This document shows positions 1 to 64,000 of a stretch of 64,000 nucleotides of DNA, piece after piece. The stretch lies in contig NZ_PRDB01000010.1 in NCBI RefSeq assembly GCF_002925905.1, forward strand, positions 124,001 through 188,000, read 5' to 3'. The notes under the pieces were generated by a model. It made no database searches. It was not told the DNA's origin and saw nothing but the letters and a program-made list of their open reading frames with translations. Within the stretch, counting starts at the first letter, position 1. The number at the start of each line of letters is the position of its first letter. The DNA is from Klebsiella michiganensis (GTDB taxonomy: Bacteria > Pseudomonadota > Gammaproteobacteria > Enterobacterales > Enterobacteriaceae). A program made the position numbers and the translations under genes.

Positions 1-1075
1 AGATGTGTATCTCCGGGCGCTGCCGCAGCCAGGTACCGAGTTCGGTAAAAATTTTCCGTACAATATCTTCGGTTAAGCGGGTAATCAGCCCGGTTTGTTC
101 GGCAAGCGGAATAAAAATATCCGGCGATAAGAAACTGCCATCGGGCTGCCTCCAGCGAGCAAGCGCCTCCGCGCCGACGATCTTTCCACTCTGCAGCGAA
201 ATAATGGGCTGGTAATAAACCTGGATGGCATGAGAATTCAGCGCGTCCAGCATCCCATTACGCGGTGAGCGCAGCCTCCGCAGCAGGCGAAGCAGCAGAA
301 ATGAGGCCAGAAGGCTGGTGAACAGACCAATCGGCAGCCACAGCATCAGCTGCTGATGTAGCTTTTTCTGCAGCGGCACCGTCGAGGACCAGGTGGCAAT
401 GGCCAGCCCCAACTCCGGGAGACGATGAAGACGATAAACGGTGCTATCGAGGGTTAGGGTCCTGGCATACTGATGCTTAATTTTCTCCCAGACGGCAGCG
501 TTGAGCGGTTTACTGCTAATGATGATTTGATCGCGCTGCGTGCCGAACAAGAGCGTGTGAATCTCTTCATGGCCTAATGGAATGACATCGATAAACGACA
601 CGGGATCGATCATCACCACGTGATGCTCGCTGCCCATGGCCGTCATTTTATGTTTCAGACCCAGATCGTTAACTGAGGTAAGCCAGGTACGATAGCCATC
701 GGCCGTGATGTGGTCGGGAGCAGGAAAGGTAACCGAAACCTGATGATCTTCGAGGGAAGAGCACTGCGGAATACCCTCATGTAACCACAGCACTTCCTGA
801 ACGTAGCGATGGGTATAGGCGATCCGTCGCATCGTGAGCAAATGCTGCGGACTGCAGGTGGTAGCCGCATGCGCATCAGCTTCGTTCAGCGCCTCTCTTG
901 CCTGATCGGCAACCTGCTGAACGCGGGCCAGTACGCGGACGGAAAAGTTGTCCAGTTCGCTATAAAATTGCTCTTTGGCCTGCTGCATTGCCAGCCAGAT
1001 GCTCAGCGCGACCGGCAGGATAATGGCCAGTATCAATACCCCTGTAACCAGACTCACCTGATGCCGGGTCGTCAT
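1..1075 (-). CDS. pdeB: CSS-motif EAL-domain cyclic-di-GMP phosphodiesterase, PdeB (YlaB) type, 3' end outside window
   Basis: Inner-membrane enzyme predicted to hydrolyse c-di-GMP. About 358 codons are present and no stop is reached. The start ATG at 1075 has an AAGGA ribosome site just upstream. Reading on: an N-terminal membrane helix (about residues 8-25), a periplasmic CSS domain with the Cys-Ser-Ser triplet, a second helix (about 235-255), then the beginning of an EAL domain with the motif AEALAR near residue 303. The C-terminal part of the EAL domain lies beyond the window. Position upstream of ylaC-maa-hha matches E. coli ylaB (pdeB). CSS domains are known to sense periplasmic redox state through their cysteines; that this copy does so is inference. 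Confidence 0.88.
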   Translation of the reverse strand, partial: MTTRHQVSLVTGVLILAIILPVALSIWLAMQQAKEQFYSELDNFSVRVLARVQQVADQAREALNEADAHAATTCSPQHLLTMRRIAYTHRYVQEVLWLHEGIPQCSSLEDHQVSVTFPAPDHITADGYRTWLTSVNDLGLKHKMTAMGSEHHVVMIDPVSFIDVIPLGHEEIHTLLFGTQRDQIIISSKPLNAAVWEKIKHQYARTLTLDSTVYRLHRLPELGLAIATWSSTVPLQKKLHQQLMLWLPIGLFTSLLASFLLLRLLRRLRSPRNGMLDALNSHAIQVYYQPIISLQSGKIVGAEALARWRQPDGSFLSPDIFIPLAEQTGLITRLTEDIVRKIFTELGTWLRQRPEIHI

Positions 1076-1147
1076 GAGTATTTCCTTATTTTATTGAGGG
1101 GTTCGATGAGTATACGCGAAAGATAAAAGAGGGTTCAGCACAGGGTA

Positions 1148-1186
1148 GAAAAAGGCCCGAACCGCAAGATAGCAACGAATTCGGGC
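1148..1186 (-). terminator. Intrinsic terminator of the galactan ATPase gene
   Basis: Read on the minus strand, a 7-bp stem (GCCCGAA at 1155-1161 pairing with TTCGGGC at 1180-1186) with an 18-nt loop is followed by a T-run (1148-1153). It lies about 130 bp after the stop of the ABC ATPase gene. A second perfect 9-bp hairpin (CCGCGACGC/GCGTCGCGG, 1201-1230) precedes it but has no T-run. The remaining bases between 1076 and 1318 show no gene. Confidence 0.6.
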
Positions 1187-1318
1187 TAACAGTGGATGAA
1201 CCGCGACGCCCAAGGCCTGGAGCGTCGCGGAGAAAAACGAGGGCTGGTATGCTGGCAATAAGCGTTGTCAGCACAGATTCATATTCTAAAGCGCAATCAT
1301 GACAGTCATATGTTGCGC

Positions 1319-2428
1319 TTAATGGGCGTCCGGCGCAGCGATGTCAGCGCTAATCCGCTGGTCGTTTTCGTCGAAGACCATGCAGTAGCGATCGTCAAAC
1401 GCGACCCTTATCTTCTGCCATGGACGGAAATGAACGTCGCCGGGCAGCAGAATTTTGACGTTATCGTGGCCGTAGCACTGGCCGAACAGATAGGTGTTGT
1501 TACCCAGTCTCTCCACGACTTCACATTGAAACTCAACTACGGTACCGATATTCACATCAGTTGAGAGATGTTCAGGGCGAATACCGAGGGTAACGGCAGC
1601 GCCGGGCTGCAGCGGCGATGTGGTGATATTGAGCGTCAGATTATGATCTTGCGCCATCTTCACGCTAAGCTGGCCCGGCTGCCATGCGGTGACCGTCGCG
1701 GGCAGGAAGTTCATTTTCGGCGAACCGATAAATCCCGCAACGAACTTATTGACCGGGTTGTAATACAGCGACATCGGCGAACCCATCTGCTCAACTTTGC
1801 CGTAGTTCATTACCACGATTTTATCGGCCAGCGTCATCGCTTCAACCTGATCGTGGGTGACATAAACCATGGTGGTTTTGAGTTCATGATGCAGTTTAGC
1901 AATATGCAGGCGCATCTCAACGCGCAGCTCGGCATCCAGGTTGGAGAGGGGTTCATCAAACATAAACACCCGTGGATTACGCACGATGGCGCGACCGATC
2001 GCCACGCGCTGGCGCTGGCCGCCGGAAAGCTGCTTAGGTTTGCGATCCAGCAGATGAGAGAGCTGCAGCGTTTTCGCCACCATTTCAACCTGGCGGCGAA
2101 TTTCATCTTTTGGCACTTTATTCACCTTCAGGCCATAGCCCATATTTTCCGCTACCGTCATATGCGGGTAGAGCGCATAGGACTGGAATACCATGGCGAC
2201 GCCGCGATGGGCAGGAACGACATCATTCATCACCTCATCGCCAATAAGCACTTCACCTTCGCTCACCTCTTCGAGACCGGCAATCATTCGCAGTAGCGTC
2301 GATTTGCCGCAGCCTGACGGACCGACGAAAACCGCAAACTCGCCATCTTCAATATCAAGATTTACCTGATGCAGCGTCACTGTACTGCCGAACCGTTTGG
2401 TGACATTCCTCAGTCGTATATTGGACAT
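1319..2428 (-). CDS. ganK: ABC transporter ATP-binding protein, MalK/UgpC/MsmX family, for oligogalactan import
   Basis: Cytoplasmic ATPase predicted to power the binding-protein-dependent importer encoded divergently next to it. It is 369 aa, the usual size for this family. Visible motifs are Walker [10 protein letters not shown] (36-44), signature LSGGQ (134-138), Walker B FMFDEP (155-160), the H-loop histidine near 192, and a C-terminal TOBE/regulatory region (about 235-369) as in MalK. The start at 2428 has GGGGAG five bases upstream; GTG and TTG codons further upstream sit inside that ribosome site. The symbol follows the Dickeya gan locus, where GanK is the ATPase. As the only ATPase here, and with the two permeases lacking one, it very likely completes the GanFGK2 complex. 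Substrate assignment is from context only. Confidence 0.88.
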   Translation of the reverse strand: MSNIRLRNVTKRFGSTVTLHQVNLDIEDGEFAVFVGPSGCGKSTLLRMIAGLEEVSEGEVLIGDEVMNDVVPAHRGVAMVFQSYALYPHMTVAENMGYGLKVNKVPKDEIRRQVEMVAKTLQLSHLLDRKPKQLSGGQRQRVAIGRAIVRNPRVFMFDEPLSNLDAELRVEMRLHIAKLHHELKTTMVYVTHDQVEAMTLADKIVVMNYGKVEQMGSPMSLYYNPVNKFVAGFIGSPKMNFLPATVTAWQPGQLSVKMAQDHNLTLNITTSPLQPGAAVTLGIRPEHLSTDVNIGTVVEFQCEVVERLGNNTYLFGQCYGHDNVKILLPGDVHFRPWQKIRVAFDDRYCMVFDENDQRISADIAAPDAH

Positions 2429-2781
2429 CAACACTCCCCGGGTTAGTAGCCGTTTTTGCCGTTGGGATTTGGGCTGTGACGCATTATTTGTATAACGTGT
2501 AACAATTCAGCCTGGCGATGCTCAACGACACTAAAATCATGCAGTGACTATAACTTCCAGAGTTTTAGCGCCCTATATCGATGTTTCATTTCTGCAATCA
2601 CGATCACACAACTGGCAGCTTTCAGTAGTTTTGTCAGCATTCAAAGCGTACCGTATAACAAATCAGGAATAACGGCATATTTGTTTATGAATCACCGTTT
2701 ATCAGTTAACTGAAAGATTCTCGGAAGTCACATCGCCCAATAAAAACCATTAAATTGTTATACCTTCACATGAGGTTGATA
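2429..2781. promoter_or_regulatory. Divergent control region of the galactan ABC genes (CRP-like site and lac-operator-like dyads)
   Basis: A 353-bp gap between two divergent starts, with no gene in it. A CRP-like site lies at 2593-2608 (TGCAA-N6-TCACA; the right half is perfect, the left 3/5). Two candidate repressor sites flank it: a dyad at 2488-2505 (TTGT-N3-ACGT-N3-ACAA) and a sequence at 2643-2663 matching about 13 of 21 positions of the lac operator. Their centres are about 156 bp apart, compatible with looping. A weak -35-like TTGTTT (2681-2686) lies before the binding-protein gene, but no convincing -10 was found. Site assignments are by eye and unproven. Confidence 0.45.
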
Positions 2782-4014
2782 ATGAAAAAGAACACTCTTG
2801 CTGCACTGATCCTTACTACTCTGGCTGCCGGGCAGCTGGTTAGCCTGCAGGCGCACGCGGCCGGACAGCTCAACGTCTGGGAAGACATCAAAAAATCCGA
2901 CGGCATTAAGGCCGCGGTAAGCGATTTTGAAAAGCAGTTCAACGTTAAGGTGAACGTGCAGGAAATGCCGTACGCCCAGCAGCTTGAAAAGCTGCGCCTT
3001 GATGGCCCGGCGGGCATTGGCCCGGACGTGCTGGTGATCCCTAATGACCAGCTAGGCGGTGCGGTCGTCCAGGGACTGCTGTCTCCCCTGACGCTGGACC
3101 AGGCGAAGCAGGAGGCCTTTACGCCGGCATCAATCAACGCGTTCCATATGGATAACGTGCTTTACGGCGTACCGAAAGCGGTGGAAACCTTGGTGCTGAT
3201 TTACAACAAAGACCTGATCGATAAGCCGCTGGATAGCCTGCAGGACTGGTTCGACTATTCGAAGAAGCAGCGCGAAGAGGGTAAGTACGGCCTGCTGGCG
3301 AAGTTTGACCAGATCTATTACAGCTGGGGCGCTATTGGCCCAATGGGCGGCTATATCTTTGGCAAAAACGACAAAGGCGGCTTCAACCCGCAGGATGTCG
3401 GCCTGAATAAGCCAGGCGCGGTGGAAGCGGTGACTTTCCTGAAAAAATTCTACACCGACAAGGTATTCCCGGCGGGGATCCTCGGCGATAACGGGCTGAA
3501 CGCCATCGACTCGCTGTTCACCGAGAAGAAAGCGGCTGCGGTGATTAACGGCCCGTGGGCCTTCCAGCCGTATGAAGCGGCAGGCATTCATTATGGCGTC
3601 GCGCCTTTGCCGACGCTGCCGGATGGCAAACCGATGAGCTCCTTCCTCGGCGTGAAGGGCTATGTCGTCTCGACGTGGAGTAAAGATAAAGCGCTGGCGC
3701 AGCAGTTTATCGAGTTCATCAACCAGCCGCAGTACGTGAAAGCGCGCTATGTCGCCACCGGGGAAATCCCGCCGCTGAAGGCCATGATTGACGATCCGCT
3801 GATTAAGAATGACGAAAAGGCCAGCGCGGTGGCGGTGCAGTCAGCGCGGGCGACGGCGATGCCCGGGATCCCAGAAATGGGAGAGGTATGGGGCCCGGCG
3901 AACGCCGCGCTCGAGCTTAGCCTGACCGGTAAACAGGAGCCGAAGGCGGCGCTCGATAACGCTGAAAAGCAGATCAAGATGCAGATCGAAGCCATGCAGG
4001 CCAGCAATCAATAA
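2782..4014 (+). CDS. ganE: Periplasmic sugar-binding protein, MalE-like, for oligogalactan
   Basis: Solute-binding protein of an ABC importer, 410 aa, exported to the periplasm. The start at 2782 is chosen because GAGG lies just upstream and the protein then opens with a classic signal peptide (MKKNTLAALILTTLAAG..., cleavage near AHA at 24-26). The mature part resembles maltose-binding protein over its length: LNVWEDIKKSDG near the mature N-terminus, VLIYNKDL, INGPWAF, and a closing helix rich in Lys and Gln. First gene of a rightward operon (binding protein, two permeases, two glycosidases). The galactan role rests on co-transcription with GH53 and GH42 enzymes; direct ligand evidence is absent. 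Confidence 0.88.
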   Translation: MKKNTLAALILTTLAAGQLVSLQAHAAGQLNVWEDIKKSDGIKAAVSDFEKQFNVKVNVQEMPYAQQLEKLRLDGPAGIGPDVLVIPNDQLGGAVVQGLLSPLTLDQAKQEAFTPASINAFHMDNVLYGVPKAVETLVLIYNKDLIDKPLDSLQDWFDYSKKQREEGKYGLLAKFDQIYYSWGAIGPMGGYIFGKNDKGGFNPQDVGLNKPGAVEAVTFLKKFYTDKVFPAGILGDNGLNAIDSLFTEKKAAAVINGPWAFQPYEAAGIHYGVAPLPTLPDGKPMSSFLGVKGYVVSTWSKDKALAQQFIEFINQPQYVKARYVATGEIPPLKAMIDDPLIKNDEKASAVAVQSARATAMPGIPEMGEVWGPANAALELSLTGKQEPKAALDNAEKQIKMQIEAMQASNQ

Positions 4015-4030
4015 TCCGGTGATGTAACAG

Positions 4031-4053
4031 AACGGGAGGGCCGTCCTCCCGTT
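4031..4053 (+). terminator. Intercistronic stem-loop between binding protein and permease genes
   Basis: Perfect 9-bp inverted repeat (AACGGGAGG/CCTCCCGTT, 5-nt loop) starting 16 bp after the stop. The following bases (TTCAG) are not a full T-run, so partial termination or 3'-end protection of the binding-protein message is more likely than full termination. E. coli malE-malF also carries intercistronic hairpins that raise binding protein over permease. Confidence 0.55.
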
Positions 4054-4070
4054 TTCAGAAGGAGTCGTGT

Positions 4071-5378
4071 GTGATTATCAATCCCAGCGAAAATATTGCC
4101 GAAGCGCGCGGCGCAGGACGCCATGCGTGGTGCGGCCTGTTGCTGGCTATCGTGCCGGGTTTTGGGCAGTTTTATCACCGCCAGTGGCTGAAGGGGATTG
4201 TCTTCCTGGTGCTGCTGAGCAGTTTTATGAGCATTTTCTATGACTTTCTCAGCGAAGGCCTGTGGGGGTTATATACCTTAGGCGAGGAAGTCCCGCGGGA
4301 TAACTCTATTTTCCTGCTGGCGGAAGGGATAATCAGCGTACTGATTATCGCATTCGGTTTGTTGGTCTATTTCCTCTCGCTGCGCGATGCCTGGGTTAAC
4401 GGCAAAAAGCGCGATGAAGGCATGGCGCTGAATAGCGTACGCAAGCAGTATCAGATGCTGCTCAGCGAGGGTTTCCCGTATCTGATGATCACGCCCGGCT
4501 TCATACTGCTGGTGTTTGTGGTCATCTTCCCGATCCTGTTTGGTTTTGCTATCGCCTTTACTAACTACAACCTTTATCACACGCCGCCGGCGAAGCTGGT
4601 GGATTGGGTGGGATTCAAAAACTTCATCAATATTTTCACATTATCCATCTGGCGCTCGACCTTCTTTGACGTACTGCAGTGGACGGTGGTGTGGACGCTG
4701 CTGGCGACGACCCTGCAATGTACCGTCGGCGTGCTGCTGGCGATTCTGGTCAACCAGAAAGATCTGCGCTTTAAGCCGATGATCCGCACAATTTTCATTC
4801 TGCCGTGGGCGGTGCCGGGCTTCGTGACGATTCTGGTTTTTGCCGGCATGTTCAATGATTCATTCGGGGTGATTAACAACGCCATTTTGTCCTTCTTTGG
4901 CATCACGCCGAAGGCCTGGCTGACCGACCCGTTCTGGACTAAAACGGCGCTGATCATGATGCAAACCTGGCTGGGCTTTCCGTTTGTTTTCGCCATGACC
5001 ACCGGCGTCCTGCAGGCGATCCCGGACGATCTGTATGAAGCGGCCACCATGGATGGCGCCAGCGCGTTTACCCGCCTGCGGACCATTACTCTGCCGCTGG
5101 TGCTCTACTCCATTGCGCCGATCATCATCACTCAGTACACCTTCAATTTTAACAACTTCAATATCATCTACCTGTTCAATAACGGCGGACCGGCGGTAGC
5201 CGGGTCGAATGCCGGCGGTACGGATATTCTGGTGTCGTGGATCTACAAATTAACGATGTCGTCTTCGCAATACGCCATCGCGGCCACCATCACGATTCTG
5301 CTGTCGATTTTTGTCGTCGGCCTGGCGTTGTGGCAGTTCCGCGCCACGAAATCCTTCAAAAACGACGACATGGCGTAA
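4071..5378 (+). CDS. ganF: ABC transporter permease, MalF family, for oligogalactan
   Basis: Integral inner-membrane permease, 435 aa, starting with GTG at 4071 behind AGAAGGAG. An N-terminal segment with about three helices precedes the core transport domain. The cytoplasmic EAA loop reads EAATMDGA from residue 323, the contact point for the ATPase. It is shorter than E. coli MalF (514 aa) because it lacks the large periplasmic P2 loop, as in the Bacillus galactan permease. It pairs with the MalG-type permease 10 bp downstream. Function as galacto-oligosaccharide channel is inferred from the operon. Confidence 0.87.
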   Translation: MIINPSENIAEARGAGRHAWCGLLLAIVPGFGQFYHRQWLKGIVFLVLLSSFMSIFYDFLSEGLWGLYTLGEEVPRDNSIFLLAEGIISVLIIAFGLLVYFLSLRDAWVNGKKRDEGMALNSVRKQYQMLLSEGFPYLMITPGFILLVFVVIFPILFGFAIAFTNYNLYHTPPAKLVDWVGFKNFINIFTLSIWRSTFFDVLQWTVVWTLLATTLQCTVGVLLAILVNQKDLRFKPMIRTIFILPWAVPGFVTILVFAGMFNDSFGVINNAILSFFGITPKAWLTDPFWTKTALIMMQTWLGFPFVFAMTTGVLQAIPDDLYEAATMDGASAFTRLRTITLPLVLYSIAPIIITQYTFNFNNFNIIYLFNNGGPAVAGSNAGGTDILVSWIYKLTMSSSQYAIAATITILLSIFVVGLALWQFRATKSFKNDDMA

Positions 5379-5388
5379 GGGAAGCAAT

Positions 5389-6240
5389 ATGGCTAAATCA
5401 CCGAGTATTAAACGCGAAAAGTGGATTCGCCTGTCTCTCACCTGGCTGGTGGTCCTCTTTGTATCGACGATCATTATATATCCGCTGGTCTGGACGGTAG
5501 GGGCGTCTCTGAACGCCGGGAACAGTCTGCTGAGTACGTCGATTATTCCTGAAAACCTGTCGTTCCAGCATTACGCGGATCTGTTTAACGGCAATGTGAA
5601 TTATCTCACCTGGTACTGGAACTCGATGAAAATCAGCTTCATGACCATGGCGTTGACCTTAATCAGCGTGAGCTTCACGGCCTATGCGTTCTCCCGGTTT
5701 CGTTTCAAAGGGCGGCAGAACGGGCTGATGCTGTTTCTGCTGCTGCAGATGATCCCGCAGTTCTCGGCGCTGATTGCGATCTTTGTTCTCTCTCAGCTGC
5801 TGGGGTTGATCAATAGCCATCTGGCGCTGGTGCTGATCTACGTTGGCGGCATGATCCCGATGAATACCTGGCTCATGAAGGGGTATCTGGACGCGATCCC
5901 CAAAGATCTGGATGAATCCGCGCGGATGGATGGCGCCAGCAGCTTCCGCATCTTTATCGAAATCATTATGCCGCTGTCGAAGCCGATTCTGGCGGTGGTG
6001 GCGCTGTTTTCATTTACCGGCCCGCTGGGGGACTTCATCCTCTCCAGCACCATTTTGCGTACCCCGGATAAATACACGCTGCCGATTGGCCTGTATAACC
6101 TGGTGGCGCAGAAAATGGGCGCCAGCTACACCACCTACGCGGCGGGCGCGGTGCTGATTGCCGTCCCGGTGGCAATTCTCTATCTGGCGCTACAAAAATA
6201 CTTTGTTTCCGGCCTCACCTCAGGCAGTACAAAAGGATAA
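5389..6240 (+). CDS. ganG: ABC transporter permease, MalG family, for oligogalactan
   Basis: Second inner-membrane permease, 283 aa with about six helices, similar in size to MalG (296 aa). The ATG at 5389 follows AAGGGAAG; an in-frame reading further upstream runs inside the preceding gene and has no ribosome site. EAA loop ESARMDGA starts at E176, and the C-terminus ends with the short hydrophilic tail usual for MalG proteins (FVSGLTSGSTKG). The gene stops 4 bp before the galactanase start, so the two are probably translationally coupled. Confidence 0.87.
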   Translation: MAKSPSIKREKWIRLSLTWLVVLFVSTIIIYPLVWTVGASLNAGNSLLSTSIIPENLSFQHYADLFNGNVNYLTWYWNSMKISFMTMALTLISVSFTAYAFSRFRFKGRQNGLMLFLLLQMIPQFSALIAIFVLSQLLGLINSHLALVLIYVGGMIPMNTWLMKGYLDAIPKDLDESARMDGASSFRIFIEIIMPLSKPILAVVALFSFTGPLGDFILSSTILRTPDKYTLPIGLYNLVAQKMGASYTTYAAGAVLIAVPVAILYLALQKYFVSGLTSGSTKG

Positions 6241-6244
6241 CCCC

Positions 6245-7447
6245 ATGAAAAGATTAACACCCGCGTGGCTTGCTGTTTCTCTGGCATGCTGTTTTTCCGC
6301 CGGTACGCTGGCGGCAGATGCGCTGCAAACGAAGGCGTTTAGCAATATGCCCGCTGATTTTATTAAAGGCGCGGATATCTCCACGCTGCTGGATGCGGAA
6401 AAGCACGGCGCGAAGTTCTTTAACCACAACAATCAGCCGCAGGATCCGATCGCGATTCTGAAGGCCGACGGCGTGAACTATGTTCGCCTGCGCCTGTGGG
6501 TGGATCCAAAAGACGCCCAGGGTCAGCGTTACGGCGGCGGCGATAACGATCTGGCGGCGACGCTGGCGCTGGCGAAGCGCGCAAAAGCACAGGGTATGAA
6601 GCTGCTGCTTGATTTTCACTACAGCGATTTCTGGACCGATCCGGGCAAGCAGTTCAAGCCGAAGGCCTGGGAGAAAATGGATTATCCGCAGCTGAAAACC
6701 ACGATCCACGACTACACCCGCGACACGATTGCCCGCTTTAAGCAGGAGGGGGTGCTGCCGGATATGGTCCAGATCGGCAACGAGATCAACGGCGGTATGC
6801 TGTGGCCGGAGGGCAAAAGCTGGGGGCAGGGCGGCGGCGAGTTCGATCGCCTGGCGGGGCTGCTAAACGCCGCCATTGACGGCCTGAAGGAAAACCTCAC
6901 CGGCGGCGAGCAGATTAAAATTATGCTTCATCTGGCCGAAGGCACGAAAAACGACACCTTCCGCTGGTGGTTTGATGAAATCAGCAAGCGCAACGTGCCT
7001 TACGACATCATTGGTCTGTCGATGTACACCTACTGGAATGGTCCGATTAGCGCGCTGAAAGCCAATATGGACGATATCAGCAAGCGCTATAACAAAGACG
7101 TGATAGTGGTGGAAGCCGCTTATGCCTATACCCTGGAAAACTGCGACAACGCCGAAAATAGTTTCCAGGCGAAAGAGGAAAAGGATGGCGGTTATCCTGC
7201 CACCGTACAGGGGCAATATAATTATATTCACGACTTAATGCAGGCCGTTGCGGACGTACCGGATCACCGCGGTAAAGGTATTTTTTATTGGGAGCCGACG
7301 TGGATTGCCGTACCGGGAAATACCTGGGCGACGCCTGCCGGAATGAAATATATCCATGATGAATGGAAAGAGGGGAATGCCCGGGAAAATCAGGCGCTGT
7401 TTGATTGCCAGGGAAAAGCATTGCCGTCGATGAAGGTATTCAATTAA
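6245..7447 (+). CDS. ganB: Exported endo-beta-1,4-galactanase, glycoside hydrolase family 53
   Basis: Cuts beta-1,4-galactan into oligogalactans in the periplasm or outside the cell. It is 400 aa, with a signal peptide over residues 1-24 (cleavage near GTLAA). Family 53 signatures are present: FIKGADISTL near the mature N-terminus, LLLDFHYSDFWTDPG, the acid/base Glu180 in QIGNEINGG, and the nucleophile Glu290 in VIVVEAAY, followed by FYWEPTW. The start at 6245 is the first ATG with export signal and lies 4 bp after the permease stop. Naming follows Bacillus subtilis (GanB = endogalactanase); in Dickeya the letters GanA and GanB are swapped. No carbohydrate-binding module is visible. Confidence 0.93.
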   Translation: MKRLTPAWLAVSLACCFSAGTLAADALQTKAFSNMPADFIKGADISTLLDAEKHGAKFFNHNNQPQDPIAILKADGVNYVRLRLWVDPKDAQGQRYGGGDNDLAATLALAKRAKAQGMKLLLDFHYSDFWTDPGKQFKPKAWEKMDYPQLKTTIHDYTRDTIARFKQEGVLPDMVQIGNEINGGMLWPEGKSWGQGGGEFDRLAGLLNAAIDGLKENLTGGEQIKIMLHLAEGTKNDTFRWWFDEISKRNVPYDIIGLSMYTYWNGPISALKANMDDISKRYNKDVIVVEAAYAYTLENCDNAENSFQAKEEKDGGYPATVQGQYNYIHDLMQAVADVPDHRGKGIFYWEPTWIAVPGNTWATPAGMKYIHDEWKEGNARENQALFDCQGKALPSMKVFN

Positions 7448-7478
7448 TTATTCAGCTTTACACTTCAGGATGTTTATT

Positions 7479-9536
7479 ATGAAAAAATTTGCGCCTTTGA
7501 GTCCGAAGGTCAATGCGCTATTGCATGGCGCCGACTATAACCCGGAGCAGTGGGAGAACTATCCCGATATTATCGATAAAGATATTGCCATGATGCAGCA
7601 GGCAAAATGTAATGTTATGTCGGTAGGGATATTTAGCTGGGCGAAACTTGAACCTCAGGAAGGCGTATTTGAGTTTGGCTGGTTGGACAGTATTCTGGAT
7701 AAACTCTATGCCGCCGGCATTCATGTCTTTCTCGCGACCCCAAGCGGCGCGCGCCCGGCCTGGATGTCGCAGAAATATCCTCAGGTCCTGCGCGTCGGTC
7801 GCGATCGGGTGCCTGCGCTGCACGGTGGACGTCATAATCACTGTATGTCGTCGCCGGTCTACCGTGATAAAACCCTGAAAATAAATTCCCTGCTGGCGGA
7901 GCGCTACTCGCAGCATCCGGCGGTGCTGGGCTGGCATATCTCCAATGAATACGGCGGAGAGTGCCACTGTAGCCTGTGCCAGGAGCGTTTCCGCGACTGG
8001 CTGAAAGCGCGCTATGAAACGCTGGATAACCTCAATCACGCCTGGTGGAGCACCTTCTGGAGCCACACCTACAGCGACTGGTCGCAGATCGAATCTCCGG
8101 CCCCGCAGGGGGAAGTCTCCATTCATGGTCTGAACCTGGACTGGCATCGCTTTAATACCGCTCAGGTGACGGACTTCTGCCGCCACGAAATTGCGCCGCT
8201 GAAAGCGGCAAATGCTGCGCTGCCGGTAACAACCAACTTTATGGAGTATTTCTACGATTACGACTACTGGCAGCTGGCGCAGGTGCTGGACTTTATCTCA
8301 TGGGACAGCTACCCCATGTGGCACCGTGATAAGGATGAAACCACGCTGGCCTGCTACACCGCCATGTATCATGACATGATGCGCAGCCTGAAGGGCGGCA
8401 AACCGTTTGTGTTAATGGAATCCACCCCGAGCGCCACCAACTGGCAGCCGACCAGTAAGCTGAAGAAACCGGGAATGCATATTCTCTCTTCTCTGCAGGC
8501 GGTGGCGCACGGCGCGGATTCGGTGCAGTACTTCCAGTGGCGTAAGAGCCGCGGTTCGGTTGAGAAGTTTCATGGCGCGATTATCGATCATGTCGGTCAT
8601 CTGGATACGCGCGTGGGTCGTGAAGTGACGGCGCTCGGCGAGATGTTAAGCCAGCTGCCGGGCGTCGTGGGCTGCCGGACGGATGCGAAAGTGGCGATTA
8701 TCTTCGACCAGCAAAACCGCTGGGCGCTGGATGATGCTCAGGGGCCGCGAAATCTCGGCATGGAGTATGAAAATACCGTCAACGAACATTATCGTCCGTT
8801 CTGGGAACAGGGAATTGCGGTAGATATCATCGATGCCGACGTTGACCTGAGCGCATATCAACTGGTCATTGCGCCGATGCTGTATATGGTTCGTGAGGGA
8901 TTTGCCGAACGCGCCGAAGCGTTTGTGGCTAACGGTGGTCATTTAGTTACAACATACTGGACAGGCATAGTGAACGAGTCCGACCTGTGCCATCTCGGCG
9001 GTTTCCCGGGCCCGCTGCGTAAACTGCTGGGCATTTGGGCGGAAGAGATTGACTGCCTGAACGACGGCGAACGCAACCTGGTACAGGGGCTGGCGGGCAA
9101 TGAAGGGGGCCTGCAGGGACCGTATCAGGTACGCCATCTGTGTGAACTGATCCATGCCGAAACGGCGCAGCCGCTGGCGACCTACCGCGATGATTTTTAC
9201 GCGGGAAGACCGGCGGTTACCGTCAATCACGTGGGTAAAGGTAAGGCCTGGCACGTCGCTTCGCGCAACGATCTGGCTTTCCAGCGGGACTTCTTCACCG
9301 CCATAAGTAAAGAACTGTCGCTGCCGCGTGCGGTGGCGGCCGATTTCCCGCCGGGCGTGGTGGCGACCGCACGGACGGACGGTGAAACCACCTACGTATT
9401 CCTGCAAAACTACAGCGCGCAGCAGCAGCAGGTGACCTTACCGCAGGGCTATCAGGACAGCCTCACCGGCGCGGCACTGAACGCGCCGTTGACCTTAAAA
9501 GCGTGGGATTGCCGCATTCTCAGCCGTCACGCGTAA
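7479..9536 (+). CDS. ganA: Beta-galactosidase, glycoside hydrolase family 42, cytoplasmic oligogalactan-degrading
   Basis: Releases galactose from imported beta-1,4-galacto-oligosaccharides. It is 685 aa with no signal peptide. Acid/base Glu157 is in ISNEYGGE and nucleophile Glu314 in VLMESTPS. The zinc-site cysteines typical of GH42 are seen in the CHCSLC cluster and in NHCMSS. The TIM barrel, trimerisation and C-terminal beta domains fit the family's usual length. Start 7479 is chosen over the ATG at 7470 because the ribosome site CAGGA (7466-7470) overlaps the latter. A strong terminator follows at 9551. Named ganA as in Bacillus subtilis; the Dickeya equivalent is called GanB. Confidence 0.92.
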   Translation: MKKFAPLSPKVNALLHGADYNPEQWENYPDIIDKDIAMMQQAKCNVMSVGIFSWAKLEPQEGVFEFGWLDSILDKLYAAGIHVFLATPSGARPAWMSQKYPQVLRVGRDRVPALHGGRHNHCMSSPVYRDKTLKINSLLAERYSQHPAVLGWHISNEYGGECHCSLCQERFRDWLKARYETLDNLNHAWWSTFWSHTYSDWSQIESPAPQGEVSIHGLNLDWHRFNTAQVTDFCRHEIAPLKAANAALPVTTNFMEYFYDYDYWQLAQVLDFISWDSYPMWHRDKDETTLACYTAMYHDMMRSLKGGKPFVLMESTPSATNWQPTSKLKKPGMHILSSLQAVAHGADSVQYFQWRKSRGSVEKFHGAIIDHVGHLDTRVGREVTALGEMLSQLPGVVGCRTDAKVAIIFDQQNRWALDDAQGPRNLGMEYENTVNEHYRPFWEQGIAVDIIDADVDLSAYQLVIAPMLYMVREGFAERAEAFVANGGHLVTTYWTGIVNESDLCHLGGFPGPLRKLLGIWAEEIDCLNDGERNLVQGLAGNEGGLQGPYQVRHLCELIHAETAQPLATYRDDFYAGRPAVTVNHVGKGKAWHVASRNDLAFQRDFFTAISKELSLPRAVAADFPPGVVATARTDGETTYVFLQNYSAQQQQVTLPQGYQDSLTGAALNAPLTLKAWDCRILSRHA

Positions 9537-9550
9537 TTTTTCTCTATCCA

Positions 9551-9579
9551 CGCCTGCTCGCAAGAGCAGGCGTTTTTTT
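9551..9579 (+). terminator. Strong intrinsic terminator after the GH42 gene
   Basis: Perfect 9-bp GC-rich stem (CGCCTGCTC/GAGCAGGCG), GCAA tetraloop, then seven T's. It ends 22 bp before the EIIB start codon, and the EIIB ribosome site (AGGAG, 9591-9595) follows at once. There is no room for a promoter between them. Confidence 0.9.
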
Positions 9580-9601
9580 ATCTGCTTATCAGGAGTCTAT
9601 T

Positions 9602-9916
9602 ATGGTGAGTTTAAAATCCTTTCTGAATTATTTCTCCCAGTCTCGTCCGGCGGTAACGTTAAGCCCGGCGGAACAACAACAGATTGAACGTTTAATTCAG
9701 GCTTTTGGCGGCGAGGCGAATATTGTCAACGTTGACGCCTGTATCACCCGCTTACGCGTCACGGTGAATAATCTGTCGATTGTTGACTCTCAGGCGCTAC
9801 AGCAGCAGGGAGCGCTTGGCGTTATTATCCTTGGGCAGCAGGTGCATGCTATTTTCGGTAAACAGTCGGATGCTTTGCGTCAATTACTTGACGAACACTT
9901 TGCCAGCCGTAAATAA
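9602..9916 (+). CDS. Stand-alone PTS EIIB domain, glucose family
   Basis: A 104-aa protein made only of an EIIB fold of the glucose/N-acetylglucosamine family. The phosphorylation cysteine is Cys47 in VDACITRLRV, and the tail GVIILGQQVHAIFG matches the family. ATG at 9602 with AGGAG six bases upstream. No EIIC or EIIA partner is encoded nearby, so it cannot form a transporter by itself. It could work with an EIIC elsewhere, act as a phosphate sink or sensor, or be a remnant of a lost permease. It is separated from the galactan genes by a strong terminator, so it may be expressed by read-through. The gene is intact and the active-site residue is kept, which argues against decay. Confidence 0.8.
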   Translation: MVSLKSFLNYFSQSRPAVTLSPAEQQQIERLIQAFGGEANIVNVDACITRLRVTVNNLSIVDSQALQQQGALGVIILGQQVHAIFGKQSDALRQLLDEHFASRK

Positions 9917-9951
9917 AATAAAACGGGATAACGCAATAATGAGTTATCCCG
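9911..9951 (-). terminator. Terminator of the LamB-type porin gene, possibly bidirectional
   Basis: Perfect 9-bp stem (CGGGATAAC at 9924-9932, GTTATCCCG at 9943-9951). Read leftward it is followed by a T-rich tract (complement of 9911-9923). It lies 89 bp after the porin stop and also just downstream of the EIIB gene coming from the other side. Confidence 0.7.
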
Positions 9952-10039
9952 AAAAGAAAACAAAGCATTCAATGGCAATAATGATTACCGGAGGGTAATT
10001 AACGACCTTACAGCTGGAGATAAAACAGTTAAATGACGA

Positions 10040-11311
10040 CTACCACCAGGCCTCGACCTGTACACCAAAGTTCCACGTATTATTGGCAGTTTGATCTTCG
10101 AACGGTTTACCGTTTTCAGAGTCATTCAGATACGAAGCGAAAATGCGCAGTTCCGGGCGAGACATAAAGTCAGGGCCATCGGCCAGGCCCAGCGCGATGG
10201 TATATTTCTCACCGGCCTGCTTATAATCAGTATTGTTCTTGTAGCTATCTTTTTGGTAAAAGCCGCCCACTTCGCCAATCAGGCGCACGTATTCGGTGAA
10301 CTGATACTGCCCACGAGCCACCAGCGACAGCATGCGCGTTTTATCCGTGTAATCGGTGATGTTGTCCGCGGAGCCCCAGGTGAGAACGTGGTTAATGGAG
10401 AACTTTTCGGTAATCGGAATTAAACCGGTATTAATCACGCGGTATCCGGTGGCGTCATTGACGTAGTTCCACATGTCGTACCAGCCGCCGCCCTGGGAAA
10501 CCATGTTCTGCGCCAGCCCTTTGTTGGCGTACTGCAGCACCGTTTTGTTGTAACCACCCAGCATATCCTGGCTGATTTCACCGGTTAGCATGACGCCGTT
10601 TTCAGCATCGTATAGACCACCGTAGGAGTCCTGCTTTTTAGTGGTATTCGGCATCGCGTAGTCGATACCAAATTCGGTCCACGAACCGGCCCACGGCTTC
10701 CAGCCTGCGTAGCGCAGGTCGAGGTAGTTAATGTTGACGTTGCTATCGCCATCGACGCGGTAGTCGACGTCATTGGCATCGCCGCGGATCCAGGCAAATG
10801 AAACGGCCCCCGGGCCGAGCGTATAGTTTTCGATCCCGGCACCGGATCCGGAAATGTTCCAGTATTTGGTATCAATGATGTGGAGATCGTGGCGCTGGTA
10901 GTAGCGTTTACCGCCCCAAATGACCGCGTTCGGATCGCCGGGGACCAGCCCTTTGATTTGCAGGTTGAGCTGGCGCAGGCCGAATTGGGCATCATCATCG
11001 AGCGTGGTTTCGTTATCGTTAGAACCGTCAGAGACCATGCTGACCATGCTATCAAGATAGAAGCTAACGTCATTCTTCTTATAGACCTCTGATCCCAGCT
11101 CCAGCTCGCCGTAGGTATCGGACTCATTACCCAGACGGCCAATTTTGTTTTTTTGCCATTCGGCCTGACTACCGTCGCCGGAGACCCCAACCCCGGCGCG
11201 CATATAGCCATGAAAATCGATACCCGGAAGCGTGGCGGAAGCAGCAAACACGGATGGTGAAATCAGCGCAGCGGCCAACGCAGCGGAGAGTGTGCGCAGC
11301 GTAGTGTTCAT
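10040..11311 (-). CDS. ganL: Sugar-specific outer-membrane porin, LamB/maltoporin family, for oligogalactan
   Basis: Outer-membrane trimeric sugar porin, 423 aa, with a signal peptide (cleavage near VFA, about residue 24). LamB features are IDFHGYMRAGVG at the mature N-terminus, RLGNESDTYGELELG, and WGGKRYYQRHDLHIIDTKYWN as in maltoporin. It ends in an aromatic residue (EAWW), as beta-barrels do for assembly. ATG 11311 follows AGAGGA; the upstream in-frame start lacks a ribosome site. It stands divergent to the LacI-type regulator and shares its control region. In Dickeya the equivalent GanL is needed for growth on galactan; equivalence here is by position and family. Confidence 0.9.
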   Translation of the reverse strand: MNTTLRTLSAALAAALISPSVFAASATLPGIDFHGYMRAGVGVSGDGSQAEWQKNKIGRLGNESDTYGELELGSEVYKKNDVSFYLDSMVSMVSDGSNDNETTLDDDAQFGLRQLNLQIKGLVPGDPNAVIWGGKRYYQRHDLHIIDTKYWNISGSGAGIENYTLGPGAVSFAWIRGDANDVDYRVDGDSNVNINYLDLRYAGWKPWAGSWTEFGIDYAMPNTTKKQDSYGGLYDAENGVMLTGEISQDMLGGYNKTVLQYANKGLAQNMVSQGGGWYDMWNYVNDATGYRVINTGLIPITEKFSINHVLTWGSADNITDYTDKTRMLSLVARGQYQFTEYVRLIGEVGGFYQKDSYKNNTDYKQAGEKYTIALGLADGPDFMSRPELRIFASYLNDSENGKPFEDQTANNTWNFGVQVEAWW

Positions 11312-11580
11312 GTCTATCCTCTTATTTTTTTGTATTACGTTCACATAACCGATGTCATAAAATGCCTAAACCCGAATTCAGGCAATTAAATGATCGCTAT
11401 AGTGTGATTAACTGCAAATAAATTGGCGGGTTTTGTTACGACTAGTGAGTCCATTCACAATTTGTTGTATTGTGAGCGTAATACTTTTTGTGATGATTGT
11501 GATTCGGGGGACGCGGCGATGAGCGTTTTTTCACATTGCCCCTGTTACAATCCAGGGATAACAACATAAGGAACCGGACT
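11312..11580. promoter_or_regulatory. Divergent control region of porin and GanR genes with a lac-operator-like site
   Basis: The stretch at 11468-11488 matches about 15 of 21 positions of the E. coli lac operator, including the block ATTGTGAGCG. It is embedded in an 18-bp dyad (GTATT/AATAC arms, 11467-11484). Overlapping it is a perfect 7-bp inverted repeat TCACAAT/ATTGTGA (11455-11475). A CRP-like half (TGTGA, 11403-11407) lies closer to the porin gene. A -10-like TACAAT (11546-11551) precedes the regulator. All sites are read by eye. Confidence 0.55.
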
Positions 11581-12654
11581 ATGAAGTCTAAAAGCGCGAC
11601 CTTAGAAGACGTTGCTCGCCATGCGGGCGTCTCCTATCAGACCGTGTCCAGGGTACTCAATAAATCTGCTAATGTATCCAAAGCCACACGCAGCAAGGTG
11701 GAGAAATCCATTGAGGAGCTGCGCTATGTCCCAAACCGCCTGGCGCAGCAGCTGGTAGGAAAGCAAAGCCGCACCGTGGGCCTGGTCACCATCTCCCTCG
11801 CATTGCACGCGCCTTCTCAGGTGGCTGCTGCGGTAAAACGCTATGCGAATGTGGAAGGCTATCAGGTGCTCATCTCCATGATCGATGAGAGCGTCAACCA
11901 AAGTATTCAAGATTCCATTAATGAACTTAAGTCTCAGCTGGTGGATAAGGTCATCATCAACGTGCCGCTGGAGACTGAACTGGCTCAAAAAATTGCCGCT
12001 GATAACGATGATATCGTCTGTCTGTTTTTAGATGTTGACCCCTACAGCTCCGTGTTTAACGTTTCGTTTAACCCGGCTGACGGCACCCGGGCCAGCGTCA
12101 AATATCTCTATGAAATGGGGCATCGGGAGATCGCGCTGCTAGCCGGCCCGGAAAGCTCGGTATCGGCTAAACTGCGTCTGAAAAGCTGGATTGAGACCCT
12201 TGAGGGATATGGCCTGCAGCCGGTCACGGTGATTCGCGGTAACTGGGATGCGCAGAGCGGCTATGCCGGCGCGCTGCAAATGCTGCGGGAGACGCCAAAC
12301 TTTACCGCCGTTCTGGTGGGTAACGATCAGATGGCGCTGGGCGTACTGAGCGCGTTTCACCAACATCAGGTGCCAATTCCGGGGGAAAAATCGGTTATTG
12401 GTTATGATGACACCTATGAGAGTTCGTTCTTTTACCCGGCGCTCACCACCGTTTCGCTGGATCTTGATTTACAAGGAAAAGAGGCCGTCCGGCGCCTTCT
12501 CGATAGCGGCGATCACGAGACATCTCATACTTCTTCTATCCTTCCGGCTCGTCTGGTCGTGCGCCACTCTACCGGGCCAAAAACGGAGCCGGGTAAAAAC
12601 CTGCAGTCTATTGCCGAACAGCTCAGAGCGCTGGCGCATCAGCTTAATCCTTAA
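11581..12654 (+). CDS. ganR: LacI-family transcriptional repressor of the galactan genes
   Basis: DNA-binding regulator, 357 aa, unusually close to LacI itself. The recognition helix (SYQTVSRVLNK, residues 18-28) carries the Tyr-Gln-Arg contacts that in LacI read the lac operator (Y19, Q20, R24 here). The hinge contains LAQQLVGKQS. LacI-like inducer-pocket segments are kept (LFLDV, GNDQMALG, GYDDT), but the Arg197 equivalent is Lys in SAKLRLK. A LacI-like C-terminal stretch after residue 330 may be a tetramerisation tail. ATG at 11581 follows AAGGAACC. Predicted to bind lac-operator-like sites around the locus and to respond to a galactoside; both are inference. Confidence 0.88.
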   Translation: MKSKSATLEDVARHAGVSYQTVSRVLNKSANVSKATRSKVEKSIEELRYVPNRLAQQLVGKQSRTVGLVTISLALHAPSQVAAAVKRYANVEGYQVLISMIDESVNQSIQDSINELKSQLVDKVIINVPLETELAQKIAADNDDIVCLFLDVDPYSSVFNVSFNPADGTRASVKYLYEMGHREIALLAGPESSVSAKLRLKSWIETLEGYGLQPVTVIRGNWDAQSGYAGALQMLRETPNFTAVLVGNDQMALGVLSAFHQHQVPIPGEKSVIGYDDTYESSFFYPALTTVSLDLDLQGKEAVRRLLDSGDHETSHTSSILPARLVVRHSTGPKTEPGKNLQSIAEQLRALAHQLNP

Positions 12655-12669
12655 TCCTTAATCCGCAAC

Positions 12670-12690
12670 GGGCGGCCTGCGCCGCCCTTT
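12670..12690 (+). terminator. Terminator-like hairpin after ganR
   Basis: GGGCGGC-CTGC-GCCGCCC stem (7 bp, 4-nt loop) followed by only three T's, 15 bp after the ganR stop. Confidence 0.6.
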
Positions 12691-12743
12691 AGCCCCTTCC
12701 ATTCTCAGGGTTGATCTTTGTATTCACCGGGCGTACCATGATG

Positions 12744-12759
12744 TTATGTTATAACGTAA
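12744..12759. promoter_or_regulatory. Zur-like operator upstream of rpmE2
   Basis: A near-perfect 16-bp palindrome, TTATGTTATAACGTAA, centred on GTTATAAC, 15 bp before the rpmE2 start. Known enterobacterial Zur boxes have the core ATGTTATAATATAACAT. Control of the zinc-free ribosomal protein pair by Zur is well established in E. coli. Confidence 0.7.
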
Positions 12760-12773
12760 TGATTGAGGTCGCT

Positions 12774-13037
12774 ATGAAACCCAATATTCATCCGCATTAT
12801 CGTACGGTGGTTTTTCACGATACCAGCGCCAATGAATACTTCAAAGTCGGATCAACGATCCGTACCGAGCGCGAAATTGAGCTGGAAGGCGAGACGTATC
12901 CCTACGTAACGCTCGATGTCTCCTCCAAATCGCATCCGTATTACACCGGCAAACAGAAGGCCTTCAACAATGAAGGCAGCACCGCGCGTTTCCGCCAGCG
13001 CTTCGGCGGTTTTATTGATGCGAAAAGGAGTAAATAA
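12774..13037 (+). CDS. rpmE2: Zinc-independent ribosomal protein bL31B (YkgM)
   Basis: Large-subunit ribosomal protein, 87 aa, the paralogue of bL31 that replaces it when zinc is scarce. No cysteine is present, so the zinc-binding CxxC of bL31A is absent, which identifies the B type. The sequence [16 protein letters not shown] and the ending [10 protein letters not shown] are typical. Start 12774 is chosen because the coding match begins here; upstream in-frame codons lie within the Zur-like box. The stop overlaps the next start by one base (TAATG), so it is coupled to rpmJ2. Confidence 0.95.
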
Positions 13038-13177
13038 TGCAGGTGCTCAACTCATTGCGTAGCGCGAAACAGCGCCACCCGGATTGCCAGATCGTCAAGC
13101 GTAAAGGGCGGCTGTACGTTATCTGCAAAAGTAATCCTCGCTTTAAGGCCGTCCAGGGGCGCAAGAAGAGACGTTAA
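13037..13177 (+). CDS. rpmJ2: Zinc-independent ribosomal protein bL36B (YkgO)
   Basis: Ribosomal protein of 46 aa ([17 protein letters not shown]... ending KKRR), nearly identical to E. coli YkgO. It lacks the four-ligand zinc ribbon of bL36A. The ATG at 13037 shares one base with the rpmE2 stop, and AAGGAG lies inside the end of rpmE2. It stands in for the zinc protein during zinc limitation. Its stop codon shares the palindrome TTAA with the stop of the converging acetyltransferase gene. Confidence 0.95.
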
Positions 13178-13872
13178 CGGAAGCTCTCCAGCGTTCGTAA
13201 CTGCCGGCCGTCGGCGCTAAAGTTGTCGGCGGCCAGCCACTGCTGCATTGCCTTGTCAATCTGCGGCCACTCGGAATCGATAATCGAAAACCAGTCGGTA
13301 TCGCGGTTGTGGCCCTTTATCACCAGCGCCTGACGAAAACGCCCCTCATACTGAAATCCCAGCCGCAGCGCCGCCCGGCGTGAAGGCTCGTTCAAACTGT
13401 TGCATTTCCACTCGTAGCGACGATAGCCGAGCGTTGCAAAAATATAATGCATCAGCAGCCATTGAGCCTCGGTGGCCATCGCCGTCCGGCTTAGTAAAGG
13501 CGAGAAGTGAACGTGGCCGACTTCAACAACGCCATTTTTAGCATCGATTCTCATCAGCGCCAGTGAGCCGACGGGCTGGTCTGTCCGTTGATCTATCACG
13601 GCAAAGTGAATGGGATCGGCCTGCCCGGAAACGTGCTCTATCCACGCGCGGTATTCCTCTACGCTGTTATCCGGCTCACGCAGCAGCCACGTCCAGCTTC
13701 GGGTGTCCGGGGCCAGCCGATGGGCGTCAAACAGCGCACCGGCGTGCGTGGAGCGCAATGGCTCAAGGCGGCAAAGGCGGCCCTGCAGATTCAACCTTTC
13801 AGGATGCGGACGGGGCAGCCAGTCGGGCAGGGCTGCGCCAACGGGTTGATCGAATTGATTAAGATGGCTCAT
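13174..13872 (-). CDS. GNAT-family N-acetyltransferase, RimJ/RimL-like
   Basis: A 232-aa protein with a GNAT fold of the RimL group (Acetyltransf_3 type): [17 protein letters not shown] at the front, [26 protein letters not shown] in the middle strands, and the late motif [24 protein letters not shown]. Acetyl-CoA transfer to an amine is the family reaction; the substrate is unknown. ATG at 13872 follows AAGGAAAACCTC. It diverges from a MocR regulator across a 101-bp gap containing a perfect dyad, suggesting that regulator controls it. The 3' end overlaps the rpmJ2 stop by four bases. Confidence 0.85.
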
Positions 13873-13917
13873 GAGGTTTTCCTTTGGCAGGTGAATGCTG
13901 CGAGATTAGGCGCTTGT

Positions 13918-13937
13918 TGGTTCCATAAAAAGAACCA
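13918..13937. promoter_or_regulatory. Candidate MocR operator
   Basis: Perfect 6-bp inverted repeat TGGTTC-N8-GAACCA in the gap between the divergent acetyltransferase and MocR genes. Its AT-rich spacer (CATAAAAA) fits the MocR/PdxR operator style. Assignment is from position and symmetry. Confidence 0.55.
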
Positions 13938-13973
13938 CAGGAGTATATTTTTAGGGTGCCATGAGGAGCGATG

Positions 13974-15428
13974 ATGAATATTCCGGATGATGCTTTTTTT
14001 GCTTTACTGGAGCAGGCCCTGCGCGGCAGGGGAGGTGGAACCCTGCAGCGTACGCTCTATCAGACACTACGCGAGGCGATTTTGCAGGGGGCGCTGGCAG
14101 GTGATAGCCGTTTACCCGGCTCGCGCGCCATGGCCCAGCGTCTGGGACTGTCGCGCAACACCGTCAACGGCGCGCTGGAGCAGCTGGCGATAGAGGGGTA
14201 TTTATTACGTAGCCGCCAGGGGACGTCCGTCGCGCCTTTAGGAACTCAGGGAGAGGGGGAGGTTGAGGCGCGCCATATTGTGCTCCCTGAATACTTACAG
14301 GGATTACCAGCGGCAATCCATCGTGATTCACCCACGCTGCTCTTTACGCCGGGAATGCCTGCGGTTAACTACTTTCCGCTTTCCATCTGGCGCCGGCTCC
14401 TGGATCGCGTACTGCGTGAAGAGGGAAGCGCATTATTGGGCTACGGCGATGCGCAGGGAGAGCTCGTACTGCGAAAAGCCATTGCCCGCCACCTTGCGCT
14501 CTCGCGGGGGATCCGCTGTGAAGCCAGCCAGATTGTGATTACGGAAGGTGCGCTGGAAGGCGTCGATTTATGCACGCATTTGCTGAGCGTCGCTGGCGAT
14601 ACGGCATGGGTAGAAGAACCCGGCTATCCGGGAGTAAAAAGCATCTTTCTCAAATCCGGACTTCATATACAGGGCGTGCCGGTTGATCATGAAGGGATGC
14701 GTTTTGATAGTCATAATGATAGTGAAGCGCCGCGATTGATCTTTACTTCACCTTCCCATCAATATCCCTGCGGAGCAGTGATGAGCGCCGGGAGGCGACT
14801 GGCACTACTGGAGTATGCCCGCCGGCATGATTCATGGATTATTGAAGATGATTACGACAGCGAGTTTCGCTACAGCGGTGAGCCCATTCCGGCCATGCTG
14901 GGGATGGCCAGGCAGGCGCCGGTGGTTTATCTGGGGACATTCAGCAAAACGCTATTTCCGTCGCTGCGCATTGGCTTTATGGTGATGCCTCCCGCGCTGG
15001 CGGAGGCCGCACGTGGCGCCATTGGTTCGCTATTACGCGGCGGCCATCGGGCCGAACAGAGGGCGCTGGCGTTGTTCATTGAAGAGGGGCACTACGCACG
15101 TCATTTAGCCGCCATGCGCCGTTTATACCGTAAACGTCAGCAGCAGCTGCGGGAGATTCTGGCTCAAGAGCTCAGGCATCCTTATGAACTGTTTGGCGGC
15201 GAGGGGGGCCTGCACCTGACCGTTGCTATCGACAACGTGGATGACCTGGCGATTGTGCAGCAGGCCCGGCGGTTTCAGCTGGCACCCGGGGCGTTAAGCC
15301 GTTTTTACCTGGATGTAAACACGGCGCGAAGCGGCTTTGTTCTGGGCTACGGTAATACGTCCGCCTCGCATTTTATGGCTGCGGTACGGACGCTGAGCCG
15401 TCTTATTGCGCTGGACCGACGCGGGTAA
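13974..15428 (+). CDS. MocR/PdxR-type regulator: GntR helix-turn-helix fused to aminotransferase-like domain
   Basis: About 484 aa. The N-terminal winged helix (about residues 24-75, with [22 protein letters not shown]) joins a fold-type I aminotransferase domain from about 110. PLP-site segments are visible: [12 protein letters not shown] and the Schiff-base lysine in [14 protein letters not shown]. Such proteins sense PLP or an amino compound and regulate a neighbouring gene. Start 13974 is preferred over the adjacent ATG at 13971 because AGGAG (13964-13968) is then five bases away. The 3' end overlaps convergent ylaC by 26 bp. Likely target: the divergent acetyltransferase and itself. Confidence 0.85.
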
Positions 15429-15873
15429 GAGAAAACACATCGTAAAAGGAGAGTTCGCCTTTGGTGGCGATCATTTTTTGTAGCTGAGCCTTTTGTTCGC
15501 CGCCGACGCGTGGCGATTGCAGGATGCGTTCAAGCAGTTGCTCAGGGACAAATCGGGTGTTGTACCACTCACCGTTGTAGCACACGCGGAAATCAAGAAC
15601 GTCAATATCTTCATAACGATAGCGCGGGTAGACGTCGAAGAAAAAGAAACCGTTTAGCAGAACAAATAACACAATTAACAGCCAGACAGAATCTACCAGC
15701 GTTTCGGAACGTAGCATCACAATAAGCGTGGCCAGGAAAGCCGCGTACATGGCGACAAAAAGCCATGGATGGTTGCGAATAAAGCTAATGCTAAAGCGCG
15801 GACGGTTGTCGCGCTTCTCTTTCACATTTAGCTCATCAATGGTGCTCTTCAGCAGCAGCTGTATTTCTGTCAT
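15403..15873 (-). CDS. ylaC: Inner-membrane protein YlaC
   Basis: 156 aa, the same length as E. coli YlaC (DUF5362/YlaC family). Two hydrophobic helices lie close together (about residues 38-57 and 64-82), with soluble ends. Start at 15873 ([16 protein letters not shown]) follows GGGGAATAAG; a longer in-frame reading has no ribosome site. Precedes maa as in E. coli. Function unknown. The gene's end overlaps the MocR gene's end. Confidence 0.9.
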
Positions 15874-15999
15874 CTTATTCCCCAAATTCTGCCATGAGCC
15901 CGTATCCAGGCGTGACAAATCGGGCTCAGCCTGAAGGCTATTTTATGTTGCGTAAATCCATGGGGAAAGTAACAGATTGGTTGCAGAAAAGCATAACAG

Positions 16000-16566
16000 T
16001 TACCGTTTTTCGCTCTCCAGCATTTTGATTATCCGTGCCGGGTTTCCGCCAACGACGGCGTTGGCCGGCACATTTTTTACTACGACGGCCCCCGACGCCA
16101 CCACGGCATTATCGCCGATAGTGACGCCTGGATTAATCACTGCCCGGCCGCCAATCCACACATTGTGGCCAATGGTGACGGGTTTTCCGTACTCTTGACC
16201 ACTGTTGCGGTCGACAGGGTCAAGGGGATGCGTAGCGGTATAAATATGCACGCCCGGCGCCAGCATGCAGTTATCGCCAATATGAATCGGACAGACGTCA
16301 AGCATGACGCAATCAAAGTTAGCGTAGAAATTTTTGCCGAGGAAGATATTGTAGCCATAGTCACAGCGAAATGTGGGTTCGATATACGCGTCACTCGCGT
16401 GCCCAAGCAGTTCAGAAAGTAATGCGTTTCTTAATTCACGTTCTTCAGGCGCCGAATGATTGTAGCGGTGCAGCAGCTGTCTGGCCCGCAGACGATCGGC
16501 TTTCAACGTGGCGTCACCTGCCAGATACAGTTCGCCGGCAATCATTTTTTGTTTCTCTTCGCTCAT
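16000..16566 (-). CDS. maa: Maltose O-acetyltransferase
   Basis: Cytoplasmic acetyl-CoA-dependent sugar acetyltransferase of the left-handed beta-helix (hexapeptide repeat) family, 188 aa versus 183 in E. coli. Visible: the N-terminal Mac domain ([14 protein letters not shown]...), the [12 protein letters not shown] strand, active-site histidine in TATHPLDP, and repeats such as [21 protein letters not shown]. The start at 16566 has AAGGAA upstream. Acetylates glucose and maltose in vitro in E. coli; the biological role is unclear. Confidence 0.92.
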
Positions 16567-16728
16567 GGAGGCTTTCCTTATTTCCTTATCGTTAGGCCGC
16601 CATAGTATAAAAAAGAAACCGGTTTCATATTCGCATTGAACCAACATCTGTGAGCACTGTCACACTTATTATCATCACGAGAGAGGGGCGTTTTCGGCAC
16701 GAGATGTATGACTTTCATTTGAAATAAA

Positions 16729-16947
16729 CTAGCGGATAAATTTCCAGACTGAAGGGGGGATCTTGTCATACAGTTTATTCATCGTCAGCTCAGCAAGACG
16801 ATGGTCGGCCGCTGAGTAAAATACCGCCAGTTCATTATCGGAAAGTTCATATTTATTTTTTTCAATTACGCGCTCCAGCGTATCAATTGTCTGACAGCGT
16901 CGTAAACGCATCAAATAGTCTATTTTGGTTAATGTTTTATCAGACAT
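16729..16947 (-). CDS. hha: Haemolysin expression-modulating protein Hha
   Basis: Small helical H-NS partner of 72 aa, the standard length, starting [19 protein letters not shown]. It binds H-NS or StpA and helps silence horizontally acquired genes. The start at 16947 has AAGGTGAA upstream. It lies 26 bp after tomB, with which it forms a toxin-antitoxin-like pair in E. coli. Translation of tomB followed by hha from one message is likely. Confidence 0.95.
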
Positions 16948-16973
16948 AAATTCACCTTTTGATTGTAATAATA

Positions 16974-17348
16974 CTAACAAGAAAGACTGGCCGGGTTTTC
17001 CCGACAGGCGTTGACAAAGCAGCGGAATAACCGATTGCCAGATTTACGCCATTTCTGCAGATCTGCGCTGTTAATGCCGTAGTTGCTGAACAAGACGAAA
17101 GTGTCATCCAGATATTCATCAATCTGGGTAATCAGCTTATTATCCTCTGCGTACTTAATTTTATAATTAAGTGCGAACGCGGCAATGTGCTCGATCAATT
17201 CATTAAGTTGAAGATTGACAGCCGAGGTCGGGTCATTAACCCAGCCGTGGTTGCTCTCTTCCAGGTTTGCAAGACAGTCATGATACAGGGTTTCGCAGAG
17301 AAATTTAAGCTGCGCAATATCATGTCTTTTTGGCGAGTATTCGTCCAT
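16974..17348 (-). CDS. tomB: Hha toxicity attenuator TomB (YbaJ)
   Basis: 124 aa, starting [25 protein letters not shown]. Cytoplasmic antidote-like protein that attenuates Hha; in E. coli a conserved cysteine is proposed to be involved in oxygen-dependent Hha inactivation. Followed directly by hha on the same strand. Length and sequence match the family. A GGGG tract just before the start is the only ribosome-site candidate. Confidence 0.93.
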
Positions 17349-17829
17349 AACGCATCCCCTTTTGAGTGGTTTAAACGACGATTATCGACACCGTTGTGGG
17401 ATGAACACGACTAACAGACCTGACACATACATTGTAATCTTGCTGTTTAACTATAATCCACTCTTAAAAAGATTTCATCGTGCTATTACGAAAAATTACA
17501 ATTATCAGCGTCCTTTTATCTTCAATGCCTCGGACTTTATTATATCGTGCCGTTACCCCGATCGGAAAAAACGAATACTGACCTTATATTTCATCAGGTT
17601 AGCCGACGCGTTTAGCCGTTATAGAGAGACAACCATACATAAAATCAGTGATTAAGAATATTCTGAGTTAGGGGCGCGGGAAAGAAATTGTGGAAAAAAA
17701 ATGGAGATAAGCACCGCGACTCATCATTAAATATTATATCTCAGCTTATAAATTAGACAATAACAATCCGTGCGTTTTAACGAGGAACAAAAGAAAAGGG
17801 CCGCAAATGCGGCCCTGAGAGGAGAGAGA
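17349..17829. other. AT-rich intergenic region between tomB and acrB
   Basis: A 481-bp gap without a convincing gene; short open frames inside it have no ribosome site or recognisable product. It presumably contains the tomB-hha promoter (tomB start end) and holds the acrB terminator at its other end. No repeat or RNA was recognised in the middle part. Confidence 0.5.
17791..17815 (-). terminator. Terminator of acrAB
   Basis: GGGCCGC/GCGGCCC stem with a 4-nt loop (17798-17815), followed leftward by a T-rich tract (complement of 17791-17797). It starts 14 bp after the acrB stop. Confidence 0.88.
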
Positions 17830-20979
<3,150 letters not shown>

Positions 20980-20998
20980 TTAACGGCTCCTGTTTAAG

Positions 20999-22192
20999 TT
21001 AAGACTTGGGTTGTTCTGACTGAGCGTTGCCTGCGGCTTGCTGTTTATCGTCAGAAACGACTTCCTGCGCTTTTACCTGCACGCCTGGTCTGACTTTTTG
21101 CAGACCGGTGATGATGACGCGATCGCCCGTTTTCAGCCCTTCGGTGACCAGCCATTTATCACCAATAGCCTGAGTGGCGGTAATCTGGCGAACTTCGACT
21201 TTATCACCTTCGCCGACGACCATCGCGCTGGCATCGCCGCGCGGGGTGCGGGTTACGCCCTGCTGAGGAACCAGCAGTGCATCCGGGTTTACGCCTTCTT
21301 CCAGACGCGCGCGGACGAACATCCCCGGCAGCAGAGTGTGCTCCGGGTTCGGGAAAATGGCGCGCAGCGTGATAGAACCGGTGGTCTGATCAACGGTGAC
21401 GTCAGAAAACTCCAGCGTACCGTTCTGCGGGTATTTCAGACCGTCGTTCGTCACCAGCTCAACCTTCGCTTTACCGTTTTCCTGCTGCAGCTTGCCGTTG
21501 GCCAGCTCTTGTTTCAGACGCAGGAAATCGTTGCTCGATTGCGTCACGTCAACATAGATAGGATCCAGCTGTTGCACGGTCGCCAGGGCGGTGGTTTGGC
21601 CGTTTTGCACCAGAGCACCTTCCGTGACCGCGGATTTACCAATGCGGCCTGAGATTGGCGAGGTGACTTTGGTGTAGGCCAGATTAATGCGCGCGGTTTC
21701 AACCGCTGCTTTGGCGGCAACCACGGCGGCGTTGCTCTGTTGCGCGGTCGCGACGGCAGTATCGTAATCCTGTTGACTGATGTACTTAGTGCCTAACAGT
21801 TTCTGATAACGTTTAACCGTCAGCTGATCCATATTTGCCGCGGCCTGCGCTTTGGCTAAATCGCCTTTCGCGCTTTCATAAGTGGCCTGATAGGTCGCCG
21901 GATCGATTTGATAAAGAGACACCCCTGCCTGGATATCGCTCCCTTCGGTGAAGTTACGTTTAAGAATAATGCCACTGACCTGAGGACGAACTTCCGCAAC
22001 GCGATAGGCGCTGGTACGGCCTGGCAGTTCGGTAGTAATTTGTAGAGGAGCGGATTTGAGCGTCACAATACCGACTTCCGGCATTTGTTGGGCTCCTTGC
22101 TGAGCCGGTTTGTCGTCACATCCTGTTAGCGCTAAGCTGCCTGAGAGCATCAGAACGACCGCCAGAGGCGTTAACCCTCTGTTTTTGTTCAT
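20999..22192 (-). CDS. acrA: Multidrug efflux periplasmic adaptor lipoprotein AcrA
   Basis: Membrane-fusion protein linking AcrB to TolC, 397 aa as in E. coli. The lipoprotein signal peptide ends in the lipobox LTGC (Cys25). Then come the lipoyl, alpha-hairpin (coiled coil about 100-170), beta-barrel and membrane-proximal domains. Start 22192 (MNKNRGLTPLAVVLMLSG) is the conserved one; 20 upstream in-frame codons have no ribosome site. First gene of acrAB, expressed from the acrR-acrA gap. Confidence 0.97.
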   Translation of the reverse strand: MNKNRGLTPLAVVLMLSGSLALTGCDDKPAQQGAQQMPEVGIVTLKSAPLQITTELPGRTSAYRVAEVRPQVSGIILKRNFTEGSDIQAGVSLYQIDPATYQATYESAKGDLAKAQAAANMDQLTVKRYQKLLGTKYISQQDYDTAVATAQQSNAAVVAAKAAVETARINLAYTKVTSPISGRIGKSAVTEGALVQNGQTTALATVQQLDPIYVDVTQSSNDFLRLKQELANGKLQQENGKAKVELVTNDGLKYPQNGTLEFSDVTVDQTTGSITLRAIFPNPEHTLLPGMFVRARLEEGVNPDALLVPQQGVTRTPRGDASAMVVGEGDKVEVRQITATQAIGDKWLVTEGLKTGDRVIITGLQKVRPGVQVKAQEVVSDDKQQAAGNAQSEQPKS

Positions 22193-22282
22193 ATGTAAAC
22201 CTCGAGTGTCCAATTTCAAATTGTTCAGTGGCTCAATCGACCACAAACCCACTGCTGTGTTTCTATTATGGTCATGCTATGG

Positions 22283-22306
22283 TACATACATTCACAAATG
22301 TATGTA
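22283..22306. promoter_or_regulatory. AcrR operator between acrA and acrR
   Basis: Perfect 10-bp inverted repeat TACATACATT-CACA-AATGTATGTA, the known 24-bp AcrR binding sequence. It lies 28 bp before the acrR start and 90 bp before acrA, so AcrR can repress both. Confidence 0.92.
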
Positions 22307-22334
22307 AACGTAACCTCTGTAAACTCATCGACCT

Positions 22335-22985
22335 ATGGCACGAAAAACCAAACAACAGGCGCTTGAGACCCGGCAACATATTCTGGATGTTGCTCTGCGT
22401 CTGTTTTCGCAGCAAGGCGTATCATCCACCTCGCTGGCCGCAATTGCAAAAGAGGCCGGTGTGACGAGGGGCGCTATCTATTGGCATTTCAAAAATAAAT
22501 CAGATTTATTTAATGAAATATGGGTGCTTTCAGAAGCCAACATCAACGATCTCGAAGTTGAGTATCGGGCAAAATTCCCCAACGATCCACTGTCAGTTGT
22601 CAGAGAGATCTTAGTGTATATCCTTGAAGCAACGGTGACAGAAAAACGCAGGCGCTTGATGATGGAAATCATTTTCCATAAATGCGAGTTCGTCGGAGAG
22701 ATGGTCACGCTGCAAGAAGCGCAGCGAAGTTTATGCCTTGAGAGCTACGATCGTATCGAGCAGACATTAAACGAGTGCATTGCGGCGAAGATGCTGCCCG
22801 CCAATTTACTCACCCGGCGGGCGGCGATTTTAATGCGCAGCTATCTTTCTGGCCTGATGGAGAACTGGCTGCTGGCGCCCAACGCTTTCGATCTGCAGCA
22901 TGAAGCGCGGGCATATGTCGAAACGCTGCTTGAAATGTATCAATTGTGCCCCTCTCTGCGCAGTTCTGAAGGCGCGGAAGCTTAA
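22335..22985 (+). CDS. acrR: TetR-family repressor AcrR
   Basis: Local repressor of acrAB, 216 aa. The N-terminal helix-turn-helix contains [28 protein letters not shown] (residues about 32-60), identical in layout to E. coli AcrR; the C-terminal helices form the drug-binding dimer domain. The start [18 protein letters not shown] is conserved. The reading frame is intact, so no constitutive efflux through AcrR loss is predicted from this locus. Confidence 0.96.
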
Positions 22986-23115
22986 GTATCCTCGCGGACA
23001 AAAGGGGTATTTTTCCTGCTGTCCGCCGCTATTCGCGCGATAACAGAAGTGCTATTCTTCGCGCTGCGACGATCCCCGGTATTCTCCGGCTTTTGCAATC
23101 ACTCATGTTAACACT

Positions 23116-26100
23116 ATGCTGCATACTATCCGTTGGCGAAACGCCATATCCGCTTTTGTTCTTACCCTGATGTTTTTTATCGGCTGTATTAGCGTTAACA
23201 CGGCGCTGGCGGCTGACTTACCCGAACGTTCCGAGGTGCAAAGCCAGCTCACGACGCTGAATAAGCAAAAAGAGCTGACTCCGCAGGACAAGCTGGTTCA
23301 GCAGGACCTGACCCAGACCCTGGAAACCCTCGATAAAATCGAACGCATTAAGTCGGAAACGACGCAGCTGCGTCAGCAGGTGGCTCAGGCGCCAGCGAAA
23401 ATGAATCAGGCTATCGATAGCCTCAACGCGCTAAGCGATGTTCCCGATGATGAGGCGACGCGTAAAACGTTGAGCACGTTATCGCTACGTCAGCTGGAAT
23501 CGCGCGTCTCTCAGACGCTGGACGATTTGCAAAACGCGCAGAACGATCTGGCAACCTATAACAGCCAGTTAGTCTCCCTACAAACCCAGCCGGAACGTGT
23601 GCAGAATGCGATGTACTCCGCTTCGCAGCAGCTGCAGCAGATCCGTAACCGCCTGAATGGCACCTCGACGGGCGAGGAGACGCTGCGTCCTACCCAGCAG
23701 AGTTTGCTGCTGGCGCAGCAGGCTCTGCTGAATGCGCAGATAGACCAGCAGCGCAAAAGCCTGGAAGGTAACACGGTCCTGCAGGATACCCTGCAAAAGC
23801 AGCGTGATTATATCACCGCCTACAGCAACCGTCTTGAACACCAGCTTCAGTTATTGCAGGAAGCGGTGAATAGCAAGCGCCTGACGCTGACGGAAAAGAC
23901 GGCTCAGGAAGCGGTTTCCCCGGACGAAACGGCGCGTATTCAGGCAAACCCGCTGGTGAAGCAGGAGCTGGAGATTAACCACCAGCTTAGCGAAAGACTG
24001 ATTTCGGCGACGGAAAATGGTAATCAGCTGGTTCAGCGCAACATCAAAGTGAAGACCTGGCTCGATCGCGCTTTGCAATCCGAGCGTGACATAAAAGAGC
24101 AGATTTCCGTGCTGAAAGGCAGCCTGCTGCTGTCGCGTATCCTTTATCAGCAGCAGCAAACGCTGCCCTCTGCGGAGGAGTTGAGCGATATGACGAACCG
24201 CATCGCCGACCTGCGCCTCGAACAGTTTGAGGTTAACCAGCAGCGCGATGCGTTGTTCCAGAGCGATGCGTACGTCGCGAAGCTGGAGGAAGGGCACAGC
24301 AGCGATGTCAATGCCGAAGTGCATAGCGCGCTTCTCGAAATCGTTGATATGCGCCGGGAGCTGCTCGATCAGTTCAACAAACAGCTGGGTAACCAGCTGA
24401 TGATGGCCATTAACCTGCAGATCAATCAGCAGCAGTTAATGAGCGTGTCGACCAACCTGAAAGCCATTCTGACGCAGCAGATTTTTTGGGTAAACAGTAA
24501 CCGTCCGATGGACTGGGAGTGGGTTAAAGCCTTCCCGGAAGCGCTGAAAGGGCAGTTTAAGGCGATGAAAATCACCGTAAACTGGGAAAAAGCCTGGCCT
24601 GCGGTATTTATCGCTTTCCTTGCCGGCCTGCCGTTGCTGCTGATTGCCGGTCTGATTCGCTGGCGCCTTAACTGGCTGAAAGCGTATCAGGCGAAGCTGG
24701 CTTCACAGGTGGGGCAACTGCGCAATGACACTCAGCTTCATACGCCGAAAGCGATTCTTATCGATCTGATCCGCGCGCTGCCTGTGGTGCTGGTGATTCT
24801 GGCCATTGGCCTGATTCTGCTGACCATGCAGCTGAATATCAGCGATTTGCTGTGGGCCTATAGTAAGAAGCTGGCGCTGTTCTGGCTGGTGTTTGGCCTG
24901 TGCTGGAAGGTGCTGGAAAAAGACGGCGTGGCGGTGCGCCACTTTAATATGCCGTCGCAGTTGACCAGCCACTGGCGGCGGCAGATTGTCCGCGTCAGCC
25001 TTGCGCTGCTGCCGCTCAATTTCTGGTCGGTGATGTCGGAGCTGTCGCCGCTGCACCTGATGGATGACGTGCTCGGGCAGTTTGTTATTTTCCTCAACCT
25101 GCTGCTGATTGCGGTGCTTGTTTTGCCGATGTGCCGCGAGAGCTGGCGTGATAAAGAGTCCCACAGCCTGCGCCTTATCACCGTCACCGTGCTATCGATT
25201 GTGCCCATCGCCCTGATGGTGCTGACGGCAACCGGCTACTTCTACACGACGCTGCGTCTGGCCGGCCGCTGGATTGAAACCGTTTACTTGGTGATGCTGT
25301 GGAACCTGCTGTACCAGACCGTTCTGCGCGGCCTGAGCGTGGCCGCCCGGCGTATTGCCTGGCGCCGTGCGCTGGCGCGTCGTCAGCATTTGGTTAAAGA
25401 GGGCGCTGAAGGGGCCGAACCCCAGGAAGAGCCGACGATTGCCCTGGAGCAGGTTAACCAGCAAACGCTGCGTATTACGATGCTGGTGATGATTGCGCTG
25501 TTTGCCGTGCTGTTCTGGGCGATTTGGTCCGATCTGATCACCGTGTTCGCCTATCTCGACAGTATTACGCTGTGGCATTACAACGGTACGGAAGCCGGCG
25601 TCAGCGCCGTGAAAAGCGTCACCATGGGCAGCCTGCTGTTCGCGATTGTCGCGTCGATGGTCGCCTGGGCGTTAATCCGCAACCTGCCGGGCCTGCTGGA
25701 AGTGCTGGTGCTATCGAGACTCAATATGCGCCAGGGGGCGTCGTATGCAATTACGACCATCCTTAATTACGCCATTATTGTTATTGGCGCGATGACGGTA
25801 TTTGGCTCATTGGGCGTTTCGTGGGACAAACTTCAGTGGCTGGCGGCCGCCCTGTCGGTTGGTTTAGGGTTTGGCTTACAGGAAATCTTCGGTAACTTTG
25901 TTTCCGGTCTGATTATTCTCTTTGAGCGCCCGGTGCGTATTGGCGATACGGTGACCATTGGTACCTTCTCCGGTACCGTCAGCAAAATCCGCATTCGCGC
26001 CACGACGATCACCGATTTTGACCGTAAAGAGGTCATTATCCCGAATAAGGCCTTCGTGACGGAACGCTTGATCAACTGGTCGCTCTCCGACACCGTCACC

Positions 26101-26457
26101 CGCGTGGTCATCCGCCTTGGCGTGGCCTATGGTTCCGACCTGGATAAGGTTAAAGAAGTGCTGCTCCAGGCCGCGCATGAGCATCCGAAAGTGATGCAAG
26201 AGCCCGCGCCCTCGGTCTTCTTTACCACCTTCGGCGCCAGCACGCTCGATCATGAACTGCGCCTGTACGTGCGTGAACTTCGCGATCGCAGCTATGCGGT
26301 GGATGAGCTTAACCGCGCTATCGATCGTTTGTGCCGCGAGAACAATATTGACATCGCCTTTAACCAGCTGGAGGTGCATCTGCGCAATGAGAAGGGCGAT
26401 GAAGTGACAGAGGTGAAGCGGGATAAGGGCGACGATGCCTCCCCGGCGATAAGCTAA
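23116..26457 (+). CDS. mscK: Potassium-dependent mechanosensitive channel MscK (KefA)
   Basis: Large inner-membrane channel of 1113 aa (E. coli 1120) that opens on membrane tension and is gated by external K+. Domain order: signal peptide (to about Ala32), a long periplasmic coiled-coil part rich in Gln and Leu (33-470), about ten membrane helices from about 490, and the MscS-like core. The pore helix and beta domain appear in LAAALSVGLGFGLQEIFGNFVSGLIILFERP and VTIGTFSGTVSKIRIRATTI. Start 23116 has no obvious ribosome site but is the first codon giving the signal peptide. Same position after acrR as in E. coli. Confidence 0.94.
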   Translation: MLHTIRWRNAISAFVLTLMFFIGCISVNTALAADLPERSEVQSQLTTLNKQKELTPQDKLVQQDLTQTLETLDKIERIKSETTQLRQQVAQAPAKMNQAIDSLNALSDVPDDEATRKTLSTLSLRQLESRVSQTLDDLQNAQNDLATYNSQLVSLQTQPERVQNAMYSASQQLQQIRNRLNGTSTGEETLRPTQQSLLLAQQALLNAQIDQQRKSLEGNTVLQDTLQKQRDYITAYSNRLEHQLQLLQEAVNSKRLTLTEKTAQEAVSPDETARIQANPLVKQELEINHQLSERLISATENGNQLVQRNIKVKTWLDRALQSERDIKEQISVLKGSLLLSRILYQQQQTLPSAEELSDMTNRIADLRLEQFEVNQQRDALFQSDAYVAKLEEGHSSDVNAEVHSALLEIVDMRRELLDQFNKQLGNQLMMAINLQINQQQLMSVSTNLKAILTQQIFWVNSNRPMDWEWVKAFPEALKGQFKAMKITVNWEKAWPAVFIAFLAGLPLLLIAGLIRWRLNWLKAYQAKLASQVGQLRNDTQLHTPKAILIDLIRALPVVLVILAIGLILLTMQLNISDLLWAYSKKLALFWLVFGLCWKVLEKDGVAVRHFNMPSQLTSHWRRQIVRVSLALLPLNFWSVMSELSPLHLMDDVLGQFVIFLNLLLIAVLVLPMCRESWRDKESHSLRLITVTVLSIVPIALMVLTATGYFYTTLRLAGRWIETVYLVMLWNLLYQTVLRGLSVAARRIAWRRALARRQHLVKEGAEGAEPQEEPTIALEQVNQQTLRITMLVMIALFAVLFWAIWSDLITVFAYLDSITLWHYNGTEAGVSAVKSVTMGSLLFAIVASMVAWALIRNLPGLLEVLVLSRLNMRQGASYAITTILNYAIIVIGAMTVFGSLGVSWDKLQWLAAALSVGLGFGLQEIFGNFVSGLIILFERPVRIGDTVTIGTFSGTVSKIRIRATTITDFDRKEVIIPNKAFVTERLINWSLSDTVTRVVIRLGVAYGSDLDKVKEVLLQAAHEHPKVMQEPAPSVFFTTFGASTLDHELRLYVRELRDRSYAVDELNRAIDRLCRENNIDIAFNQLEVHLRNEKGDEVTEVKRDKGDDASPAIS

Positions 26458-26463
26458 ACATAA

Positions 26464-26486
26464 CGGGGCGGTGGGTATCCGCCCCG
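26464..26486. terminator. Shared hairpin between mscK and the converging rpn gene
   Basis: Perfect 8-bp GC stem CGGGGCGG/CCGCCCCG with a 7-nt loop, placed between two converging stops. Neither side has a clear T-run, so termination strength is uncertain. Confidence 0.5.
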
Positions 26487-26492
26487 CAGATG

Positions 26493-27428
26493 TTAATGGC
26501 TGAGCGAGGAGAGTTCTTCCTGGCTCAGACCGGTCAGTTCCATCACCATTTTCGGCTCCAGCCCGCAGGCGAGCATTTTCAGGGCAATGCTGCGCGAGAT
26601 TTCTCTACGGCCCTCCTGCAAACCTTCCTGCAAACCTTCCTGTCTGCCTTCTTTTCTACCTTTTTTACGGCCTTTCTCTTCCAGCCATTCGGCAATTGTC
26701 ATCAGTAGCTCCTTGTGCCTGGGCGACTGCTTCGCCAGCTCGCGAATCAGGGGCCCGGGTTTTTCCGTGGTTCCCGCCTGCAGCATATAGCTGATGAGGG
26801 TATTGATCTGGTTTTCCGTCAGATATCCTTGCGCCAGCAGCGTAATCAGCATCGGTTGCAGTTCGGCCAGATCGCGCTGGCGAATATGCTTTTGCAACAG
26901 TTCCAGCATCGCCATACGCTGGTGGCGGAGGATATGATTATCTGGCATAACGGTCAGGTCCACCAGCGGAAAATCTCCGCCGTACAGCGCGCCGGCAAGC
27001 TCAGGAAGGTCAAAAAGCTGGAGCCAGTTGAGCGTATGTGGCCAGGGGCTGACGGTGCCGTGATAAAACAGAATCGGGACCACCAGCGGCAGCGTATTGT
27101 GGCCGGCATCCAGGTGGCGCTGCATGGCGGCCAGCGTATAGCGCATCAGGCGAAAAGCCATCAGCTTATCCGGCGAGCTTTGATGTTCAATCAGCGCGTA
27201 GATATATCCCGCGCCGTGCTGCGTTTGCAGGGAGTAGAGAATGTCGGAGTAGCTGGATCGCAGGTCTTCTTCGATAAAGCTGCCGGAAGCCAGCTGCAGC
27301 GTATTGAGATCGCAGATACTTAAAAACTGCGCGGGAAGATAAAGCTGTAAAAAATCGCGAGCGACCTCTTTCTGGGCCAGCATTTGACGAAAAATAGCAT
27401 CGTGCGGCGTACGTGAGAATCTTTCCAT
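26493..27428 (-). CDS. Rpn-family recombination-promoting nuclease (YhgA-like putative transposase)
   Basis: A 311-aa PD-(D/E)XK nuclease. The N-terminus (RTPHDAIFRQMLAQKEVARDFL) is the family signature. Likely catalytic residues are Asp in SYSDILYSLQ and the Glu-x-Gln of YALIEHQS. The C-terminus has a Gly/Arg/Lys/Glu-rich repeat (KGRKEGRQEGLQEGLQEG) encoded by 12-bp tandem repeats, a hallmark of Rpn proteins, followed by a helical tail (LTGLSQEELSSLSH). Start at 27428 or two codons earlier at 27434; both have the same weak GGAT upstream. In E. coli RpnA-E promote RecA-independent recombination, and the repeat part can be made as a separate small inhibitor from an internal start. This gene interrupts the mscK-ybaM neighbourhood found in E. 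coli. Confidence 0.88.
   Translation of the reverse strand: MERFSRTPHDAIFRQMLAQKEVARDFLQLYLPAQFLSICDLNTLQLASGSFIEEDLRSSYSDILYSLQTQHGAGYIYALIEHQSSPDKLMAFRLMRYTLAAMQRHLDAGHNTLPLVVPILFYHGTVSPWPHTLNWLQLFDLPELAGALYGGDFPLVDLTVMPDNHILRHQRMAMLELLQKHIRQRDLAELQPMLITLLAQGYLTENQINTLISYMLQAGTTEKPGPLIRELAKQSPRHKELLMTIAEWLEEKGRKKGRKEGRQEGLQEGLQEGRREISRSIALKMLACGLEPKMVMELTGLSQEELSSLSH
26615..26662. repeat. In-frame 12-bp tandem repeat in the rpn gene
   Basis: Two identical units CCTGCAAACCTT (26615-26626, 26627-26638) followed by two diverged units (26639-26650, 26651-26662). Each encodes four residues of the x-x-E/K-G type. Copy-number change would keep frame. Confidence 0.75.
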
Positions 27429-27494
27429 GAGCATCTATCCGTTGTGGTAAGGGGCAGGCGACAACTCTGCCACCCCTAAAGATCCGCCAACAGG

Positions 27495-27668
27495 CTACTC
27501 CTGTGCGTTTTGCGAGGCCTCTTCCGCACTTTTTACTTTGTTTTCATAGTCTCGACGGATAATTTCCAGCGCAGCTAGCACGGTTTGCGCAGGAACTTTA
27601 TTCTCCTCAAGCAGCATAATTAAATCGACGGCCAGCTTGACCTCGTCAGGGGCATTTTCCAGCGACAT
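27495..27668 (-). CDS. ybaM: Small protein YbaM (DUF2496)
   Basis: 57 aa, beginning [20 protein letters not shown] and ending SQNAQE, matching the YbaM family. Predicted helical and acidic. Located directly before priC's 3' neighbour position as in E. coli: priC ends at 27683 and ybaM starts 14 bp further on the same strand, with GGGAGGAAG just upstream. Function unknown. Confidence 0.9.
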
Positions 27669-27682
27669 ACTTCTTCCTCCCG

Positions 27683-28210
27683 TTAGCGCGTTAAGCGGGC
27701 CAGTCTGTTTTCAATTTTTTCCAGCGCGTCGCGACAGCGGGCCAGACGCCCGGTATAGGCTTCAACTTCCTTTGCCAGCCGCTGCTGGTCATCAAGGCTT
27801 ATGGCTTGCGCCAGTCGTCTCTGTCGGTCGTTGCGCATGGCCAGCAGGCGCCGTTCATACTCCTGATGCTGTAGACGTCGGCGCTGCCAGCGGCTAAGCG
27901 TTGGCGACGCGCTATCCCAGGCGCGTAATGACCAGGTCGCCGTTTCCCGGTTAATCGCGGCGATTTGAGCAACGAGACGTTCTGCCAGCCAGGCGACCTG
28001 CGCAAGCTGCTGGCGTTCGGCCGCCTGTTTTAACGCCGTTAAGCCGTCTCTGGCCTCATTGAGATAAGCCTGCATCTGCGTGCTGCGGGTACGGAACAGC
28101 TGACGATCGAAGCGCGGGCTGAGGGTCGCGTGATTGGCCATGGGCGCCACCTGAGCGGCCAGCTCCGCAAGCTGGTTTTCCAGTGAATGTAAAAGCCGGG
28201 CGGTTTTCAA
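27683..28210 (-). CDS. priC: Primosomal replication protein PriC (N''), TTG start
   Basis: Replication-restart protein that reloads DnaB at stalled forks; 175 aa as in E. coli. The likely start is TTG at 28210: a strong GGAGGAG lies four bases upstream, and the resulting N-terminus ([17 protein letters not shown]) lines up with E. coli PriC. A TTG nine codons further upstream would add residues with no counterpart. The helical protein ends in [11 protein letters not shown], the family's conserved tail. Divergent from ybaN. Confidence 0.9.
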
Positions 28211-28279
28211 ATAACTCCTCCATCCCCTGATAAGCAACTGTGCTACATTAGCGTTATCTTCGTGATAACGATTCGCATT

Positions 28280-28657
28280 ATGCCACGTATTATTTTGATC
28301 ATCATTGGCTGGCTGGCGGTAGCGCTGGGAACGCTGGGCGTGTTTTTACCGCTATTGCCGACGACGCCGTTTATCCTGCTTGCCGCCTGGTGCTTTGCGC
28401 GCTCGTCGCCGCGCTTTCACCACTGGCTTTTGTATCGCTCATGGTTTGGCGGCTACCTGCGTCACTGGCAGAAATACCGCGCCATGCCGCCGGGCGCGAA
28501 GCCGCGGGCGGTCGCGATGATTTTGCTGACCTTTGCCATTTCGCTGTGGCTGGTTAATCTTACCTGGGTGCGCATCTTGCTGCTGATCATTCTGACCTGT
28601 CTGCTGATATTTATGTGGCGCATTCCGGTGGTTGATGCAAAGCAACAAAAGCACTGA
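28280..28657 (+). CDS. ybaN: Inner-membrane protein YbaN (DUF454)
   Basis: 125 aa, identical in length to E. coli YbaN. It starts MPRIILIIIGWLAVALGTLG, with hydrophobic helices at about 3-40 and 75-115 and the conserved LPTTPFILLAAWCFARSSPRFH segment between. ATG at 28280 chosen to match the family; the upstream in-frame start adds a few residues within the priC-side promoter. Function unknown. Confidence 0.9.
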   Translation: MPRIILIIIGWLAVALGTLGVFLPLLPTTPFILLAAWCFARSSPRFHHWLLYRSWFGGYLRHWQKYRAMPPGAKPRAVAMILLTFAISLWLVNLTWVRILLLIILTCLLIFMWRIPVVDAKQQKH

Positions 28658-28807
28658 TGCGCAATAATGATGGTTGCAATTGTCGCTGACAGCCAGTAAA
28701 TTCTGGCGTTTTCGAGCGCGGGTAAGCCTGGTCAAAGGTTAAACAAAAGTTTCTTTGGCCCATTTGGCATGCCCGTGAGTAACACCGTTTTAATCAGGCA
28801 TACACTT

Positions 28808-29359
28808 ATGACCGCAACAGCACAGCAGCTTGAATATCTGAAGAACAGCATCCAAAGCATCCAGGACTATCCGAAACCTGGCATCCTTTTCCGTGATGTC
28901 ACCAGCTTGCTGGAAGACCCGAAGGCTTACGCGCTCAGCATTGAGCTGCTGGCCGAGCGTTATAAAGACGCGGGGATTACCAAAGTGGTGGGCACCGAGG
29001 CGCGTGGCTTCTTATTTGGCGCACCGGTTGCGCTGGCGCTGGGCGTAGGCTTTGTTCCGGTACGCAAGCCGCGTAAGCTGCCGCGTGAAACTATCGCAGA
29101 AAGCTACGAGCTTGAGTACGGCACCGATCAGCTGGAAATCCATGTCGATGCGATCAAAGAAGGCGATAAAGTCCTGGTGGTTGACGATCTGCTGGCAACC
29201 GGCGGCACCATTGACGCCACCGTGAAGCTTATTCGTCGCCTGGGCGGTGAAGTGCACGATGCGGCCTTTATTATTAATCTGTTCGATCTGGGCGGCGAGC
29301 AGCGCCTGGAAAAACTGGGAATCAACTGCTATAGCCTGGTCCCTTTCCCGGGCCACTAA
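28808..29359 (+). CDS. apt: Adenine phosphoribosyltransferase
   Basis: Purine salvage enzyme converting adenine and PRPP to AMP; cytoplasmic dimer of 183 aa as in E. coli. The PRPP-binding loop reads [13 protein letters not shown], and the flexible loop is at [20 protein letters not shown]. Start at 28808 ([16 protein letters not shown]) is the conserved one; an in-frame codon 13 residues upstream is not conserved. Followed by dnaX after a 91-bp gap. Confidence 0.96.
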
Positions 29360-29450
29360 GCAAATCCCGCCACATAGCCTCGCTGATTGAGCGGGGCTGT
29401 GATAGCATGACCCCTCGTGATTTCACCTTCCAGCGTTTCAGAGCCAGCCC

Positions 29451-31358
29451 ATGAGTTATCAGGTCTTAGCCCGTAAATGGCGCCCACAAACCTTTGCTGA
29501 CGTCGTCGGCCAGGAACATGTGCTGACCGCACTGGCGAACGGCTTGTCGTTAGGGCGCATTCACCACGCATATCTTTTTTCCGGTACCCGCGGAGTCGGT
29601 AAAACCTCTATCGCGCGCCTGTTGGCAAAAGGATTAAACTGCGAAACCGGCATTACCGCCACGCCGTGCGGCGTCTGCGATAACTGCCGTGAAATAGAAC
29701 AGGGGCGCTTTGTCGATCTGATTGAGATCGATGCCGCCTCGCGCACCAAAGTCGAAGATACCCGCGATCTGCTGGATAACGTCCAGTACGCGCCGGCCCG
29801 CGGTCGCTTCAAGGTCTATCTGATCGATGAAGTCCATATGCTTTCGCGCCACAGCTTCAACGCGTTGTTAAAAACGCTGGAGGAGCCGCCGGCGCACGTT
29901 AAATTTCTGCTGGCGACGACCGATCCGCAGAAGCTGCCGGTGACTATTCTTTCCCGCTGCCTGCAGTTCCATCTTAAGGCGCTGGACGTCGAACAGATTC
30001 GCCATCAGCTGGAGCATATTCTCGGCGCCGAGCAGATCGTTTTTGAACCGCGCGCGCTGCAGCTGCTGTCGCGCGCGGCGGACGGTAGCCTGCGCGATGC
30101 GTTAAGCCTGACCGATCAGGCCATTGCCAGCGGCGACGGTCGCCTGACGGCTGAATCCGTCAGCACCATGCTCGGCACCCTTGACGACGATCAGGCGCTT
30201 TCGCTGATTGAGGCGCTGGTGGCTGCCGACGGCGAGCGGGTCATGGCCGGCGTCAATGAGGCTGCCGCCCGCGGCGTGGAGTGGGAGGCCTTGCTGGTGG
30301 AAATGCAAAGCCTGCTGCACCGTATTGCGATGGTTCAGCTCTCGCCGTCGGCGCTGGGAACGGATATGGCCGCGATTGAGCTGCGCATGCGCGAGCTGGC
30401 GCGGACGGTGCCGCCAACCGATGTTCAGCTGTACTATCAAACGCTACTGATTGGCCGCAAAGAGCTCCCGTACGCCCCGGACAGACGAATGGGCGTCGAG
30501 ATGACGCTTCTGCGTGCGCTGGCTTTCCATCCGCGTATGCCGCTGCCGGAACCGGAGGCGCCGCCGGTGCAGGCTATTCAGGCCGCACCGGCCCAGCAGG
30601 CTGTCCCGGCATCCGCGCCGCCGTCACCGCCGCCGAATTTGCCGCAGACCACCAGCCAGGTGCTGGCGGCCCGCAGCCAGCTGCAGCGTAGCCAGGGAGC
30701 GCCCACCCCAAAAAAGAGTGAACCGGCAGCCGCTTCCCGCGCGCGGCCGGTGAATAACGCTGCGCTGGAACGACTGAGTTCAATTACCGAACGCGTACAG
30801 GCGCGTCCGGCGGCGGCTGCGCTGGAGAAAGCGCCGGCGAAAAAGGAAGCCTATCGCTGGAAATCGACGACGGTTGTTGAAGCCATAAAAGAAGAAGTGG
30901 CGACGCCGAAGGCGCTGAAAAAAGCGCTGGAGCATGAAAAAACGCCGGAACTGGCGGCAAAGCTGGCAGTCGAAGCGGTCGAGCGCGATAGCTGGGCGGC
31001 GGAAGTCAGCCGGCTTGCGGTACCCAAACTGGTGGAACAGGTCGCCCTGAACGCCTGGAAAGAGCAGGAGGGCAATCGCGTCTGCCTGCATCTGCGTCCG
31101 AGCCAGCGTCACCTGAATTCGGCGGGCGCGCAGCAAAAGCTGGCGGAAGCGCTCGGTATTTTGTACGGTACGCCGGTTGAATTGACCATCGTGGAAGATG
31201 ATAATCCCGCGATGCGCACGCCGCTTGAGTGGCGGCAGGCAATTTATGAAGAAAAGCTCGCGCAGGCGCGTGAAGCGATTATTGCGGATAATAACATTCA
31301 GACGCTGCGTCGATTCTTCGATGCGGACCTGGATGAAGAGAGTATTCGCCCCATTTGA
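29451..31358 (+). CDS. dnaX: DNA polymerase III subunits tau and gamma
   Basis: Clamp-loader ATPase. The 635-aa tau form (E. coli 643) has Walker A GTRGVGKTS near residues 44-52, a Cys4 zinc module (CETG...CGVCDNC), DEVHML (Walker B) and sensor SRC. The Pro/Ala-rich linker (about 360-425) leads to tau domains IV-V that bind DnaB and the polymerase alpha subunit. A programmed -1 frameshift at 30710-30716 would give a 423-aa gamma form. ATG 29451, GAGCCAGCC upstream. In E. coli dnaX is co-transcribed with ybaB and recR; the short gaps suggest the same here. Confidence 0.97.
   Translation: MSYQVLARKWRPQTFADVVGQEHVLTALANGLSLGRIHHAYLFSGTRGVGKTSIARLLAKGLNCETGITATPCGVCDNCREIEQGRFVDLIEIDAASRTKVEDTRDLLDNVQYAPARGRFKVYLIDEVHMLSRHSFNALLKTLEEPPAHVKFLLATTDPQKLPVTILSRCLQFHLKALDVEQIRHQLEHILGAEQIVFEPRALQLLSRAADGSLRDALSLTDQAIASGDGRLTAESVSTMLGTLDDDQALSLIEALVAADGERVMAGVNEAAARGVEWEALLVEMQSLLHRIAMVQLSPSALGTDMAAIELRMRELARTVPPTDVQLYYQTLLIGRKELPYAPDRRMGVEMTLLRALAFHPRMPLPEPEAPPVQAIQAAPAQQAVPASAPPSPPPNLPQTTSQVLAARSQLQRSQGAPTPKKSEPAAASRARPVNNAALERLSSITERVQARPAAAALEKAPAKKEAYRWKSTTVVEAIKEEVATPKALKKALEHEKTPELAAKLAVEAVERDSWAAEVSRLAVPKLVEQVALNAWKEQEGNRVCLHLRPSQRHLNSAGAQQKLAEALGILYGTPVELTIVEDDNPAMRTPLEWRQAIYEEKLAQAREAIIADNNIQTLRRFFDADLDEESIRPI
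30694..30751 (+). promoter_or_regulatory. Programmed -1 ribosomal frameshift signal in dnaX
   Basis: Slippery heptamer A AAA AAG at 30710-30716, in the correct phase (codons Lys421-Lys422). An internal Shine-Dalgarno-like AGGGAGC (30694-30700) lies ten bases upstream. A stem-loop follows, whose outer pairs are ACCGGC (30722-30727) and GCCGGT (30746-30751). After slippage the reading is GAG then TGA (30719-30721), ending gamma in Lys-Lys-Glu as in E. coli. Confidence 0.93.
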
Positions 31359-31370
31359 TTGCAAGTCTGA

Positions 31371-31747
<377 letters not shown>

Positions 31748-31748
<1 letters not shown>

Positions 31749-32353
31749 TGCAGACCAGTCCGCTGTTAACGCAGCTTATGGAAGCACTGCGCTGCCTGCC
31801 GGGCGTCGGCCCGAAGTCGGCGCAGCGCATGGCGTTTACCCTGCTGCAGCGCGACCGCAGCGGCGGAATGCGCCTGGCGCAGGCGCTAACGCGCGCGATG
31901 TCGGAAATCGGCCACTGCGCCGATTGCCGTACCTTCACCGAGCAGGAGGTGTGCAATATTTGCAGCAACCCTCGGCGCAAGGAAAACGGCCAGATCTGCG
32001 TGGTAGAGAGCCCAGCGGATATCTACGCTATCGAGCAGACCGGGCAGTTTTCCGGTCGCTACTTTGTGCTGATGGGCCACCTGTCGCCGCTTGACGGTAT
32101 CGGGCCGGATGACATTGGGCTCGATCGTCTGGAACAGCGTCTGCGTGACGAATCGATGCAGGAAGTGATCCTCGCGACCAACCCAACGGTAGAAGGGGAG
32201 GCGACGGCCAATTATATCGCCGAGCTCTGCGCGCAGTATGGCGTAGACGCGAGCCGTATCGCCCATGGCGTACCGGTCGGCGGCGAGCTGGAGATGGTTG
32301 ACGGCACGACGCTATCCCACTCGCTAGCCGGGCGGCATAAGATTCGTTTTTAA
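31748..32353 (+). CDS. recR: Recombination mediator protein RecR
   Basis: RecFOR-pathway protein that helps load RecA on gapped DNA; 201 aa. Helix-hairpin-helix [14 protein letters not shown] at about 16-30, zinc finger [16 protein letters not shown] at 57-72, then the Toprim domain with [15 protein letters not shown]. Start overlaps the ybaB stop. A 7-bp stem hairpin (CGGAGGC/GCCTCCG, 32359-32382) lies just after the stop. Confidence 0.96.
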
Positions 32354-32382
32354 TCAAACGGAGGCGCTTTTCGGGGCCTCCG

Positions 32383-32411
32383 CTTGAAAACTTCTCCCTC
32401 TGTCCCCATCT
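32383..32411 (+). promoter_or_regulatory. Sigma-32 (heat-shock) promoter of htpG
   Basis: CTTGAAA (32383-32389), 14-bp spacer, CCCCATCT (32404-32411): an essentially perfect match to the RpoH consensus, 53 bp before the htpG start. Confidence 0.9.
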
Positions 32412-32464
32412 CACCCTCAACGGTTTTTTTACCATTAACAATGGCATTGTTGAGGTTGATTTAG

Positions 32465-34339
32465 ATGAAAGGACAAGAAACTCGTGGTTTTCAGTCAGAG
32501 GTCAAGCAGCTTCTGCACCTGATGATCCATTCTCTTTATTCCAATAAAGAAATTTTCCTGCGTGAGCTGATTTCCAACGCCTCCGATGCGGCCGACAAGC
32601 TGCGGTTCCGCGCGCTGTCCCAGCCGGATCTGTACGAAGGCGACGGCGAGCTGCGCGTGCGTGTTTCATTTGATAAAGACAACCGCACCCTGACCATCGC
32701 CGATAACGGCATTGGTATGAATCGCGATGAGGTCATCGACCATCTCGGCACCATCGCCAAGTCCGGCACCAAAGCGTTCCTTGAGTCCATGGGCTCTGAC
32801 CAGGCGAAAGACAGCCAGCTGATTGGCCAGTTCGGCGTGGGCTTCTATTCGGCGTTTATTGTTGCCGATAAAGTTACCGTCCGTACCCGCGCGGCGGGCG
32901 ACAGCGCCGAAAACGGCGTCTTCTGGGAATCCGCTGGCGAAGGCGAATATACCGTTGCCGACATTAACAAAGCCGATCGCGGTACCGAGATCACGCTGCA
33001 CCTGCGCGAAGGCGAGGACGATTTCCTCAACGACTGGCGCGTGCGTTCGATCATCAGCAAATACTCCGATCACATCGCGCTGCCGGTGGAAATTGAAAAA
33101 CGCGAAGACGTTGACGGCGAAACCGTCATTAGCTGGGAGAAAATTAACAAAGCCCAGGCGCTGTGGACGCGCAATAAGTCGGAAATCAAAGACGACGAGT
33201 ACAACGAGTTTTATAAGCACATTGCCCACGATTACAGCGCTCCGCTGACCTGGAGCCACAACCGCGTTGAAGGTAAGCAGGAGTACACCAGCCTGCTGTA
33301 TATCCCGTCGCAGGCGCCGTGGGATATGTGGAATCGCGATCATAAACACGGCCTGAAGCTGTACGTGCAGCGCGTCTTCATCATGGATGACGCCGAGCAG
33401 TTTATGCCGAACTACCTGCGTTTCGTCCGCGGCCTGGTCGACTCTAACGATCTGCCGCTGAACGTGTCGCGTGAAATCCTTCAGGACAGCAGCGTCACCC
33501 GCAATCTGCGTACCGCGCTGAGCAAACGCGCCCTGCAGATGCTGGAAAAACTGGCGAAAGACGACGCGGAAAAATATCAGACCTTCTGGCAGCAGTTTGG
33601 CCTCGTGCTGAAAGAGGGGCCGGCGGAAGATCAGGCCAACCAGCAGGCCATCGCCAAACTGCTGCGTTTCGCCAGCACCCATACCGACTCCGCCGCGCAG
33701 ACCGTGTCGCTGGAAGAGTACGTCTCCCGCATGAAAGAAGGGCAGGAGAAGATTTACTACATTACCGCCGACAGCTACGCCGCCGCGAAAAGCAGCCCGC
33801 ATCTGGAACTGCTGCGTAAGAAAGGCATTGAAGTGCTGCTGCTTTCCGATCGCATCGACGAGTGGATGATGAGCTATCTGACCGAGTTCGACGGTAAGCC
33901 GTTCCAGTCGGTGGCGAAAGCCGATGAGTCGCTGGATAAGCTGACGGACGAAGTGGATGAAACCACTAAAGAAGCCGAGAAGGCGCTGGAGCCGTTCGTT
34001 GAGCGTGCCAAAACGCTGCTTGGCGACCGGGTGAAAGAGGTTCGTCTGACCCATCGTCTGACCGATACGCCGGCCATCGTCACCACCGACGCGGATGAAA
34101 TGAGCACCCAGATGGCAAAACTGTTTGCCGCTGCGGGCCAGGCCGCGCCGGAAGTGAAGTACATCTTTGAACTGAACCCGCTGCATCCGCTGGTAAAACG
34201 CGCGGCGGATACCCAGGATGATGCGCAGTTCGGCGAGTGGGTTGAGCTGCTGCTCGATCAGGCGCTGCTGGCCGAGCGCGGTACGCTGGAAGATCCGAAC
34301 CAGTTTATCCGCCGCATGAACCAGCTGCTGGCGTCGTAA
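32465..34339 (+). CDS. htpG: Molecular chaperone HtpG (Hsp90)
   Basis: Cytosolic Hsp90 chaperone, 624 aa as in E. coli. GHKL ATPase motifs: [21 protein letters not shown], and [11 protein letters not shown]. Middle-domain catalytic Arg is in LNVSREILQ, and the C-terminal dimerisation domain follows. ATG at 32465 with TTGAGG/TTTAG upstream. Preceded by a sigma-32 promoter. A long open frame runs antisense to it and is dismissed as a coding shadow. Confidence 0.98.
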
Positions 34340-34345
34340 TCTTTA

Positions 34346-34390
34346 CCCTCACTCTACCCCTCTCCCGCTGGGAGAGGGCCGGGGTGAGGG
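34346..34390. repeat. Dispersed palindromic repeat between htpG and adk
   Basis: Nested inverted repeat: outer arms CCCTCAC/GTGAGGG, inner arms CCCTCTCCC/GGGAGAGGG with a short central loop. This GGGAGAGGG-type palindrome is common between genes in enterobacteria. It could act as a transcription end for htpG. Confidence 0.75.
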
Positions 34391-34494
34391 CATCAAACCG
34401 CACTCTACGTAAAATATCTCACCATTAACCGTTTCAGCCGCCCCGCCTTCCTTGAGCCATCCGCGTTCTGGTGGTATGGTTTAGCGTTTTTTGA

Positions 34495-35172
<678 letters not shown>

Positions 35173-35180
35173 TTCCGTTA

Positions 35181-35210
35181 GTTCTCACCCCGCCGCGGCG
35201 GGGTGAGAAC
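35181..35210 (+). terminator. Terminator of adk
   Basis: Very stable 13-bp stem (GTTCTCACCCCGC and its complement, CGCG loop) 8 bp after the adk stop, followed by a pyrimidine-rich tract. Symmetric, so also able to fold on the other strand. Confidence 0.75.
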
Positions 35211-35299
35211 TCCTCTCATTTTACCTTTTTCTATGATTGGTTCCGTTTAGCGCCATTTCAGCTACAATTGTCAGCGATTCAAATGGTTAAGAGGCGGTA

Positions 35300-36262
35300 A
35301 TGCATCAGACGAAAACAGGTATCTTATTAGCCAATTTAGGCACTCCCGATGCGCCCACGCCCGACGCGGTAAAGCGCTATCTACGACAGTTTCTTAGCGA
35401 TCGGCGCGTGGTGGATACCTCCCGTCTACTGTGGTGGCCGCTGCTGCGCGGCGTGATACTGCCCCTGCGCGCCCCCAGGGTCGCCAAGCTCTATCAGTCC
35501 ATTTGGATGGAAGACGGCTCGCCGCTGATGGTCTATAGCCAGCAGCAGCGGCAGGCGCTGGCCGCGCGGCTTCCGGATACGCCGGTGGCGCTGGGGATGA
35601 GCTACGGTTCGCCGTCGCTGGAGAGCGCGGTTGATGAACTGCTGGAGCAGGGCGTGGATCACATCGTGGTGCTACCGCTCTATCCGCAGTACTCCTGCTC
35701 CACCGTGGCGGCGGTCTGGGATGAACTAGGGCGTATCCTTGCCAAAAAGCGCGCCATCCCCGGCATCTCTTTTATTCGCGACTACGCCGATGACGTGGAC
35801 TATATTCACGCGCTGGCCGCCAGCGTGCGGGCATCCTTTGCGGTGCACGGTGAGCCAGATTTACTGCTGCTCTCCTATCATGGCATCCCGCAGCGGTACG
35901 CCCAGCAAGGGGATACCTATCCTCAGCGCTGTCGCGATACCACCCGTGAGCTGGTTTCAGCCCTGGGGCTGCCGCCTGAGCGGGTGATGATGACGTTCCA
36001 GTCGCGCTTTGGTCGTGAGCCCTGGCTGACGCCCTACACCGACGAAACGCTGAAAATGCTCGGTGAGAAAGGGGTGAAGCATATTCAGGTTATCTGCCCC
36101 GGCTTTTCCGCCGATTGCCTGGAGACGCTGGAGGAGATCGCGGTGCAGAACCGGGAAATCTTCCTCGAAGCCGGCGGCCAGCAATATGAGTACATTCCGG
36201 CGCTTAATGCGGACACCGCGCATATTGAAATGATGGTCAACCTGACGGCGAAATATCGCTGA
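35300..36262 (+). CDS. hemH: Ferrochelatase
   Basis: Last step of haem synthesis, inserting Fe2+ into protoporphyrin IX; 320 aa, as in E. coli. Signatures: LLANLGTP at the N-terminus, the catalytic histidine in [12 protein letters not shown], and the Glu in [17 protein letters not shown]. Membrane-associated. Start 35300 follows AAGAGGCGGTA. Directly followed by gsk; the E. coli gene aes lying between them is absent. Confidence 0.97.
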
Positions 36263-36325
36263 TCGCGCGTGCGGCGGGGAGTATGCTACTATTCCCCGCT
36301 TGTTCACTGTCAATAAATCGCCACT

Positions 36326-37630
36326 ATGAAATTTCCCGGTAAACGCAAATCCAAACACTATTTTCCCGTCAACGCTCGCGATCCGCTGCTGCAGCAAATT
36401 CAGCCGGACAATGAGTCTAACGTCGCCTGGGTGGTCGGCATCGATCAAACCCTGGTCGATATCGAAGCGAAAGTGGATGAGGCGTTTATCGTACGCTACG
36501 GCCTGAGCGCCGGGCATTCGCTGGTGATTGAAGACGATGTCGCCGAAGCGCTGTATCAGGAACTGGTTCGCAATGACCTGATTACCCACCAGTTTGCCGG
36601 CGGCACCATCGGTAACACCATGCACAACTACTCGGTGCTGGCGGATGACCGTTCGGTTCTGCTTGGCGTCATGTGCAGCAATATTGAAATCGGCGGCTAC
36701 GCCTACCGCTACCTGTGCAACACCTCCAGCCGTACCGATCTGAACTACCTGCAGGGGGTGGATGGGGCGATTGGGCGCTGCTTTACGCTGATTAGCGACT
36801 CCGGCGAGCGCACCTTTGCGATCAGCCCCGGGCATATGAACAAGCTCCGTCCGGAAAGCATTCCGGAGAGCGTCATCGCCGGCGCCTCCGCGCTGGTGCT
36901 GACCTCCTATCTCGTGCGCTGCAAGCCGGGCGAGCCGATGCCGGACGCGACGATGCAGGCCATCGCATATGCGAAAAAGCACGATGTACCGGTGGTCCTG
37001 ACTCTGGGGACCAAATACGTTATCGCCGATAATCCGGCGTGGTGGCAGGCGTTCCTCAAGGAGCACGTCTCTATTCTGGCGATGAACGAAGAGGAGGCGG
37101 AAGCGCTGACCGGACTATCCGATCCGCTGCTGGCTTCCGACAAGGCGCTGGAGTGGGTTGACCTGGTACTGTGCACCGCCGGGCCTGCCGGGCTGTATAT
37201 GGCCAGTTTTACCGAGGATGAGGCTAAGCGCAAAACGCAGCATCCGCTGCTGCCGGGCGCGATTGCCGAGTTTAACCAGTATGAATTCAGCCGCGCGATG
37301 CGCCATCAGGATTGCGAAAATCCGCTGCGTATTTATTCGCATATCGCACCCTATATGGGCGGGCCGGAGAAGATCATGAATACCAACGGCGCGGGCGACG
37401 GCGCGCTGGCGGCGCTGCTGCACGATATCACCGCCAATAACTATCATCGCAACAACGTGCCGAACTCCAGCAAGCACAAATGCAAGTGGCTGACCTATTC
37501 CTCGCTGGCGCAGGTGTGTAAATACGCTAACCGCGTGAGCTATCAGGTGCTGAACCAGCACTCGCCGCGTCTGACCCGCGGCCTGCCGGAGCGTGAAGAT
37601 AGCCTGGAAGAGGCTTACTGGGATCGCTAA
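36326..37630 (+). CDS. gsk: Inosine-guanosine kinase
   Basis: Phosphorylates inosine and guanosine to IMP and GMP; PfkB/ribokinase family, 434 aa as in E. coli. N-terminal MKFPGKRKSKHYFPVNARDP is characteristic. The catalytic Asp is in NTNGAGDGALAALLHD. ATG at 36326. An antisense open frame of over 1 kb across the hemH-gsk junction is a shadow. Confidence 0.97.
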   Translation: MKFPGKRKSKHYFPVNARDPLLQQIQPDNESNVAWVVGIDQTLVDIEAKVDEAFIVRYGLSAGHSLVIEDDVAEALYQELVRNDLITHQFAGGTIGNTMHNYSVLADDRSVLLGVMCSNIEIGGYAYRYLCNTSSRTDLNYLQGVDGAIGRCFTLISDSGERTFAISPGHMNKLRPESIPESVIAGASALVLTSYLVRCKPGEPMPDATMQAIAYAKKHDVPVVLTLGTKYVIADNPAWWQAFLKEHVSILAMNEEEAEALTGLSDPLLASDKALEWVDLVLCTAGPAGLYMASFTEDEAKRKTQHPLLPGAIAEFNQYEFSRAMRHQDCENPLRIYSHIAPYMGGPEKIMNTNGAGDGALAALLHDITANNYHRNNVPNSSKHKCKWLTYSSLAQVCKYANRVSYQVLNQHSPRLTRGLPEREDSLEEAYWDR

Positions 37631-37644
37631 GCCGGTAAGTAAAG

Positions 37645-37668
37645 CCGGCCCCGAGAAGTCGGGGCCGG
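37645..37668. terminator. Hairpin between converging gsk and ybaL
   Basis: Perfect 10-bp stem CCGGCCCCGA/TCGGGGCCGG with a GAAG tetraloop, six bases from the ybaL stop and 14 bp after the gsk stop. No T-run on either side; likely serves both genes. Confidence 0.65.
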
Positions 37669-37673
37669 AAGCA

Positions 37674-39350
37674 TTAACCGGTAATAAGCTCGCCTGCTGG
37701 CGGCGTTTCGAGCAGCTGCAGCATGGCGCGGGCGATTTCCCGCTCGCCCATCACCACCTGGTTGGCGCCGCGTTCAACGATATACTCCACTTCATCGTCG
37801 TAGTGGGCGCGCGCGATGATCTCGATATTCGGGCACTTCTCGCGCGCGGAAGCCACGATTTCCCCGGCTTCATAGCCGTTAGGGATGGTCAGCAGCAGCC
37901 AGCGGGCGCAGTCAAGATGCGCCAGATTCATAATCTCTTCATTGGCGGCGTTGCCTAATACCGCGCGAATACCGCGTGCGCGCAGTTCGTCAACGCGGGT
38001 ACGCGAGGTTTCGATAACCACCAGCGGCACGCCCTGCGCCATCAGTTTTTCACCGAGCAGGCTCCCGACGCGACCGAAACCGACCAGCAGCGCGTGGTTA
38101 CAGATATCGACGGGGATCTGTTTCTCATCTTCAAGTACTTCTTCCAGCGTCTGTTCGTCCAGCGTCTCCGTTTTATCGAGATATTTTTCCAGCAGGGTAA
38201 ACAGGACCGGGTTGAGCATGATGGAGATAATGGCGCCGGCAAGCACCAGGTTTTGCCCGGCCTGCGGCAGCAGATCCAGCGCCATTCCCAGCCCGGCGAG
38301 AATAAAGGCAAATTCACCGATTTGCGCCAGGCTGGCGGCAATGGTCAGCGCGGTGCGCGGCGAGTGGCCGAACATTCGTACCAGGAAGAAAGCGGCAGCC
38401 GATTTACCGAAAATAATGATGACCAGCGTCGCCAGCACCGCCAGCGGCTGATCGAGCAGGATCATCGGGTCAAACAGCATTCCCACGGAAACAAAGAACA
38501 GTACGGCGAAGGCGTCGCGCAGTGGCAGCGTATCGTGGGCCGCGCGATGGCTGAGCTCGGATTCATTGAGCACCATACCGGCGAAAAAGGCGCCGAGGGC
38601 GAAGGAGACGTCAAACAGCTCAACGGCGCCGAAGGCGATGCCGAGCGCTAACGCCAGCACCGACAGCGTAAACAGCTCGCGCGAGCCGGTTGCCGCGCTG
38701 CGTGACATAATCCACGGCACCAGGCGGCGGCCTACCAGCATCATTATGGCGATAAAGGCAACGACTTTACCGATGGTAATGCCCATATCGAGGGCCAGGG
38801 TAGCCAGGCCAACGTCACCTTTCTCGGTCATGCTGGCGACCGCCGGCAGCAGCACCAGCGTCAGCACCATCACCAGATCTTCCACAATCAGCCAGCCGAT
38901 AGCGATTTGCCCCCGCTGGCTATCAATAAGCTGTCGTTCTTCCAGCGCGCGCAGCAGCACCACGGTACTGGCGGTAGAAAGACACAGACCAAAAACGATC
39001 CCGGTCATTAACGACCAGCCCAGCATGGCAGAGAGCGCCATACCCAACAGCGTCGCCACGGCGATCTGGGCGATAGCCCCCGGAATAGCGATGGCCTTGA
39101 CCGCCATCAAATCTTTTAAGGAGAAATGCAGACCCACGCCGAACATCAGCAGGATCACGCCAAGCTCTGCCAGCTCCGGCGCCAGCTTGGTATCAGCAAC
39201 GAAACCAGGGGTAAAAGGTCCGGCCAGCACGCCCGCTAATAAATATCCCACCAGAGGAGAAATACGTAGCTTATTGGCAATCATGCCGAGAATAAAGGCG
39301 AGCACAAGGCCGCCGACAATGGTGGTGATTAGCGGTGTTGCGTGGTGCAT
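37674..39350 (-). CDS. ybaL: Cation:proton antiporter YbaL (CPA2/KefB-like) with RCK domain
   Basis: Inner-membrane protein of 558 aa, equal to E. coli YbaL. About 12 helices of the Na+/H+ exchanger (CPA2) family occupy residues 1-390, with the conserved LVMVLTLVLLP and GAFFAGMVLNESELSH. The C-terminal TrkA-N (RCK) nucleotide-binding domain follows (ALLVGFGRVGSLLGEKL). Start 39350 (MHHATPLITTIVGG) has GGAGACGGA upstream; 17 earlier codons overlap nothing conserved. Ion specificity is not established. Confidence 0.93.
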   Translation of the reverse strand: MHHATPLITTIVGGLVLAFILGMIANKLRISPLVGYLLAGVLAGPFTPGFVADTKLAPELAELGVILLMFGVGLHFSLKDLMAVKAIAIPGAIAQIAVATLLGMALSAMLGWSLMTGIVFGLCLSTASTVVLLRALEERQLIDSQRGQIAIGWLIVEDLVMVLTLVLLPAVASMTEKGDVGLATLALDMGITIGKVVAFIAIMMLVGRRLVPWIMSRSAATGSRELFTLSVLALALGIAFGAVELFDVSFALGAFFAGMVLNESELSHRAAHDTLPLRDAFAVLFFVSVGMLFDPMILLDQPLAVLATLVIIIFGKSAAAFFLVRMFGHSPRTALTIAASLAQIGEFAFILAGLGMALDLLPQAGQNLVLAGAIISIMLNPVLFTLLEKYLDKTETLDEQTLEEVLEDEKQIPVDICNHALLVGFGRVGSLLGEKLMAQGVPLVVIETSRTRVDELRARGIRAVLGNAANEEIMNLAHLDCARWLLLTIPNGYEAGEIVASAREKCPNIEIIARAHYDDEVEYIVERGANQVVMGEREIARAMLQLLETPPAGELITG

Positions 39351-39390
39351 TCCGTCTCCTTGCAGTGGTGAGCTGATCCATTTTCGGCAT

Positions 39391-39515
39391 ATACCCGTCA
39401 TACTTCAATTTGCATGGGCGTTGGCTTTCCTCGCTCACCCCAGTCACTTACTTCAGTAAGCTCCAGGGGATTCCCTGCGTCGCCGCCTTCCTGCAACTTG
39501 AATTATTTAGGGTAT
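39391..39515. repeat. ERIC element (enterobacterial repetitive intergenic consensus)
   Basis: About 125 bp with terminal inverted repeats (ATACCCGTCATACTTCAA... and ...TTGAATTATTTAGGGTAT). The centre contains the ERIC cores CTCACCCCAGTCACTTACTT and GTAAGCTCC-AGGGGATTC. It is full length and lies just upstream of ybaL's start. The rest of the 357-bp gap (39516-39707) is AT-rich with a perfect 11-bp hairpin GGCAGCCAAAG/CTTTGGCTGCC (39675-39701) right after the fsr stop, probably its transcription end. Confidence 0.9.
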
Positions 39516-39707
39516 AAAACCAAAAAACCGAATAATAGTTTATGACAATTTCAGTGGTTTTGTTTATGAATAATCGTTGAATTTTGCAGAAAGATGGAAT
39601 TGGCATGCAAAAAAGCACGGACCGCAAAATGGCAGCAGCTTATGCGGGGTAATGCTGGTGGAGTAAGGGATTGAGGCAGCCAAAGTTACACTTTGGCTGC
39701 CGAAGAA

Positions 39708-40928
39708 TCAGGACTTTTGGTGGTTGTTAGGCAGAAATATCGTCAAGATGCCAATCAGTGGCAAGAAAGCGCAGATTTTATAGACCAGCTCGATACTGGT
39801 ATGGTCAGCTAATAGCCCCAGCACCGCGGCGCCAAGGCCACCCATGCCAAAAGCAAATCCGAAGAACAAACCAGAAACCATGCCGATCCGCCCCGGCAAC
39901 AGCTCCTGAGCGTAGACCAGAATGGCGGAAAAAGCCGACGCGAGGATAAAACCAATTATCACCGTTAAAATGCCGGTCCATTCCAGCGATGCGTAGGGTA
40001 AAACAAGAGTAAACGGCGCTACGCCAAGGATAGAGCCCCAAATAACATATTTGCGCCCAATCTTATCGCCTACAGGCCCGCCAATCACCGTTCCCGCCGC
40101 GACGGCAAAAAGGAAAGCAAACAGATGAAACTGCGCGTTTTGCACCGATAATCCAAACTTTTGCATCAGATAAAAGGTGTAATAGCTGCTGATGCTCGCC
40201 ATATAGAAGTATTTTGAGAAAATCAGCAGCAAAAGAATGCTAACCGCCAGAATGACTTTGTTTTTCGGCAATGGATTGACAATGACCGCTTTGGGTTTAC
40301 CTTTGTTCATACGGTGCTGAGCGGCATACCAGCGGCTGATCTGCGCCAGCACGACGATCGCCAGCAGCGCCGCCAGGACAAACCAGCCAACGTTACCTTT
40401 GCCGTAGGGCGCGATAATCAGGGCCGCAAGCAGCGGGCCTAACGAACTGCCAAAGTTGCCGCCGACCTGGAATATCGACTGCGCCAGGCCATGGCGACCG
40501 CCGGAGGCCATTCGCGCCACGCGTGAAGACTCAGGGTGAAAGACCGAAGAGCCGGTACCGACCAGCGCGGCAGCCAGCAGAACCATCCCGAAGCTCCCGG
40601 AAATCGCCAGCAGTACCAGACCGCTTAAGGTAAAGCACATGCCTATCGGTAGCGACCACGGCATCGGGTGTTTGTCGGTCAGATAGCCGACGACCGGCTG
40701 CAGCAGCGATGAGGCCAGCTGGAAGGTTAGGGTAATCATCCCTATCTGCACAAAGGTCAGCGAAAACTCGGCCTGCAGCAGCGGGTAGATAGCCAGAATA
40801 AGCGATTGGATCATATCGTTTAGCAAATGTGAGAGGCTGATAGCGCCGAGAATGCGAAACGAGGTGCGTGCTTTTTGCGGCGCAGCAGCAGGGCCGGATA
40901 AGGGTTGTGCGGTCTGATTCATTGCCAT
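39708..40928 (-). CDS. fsr: Fosmidomycin resistance MFS exporter Fsr
   Basis: Twelve-helix major facilitator of the inner membrane, 406 aa as in E. coli. It starts MAMNQTAQPL; an alternative Met lies two codons in. Conserved MFS loops appear in VGYLTDKHP and GPVGDKIGRKYVIWG. Overexpression of E. coli Fsr gives fosmidomycin resistance; the natural substrate is unknown. Divergent from ushA. Confidence 0.95.
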   Translation of the reverse strand: MAMNQTAQPLSGPAAAPQKARTSFRILGAISLSHLLNDMIQSLILAIYPLLQAEFSLTFVQIGMITLTFQLASSLLQPVVGYLTDKHPMPWSLPIGMCFTLSGLVLLAISGSFGMVLLAAALVGTGSSVFHPESSRVARMASGGRHGLAQSIFQVGGNFGSSLGPLLAALIIAPYGKGNVGWFVLAALLAIVVLAQISRWYAAQHRMNKGKPKAVIVNPLPKNKVILAVSILLLLIFSKYFYMASISSYYTFYLMQKFGLSVQNAQFHLFAFLFAVAAGTVIGGPVGDKIGRKYVIWGSILGVAPFTLVLPYASLEWTGILTVIIGFILASAFSAILVYAQELLPGRIGMVSGLFFGFAFGMGGLGAAVLGLLADHTSIELVYKICAFLPLIGILTIFLPNNHQKS

Positions 40929-41091
40929 AGGTTCGCTTAAGTATTTTTTATAGAGGATGCAGGTGGAATTATTATCTGCCTAACATACCTGCCCCTAAGG
41001 TTTGAAGGAAGTCGCAATTCTGAAAACATATTTGTCTAATCGGCTAACTCGCTATACTTTCGGCACTTGTCATTTCGTCAGGGAGAGAAAT

Positions 41092-42744
41092 ATGCACTTT
41101 ATGAAGCAAGGCGTTGCGCTGGCGCTATTCACGGCGTTATCGCTGGGGAGCCTGTCTGCGCAGGCTTATGAGCAGGATAAAACCTATAAAATTACCATTC
41201 TGCATACTAACGATCATCATGGCCACTTCTGGCGCAGCGACTATGGCGAATACGGGCTGTCGGCACAAAAAACGCTGGTGGACGGCATTCGCAAAGAGGT
41301 GGCGGCAGAGGGCGGCAGCGTGCTGCTGTTATCCGGCGGCGATATCAACACCGGCGTGCCGGAATCCGACTTACAGGACGCGGAACCCGATTTTCGCGGG
41401 ATGAACCTGATTGGCTATGATGCGATGGCGGTAGGCAATCACGAGTTTGATAATCCCCTTAGCGTACTGCGTCAGCAGGAAAAATGGGCGAAGTTCCCGT
41501 TCCTCTCCGCCAATATTTACCAGAAAAGCACCGGCGAGCGTCTGTTTAAGCCGTGGGCGCTGTTCAAACGCGGCGGGCTGAATATTGCGGTTATCGGCCT
41601 GACGACCGACGATACGGCCAAAATTGGTAACCCTGAGTTCTTTACGGATATCGAGTTCCGCAAACCGGCGGAAGAGGCCAAACTCGTTATCCAGGAGCTG
41701 CAGCAGAATGAAAAACCGGACGTCATTCTGGCCACCACCCACATGGGCCATTATGACAACGGCGCCCACGGCTCGAATGCGCCGGGCGACGTCGAGATGG
41801 CGCGCAGCCTGCCGGCAGGTTCGCTGGCGATGATCGTCGGCGGCCACTCGCAGGACCCGGTATGCATGGCCTCTGAGAATAAAAAACAGGTGGATTACGT
41901 TCCGGGCAGCCCGTGCGCGCCGGATAAGCAGAACGGTATCTGGATCGTCCAGGCCCATGAGTGGGGCAAATATGTGGGCCGCGCCGACTTCGAATTCCGC
42001 AATGGCGAAATGAAGCTGGTGCACTATCAGCTGATCCCGGTCAACCTGAAGAAAAAGGTCACTTACGACAACGGCGAGAGCGAGCGCGTGCTCTATACGC
42101 CGCAAATCGCCGAAAATCCGCAGATGCTCTCCCTGCTGACGCCGTTCCAGAATAAGGGCAAAGCGCAGCTGCAGGTCAAAATCGGTAGCGTAAACGCGCA
42201 CCTGGAGGGCGATCGCAGCAAAGTGCGTTTTGTGCAAACCAATATGGGACGTCTGCTGCTGGCGGCGCAGATGGCGCGCAGCAATGCCGATTTCGCGGTG
42301 ATGAGCGGCGGCGGCGTGCGTGATTCGATTGAAGCGGGCGATATCACCTATAAAGACGTGATGAAGGTACAGCCTTTCGGCAACGTGCTGGTGTATGTCG
42401 ATATGAGCGGTAAGGAAGTGACGGAGTATCTGACCGCCGTGGCGCAGATGAAGCCCGATTCTGGCGCCTATCCGCAGTTTGCCAACGTCGGTTTTGTGGC
42501 CAAAGACGGTAAGCTTAATAATTTGACTATCAAAGGCGAACCGGTCGATCCGGCGAAGACCTACCGTATGGCGACCCTGAGCTTTAACGCCACCGGCGGC
42601 GATGGCTACCCGCATATTGATACCAAGCCCGGCTATGTGAATACCGGCTTTATCGACGCGGAGGTGCTGAAAGAGTATATCCAGAAAAACTCACCGCTGG
42701 ACGCGGCAGCTTATGAACCGAAAGGCGAGGTAAGCTGGCAGTAA
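41092..42744 (+). CDS. ushA: Periplasmic UDP-sugar hydrolase / 5'-nucleotidase UshA
   Basis: Periplasmic metallophosphoesterase, 550 aa as in E. coli. It hydrolyses UDP-glucose and 5'-nucleotides for nucleoside salvage. Signal peptide over residues 1-25 (cleavage near SAQA). Metal-binding motifs ILHTNDHHGHF, SGGDINTG, GNHEFDNP and GGHSQDPVC; the C-terminal substrate domain follows. Start 41092 follows AGGGAGAGAAAT; earlier in-frame codons are in the promoter. Confidence 0.97.
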   Translation: MHFMKQGVALALFTALSLGSLSAQAYEQDKTYKITILHTNDHHGHFWRSDYGEYGLSAQKTLVDGIRKEVAAEGGSVLLLSGGDINTGVPESDLQDAEPDFRGMNLIGYDAMAVGNHEFDNPLSVLRQQEKWAKFPFLSANIYQKSTGERLFKPWALFKRGGLNIAVIGLTTDDTAKIGNPEFFTDIEFRKPAEEAKLVIQELQQNEKPDVILATTHMGHYDNGAHGSNAPGDVEMARSLPAGSLAMIVGGHSQDPVCMASENKKQVDYVPGSPCAPDKQNGIWIVQAHEWGKYVGRADFEFRNGEMKLVHYQLIPVNLKKKVTYDNGESERVLYTPQIAENPQMLSLLTPFQNKGKAQLQVKIGSVNAHLEGDRSKVRFVQTNMGRLLLAAQMARSNADFAVMSGGGVRDSIEAGDITYKDVMKVQPFGNVLVYVDMSGKEVTEYLTAVAQMKPDSGAYPQFANVGFVAKDGKLNNLTIKGEPVDPAKTYRMATLSFNATGGDGYPHIDTKPGYVNTGFIDAEVLKEYIQKNSPLDAAAYEPKGEVSWQ

Positions 42745-42754
42745 CGTCAGAGCA

Positions 42755-42846
42755 GCGCCCCGGTGGCGCTGCGCTTACCGGGGCGACAGGTCTGAGCGGT
42801 TTTGGATTTTGTAGCCCGGACAAGGCGCGTCAGCGCCGCCTCCGGG
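42755..42846. repeat. REP/BIME pair between ushA and ybaK
   Basis: Two head-to-head palindromic units: 42755-42790 (GCCCCGGTGGCGCTGCGC...) and 42811-42846 (TAGCCCGGACAAGGCGCG...). Each folds into an imperfect GC-rich hairpin of the REP type. Lies between converging genes. Confidence 0.8.
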
Positions 42847-42872
42847 AGTGTTCCCTGACGAAAAACCGTCAA

Positions 42873-43421
<549 letters not shown>

Positions 43422-43474
43422 TCATCTTGCGCAATAGTATTGGCAGTGATGGTCACTTTGAGCGACAATCAGAC

Positions 43475-43555
43475 GATCCGGGGCGCGAACCCCGGAATAA
43501 TAATAATGATGAAATTCCTCTTTGACGGGCCAATAGCAATATTGGCCATTTTTTT
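43475..43555 (+). ncRNA. chiX: ChiX (SroB/RybC/MicM) Hfq-binding small RNA
   Basis: About 81 nt in the ybaK-ybaP gap, as in E. coli. The body AATAATAATGATGAAATTCC and CTCTTTGACGGGCCAATAG is nearly identical to E. coli ChiX, including the antisense seed that pairs with chiP and chb leaders. Terminator stem GGCCAATA/TATTGGCC (43528-43547) with seven T's. The 5' hairpin (CCGGGG/CCCCGG, 43478-43495) is at the same place but with a different sequence from E. coli. Promoter: TTGGCA (43440-43445), 18-bp spacer, GACAAT (43464-43469). The T-run overlaps the ybaP stop by two bases. The 5' end is estimated from the promoter. Confidence 0.93.
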
Positions 43556-44348
43556 ACGTCAGCATGTCCGGCAGATTTCCTTCCCCGTACAAATGAAGCG
43601 CCCCTACGGCAACCACGTAGCGCCCCGGCGGCAGCGCCAGCAGCGTTTCGCGCCAGGCGAGATTGCGCTGATGCATCAGCACATCATACAGCGACTGGCT
43701 AAACGTTGTCGGCAGCGAGGTTGCGCCCGTTGACGGCGGCTGCTCCAGCCACCAGCCGATCATCACCTGCAGCAGACGCGCATTCGTGCGCCAGTGGGTG
43801 AGGGTATCCTCCAGCAGCGCCAGGCCGCCGTCGGGCAGATCCCGCAGCAGCGCTATCTGGCTGTCGGCTCCCTCCAGCTCCATCACGCGGATATTGCTCT
43901 CGCGCGCCGCCATCAGCAGTTGATAATCAATGCCGTAATCCGCCCTTAGCCCCAGTTTTTGCGCCTGAGTCGCCTGCAATACCATCGCCACCTGCCACAG
44001 CGGCTGGCTGTCGAACAGCGCGATGGACAGCCCCATTTCTCCTGCCCGCTCTTGCAGTTCAGCAAGCAGGGAGGCGCTCAGGCGTTCCGCCAGCGGCGGA
44101 CAGGAGGGGAGGTTGCTGAACGGCGTTTCGCTGCCGCTAATATCCGCTTCCACAATCAGCGCATCGGCCTGGCGGATCTTTTTTAATAACCTGGCGGGCG
44201 GCGGCGACATGTCGCGGGTGCCCATATGAATACTGCCGACCAGGTGCAGATAGCGCTCGCCGGGAAGCGTGATATCCAGCGCGGGCCAGGAATAAGACGA
44301 GCCGACGGCGGCTTGCCACAGCATTTTTATTCGGTTTAACAGGCCCAT
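43554..44348 (-). CDS. ybaP: TraB/PrgY/GumN-family protein YbaP
   Basis: 264 aa as in E. coli. Family motif VGSIHMGT (near residue 36) and a second conserved GALHLYGEGNL near the end, probable metal-binding or catalytic histidines. Start 44348 (MGLLNRIKMLWQ) has ACGTAT/GGAGCAC upstream; earlier in-frame codons are not conserved. Function unknown; relatives include pheromone-shutdown proteins and Tiki-type proteases. The stop lies in the ChiX T-run. Confidence 0.9.
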   Translation of the reverse strand: MGLLNRIKMLWQAAVGSSYSWPALDITLPGERYLHLVGSIHMGTRDMSPPPARLLKKIRQADALIVEADISGSETPFSNLPSCPPLAERLSASLLAELQERAGEMGLSIALFDSQPLWQVAMVLQATQAQKLGLRADYGIDYQLLMAARESNIRVMELEGADSQIALLRDLPDGGLALLEDTLTHWRTNARLLQVMIGWWLEQPPSTGATSLPTTFSQSLYDVLMHQRNLAWRETLLALPPGRYVVAVGALHLYGEGNLPDMLT

Positions 44349-44670
44349 ACGTGCTCCGTAGTGTGAGGAAGCCATGCTAGCGCGCGGGGGGCTGGGGCGC
44401 AAGGGGACTCAACGTGCGCGACGGAAGAGGCGTTTTGCAATGTCACGAAAATAACAAAAAAATTTGATGTTCTCTTTTTCGTCATTTCTGTAATGGCGTT
44501 TTGAAATTAATTATCAATTAAAAAACAATGGAATGACCATTTATAACGTGAATGACTATGGTGTTTTTTTCTCAAATATTCCTCTGTTGTGATAATAAAA
44601 TAAAAAATCTGTAACAAAAAATAAACAAAACGCTTCTATATTGGCCCCTTCAATTTTTGGGGGGAGTGAC
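44349..44670. promoter_or_regulatory. AT-rich upstream region of the TonB cluster with a Fur-like box at 44502-44516
   Basis: A 322-bp gap without a gene. TGAAATTAATTATCA at 44502-44516 matches 12 of 14 defined positions of the 7-1-7 Fur consensus TGATAATNATTATCA, with a perfect right arm. It sits 155 bp before the exbD start. The stretch from about 44440 to 44640 is markedly AT-rich compared with its flanks. No confident -35/-10 pair was assigned. Confidence 0.65.
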
Positions 44671-45078
44671 ATGCGTAACTGGAGTGAGCCTAAAAAGAAT
44701 AAAGCCCATATCGAGCTGATCCCGATGATCGATGTGATGATGTTTCTACTGGTTTTCTTTGTCCTGATTAGCCTGAATGTGATCCCGGCTCTGGGCTTGA
44801 AAACGCAGCTGCCGTCGGCCGGCAGCGCCCAACAGCTTAAACCGCAAAAAAAAGCCATTATCACCCTCGGCGCCGGCGACCAGCTGCAGCTTGATGGCCA
44901 GCCGCTGCCCCTGAATGCGCTGGTCAATACCCTGAAGCAACAGCAGCAGGAAAACCAAACCACCACCATTATCGTGAACAGCGATAAAGAGGTTGCGGTG
45001 GAACGCCTGATCGCCGTGATGGATACCCTGCGTCAGGGTGGTTTCTTCTCCATTTCCATTGCCACACGGAAGCAGTGA
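44671..45078 (+). CDS. ExbD/TolR-family proton-channel subunit of an accessory TonB system
   Basis: 135 aa. One N-terminal membrane helix (about 17-38) carries the essential aspartate (Asp21 in PMIDVMMFLLVFF), followed by a periplasmic TolR-like domain (LQLDGQPLPLNALVNTL, VAVERLIAVMDTLRQGGF). ATG at 44671 with GGGGGAGTGAC upstream. First gene of a five-gene unit: exbD, tonB, receptor, exbB, PLD. With ExbB it would harvest proton motive force for TonB. The chromosomal exbBD and tonB of the genus are not in this window, so this is presumably a second, dedicated set. Confidence 0.9.
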   Translation: MRNWSEPKKNKAHIELIPMIDVMMFLLVFFVLISLNVIPALGLKTQLPSAGSAQQLKPQKKAIITLGAGDQLQLDGQPLPLNALVNTLKQQQQENQTTTIIVNSDKEVAVERLIAVMDTLRQGGFFSISIATRKQ

Positions 45079-45079
45079 T

Positions 45080-45811
45080 ATGTATCTGCTTTATCGCTCA
45101 CGTCACGTTGTTAGCTGGCTACCCGCCCTTGTCATCGCCGGATGTTTACTGTTTGTCAGCCAGCAGGCAGTGCTGCAGGTCAAACCGCATTACGACGATA
45201 CGGTCATGGAACTGTCGCTGGCTGAACCCGAACCGCCGCAGCCGGAGCCTGTCCCAGAACCGCAGCCGCAAATTCAACCTGAGCCGGAACCGGAGGCGGT
45301 CGCTGAACCCGTCGTTTCTGCGCCAGAACCCATTATCCAGGCCAAACCGGTTGTTAAACCGAAAGCCAAACCCAGGCCCAAACCGGTTGTGAAGGAAAAA
45401 GCGCCGAAACCGCAGGCGATCGCGGCTCCGCAGCCCGCCGCCGTTCGTAGTCCGGTGAGTAAACCGGCCCCGCCGCCTTCTCCCCCGGCGCCGAAGGCGA
45501 ACGCGCAGGCGGTGGAAAACGGCTATCTGCAGGCGCTGCGCCGGGAGCTGGAGCAGCGCAAGCGCTACCCGAGCGGCCGTCAGGCTTCGCTGGAACGTCC
45601 GCAGGGCAACGTGGAGGTCTGGCTGGAGGTTGACCGCAGCGGCAGAGTGCTGGCTTCCGGTATTGCCAGCAGGGCGCCGAACATGCTGCTCAATCGCGCT
45701 GCGCTTAGTTCCCTGCAAAGCATCAGCCAGCTGAAGCCCTTTCCTGAAGAGGCTTTTGCCGGACAAAGCAGCAAAAAATTTACCGCGACGTTTAATTACC
45801 AGGCGCCATAA
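45080..45811 (+). CDS. TonB-family energy transducer
   Basis: 243 aa. N-terminal membrane anchor (about 12-30); then a long rod of Pro-Glu and Lys-Pro repeats (about 48-155, EPEPPQPEPVPEPQPQ then KPKAKPRPKP); then a C-terminal TonB domain (about 160-243) with YLQALRRELEQRKRYP and GNVEVWLEVDRSGRV. The YP motif needed for TonB-box contact is present (KRYPSG). Start 45080 is one base after the exbD stop, with GGAAG upstream. Sits directly before the receptor it most likely serves. A TolA-like role is less likely given the receptor. Confidence 0.92.
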   Translation: MYLLYRSRHVVSWLPALVIAGCLLFVSQQAVLQVKPHYDDTVMELSLAEPEPPQPEPVPEPQPQIQPEPEPEAVAEPVVSAPEPIIQAKPVVKPKAKPRPKPVVKEKAPKPQAIAAPQPAAVRSPVSKPAPPPSPPAPKANAQAVENGYLQALRRELEQRKRYPSGRQASLERPQGNVEVWLEVDRSGRVLASGIASRAPNMLLNRAALSSLQSISQLKPFPEEAFAGQSSKKFTATFNYQAP

Positions 45812-45845
45812 GCCTAATTAATCATTTGTTTTTACAGGAAAAGAA

Positions 45846-48086
45846 ATGAAAAACTTTAATTATTCTGGGATTGCGTTAGCCGTGGTGTCGGCCCTGTTAT
45901 CGGGGGCCTCACTGGCGGCGGAAAGCAGCGACGTGGGGGAGATTAACGTTAAGGGGCAATCGCTCGGCGGCGGTCTGATGGTGCAGGAAGACAGCGGCAA
46001 AGCGCGTTCCACCCTGACCAAAGAGGCGATGGAAAAAGCCCCCGGCGCCAGCAATGCTATCGACATGCTGAAATATACGCCGGGAATGAACGTCAACAGC
46101 AATGACGCCAGCGGCCTGAGCGGTATCGACTACACCATGCGCGGGATGAACTCGGATCAGATCGGCCTGTCGATGGACGGCATCCCGATTAACGACTCGG
46201 GCAACTATGCGGTCTACCCCAACCTGCTGGGCGACGCGGAAAACCTTGAGCAGATCTTTGTCACCCAGGGCTCTTCCGAGGCTGACGGCCCGCATATTGG
46301 TTCCAGCGGCGGTAATATTGGCCTTGTGACAAAGCGTCCCTCAAAGGAGTTTGGCGGCTTCGTCAAACAAACGCTCGGCAGCCATAACCTCAGCAAAACT
46401 TTCGCTCGTCTGGAGACCGGGGAGTACAACGGTTTTAGCAACTGGCTCTCGTACTCGCATACTGAAGCCAAAAAATGGCGCGGGGAGGGGCGTAATTATT
46501 CCGATAAGTTCGAAATGAACTCGCTGTACGAGGATGGCAACGGCAACAGCAGCAACCTGATCATGAAGTATAACCGTCAGGATAACAGCAACTATAACAC
46601 CCTGAGTAAAGCGCAGTTCGAAGAAGACCCGCGTCAGGACTACTCGACCACCCCGGTCTACAACAGCAAAGGTCAACTGAGCAAATATTACAAGCTGAAC
46701 CGTAATCCGTTTGAAACCTTCACCCTCTCTTTTGCCCAGCGCTTACAGCTGCGCGATAACCTCGCGTTGACCGTTCAGCCCTATTACTACTGGGGTAACG
46801 GCGGCAGCTTTACCGGACAAACGGCCTCGGTGCTGTCCAATACGTCTGATACCGCCGGACAGTACGATCTCAGCAACCTGACTTCTAATACCTATTACCG
46901 GCCTTCGTGGACCCAGACCTGGCGGCCGGGCGTTACCACGAAATTGAAGTGGGATATTAACGACGAACACAGCCTGGATATTGGCTACTGGTACGAGCGC
47001 GCGCGTCAGTCGCAGACCCAGCCGTTTATTAGCATTCAGGACGATGGCAACCCGGCGAACGTTTCCGGCAAACCGGGCGGTTCCGATCAGGTTAAAGATG
47101 CGAACGGCAATACGGTACAGGGGCGTAACCAGTACACGGTGACTCCTGCGCACAAAGTATGGCTTCAGGACAGCTGGTTCGTGACGCCGGACTGGACGCT
47201 GGTGGGCGGGCTGGCTTATCAGTATGTTGAACGTAAAGGCGATAATAAAGGCAGCCTGTATAGCGCTGCGGAAAAACGCCAGGCGACCTACCATGAATTC
47301 CTGCCGAACTTTAGCATCAGCTATAAGCCGGATAGCGAAAATCAGCTGTTCTATAACCTGACGCGCAACATGCGTACGCCACCCAACTACGTACTCTACA
47401 ACGTCGGCGATTCGATCAGCACCAAACCTGAGCTGAGCTGGAACCACGAGCTGGGCTGGCGTTTTCAGCGCGAAGATATGCTGCTGAGCGCGACGCTCTT
47501 CTATATGCGCTATACCGACCGGCAGATTTCGACCACCAATGCGGATGGTGACTACGAAATGATGAACATCGGCAGCGTGGAGAGTAAAGGTCTGGAGCTG
47601 GAGTGGAGCGGTAAGCTGCCGTACAACTTCAACTACTACACCTCTTATACCTACACCCATTCCGAACAAAAAGACGACATTGTGAGCAACGGCGGACATC
47701 CGCTGCCAACGGCGGGCAAAACGGTGCCAAACGTACCGAAAAACATGCTTAACGCGTCGCTGGGCTATGATGATGGTCTCTACTACGGCAGCTTCGGCGG
47801 CAAATACGTCAGTTCGTTCTACGGCGATTTGACCAACGACGAAAAAATCGGCGGGCGCACGGTCTTTGATGTCGCCGCGGGCGTGCATCTGCCGGTGGAT
47901 AAAAAGATTGTCAAAAGCGCCACCCTGCGCTTTGGCATCGATAACCTGTTCGATAAACAGTACCTGACCTCCGTCCGCTCGACGACTTTTAACGCGGCGG
48001 CTTACGACGGCGTGAAGGCCAGTACCCCGTACTACAACGTTGGCGAAGAGCGCACCTTTAGCGTCTCGCTGGAAGCAACCTTTTAA
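45846..48086 (+). CDS. TonB-dependent outer-membrane receptor, ligand unknown
   Basis: 746 aa. Signal peptide with cleavage near Ala24 (GASLA/AES), then a possible TonB box around DVGEINVKG (29-37). There is no N-terminal sigma-signalling domain. The plug domain (about 45-165) contains MLKYTPGMNVNSND, MRGMNSDQIGLSMDGIPIN and GSSGGNIGLVTKRPS. A 22-strand barrel follows, ending in Phe746 (VSLEATF). ATG 45846 with AGGAAAAGA upstream, 34 bp after tonB. The upstream Fur-like box suggests a ferric siderophore or similar, but I do not recognise a known receptor, so no substrate is proposed. Confidence 0.93.
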   Translation: MKNFNYSGIALAVVSALLSGASLAAESSDVGEINVKGQSLGGGLMVQEDSGKARSTLTKEAMEKAPGASNAIDMLKYTPGMNVNSNDASGLSGIDYTMRGMNSDQIGLSMDGIPINDSGNYAVYPNLLGDAENLEQIFVTQGSSEADGPHIGSSGGNIGLVTKRPSKEFGGFVKQTLGSHNLSKTFARLETGEYNGFSNWLSYSHTEAKKWRGEGRNYSDKFEMNSLYEDGNGNSSNLIMKYNRQDNSNYNTLSKAQFEEDPRQDYSTTPVYNSKGQLSKYYKLNRNPFETFTLSFAQRLQLRDNLALTVQPYYYWGNGGSFTGQTASVLSNTSDTAGQYDLSNLTSNTYYRPSWTQTWRPGVTTKLKWDINDEHSLDIGYWYERARQSQTQPFISIQDDGNPANVSGKPGGSDQVKDANGNTVQGRNQYTVTPAHKVWLQDSWFVTPDWTLVGGLAYQYVERKGDNKGSLYSAAEKRQATYHEFLPNFSISYKPDSENQLFYNLTRNMRTPPNYVLYNVGDSISTKPELSWNHELGWRFQREDMLLSATLFYMRYTDRQISTTNADGDYEMMNIGSVESKGLELEWSGKLPYNFNYYTSYTYTHSEQKDDIVSNGGHPLPTAGKTVPNVPKNMLNASLGYDDGLYYGSFGGKYVSSFYGDLTNDEKIGGRTVFDVAAGVHLPVDKKIVKSATLRFGIDNLFDKQYLTSVRSTTFNAAAYDGVKASTPYYNVGEERTFSVSLEATF

Positions 48087-48105
48087 TTAACCGGAGGGCA
48101 CTCTG

Positions 48106-48753
48106 ATGGATGCCAATCTGATTCACGATATTATTTTCTACGTTATGTACGCCGCGCTGGCGATCGCCGTGGTGATACTGGTTGAACGCGGCCTCTATTT
48201 TTCGTGGGCCCAGCGTCAGGCTTTGCGCTTTGAAAAGGCGCTGACGCCGGACGTTCGCCGCGCGTCGGATCTGCCGGAATCGCTGACCGGCCGCAGTAGC
48301 CTCCCGCTGACCCTCATTCTGCCGGTGCTGGAGAAAAAGCAGACGGCGGAAGACCGTGAGGCGATGAGCGATCTGATCGACGCTCAGTATCTGCTCAGCA
48401 AACCGCAGATGTCGCGTGGGCTGTGGATGCTTGAAACCGTTGTCACCGCCGCGCCGCTGCTGGGCCTGCTGGGGACGATCCTCGGTATTATGGATACCTT
48501 TAAGGCCCTTTCCGCCTCAGGCGTCTCCGATGCCAGCATGGTTTCTGCGGGTATGGGGACCGCCCTGTATGCCACCGGCCTGGGCATTGCTATTGCGCTG
48601 CTGTGCCTGGTGGGCAATAACTATTTGCAAAGCCGCATGGAGCGAATCAACGAACTGCTGAAGGTGCTGCTGATCCGCGCCGGCAGCCCGGTCAGCCGTC
48701 CGGAGCAGGGCGGCAAACGCTGGGAAGGCCACGAGGCGCAGCGCTATGCCTGA
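48106..48753 (+). CDS. ExbB/TolQ-family subunit of the accessory TonB system
   Basis: 215 aa with three membrane helices: about 8-28, then 107-130 (TVVTAAPLLGLLGTILGIMDTF) and 148-175 (GTALYATGLGIAIALLCLVGNNYL), the MotA/ExbB domain. ATG 48106 with CGGAGGG upstream, 19 bp after the receptor. In most loci exbB directly precedes exbD; here the two are at opposite ends, separated by tonB and the receptor. Its last 8 bases overlap the next gene's start. Confidence 0.92.
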   Translation: MDANLIHDIIFYVMYAALAIAVVILVERGLYFSWAQRQALRFEKALTPDVRRASDLPESLTGRSSLPLTLILPVLEKKQTAEDREAMSDLIDAQYLLSKPQMSRGLWMLETVVTAAPLLGLLGTILGIMDTFKALSASGVSDASMVSAGMGTALYATGLGIAIALLCLVGNNYLQSRMERINELLKVLLIRAGSPVSRPEQGGKRWEGHEAQRYA

Positions 48754-49996
48754 ACATGGTCAATGCGGGTGGCCGGCAGGCCGCCTGATGAGCGCACTGG
48801 CGGGGAGCTGGATGCTGTTAAGCCAGCCGGTATGGGCGGCGTTCTCTATACCCGGCTACGAGCTGGTGTATAACGCGCCGCAGGAAACCACCTTACAGGA
48901 TAACGATTTACGTCATGCCGCCGAAGTCTGGCAGCAGATGTTCGATGCGGCGCGCAGCCATATCGATCTGGCGCAGTTTTACGTGGCGAATGAAAAAGGC
49001 TCTCTGCTGGATGGGGTTCTGGCACGTCTGCGGGCCGCCGGGGAGCGTGGAGTAAAAATTCGTTTTCTGATGGAGGAGAAGGGCGTGGGCCTTTCAACGC
49101 CGGAAACGCTGACGGCCCTGAAAGCTATCCCCAACCTGGAGCTGCGGGTGATTCCGTTCCATCGGCTGACCGGCGGTATTGTTCACGCCAAGTATCTGCT
49201 GGTGGATGGCAAAGAGGCTTTTGTCGGTAGCCAGAATTTTGACTGGCGCGCGCTGGAACAGATCCAGGAGACCGGTCTGCGCATCAGCGATCCGCAAACG
49301 GTGCAGCAGATTCAGGCTATTTTCGATCAGGACTGGCAGGCGCAAGCTCTGCTGGCGGAGAGTAAGCCGGTACCGAAGCCGGCGAGGCAGGCGGTAGCGT
49401 CGGCCCCGCAGGGCAATTATCTGGTTGCCAGCCCGCGCGATTATAACCCGGGCGGGGTGATTGATTCGCAGGTGGCGCTGCCGCGGCTGCTGGCGAGCGC
49501 CAAATCGCGGATCCGGGTGCAGGTGATGGACTATGCGCCGCTGGCGTGGGGAGAAAAGGGGAGCCGGCCCTTTTATGCGCCCATTGATAACGCCCTGCGC
49601 AGCGCGGCGGCCCGCGGCGTACAGGTGGAGCTGATGGTGGCGAACTGGAACCTGAAAAAGCCGGAGGTATTCTGGCTGAAGAGTCTCTCTCTGGTGCCAA
49701 ACGTTCAGCTAAAAGTGGTGACCATACCTCCCGCCAGCCGAGGGTTTATCCCCTTTGCCAGGGTGGTACACAGTAAGCTGATGACCATCGATGGTACGAC
49801 GGCGTGGGTCGGAACCAGCAACTGGAGCGGAGGCTATTTCGATAACTCACGCAACCTTGAGCTGGTGCTGAATAATGCGTCGATGGCCGCGCGCGTGGAC
49901 GCGCTTTACAGCCAGCTGTGGAATAGCCGCTATGCGGCGCCGATCAAGGTTGATTTTGATTATCCGGTTCCGCATCCTGGCCGCGAGTTCGAATAG
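48746..49996 (+). CDS. Exported phospholipase D-family protein linked to the TonB cluster
   Basis: 416 aa with two HKD catalytic motifs: H147-K149-D154 (HAKYLLVDGKEAFVGSQN) and H342-K344-D349 (HSKLMTIDGTTAWVGTSN), both intact. An N-terminal export signal (LMSALAGSWMLLSQPVWAAF) suggests the periplasm. ATG 48746 overlaps exbB by 8 bp; a second Met at 48788 would give a shorter, cleaner signal peptide and is a fair alternative start. The two-HKD layout resembles the PLD3/PLD4 and poxvirus K4 group of phosphodiesterases and nucleases; the substrate cannot be read from sequence. Overlap suggests co-translation with ExbB and a role tied to the imported ligand, which is inference. Confidence 0.88.
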   Translation: MPEHGQCGWPAGRLMSALAGSWMLLSQPVWAAFSIPGYELVYNAPQETTLQDNDLRHAAEVWQQMFDAARSHIDLAQFYVANEKGSLLDGVLARLRAAGERGVKIRFLMEEKGVGLSTPETLTALKAIPNLELRVIPFHRLTGGIVHAKYLLVDGKEAFVGSQNFDWRALEQIQETGLRISDPQTVQQIQAIFDQDWQAQALLAESKPVPKPARQAVASAPQGNYLVASPRDYNPGGVIDSQVALPRLLASAKSRIRVQVMDYAPLAWGEKGSRPFYAPIDNALRSAAARGVQVELMVANWNLKKPEVFWLKSLSLVPNVQLKVVTIPPASRGFIPFARVVHSKLMTIDGTTAWVGTSNWSGGYFDNSRNLELVLNNASMAARVDALYSQLWNSRYAAPIKVDFDYPVPHPGREFE

Positions 49997-50009
49997 ATAA
50001 ATCGGCTGA

Positions 50010-50050
50010 GGCTTCCCCTCTCCCGAAGGGGGCGAGGGGAAGCCTGTTTT
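50010..50050 (+). terminator. Terminator of the TonB cluster
   Basis: 11-bp stem GGCTTCCCCTC/GAGGGGAAGCC (50010-50044) followed by TGTTTT, 13 bp after the PLD-family stop. Also lies after copA's stop on the other strand. Confidence 0.8.
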
Positions 50051-50070
50051 CGCCCTCGCCAGAGGCTGCC

Positions 50071-52572
50071 TTATGCTTTGGGCTTATAGCGCAGCAGGCG
50101 GTTGGCGTTGCTCACAACGGTAATCGAAGAGAGCGCCATGGCCGCGCCCGCCACCACCGGGTTGAGCAGCGTGCCGGTCAGCGGCCACAGGATCCCGGCG
50201 GCAATCGGAATGCCCAGCGAGTTATAAACAAATGCCCCCAGCAGGTTCTGCTTCATATTACGCAGCGTGGCTTTGGCGATGTCCAGCGCATCGGCAACGC
50301 CGTTCAGGCTATGGCGCATCAGGGTAATCGCCGCCGTCTCAATGGCGACATCGCTGCCGCCGCCCATGGCGATCCCCACATCGGCCTGCGCCAGCGCGGG
50401 CGCATCGTTGATACCGTCGCCGATCATCGCCACCTGATGCCCTTCGCTTTGCAGGCGCTTAATCGCATCGGCTTTCCCGTCCGGCAGCACCCCGGCAATC
50501 ACCTCATCAATGCCCGCCTCTTTGGCGATAGCTTTGGCGGTGGTGGGGTTATCTCCGGTCAGCATCACCAGACGATAGCCCTGGCGGTGCAGCCTGGCTA
50601 ATGCCGCCACGCTATCTTCGCGCAGCGGATCGCGGATGGCGAACAGCGCCGCCGCCTGACCATCTACCGCCAGCAGCACCGGCGTGGCACCCTGTGACGC
50701 CTGGGCGGTCATGTCGTCTTCTATTTCAGCCGTTGCAATCTTGTGCTCATTAAGCAGCGCCTGGTTGCCGAGCAGCAGACGGCGGCCTTCGGCTTCGCCG
50801 CTGACCCCCAGCCCGCGCAGCGTGCGGAAGTTTTCTACCGCAGGCAGGCGTTGGTCCGCGGCTTTGTCGAGAATGGCGCGCGCCAGCGGGTGGCTGGAAC
50901 CTTGCTCCAGAGACGCCGCCAGACGCAGAGCGGTGGACTCATCCATGGCGGTAAAGGTTTTTATCGCCACCACCTGCGGTTTACCCTCGGTCAGGGTACC
51001 GGTTTTATCAAAGACCAGCGTATCGAGAGTGCTGGCGCGCTGCAGCGCATCGGCGTCGCGCACCAGTACGCCGTACTCCGCCGCGCGGCCCACGCCGGAG
51101 ATAATCGACATCGGCGTTGCCAGCCCCAGGGCGCACGGACAGGCGATAATCAGCACCGTAGTGGCGATCACCAGGGTATAGACAATTTGCGGCGCCGGGC
51201 CAAAAAAGTACCAGATCGCGGCGCTGAACAGGGCTATCGCCACAACCGCCGGGACGAACACGGCGGAGATTTTGTCCGCCAGCTGGCCGATTTCAGGTTT
51301 ACTGCTCTGCGCCTGGCGCACCATGCGGATAATGCGCGCCAGGGTGGTTTGACTGCCGACGGCGCTGGCGGTAAACAGTACGCTGCCGTCCTGCACTACG
51401 GTCCCGGCATGAACGGCGTCACCGTCGCCTTTTTGCTGCGGCACCGGCTCGCCGGTGAGCATCGCTTCATCGAACCAGGCTTCGCCCTGGCTAATGACGC
51501 CGTCGACCGGTACGCGATCGCCGGTGGTCAGACGCAGGATCATTCCCGCCTGAACCTCAGCCAGCGGCAGATCTTTTTCGCCTTCGTCGGTGACCACCCT
51601 CGCTGACGGCGGGGTTAAATCGAGCAGTTTTTCCAGCGCTTTCGAAGAGCGCTGGCGCGCGCGGGCTTCCAGCATATGGCCCAGGTTAATCAGACCGATA
51701 ATCATCGCGCTGGCTTCATAATAAAGGTGGCGGGCTTCCATCGGAAACCACTGCGGCCACAGGTTGACGCTCATTGAATAGAGCCAGGCGACGCCGGTAC
51801 CCAGCGCCACCAGCGTATCCATGGTCGCGGTGCCGTTTTTCAGGCTTTTCCACGCGCTGCGGTAGAAATGGCCGCCGGCAAAGACCATCACCGCCAGGGT
51901 GACAACACCGATAGCCAGCCACAGGGAGCGGTTATCATCGCTGACCATCATATTGTCGCCGATCATTCCCCAGCCCATGACCGGGATACCGACCAGCAGG
52001 GCGACGATAGCCTGCCAGCGGAAGCGCTTCATTGTGGCGACGGCGGTTTCCTGCTGGCGCTCGCGGCGTTCGAGGTCGTCTTCGATAGCTTCCGCGCCGT
52101 AGCCCGCTTTCTCTACGGCCTGGACTAATTCTGCGGCGGACGCGCTGCCCATCACCAGCGCAGTGCGTTCCGCCAGGTTGACCCGCGCCTGCGAGACGCC
52201 CGGCACCGCGGCGAGCGCGTGTTGTACCCGGGATACGCAGCTGGCGCAGCTCATGCCGTTGATTAACAGCTGCTGGCTGTCATCTTCGTCACGGGCTGCC
52301 GGAAGCTCAGAGGTGGCCGCTGTCAGCGCTTCCGGCGGGATTGATGATTCTGCCAGCGGTTTAGCCTTTGGGTGGCTGAGCTCCGCGCCGTATCCGGCCT
52401 GTTTAATGGTCTCAATCAGCGCTTCCGCGCTGGCGCTGCCCGTGACGTGGGCTTCGGTAACGGTGACTTCCGCCTGCTCAACGTCGGGACGCTGCTCCAG
52501 ACTCTCTTTCACCCGTTTAACGCAGTGGCCGCAGGAGAGGCCATCAAGCGCGAGGTCGATAGTGGTAGACAT
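50071..52572 (-). CDS. copA: Copper-exporting P-type ATPase CopA
   Basis: Inner-membrane Cu(I) pump, 833 aa (E. coli 834). Two N-terminal metal-binding domains: GLSCGHC (Cys14, Cys17) and GMSCASC (Cys109, Cys112). The ion-site motif is IACPCALGL, the phosphorylation motif DKTGTLTEG, nucleotide loop motif GDNPTTA and hinge [10 protein letters not shown], with MALSS in the last helix. Start 52572 ([11 protein letters not shown]) is the conserved one. A -1 frameshift signal after codon 69 can produce a 70-aa chaperone. Driven by a CueR-type promoter shared with divergent cueR. Confidence 0.97.
52361..52372 (-). promoter_or_regulatory. Programmed -1 frameshift site producing CopA(Z)
   Basis: On the coding strand CCCAAAG (52372-52366) is in phase C-CCA-AAG (Pro68-Lys69). 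After slippage the ribosome reads GGC then TAA (52363-52361), giving a 70-residue protein equal to the first metal-binding domain. This is the arrangement shown in E. coli for the copper chaperone CopA(Z). Confidence 0.9.
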
Positions 52573-52638
52573 ACATAACTCCTGAATAAATTTCCGGTTA
52601 ATGATTGACCGAACACACTCTTTCATCGAGTATTAACA

Positions 52639-52669
52639 AGGTTAAACCTTCCAGCAAGGGGAAGGTCAA
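52639..52669 (-). promoter_or_regulatory. CueR-controlled copA promoter
   Basis: On the copA strand: -35 TTGACC (52669-52664), an overlong 19-bp spacer and -10 TAACCT (52644-52639), typical of MerR-family control. The spacer region holds the dyad ACCTTCC-N7-GGAAGGT (52646-52666), the CueR box. Confidence 0.93.
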
Positions 52670-52678
52670 GGGGGAAAG

Positions 52679-53089
52679 ATGAATATTAGCGATGTGGCGA
52701 AAAAGACCGGCTTAACCAGCAAAGCGATCCGTTTTTACGAGGAGAAGGGGCTGGTGACGCCGCCGCTGCGTAGCGAAAACGGCTACCGCAGCTACAACCA
52801 GCAGCATCTGGATGAACTGACCCTGCTGCGCCAGGCGCGCCAGGTGGGGTTTAATCTGGAAGAGTGTCGCGAGCTGATATTCCTGTTCAACGATCCCTCG
52901 CGGCACAGCGCCGACGTGAAACGCCGGACGCTGGAGAAAGTCGCGGAAATTGAGCGGCATATCAGCGAGCTGCAGGGCATGCGTACGCAGCTGCTGGCGC
53001 TGGCGGACTCCTGCCCCGGCGATGACAGCGCGGACTGCCCGATCATCGATAATCTCTCAGGCTGCTGTCACCGCAAGGTGCAGGCCTAG
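52679..53089 (+). CDS. cueR: Copper-responsive MerR-family activator CueR
   Basis: 136 aa. Winged helix at the N-terminus ([24 protein letters not shown]), long dimerisation helix, and the Cu(I)-binding cysteines Cys112 and Cys120 in [11 protein letters not shown]; the tail has a further Cys-Cys-His. Divergent from copA with its operator in the gap. In E. coli glsA and ybaT lie between copA and cueR; here they are absent. The 3' end overlaps ybbJ by four bases. Confidence 0.96.
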
Positions 53090-53550
53090 CGGCCGTTAGG
53101 GAGCTCCCTGATCCGCAGCGTAATCCCCTCGACGGAGACCACTTCAACCTTGCTGCCCGCCGCGAGGTCGTCATCGGCAATAACAGGCCATGAACTGTCG
53201 CCCACGCGGACGTGTCCGCGGCCGTTAACCAGCGCCGTTTCCAGCGTAAAGCGGCGGCCAAGCAGCTGCTGCCCGCGCTGATTAAGCTGAGCGTCCGCCG
53301 GCTTCTGGCGCTTAACGCGGTTACGTAGCCAGCGCGACCACAGCCAGGCCGCCAGCAGAGTCAGGACGGCAAACAGCGTACCCTGCCACTCCCAGCTCAA
53401 CGGCAGCATCCAGACCAGCAGCCCGGTTACGACGCCGGCAATGCCGCTCCACAGCAGATAACCGTTGCCGCCGAGCATTTCCGCCGCCAGCAGCAGCCCG
53501 CCGAGGCTGAGCCAGAAAATATGCGGGTGGGCGAGAATCAGCGCGATCAT
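53086..53550 (-). CDS. ybbJ: NfeD-family membrane protein YbbJ
   Basis: 154 aa with three to four N-terminal helices and a C-terminal OB-fold domain ([26 protein letters not shown]). NfeD proteins pair with SPFH proteins; here the start overlaps the qmcA stop by four bases. Function in E. coli: proposed partner of QmcA in membrane microdomains. Confidence 0.92.
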
Positions 53551-54464
53551 GATTTTTTCTGCGCGCCAGCGCCTTCTTTAAGCAGCTCGCCGATCCCGGC
53601 GATGGAGCCCATCAGGCTGCTGGCGTCGAGCGGCATCAGCACCACTTTACTGTTGTTGGCCGCGCCAATTTGCTGCAGCGCATCGGTATATTTCTGCGCG
53701 ACAAAGTAGTTGATGGCCTGAATGTCGCCGGAGGCGATAGCGGATGAGACCATCTGCGTAGCGCGCGCTTCGGCTTCCGCGGAACGTTCGCGCGCCTCTG
53801 CCTGTAAAAACGCCGACTGACGCTCGCCTTCGGCTTTGAGGATCTGCGACTGCTTCTCGCCCTCGGCTTTTAAAATTTCCGCCTGACGTATCCCTTCGGC
53901 CTCAAGAATATAGGCGCGCTTGGTGCGCTCGGCTTTCATCTGGGCGTTCATTGAGGCGATAAGCTCCGCCGGCGGGCGTACGTCGCGGATCTCAACGCGG
54001 GTGATTTTGATGCCCCACGGGTTGGTCGCTTCATCGACAATATGCAGCAGGCGGGTGTTGATGCTGTCGCGCTGGGAGAGCATTTCGTCCAGCTCCATGG
54101 AGCCCAGCACGGTACGAATGTTGGTCATAGTCAGGTTGATAATCGCCAGCTCGAGGTTGCTGACTTCATAGGCGGCTTTCGGCGCGTCGATGACCTGAAT
54201 AAAGCACACCGCATCAATGGTGACGTTGGCGTTATCGCGCGAAATCACCTCCTGCGAAGGGATATCGAGCACCTGCTCCATCATATTAATTTTGCGCCCG
54301 ATACGATCCATAAAGGGCACCACCAGGCTCATCCCCGGCTGCAGCGTTTGCGTATAGCGGCCAAAGCGCTCTACCGTCCACTGGTAGCCCTGAGGAACGA
54401 TTTTTACCGCCGCTCCGACGATAACCAGCGCGACGAAAATAAGAATGGGGATAAAAATCAGCAT
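53547..54464 (-). CDS. qmcA: SPFH-domain (stomatin-like) membrane protein QmcA
   Basis: 305 aa as in E. coli. One N-terminal membrane helix, SPFH/band-7 domain (about 25-200), then a long Glu/Ala-rich coiled coil ([20 protein letters not shown] and onward). Start 54464 follows a strong AGGAGG; an open reading continues 57 codons upstream but is not conserved. Forms large oligomers at the inner membrane and interacts with FtsH in E. coli. Confidence 0.95.
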
Positions 54465-54600
54465 CAAAAACCTCCTGTCTTGTTGCCTGTTGATGCGCCG
54501 GGAGAGTGGCGCGCGTTTAACCAGAGTATATCTTTCCGCGCATCCGGGTGAAAGAAAAGTGGAGTAAACTAGAGGCGTTGTCGAAAAACTGGGAATAATA

Positions 54601-55281
54601 ATGACCGAAAGTAACGCTATTTTGCGCCTGGACAATGTGGGTTTTCAGGCCGATGGAGTGACCATCCTTAATGAGATGAGTTTTCAGCTCAGGGCAGGGG
54701 AATTTAAGCTGATTACCGGCCCTTCCGGCTGCGGAAAAAGCACGTTATTAAAAATAATCGCTTCGCTGCTGAGCCCCACCGCGGGAAGCATTTTCTTCGC
54801 CGGTAAAAACATTAATGACTTAACGCCGGAAACCTATCGTCAGCAGGTTTCCTACTGCGCGCAAACCCCGGCGCTGTTCGGCGATTCAGTGTATGACAAC
54901 CTGGTCTTCCCGTGGCAGATCCGTCATCAACAGCCGGATCCCAACGCGCTGGTCGCCGATCTGCTGCGCTTCGGGCTGGCGGAGAATACGCTGGAAAAGT
55001 CAATCAATGAACTTTCGGGCGGGGAAAAGCAGCGCGTTTCGTTGATTCGCAATCTGCAGTTTTTACCGCAGGTGCTGCTGCTCGATGAAATTACCAGCGC
55101 GCTGGACGAGAGCAATAAAAAAAACGTGAATGAGATTATCCATCGCTACACGACCGAAAAAAATATCGCCGTTCTGTGGGTCACTCACGATAGCAATGAA
55201 ATTGCCCATGCGGATGAAGTGATTACCCTAAAGCCTGCCGGCGGAAAAGCGCAGGAGGAGAAAAAAAATGAACGGGCATAA
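54601..55281 (+). CDS. fetA: Iron export ABC transporter ATPase FetA (YbbL)
   Basis: 226 aa. Walker [10 protein letters not shown] (about 40-48), signature LSGGEKQ, Walker B VLLLDEIT. Partner of FetB; together they lower cytoplasmic iron under peroxide stress in E. coli. Overlaps fetB by 14 bp. Divergent from qmcA. Confidence 0.93.
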
Positions 55282-56050
55282 TATTACTAACGAATCGCTG
55301 GCGCTCTCCATGGTTCTGGTGCTGGTGGCGATCGTGGTCAGCTACCGGGAAAAGCTGGCGCTGGAAAAAGATATTATCTGGAGTATCTGCCGGGCGATTG
55401 TGCAACTGATTATCGTCGGCTATGTGCTGAAATATATCTTTAACGTTAATCACGCCGTGCTGACGCTGCTGATGGTGCTGTTTATCTGCTTTAACGCGGC
55501 GTGGAATGCGAAAAAGCGCAGCAAATATATCGATAAAGCCTTTGTTTCTTCGTTTATCGCGATAACCACCGGCGCCGGATTAACCCTGGCGGTGCTGGTT
55601 TTTTCCGGATCGATTGCGTTTGTGCCGATGCAGGTGATTCCGATTGCCGGGATGGTGGCCGGTAACGCGATGGTGGCGGTCGGGCTGTGCTACAACAACA
55701 TGGGGCAGCGTTTCAGCAGCGAGCAGCAGCAGATCCAGGAGAAGCTGAGCCTGGGCGCGACGCCGAAGATGGCTTCCGCAAGGCTTATCCGCGATAGCAT
55801 TCGCGCCGCGCTGATCCCGACGGTAGATTCGGCGAAAACGGTGGGGCTGGTGAGCCTGCCGGGGATGATGTCGGGGCTGATTTTCGCCGGGATTGATCCG
55901 GTAAAAGCGATTAAGTACCAGATTATGGTGACGTTTATGCTGCTGTCGACCGCCAGCCTGTCAACGATTATCGCCGGGTATCTGACCTACCTGAAGTTCT
56001 TTAATGCTCGCCATCAGCTGGTGGTGACGCAGCTGAAAAAACGCGCGTAA
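55268..56050 (+). CDS. fetB: Iron export ABC transporter permease FetB (YbbM)
   Basis: 260 aa, about seven helices, UPF0014 family. Conserved segments: MVAGNAMVAVGLCYNNMGQRF, LGATPKMASARLIRDSIRAALIPTVDSAKTVGLVSLPGMMSGLIFAG. ATG 55268 lies inside the end of fetA, with AGGAGAAAAAAA upstream. Confidence 0.93.
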   Translation: MNGHNITNESLALSMVLVLVAIVVSYREKLALEKDIIWSICRAIVQLIIVGYVLKYIFNVNHAVLTLLMVLFICFNAAWNAKKRSKYIDKAFVSSFIAITTGAGLTLAVLVFSGSIAFVPMQVIPIAGMVAGNAMVAVGLCYNNMGQRFSSEQQQIQEKLSLGATPKMASARLIRDSIRAALIPTVDSAKTVGLVSLPGMMSGLIFAGIDPVKAIKYQIMVTFMLLSTASLSTIIAGYLTYLKFFNARHQLVVTQLKKRA

Positions 56051-56060
56051 GTTTTTTCCT

Positions 56061-56155
56061 CGGAGGCGGCGCTGAACGCGCCTGTCCGGGCTACCGTCCC
56101 GCAGACGGCGGGGAATCTGTAGCCCGGCTAAGCGCAGCGCGAGCCGGGTTTTTTA
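56061..56155. repeat. REP pair after fetB, second copy doubling as terminator
   Basis: Units at 56061-56095 and 56118-56155 in opposite orientation. The second folds as CCCGGCT (56123-56129)/AGCCGGG (56142-56148) followed by six T's on the plus strand, a good intrinsic terminator for fetAB. Confidence 0.8.
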
Positions 56156-56158
56156 CGA

Positions 56159-57013
56159 TTAATAAAGCAGAGAGTAGAGCTGGCGGCGGTACTTCGCGGC
56201 CAGCGCGTCGCCGGTGCCGAGGGCGGAGAGGATCTCCTGCAGCAGCTTGCGAACCTCGCCGTTTCCGGCGCCTAAATCTTTTTGCAGATGGCTGAACAGC
56301 AGCGCCAGCGCCTCTTCGTTACGCCCAACCTGATGCAGCTGTAATGCCAGCTGGGAGGCCAGCGCCGCGTCTTCCGGGTTCTGCTCTACCTGCTGCTGCA
56401 GTTGCTGAATTTCCGGCGTGTCGGCGGCTTTTTTCAGCAGTTCGATCTGCGCCACCAGTCCCTGATAGCGGGTATCCTGATCCTGCAGCGGCACGGTTTT
56501 CAGCACCGTTTCCGCTTCATCGGAACGGTGCAGGGCAATCAGCGTTTCCGCCAGCAGCAGGCCAATCTGGCTCTCCTGGTTCGACAGCTGCCAGGCGTCT
56601 TTCAGCAGCGGCAGCGCTTCGGCGTAGTTCTCTTCCTCCATCAGCGCCAGCGCCTGCTGCGCTTTGAGCTCCTCTTCGCGCGGCAGGAACTTATCCAGCA
56701 GCGCGCGCACCGCTTCTTCCGGCTGCGGGCCTTCGAAGCCGTCGACCGGCTGACCGTTCTGGAACAGGTAAACCGTAGGGATTGCGCGCAGGCCAAACTG
56801 CGAAGCCAGCATTTGTTCGGCATCGCAGTCAACTTTAGCGAGGGTAAACAGGCCGTTGTACTGGGCGGCGAGGCTCTCCAGCACCGGCGTCAGCTGCTCG
56901 CAATGTTGGCTGCGCGCGGACCAGAAATAGAACAGCACCGGCGTTGTCGCGGACTGCTGTAGCGTCTGGTGTAGGTTAGCTTCGGTAATATTGACAATAT
57001 TCTGTGCGGACAT
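56159..57013 (-). CDS. cnoX: Chaperedoxin CnoX (YbbN)
   Basis: 284 aa as in E. coli. Thioredoxin fold (1-115) in which the usual CxxC is SxxC (RSQHC), so no dithiol reductase activity; then TPR-like helices (116-284). Known as a holdase that protects proteins during bleach stress and passes them to GroEL. Start 57013 ([16 protein letters not shown]). Confidence 0.95.
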
Positions 57014-57074
57014 GAGCAAGTCTCTTTAATCGATATTTGTATAGATATATGGGGGCGACGGCAGGCGCTTCAAC

Positions 57075-57884
57075 TTAGCCCTGGATAATTTTGTCCATCG
57101 CGCGGGTCGGCAGCAGGCGTTTCAGCAGGGCGACCGCATGCGCCACCAGAGTGACCCGGTAGCGCAGCTTCGGTTTATCGCTGACAAAAGCATGGCGCAC
57201 TTTTTCCACCACCGCTTCCGGCCCGAGAGTAAAGCGGGCGGCGATGCCGGGGTTTTCCACCGGCTTATCGGTCTGGGTCTGGTTGACGTTGTTGGTGAAG
57301 CGGGTGTGGATCGGGCCCGGCTCAATCAGGATGACCTTAATTCCGCTGTGGCGCAGCTCCATGCGCAGCGCGTCTGACCAGGCTTCCAGCGCGAATTTGC
57401 TGGCGGCATAGGCGCCGCGGCCGGGGCTGGAGATAATTCCCATCACCGATGAGGTCATCACAATACGCCCTTCGCCGTGCGGCTCCATTGCCGGAAGCAG
57501 CAGCATCGTTAGCTGATGGACGCCGAAAAAGTTGGCGGAAAACTGCTGCTCCATCTGCTGGCGGCTGATGGTCGGCAGCGGGCCGTAGACGCCGTAGCCC
57601 GCGTTGTTAAACAGGCCGTACAGGCGGTTGTCGGTCAGGGCAATCACCTCGGCGGCGGCGCGTTCAACGCTCTGCGGATCGTCAAGATCCAGCAACACAC
57701 CGGTCAGCCCCAGCTCCTGCATCCGTGCGACATCTTCCGCTTTGCGGCAGGCGGCCAGCACGTTAAAGTCCTGGCGCTTTAAATCAAGGGCGCTTTCAAG
57801 ACCAATTCCGCTGGAACATCCTGTAACTAAAACCGATTTTTGCATAACTTTACCTGCAAATGACTCGCTGTTATCAGGAGTCAT
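57075..57884 (-). CDS. ybbO: Short-chain dehydrogenase/reductase YbbO
   Basis: 269 aa as in E. coli. Rossmann motif TGCSSGIG, NNAG, catalytic Ser in MTSSVMG and Tyr-x-x-x-Lys in AYAASKFAL. E. coli YbbO reduces medium- and long-chain aldehydes with NADPH. Starts 11 bp inside the end of tesA, so coupled to it. A Met after 13 residues (MQKSVLVTG) is an alternative start. Confidence 0.93.
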   Translation of the reverse strand: MTPDNSESFAGKVMQKSVLVTGCSSGIGLESALDLKRQDFNVLAACRKAEDVARMQELGLTGVLLDLDDPQSVERAAAEVIALTDNRLYGLFNNAGYGVYGPLPTISRQQMEQQFSANFFGVHQLTMLLLPAMEPHGEGRIVMTSSVMGIISSPGRGAYAASKFALEAWSDALRMELRHSGIKVILIEPGPIHTRFTNNVNQTQTDKPVENPGIAARFTLGPEAVVEKVRHAFVSDKPKLRYRVTLVAHAVALLKRLLPTRAMDKIIQG

Positions 57885-58500
57885 GATTAACTAAGGGAGC
57901 CAAACGCGTCGCCATCCAGTCGGCGATAAACGGCTGGGCGTCGCGATTAGGGTGAATTCCATCGTCCTGCATCCACTGCGGTTTCAGATAAACCTCTTCC
58001 ATAAAAAAGGGCAGCAGAGGAATATCAAACTCTTTGGCCAGTGCCGGATAAATTGCGCTAAAGGCTTCATTATAACGGCGGCCATAGTTGGCGGGCAGGC
58101 GAATTTGCATCAGCAGCGGCTGGGCGTTCGCCGCTTTGATATGCTCAATAATGGTACGCAGCGCCTGCTCCGTCTGCTGCGGCGGGAAACCGCGCAGCCC
58201 GTCGTTACCGCCCAGCTCTACCAGCACCCAGCGCGGCTGATGCTGCTTAAGCAGAGCCGGCAGCCTTGCCAGCCCCTGCTGCGAGGTATCGCCGCTGATG
58301 CTGGCGTTAACCACCGGCGTTTTGGTCTGCCACTTATCGTTAAGCAGCGCAGGCCAGGCGGTATTGCCCGCCATGCGATAACCGGCGCTCAGACTGTCGC
58401 CGAGAACCAACAGCGTGTCGGCCGCCATCGCGCGGCAGGTAAACAGGACCAGAAACAGGAAAGGCAAATGCCAGCGGAAAACATACTTGAAGTTCATCAT
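57874..58500 (-). CDS. tesA: Periplasmic acyl-CoA thioesterase I / lysophospholipase L1 / protease I
   Basis: 208 aa, SGNH hydrolase. Signal peptide ending RAMA (about 1-26). Catalytic Ser in GDSLSAG, Gly-Asn of GGND, Asp-His in DGIHPN. Start 58500 (two ATGs in a row) matches E. coli. The 5' end overlaps divergent ybbA by 33 bp, so each start codon lies inside the other gene. Confidence 0.95.
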   Translation of the reverse strand: MMNFKYVFRWHLPFLFLVLFTCRAMAADTLLVLGDSLSAGYRMAGNTAWPALLNDKWQTKTPVVNASISGDTSQQGLARLPALLKQHQPRWVLVELGGNDGLRGFPPQQTEQALRTIIEHIKAANAQPLLMQIRLPANYGRRYNEAFSAIYPALAKEFDIPLLPFFMEEVYLKPQWMQDDGIHPNRDAQPFIADWMATRLAPLVNHDS

Positions 58501-59154
58501 CTTAAGAAATCCGTCGGTCAGGGTGAGCATCAGCTTTCCATCCTTACCGGAGTTGAGCTGGTTGTCAAACAGGGGCAGACCATCGCCCTGATTGGCGAGT
58601 CGGGGTCCGGTAAATCGACGCTGCTGGCGATCCTCGCCGGGCTGGACGACGGCAGCAGCGGGGAGGTCTCGCTGCTCGGACAACCGCTGCATCAGATGGA
58701 CGAAGAGGCGCGGGCGAAGCTGCGCGCAAAGCACGTCGGCTTTGTGTTTCAATCCTTTATGCTGATACCCACCCTCAATGCGCTGGAAAACGTCGAGCTT
58801 CCGGCGCTGCTGCGCGGCGAAAGCGATAGCCAGAGCCGCGGCAGCGCCCGGGCACTGCTGGAGCAACTGGGGCTGGGTAAGCGCCTGCACCATCTGCCGG
58901 TACAGCTTTCCGGCGGCGAGCAGCAGCGGGTCGCGCTGGCGCGCGCGTTTAACGGCCGCCCGGAGCTGCTGTTCGCCGATGAACCCACCGGCAACCTCGA
59001 CCGTCACACCGGGGATAAAATCGCCGACCTGCTGTTCTCGCTGAACCGCGAGCACGGCACCACGCTGATCCTCGTCACCCACGACCCGCTGCTGGCGGCG
59101 CGCTGCGACCGACGGCTGAGGCTGGTGGATGGCCAGCTGCGGGAGGAAGCATGA
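58468..59154 (+). CDS. ybbA: ABC transporter ATPase YbbA (LolD/MacB-like)
   Basis: 228 aa as in E. coli. Starts [19 protein letters not shown]; Walker [10 protein letters not shown], signature LSGGEQQ, Walker [14 protein letters not shown]-loop LVTHD. Works with the ybbP permease, whose start overlaps its stop (ATGA). Substrate unproven; the tesA adjacency suggests lipid-related cargo. Confidence 0.94.
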
Positions 59155-61568
59155 TCGCCCGCTGGTTCTGGCGCGAATGGCGCTCGCCGTCGCTGCTGAT
59201 CGTCTGGCTGGCGCTGAGCCTGGCGGTGGCCTGCGTGCTGGCGCTGGGCTCGATAAGCGACCGCATGGAGAAAGGACTCAGCCAGCAGAGCCGGGAATTT
59301 ATGGCCGGCGACCGCACGCTGCGCAGCTCGCGCGAAGTCCCAGGCGCATGGATTGACGAAGCGCGTCGCCTTGGTTTAACCGTCGGCGAACAGCTGAGCT
59401 TCGCCACTATGACGTTTTCCGGCGATACGCCGCAGCTGGCGGACGTCAAAGCGGTTGACGACACCTATCCGCTATATGGTCAGCTGCAGACCCAGCCGCC
59501 GGGGCTGAAGCCGCACGCCGGCACCGTGCTGCTGGCGCCGCGATTAATGGCGCTGCTGAATCTGAAAACCGGCGACACCATCGACGTGGGCGACGCCACG
59601 CTGCGCATTGCCGGCGAGGTGATACAGGAGCCGGATGCCGGATTTAACCCCTTCCAGATGGCGCCGCGGCTGATGATGAATACCGCAGACGTGGCGAAAA
59701 CCGGCGCGGTGCAGCCCGGGAGCCGCGTCTCCTGGCGCTATAAGTATGCCGGAACCCCGCAGCAGCTGGCGGACTACGAAAAGTGGCTGCTGCCGAAGCT
59801 GGGGCCTGAACATCGCTGGATCGGCCTGGAGCAGGATGACAGCGCGCTGGGTAAATCGCTGGAGCGCTCGCAGCAGTTTTTGCTGCTGTCGGCGCTGTTA
59901 ACGCTGCTGCTGGCGGTCGCCGCGGTGGCGGTGGCGATGAGTCATTACTGCCGTAGTCGTTACGATCTGGTGGCGATCCTTAAAACCCTCGGCGCCGGGC
60001 GGGCGCATCTGCGCAAGCTGATTGTCGGCCAGTGGCTGATGCTGCTGGCGCTGGCGGTGGTTGCCGGCGGGGCGATGGGCGTCGGGCTGGAGCATATTCT
60101 GCTGCTGATGCTTAAGCCGGTGCTCCCGGCGGCGCTGCCGGCGGCGAGCGGCTGGCCGTGGCTGTGGGCGATCGGCGCGATGGTGGTGATTTCCCTGCTG
60201 GTCGGGCTGCGTCCTTATAGACTGCTGCTGGCGACGCTGCCGCTGCGGGTGCTGCGCCAGGATGTCGTCGCCAACGTCTGGCCGCTGACGATCTATATTC
60301 CAGTGGTGTGCGCGGTGGTGGTAGCCCTGCTGGCGCTGCTGATGGGCGGCAGCCCCCTGCTATGGGCGGTGCTGGCGGGCGCCGTGGTGCTGGCGCTGCT
60401 GTGCGGCCTGGCGGGATGGGGCGTTCTGTGGCTACTGAAGCGTTTGACGTTAAAAGCGCTGCCGCTGCGCCTGGCGGTGAACCGTCTGCTGCGTCAGCCG
60501 TGGTCGACCCTGAGCCAGCTGGCGGCCTTTTCGCTGTCGTTTATGCTGCTGGCGCTGCTGCTGGTGCTGCGCGGCGATCTGCTTGACCGCTGGCAGCAGC
60601 AGCTGCCGCCGGAAAGTCCTAACTATTTCCTGATTAACATTGCGCCGGAGCAGGTGGTGCCGGTGAAAACCTTCCTCGCCGAACATCAGACCCGCGCCAC
60701 CGAGTTCTACCCCATCGTGCGCGCCCGCCTGACGCAAATTAACGGTCAGGTGACGGAGGGCAATAAAGATGAAGCCCTGAACCGGGAGCTTAACCTCACC
60801 TGGAGCCGCGAGCGTCCGGATCATAATCCGCTGGTTGCCGGTAGCTGGCCGCCGAAGTCGGGCGAGGTGTCGATTGAAGAGGGGCTGGCGCAGCGTCTGG
60901 GCGTCAAGCTCGGCGATAGCGTGACCTTTACCGGGGATACTCAGGACTTTAGCGCGAAGGTGTCCAGCGTGCGTAAAGTCGACTGGGAGAGCCTGCGGCC
61001 GAACTTCTTCTTTATCTTCCCGCAGGGGGCGCTCGACGGCCAGCCGCAAAGCTGGCTGACCAGCTTCCGCTGGGATAACGGCAACGGGATGCTGACGCAG
61101 CTCAACCGCGAATTCCCCACCGTCAGCCTGCTGGATATCGGCGCGATTTTGCAGCAGATTGGCCAGGTGCTGACCCAGGTAAGCCGCGCGCTTGAGGTAA
61201 TGGTGATTCTGGTCACCGCCTGCGGCGTTTTGCTGCTGCTGGCGCAGGTACAGGTCGGGATGCGTCAGCGTTATCAGGAGCTGGTGGTCTGGCGCACGCT
61301 GGGGGCCGGGAAGTCTCTGCTGCGCACCACGCTGTGGGCGGAGTTCGCGCTGCTGGGCGTGGTGTCCGGCGTCGTGGCGGCGATTGGCGCTGAGGTGGCG
61401 CTGGCGCTGCTGCAAAGCAAAATCTTTGACTTCCCGTGGTCTCCGGACTGGCGGCTGTGGGTGATGCTGCCGCTGTGCGGGGCGATACTGCTGTCGCTGT
61501 GCGGCGGCTGGCTGGGGCTGCGTCTGCTGAAAGGTAAGGCGCTGTTCCGCCAGTTTAGTCAGGGATAG
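59151..61568 (+). CDS. ybbP: ABC transporter permease YbbP (FtsX/MacB-like superfamily)
   Basis: 805 aa (E. coli 804). Ten membrane helices in the duplicated FtsX layout: one at 12-30, then periplasmic domain, clusters around 245-425, a second periplasmic domain and a final cluster (660-800). MLLALLLVLRGDL and the VWRTLGAGKSLLRTTLWAEFALLG coupling region are visible. Forms an exporter-like complex with YbbA. Confidence 0.93.
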   Translation: MIARWFWREWRSPSLLIVWLALSLAVACVLALGSISDRMEKGLSQQSREFMAGDRTLRSSREVPGAWIDEARRLGLTVGEQLSFATMTFSGDTPQLADVKAVDDTYPLYGQLQTQPPGLKPHAGTVLLAPRLMALLNLKTGDTIDVGDATLRIAGEVIQEPDAGFNPFQMAPRLMMNTADVAKTGAVQPGSRVSWRYKYAGTPQQLADYEKWLLPKLGPEHRWIGLEQDDSALGKSLERSQQFLLLSALLTLLLAVAAVAVAMSHYCRSRYDLVAILKTLGAGRAHLRKLIVGQWLMLLALAVVAGGAMGVGLEHILLLMLKPVLPAALPAASGWPWLWAIGAMVVISLLVGLRPYRLLLATLPLRVLRQDVVANVWPLTIYIPVVCAVVVALLALLMGGSPLLWAVLAGAVVLALLCGLAGWGVLWLLKRLTLKALPLRLAVNRLLRQPWSTLSQLAAFSLSFMLLALLLVLRGDLLDRWQQQLPPESPNYFLINIAPEQVVPVKTFLAEHQTRATEFYPIVRARLTQINGQVTEGNKDEALNRELNLTWSRERPDHNPLVAGSWPPKSGEVSIEEGLAQRLGVKLGDSVTFTGDTQDFSAKVSSVRKVDWESLRPNFFFIFPQGALDGQPQSWLTSFRWDNGNGMLTQLNREFPTVSLLDIGAILQQIGQVLTQVSRALEVMVILVTACGVLLLLAQVQVGMRQRYQELVVWRTLGAGKSLLRTTLWAEFALLGVVSGVVAAIGAEVALALLQSKIFDFPWSPDWRLWVMLPLCGAILLSLCGGWLGLRLLKGKALFRQFSQG

Positions 61569-61578
61569 GGTTAGCTAT

Positions 61579-61668
61579 GTAGCCCGGGTAAGGCGTTATC
61601 CGCCACCCGGGGGTTTCACTGTATGCGGGAAAGTAGCCCGGGTAAGGCGTCAGCCGCAACCCGGGGGG
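61579..61668. repeat. Two REP units after ybbP
   Basis: Near-identical direct copies beginning GTAGCCCGGGTAAGGCGT at about 61579 and 61633, each an imperfect GC-rich hairpin ending CCCGGG. Confidence 0.8.
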
Positions 61669-61691
61669 TTACCCGGTACGGATGCGCGTTG

Positions 61692-62000
61692 CTATTGCAG
61701 ATGACCGTGGTTTAGCGCGGTGAGCGGCTCATTAACATCGAAAATTTTGCAGATAACCTCGTTTACGCCGAGAGATTTCAGGCGCGCGGTGTGCTTGTTG
61801 AGATAAGCGAGCGCGGTTTCTTCATTCGCAAAAAGATAGATCCCGCCCGCCTCCTGATTTTTTTCGCTTTCCGTCCAGACCTTCCAGATAAACCCCGGCT
61901 CCTGATTGATGGACTCGGCCAGCTCCACGAGCTGACGGGACATCTCGCTGCCGAAGGGACCGTTAAAGGCAAAGTGCAGCTGCAGTAGTTTTTTCGACAT
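61692..62000 (-). CDS. YdhR-family putative monooxygenase
   Basis: 102 aa, very close to E. coli YdhR ([61 protein letters not shown]). A ferredoxin-like dimer; monooxygenase activity is suggested by fold only. Start 62000 follows GGAGGAAGT. In E. coli ydhR lies elsewhere, so this is a relocated or additional copy. Confidence 0.9.
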
Positions 62001-62209
62001 ACTTCCTCCATGGATGATGTTTGCGCGGTAATAGACCATTTTAATGACATGGCGATGAAAAGATAACCACAGTTTTTTTAACGGCACAAAATGGTAAGTC
62101 ACTGATTTTTAACCGCACGAAACATTAAAAACTCAACAACACGCCATACTCGATCGCAGTTAATATTCAACTGGCAAATATAAGGTTGCTTATTAATCAA
62201 GGAAAAAGT

Positions 62210-63355
62210 ATGGCACATAAAATAAAAGCGCTGGCGATAACGATCGGCGCAGCCCTGGCGTTAACCTCTTTTGCATCCCAGGCGGAAATTACGCTTTTAA
62301 AACAAGATCCGCAGGCGGGCGATCCGTTAAGCCGGCTTAATTTCACCGTCGGCGGGAGCATCCGTCCCCAGTTCAACATGATGTCCGGCGACGGAGACAA
62401 AGGCTCTTATAAACGTAACGGTTTCGATGGCGGTACCCGTTTCCGCTTCGCCGCCGACTACTATCTGTTCGATGATATTAGCTGGATCAGCTACTACGAG
62501 CTGGGCGTCAATATTCCGGCGCTTTTCGACTGGGATAACCACTACGCCGAAGGCGCGAATAACACCAGCCGCCGTATGCTCTATACCGGCCTGAAAAGCG
62601 ATACCTGGGGGACGTTAACCTACGGTCAGCAGAACAGCGTTTATTACGACGTGGTTGGGGTAAAAACCGATATCTGGGATTACGACATGATAGGCCAGGC
62701 GCCGGGTAACGGCATCAACGGCGACTACGATGGCTCCTATCGCTCACGCAATATGCTGAAATATAAGAAAACCGTTGGCGATGTCGATCTTTACGCCTCT
62801 TATCTGTTTGAGGACAGCGAATATCTGCCGGGAAACGGCCTGCGCTACAAGCGTAAAGGCGGCGGCTCCATCGGCGCCGATTACCACATCATGAAGGATT
62901 TGACCTGGGGCGCAGCGTGGAACTATACCCGCGCCGATATGCGTAACCCCTCCAGTTCAGACAGCAAATCATACGATCAGAATATCGTCGGTACCGCGCT
63001 AAGCTGGACGCCGGATAACTGGACCTTCTCCTTCGGCGGCGGCTGGTATCAGAACTTCCTGACCACCAAAAAAACCGATGTTCATAACTACTTCGCGGGC
63101 GATGCCTGGGGTATTGAGTACTTTGCCGGTTATAAATTCCCGATTGGTCAGTATGCGGTGAAATCCATTCAGCCGTACTTTATGGGCGACCGCCTGCAGT
63201 ACGTGAACGGCCGCAACTATCAGCGGATTGATAACGGCGTCGGCGTGAGCTTCCAGCTGGATTATGGTTTCCGCGTTGACTATGAACACGTCTTCACGTC
63301 GAGCACCGACAACCTGGGCGATATGAACCTGGTGCGTCTGCGCTACGACTTCTAA
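62210..63355 (+). CDS. General (Gram-negative) porin
   Basis: 381 aa outer-membrane beta-barrel. Signal peptide to about 24 (ALTSFASQA/E). Porin features: FTVGGSIRPQFN, GTRFRFAADYYLFDD, GLKSDTWGTLTYGQQNS and a terminal aromatic strand LVRLRYDF. Similar in style to OmpC/OmpF-type porins (Porin_4 superfamily) but not recognisably one of the named major porins. Start 62210 follows AAGGAAAAAGT. The 209-bp gap before it is AT-rich with no other feature. Confidence 0.85.
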   Translation: MAHKIKALAITIGAALALTSFASQAEITLLKQDPQAGDPLSRLNFTVGGSIRPQFNMMSGDGDKGSYKRNGFDGGTRFRFAADYYLFDDISWISYYELGVNIPALFDWDNHYAEGANNTSRRMLYTGLKSDTWGTLTYGQQNSVYYDVVGVKTDIWDYDMIGQAPGNGINGDYDGSYRSRNMLKYKKTVGDVDLYASYLFEDSEYLPGNGLRYKRKGGGSIGADYHIMKDLTWGAAWNYTRADMRNPSSSDSKSYDQNIVGTALSWTPDNWTFSFGGGWYQNFLTTKKTDVHNYFAGDAWGIEYFAGYKFPIGQYAVKSIQPYFMGDRLQYVNGRNYQRIDNGVGVSFQLDYGFRVDYEHVFTSSTDNLGDMNLVRLRYDF

Positions 63356-63366
63356 GCGCTGACACT

Positions 63367-63457
63367 TCCCCGGTGACGCTGCGCTTAGCGGGGCTACAGG
63401 TTCACCGCAGTCTGCGGACCCGTAGCCCGGCTAAGGCATTTACGCCGCAAGCCGGGA
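63367..63457. repeat. REP pair between porin and selU
   Basis: Head-to-head units 63367-63400 (CCCCGGTGACGCTGCGCTTA...) and 63422-63457 (GTAGCCCGGCTAAGGCATTT...). Confidence 0.75.
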
Positions 63458-63472
63458 CAAGAGAGGATGTGA

Positions 63473-64000
63473 TTACTCCGCCAGCCAGGCGGCGACGTCC
63501 TGCCAGCTGCCGCGAAAAATAATCTTCTCCGCTTTTTTGCCGAGCTGGTAGCGGTACATCGGATCGTAATACTCGTTCAGCAGGGGAACCAGCCAGCTGA
63601 AGTGGGCTTCGGTGCTGGCGGTTCGCTGCTGCTCAAGCAGGGCTTCATCAAGCCGGGCGGTGAGCTGGGCAAAACGCTGTAACCCGAGGCGGCGGCGGAT
63701 TGCGAACAGACCATGATGCAGATATTCGCTATACGCCTGCCAGCCTTGCTCTTCGCCGTAGGCCGCCAGGAAATCATGATGCATGCGCGCAAAATACTCT
63801 TCCCGCAGCCGTTCAAGACGGACAGCGAACGGATCTTCCACTACCGCCAGCGGCGACTGCGCCATGCGAAGACGCATGCACTCCGGCAGGTGATTGGCGC
63901 CAATCATATGCCCCTCATCCTCCAGCACCCAGCGCGTCTGCTGCCCTGACTTTTTGAGCATTGCCACGGCCAGGTGATTTTCAAAGGTTGCCTGCTGATG
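63473..64000 (-). CDS. selU: tRNA 2-selenouridine synthase SelU (YbbB), C-terminal half
   Basis: 176 codons of the 3' part; the 5' end is beyond the window. The P-loop half with the rhodanese domain is therefore not visible. Present: [24 protein letters not shown], and the conserved end [21 protein letters not shown]. Replaces sulfur by selenium at the wobble uridine of certain tRNAs. Same position after ybbAP as in Klebsiella-like genomes. Confidence 0.92.

What the first reader, a model, noticed from the sequence alone, without database searches (positions are those of the whole stretch)
44671..49996. Self-contained TonB system with its own receptor and an exported phospholipase-D-family enzyme
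Five same-strand genes (exbD-like, tonB-like, receptor, exbB-like, PLD-like), spaced between 34 bp and an 8-bp overlap, replace the E. coli ybaQ position between ybaP and copA. A dedicated energiser for one receptor is uncommon in enterobacteria, and a two-HKD phosphodiesterase in such an operon is not one I recognise. A possible reading is import of a ligand processed at a phosphodiester bond in the periplasm. Seen: gene order, motifs, overlaps. Inferred: common function.
Basis: partly seen in the sequence, partly recalled or inferred. Interest (0 to 1): 0.72.

Follow-up and report, generated by a model that had tools for sequence, protein, structure and literature searches.

The report
TonB import operon with PLD3-like nuclease
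A small set of genes in a Klebsiella gives one outer-membrane receptor its own energy motor and an exported enzyme related to the human lysosomal nucleases PLD3 and PLD4, and the company these genes keep in other bacteria suggests that they feed on DNA or RNA fragments.

The parts
44587..44646 (+). conserved promoter-like block (about -84 to -25 of exbD), with TATATT near its end
   Evidence: aligned in 10 enterobacterial and erwinial loci (several different upstream genes), many invariant columns; no Fur, Pho or PurR site shared by the lineages
44671..45078 (+). ExbD-family protein
   Evidence: PF02472 9e-34
45080..45811 (+). TonB-family protein, proline-rich
   Evidence: PF03544 5e-5, slightly under cut-off; NCBIfam tonB_Cterm over cut-off
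45846..48086 (+). TonB-dependent outer-membrane receptor
   Evidence: PF00593 4e-47, PF07715 1.5e-14; AlphaFold model pLDDT 79, pTM 0.80, nearest solved folds PqqU, PiuA, YncD, FecA
48106..48753 (+). ExbB-family proton channel
   Evidence: PF01618 6e-27; one of three MotA_ExbB matches of the genome
48746..49996 (+). exported two-HKD PLD-superfamily enzyme, orthologue of SpPLD, PLD3/PLD4-like
48746..48838 (+). signal peptide of the PLD (by eye; a start at 48788 is also possible)
   Evidence: sequence; the orthologue SpPLD has a published predicted 32-residue signal peptide (PMC8004604)
49184..49237 (+). first motif H147xK149x4D154x6GSxN164
   Evidence: H147, K149, D154, G161, S162, N164 invariant in alignment A5, 26 rows; same spacing as PLD3 H201xK203x4D208x6GSxN218 (PMC10783504)
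49754..49822 (+). F337 and second motif H342xK344x4D349x6GxSN359
   Evidence: same spacing as PLD3 H416xK418x4E423x6GxSN432; F337 at the place of Y411, on which the first base stacks in PLD3

Best explanation
A dedicated TonB import system for nucleic-acid fragments. The receptor binds single-stranded oligonucleotides or nucleotides outside. Its own TonB-ExbB-ExbD motor drives them into the periplasm. The Sec-exported PLD3/4-like enzyme then removes nucleotides from the 5' end, and periplasmic phosphatases (5'-nucleotidase or PhoD encoded beside the module in other genera, housekeeping enzymes here) release nucleosides and phosphate for uptake. Shown: gene order, domains, conservation, the PLD3-type active-site spacing and fold, the neighbours in relatives. 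Inferred: ligand, direction of transport, exonuclease activity, use as nutrient.
For: (1) PLD is PLD3/4-like by sequence, active-site spacing and predicted fold. (2) In the family of Duganella sp. SG902, 30 of 52 PLD loci read have 5'-nucleotidase, PLD and S1/P1 nuclease together with a TonB receptor; 29 of these 30 also adenosine deaminase, 28 guanine deaminase, 27 a nucleoside-type ABC permease; some are cut by contig ends (domains on examples). In 3 of these 30, and in named L110, the receptor belongs to the family of the window's receptor. (3) 9 of 20 full modules there have a 5'-nucleotidase between exbB and PLD. (4) The receptor family without PLD: 30 of the 40 such places were read; 21 of 30 have a 5'-nucleotidase beside the receptor or its exbB, 27 of 30 some nucleic-acid or nucleoside gene. 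These 25 genomes hold 0-4 such 5'-nucleotidase genes each, and in 21 of 25 one lies at the receptor. (5) In the two genomes of L097 and L098, whose receptor is 57% identical to the window's, the only 5'-nucleotidase match of the genome is next to the PLD. (6) PhoD lies near the module in 26 of 65 named loci, in Pseudomonas-type loci and, arranged differently, Pandoraea.
Against: In the window's own clade no nuclease or nucleotidase other than the PLD was found in the operon. A UshA-like gene lies about 2 kb from it in Klebsiella, but that order is also E. coli's (recalled) and proves nothing. The receptors in the strongest nucleic-acid contexts are only 31-34% identical to the window's. Nucleic-acid neighbours are shared by descent within clades: on the tree the 5'-nucleotidase label needs 6 changes and the TonB label 6, so the independent events are few. 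The PLD also occurs without module and without these neighbours (L072, L117, L187, Duffyella L189) or among peptidases (Sphingomonas L188). Three of 30 PLD-less receptor loci show no nucleic-acid gene (L240, L242, L248). The receptor's nearest solved folds carry PQQ, ferric citrate or siderophores.
Confidence: 0.58

Rival explanations
1. Nucleotide or nucleoside (not polymer) import: the receptor takes up mono- or dinucleotides or a nucleoside-bearing cofactor, and the PLD cleaves a small phosphodiester such as a dinucleotide.
For: Some receptor paralogues sit with nucleoside hydrolase, purine permease, ribokinase-like kinase or PnrA-type ABC genes, with no match to the nuclease and nucleotidase representatives used (L243-L247). 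The nearest solved receptor fold is PqqU, which carries a small ligand.
Against: Nucleosides pass the outer membrane through Tsx and porins without TonB (recalled). S1/P1 nuclease is in 30 of 52 PLD loci and 12 of 30 PLD-less receptor loci, which points to polymers.
Confidence: 0.2
2. Import of a siderophore or other metal ligand that is released by phosphodiester cleavage in the periplasm (the usual job of TonB receptors in enterobacteria).
For: Receptor models include TonB-siderophor (below cut-off). The window and K. grimontii have a 12-of-14 match to a 15-base Fur palindrome about 170 bp upstream of exbD (0 and 1 of 60 shuffles as good), K. spallanzanii 11 of 14 there.
Against: The Serratia, Pectobacterium and Pseudomonas loci reach at most 10 of 14 anywhere in the 300 bp. 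Among the 40 commonest neighbour families, seen as first residues of one member each, I recognised no siderophore synthesis or metal ABC gene; only some were run against Pfam. The copA neighbour is specific to Klebsiella among the loci read; other genera have other neighbours.
Confidence: 0.1
3. A phospholipid or other non-nucleic phosphodiester (glycerophosphodiester, teichoic acid) as phosphate source, with the PLD as a true phospholipase D or phosphodiesterase.
For: The crystallised orthologue was named a phospholipase D. PhoD in Pseudomonas-type and Pandoraea loci and a phytase-like protein in four Pectobacterium/Samsonia loci fit phosphate scavenging in general.
Confidence: 0.09
4. The PLD is a periplasmic guard nuclease against incoming phage or foreign DNA and only shares a transcript with the receptor.
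For: PLD persists without the module in some genomes (L062 with a receptor remnant, L072, L117, L187).
Against: Long conserved linkage to the receptor and to catabolic genes. No PADLOC search was run.
Confidence: 0.03

Closest known systems
SpPLD, Serratia plymuthica AS9 (PDB 7E0M, PMC8004604)
   Same: Orthologue: phmmer 2e-201 over residues 32-414, 76% identity in the structural alignment; two HKD motifs, signal peptide. All 14 named Serratia loci (L044-L057) carry the PLD in the five-gene order of the window.
   Different: The paper treats it as an isolated phospholipase D; TonB does not occur in its text. Substrate untested there.
Human PLD3 and PLD4, lysosomal 5'-3' exonucleases
   Same: H-x-K-x4-D-x6-GSxN and H-x-K-x4-D/E-x6-GxSN (motifs read for PLD3), aromatic residue at the base-stacking place, same fold over about 360 residues.
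   Different: Bacterial and exported by a signal peptide, where PLD3 is made as a type II membrane protein (PMC10783504); D instead of PLD3's E in the second motif; activity and dimer untested.
TonB-ExbB-ExbD systems with linked receptor
   Same: All four parts with their domains.
   Different: Order exbD-tonB-receptor-exbB with an exported phosphodiesterase; no metal or heme gene in the operon.
Pld1 of Klebsiella pneumoniae (T6SS insertion, PMC4068068)
   Same: Two-HKD PLD-family protein in Klebsiella.
   Different: Lies in a type VI secretion locus (passages); the window gene lies in a TonB operon. The two sequences were not compared here.
Purine and nucleic-acid scavenging loci of Oxalobacteraceae (Duganella, Massilia, Rugamonas, Janthinobacterium)
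   Same: Share the PLD, a receptor and a 5'-nucleotidase.
   Different: Mostly an Oar-type receptor, and no ExbB/ExbD/TonB found beside it; they carry the deaminases and nucleoside ABC genes that the window's operon lacks.

Membership tests
TonB-dependent import system | receptor with plug and barrel | tested here: met
   model
TonB-dependent import system | TonB, ExbB and ExbD proteins encoded with it | tested here: met
   TonB_C of Pfam is 0.5 bit under its cut-off for the start used, 26.2 bits and over it
TonB-dependent import system | energised transport of a ligand | not testable with these tools
   needs uptake assays
PLD3/PLD4-type exonucleases | closest solved relatives by sequence | tested here: met
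   after 7e0m, PLD3 2e-54, poxvirus nicking-joining enzyme 5e-51, PLD4 2e-48; phospholipase D entries from 2.5e-4
PLD3/PLD4-type exonucleases | two H-K motifs with GSxN and GxSN in one chain | tested here: met
   against the motifs given for PLD3 in PMC10783504; the acidic residue of the second motif is D here, E in PLD3
PLD3/PLD4-type exonucleases | aromatic residue stacking on the first base (Y411) | tested here: met
   F337, with Y or W in some rows of the alignment; position by spacing, not by a DNA complex
PLD3/PLD4-type exonucleases | 5'-3' exonuclease activity on single strands | not testable with these tools
   the SpPLD paper asks whether it hydrolyses nucleic acid and leaves it open
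PLD3/PLD4-type exonucleases | homodimer through helices 10 and 11 | not tested
   no multimer prediction made
phospholipase D proper | closest similarity to Streptomyces or human PLD1/2 enzymes | tested here: not met
T6SS lipase effector Tle5/Pld1 | encoded in a T6SS locus | tested here: not met
   neighbours are tRNA_edit (ybaK-like) and TraB-family (ybaP-like) proteins by Pfam, UshA- and CopA-like proteins by eye; the rest of the window was not searched for T6SS genes
siderophore uptake operon | Fur control and metal-ligand genes | tested here: inconclusive
   Fur-like match in the Klebsiella loci; no metal gene in the operon
nucleic-acid utilisation locus | nucleotidase or nuclease genes linked to the receptor | tested here: inconclusive
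   met in relatives; within the window's own operon only the PLD could qualify, and its activity is untested

The most novel reading that the evidence does not exclude
The first TonB-dependent outer-membrane import machine for nucleic-acid polymers: a bacterium outside the competence-pilus route pulls single-stranded DNA or RNA fragments through a TonB receptor with a motor of its own and digests them in the periplasm with the bacterial counterpart of the lysosomal nucleases PLD3/PLD4.
Probability: 0.4. Interest if true: 0.9.

Novelty: new variant of a known kind. Interest (0 to 1): 0.74.

Why it matters
Nucleic acid is a large pool of phosphorus and nitrogen, yet how Gram-negative bacteria bring nucleic-acid fragments through the outer membrane for food is, to my knowledge, poorly known. 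A 2024 review of TonB transport has no word beginning with 'nucleic' and no 'DNA uptake'; its hits for nucleotide and nucleoside concern gene sequences, the Tsx porin and references (PMC11658791, find only). If right, this gives a defined receptor, motor and enzyme to test. It would also correct the name of a crystallised enzyme from phospholipase to nuclease, and place a bacterial relative beside PLD3/PLD4, which in humans limit nucleic-acid sensing in lysosomes (recalled; PLD3 in PMC10783504).

Tried and rejected
Regulatory sites: Fur, Pho, PurR, Zur and CRP consensus scans upstream of exbD gave no site shared by all lineages. The Serratia loci have a 9-of-10 CRP-like site near -232 (8 of 10 in the window); not pursued.

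K. pneumoniae Pld1 (T6SS) was considered as the same protein and set aside because of its different locus; no sequence comparison was made.

The class-wide genome sample was too thin: PLD in 2 of 369 genomes. Family samples were used instead.

E. coli: no megablast match to 44400-50070 in the collection of 5,426 genomes. Plasmids: 5 records, Chimaeribacter, Duffyella (3) and Sphingomonas.

Receptor fold search gave only general TonB receptors in the 50 rows shown, no hint of ligand.

Paper searches, all on open-licence PMC text, listed at most 20 papers each; no listed title or abstract start describes this module or TonB-driven nucleic-acid import. That is a search of listings, not proof of absence. 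Papers read in passages only: PMC4068068, PMC8004604 (also outline and abstract), PMC10783504, PMC6555301, PMC11658791, PMC7992965. Of the other papers only the listing and the start of the abstract were seen.

Rows dropped: one search kept the best 80 of 310 encoding stretches. One search gave 55 genomes with PLD; 52 regions were fetched (G708 and G709 are fragments, G584 was already held as L099), and 4 of the 52 repeat named loci (L103, L112, L115, L088). One search listed 63 receptor places; 23 were already covered with a PLD; 30 of the other 40 were fetched (not G682, G660 and eight matches of 337 bits or less). One search gave 10; 9 were fetched and the tenth is L074; L210, L212 and L213 lie on contigs of the same length as those of L073, L076 and L083. 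L085 and L096 are cut by contig ends and count as 'no module' among the 80; they were left out of the change counts on the tree. Tables were cut by the tool for genomes without a match.

Gene neighbourhoods rest on my own ORF picking and phmmer with one representative per family, checked by Pfam or NCBIfam on examples only. L244, and the permeases of L246 and L247, were judged by likeness to L243 and L245, and the exported nature of the adenosine deaminase was judged by eye.
Full report
WHAT IS THERE. The window lies in a 6.19-Mb genome. The best named match to its PLD is Klebsiella grimontii at 99%, so this is a Klebsiella of that group. Five genes on + run from 44671 to 49996: ExbD, TonB, receptor, ExbB, PLD, with gaps of 1, 34 and 19 bp and an 8-bp overlap. 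Domains are confirmed, TonB_C marginally. The genome has four TonB_C and three MotA_ExbB matches in all, so this motor is additional to others.

WHERE IT SITS. Of 20 genomes of the genus, 4 have the PLD. All 20 have the ybaP-like gene. In 16 copA lies directly beside it; in the four carriers exbD starts about 300 bp from it. The nearest PLDs outside the genus are in Entomohabitans (93%), Superficieibacter (88%), Pantoea coffeiphila and Erwinia sp. JUb26 (86%); where the contig is long enough to tell, their neighbours differ from those in Klebsiella, which suggests horizontal transfer. No match was found in the E. coli collection.

IT IS A CONSERVED UNIT. A genome-contig scan kept 80 of 310 PLD-encoding stretches. 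In 65 of the 80 at least three of ExbD, TonB, receptor and ExbB lie beside it, in Klebsiella, Serratia, Erwinia, Pantoea, Pectobacterium, Pseudomonas, Acinetobacter, Pandoraea, Collimonas and others, mostly in the order of the window. In Pandoraea the PLD is divergent from the other four, and in genome G087 the receptor lies on the other strand beyond the PLD (L122), yet they stay together. In 198 genomes of the own family the receptor at E <= 1e-60 is in 9, all with the PLD close by. PLD at the same cut-off is in 14, five of them without the receptor: G103 with a receptor remnant, G016, G020, G162 with a stop inside, G137 at 33% identity. In 248 genomes of the family of Pseudomonas viridiflava L074 (G593), 10 have PLD and all 10 the module. 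Across the class it is rare: 2 of 369.

THE COMPANY IT KEEPS. In the 80 named loci, 15 lack the module by the counting rule. Ten of these are Oxalobacteraceae with a different locus: guanine deaminase (10 of 10), adenosine deaminase with a leader-like N-terminus (10), a receptor (Oar-like in 9, of the window's family in L110), 5'-nucleotidase (10), PLD, S1/P1 nuclease (9) and a nucleoside-type ABC permease (9) (domains PF00962, guanine deaminase model over its cut-off, PF02872, PF02265 on the example L099). L099, read further, also has XdhC, a PnrA-like binding protein, an ABC ATPase and a second permease. The other five are L062, L072, L117 and the contig-cut L085 and L096. In an independent sample, 55 of 195 genomes of that family have the PLD. 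Of 52 loci fetched, 20 have the full TonB module, 9 of them with a 5'-nucleotidase between exbB and PLD; 30 are of the purine type, all 30 with 5'-nucleotidase and S1/P1 nuclease; L174 has PLD with another receptor and a nucleoside hydrolase some 8 kb away; L187 has PLD alone. In 3 of the 30 purine-type loci, and in named L110, the receptor belongs to the window's receptor family (342-359 and 338 bits). It is 49-52% identical to the Pandoraea module receptor and 31-33% to the window's. PhoD (PF09423 on examples) stands near the module in 26 of the 65 named loci, and 5'-nucleotidase in 3. In the two genomes of L097 and L098 the single 5'-nucleotidase match of the genome is that one, and their receptors are 57% identical to the window's. 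In the Serratia, Erwinia, Pantoea and Klebsiella loci no match to these representatives over 80 bits was found; a UshA-like match of 71-72 bits lies upstream in the Klebsiella loci.

THE RECEPTOR WITHOUT THE PLD. A receptor profile in the same 195 genomes gave 63 places in 56 genomes. Of the 40 without PLD, 30 were read. 21 of 30 have a 5'-nucleotidase beside the receptor or its exbB; 12 of 30 an S1/P1 nuclease (11, L230); 8 adenosine deaminase; 6 guanine deaminase. Of the nine without 5'-nucleotidase, two have PnrA-like ABC genes next to exbB (Pfam on L243, L244 by likeness), three a purine permease with nucleoside hydrolase and a ribokinase-like kinase (Pfam on L245, L246 and L247 mainly by likeness), one the S1/P1 nuclease, and three nothing of the kind that I saw (L240, L242, L248). 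So 27 of 30 show such a gene. These 25 genomes hold 0-4 (mostly 1-3) 5'-nucleotidase genes each, and in 21 of 25 one of them is at the receptor. For a random place the chance would be of the order of one in a hundred or less per genome (my estimate), though the genomes are related.

READING. Two unrelated parts, receptor and PLD, are each tied to nucleic-acid breakdown and nucleoside salvage, also in each other's absence, and the PLD looks like a single-strand exonuclease. The simplest common ligand is nucleic acid or its fragments. The module of the window would then be a self-powered form of the same trade. The weak link is that the enterobacterial clade carries no nucleotide gene in the operon, and its receptor is 31-34% identical to the best-placed receptors; the Pseudomonas-type receptors at 57-58%, with PhoD or 5'-nucleotidase, bridge this in part. 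On the PLD tree (133 rows, four pairs identical) both the TonB label and the 5'-nucleotidase label need 6 changes, so independent support is a handful of events, not dozens.

CONTROL REGION. A block from about -84 to -25 of exbD is conserved in ten enterobacterial and erwinial loci. No Fur, Pho or PurR site is shared by the lineages. A Fur-like 12-of-14 match occurs in the window and in K. grimontii, 11 of 14 in K. spallanzanii.

VERDICT. Real, conserved, and not described in the titles and abstract starts listed by my searches. Its parts are known kinds; the combination and the proposed cargo are new to me. Function is predicted, not shown.

Noticed in passing
L088, L099, L105, L108, L110, L113 and others: Oxalobacteraceae carry a compact nucleic-acid scavenging locus (guanine deaminase, adenosine deaminase, Oar-type receptor, 5'-nucleotidase, PLD, S1/P1 nuclease, nucleoside-type ABC genes) that seems worth a study of its own.
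   Followed up: partly
L243-L247: A second copy of the receptor, mostly with its TonB-ExbB-ExbD genes and without PLD, sits beside nucleoside ABC genes, or beside a purine permease with nucleoside hydrolase and a ribokinase-like gene.
   Followed up: partly
L065, L066, L067, L069: In Samsonia and three Pectobacterium loci a phytase-like protein (PF13449 on L067) follows the PLD on the same strand.
   Followed up: no
L074 and 19 other Pseudomonas-type module loci: An M20-family peptidase gene lies downstream of the PLD (20 of the 65 module loci); its link to the module is unexplained.
   Followed up: no
L062, L070, G162: Signs of decay: Chimaeribacter californicus keeps the PLD with only a receptor remnant, one Symbiopectobacterium locus has a split receptor, one genome has a stop inside the PLD.
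   Followed up: no
L044-L057, near -232 of exbD: A CRP-like palindrome (9 of 10 fixed bases) recurs upstream in the Serratia loci, 8 of 10 in the window.
   Followed up: no
PDB 7E0M: The deposited 'phospholipase D' of Serratia plymuthica is probably a PLD3/4-like nuclease.
   Followed up: partly
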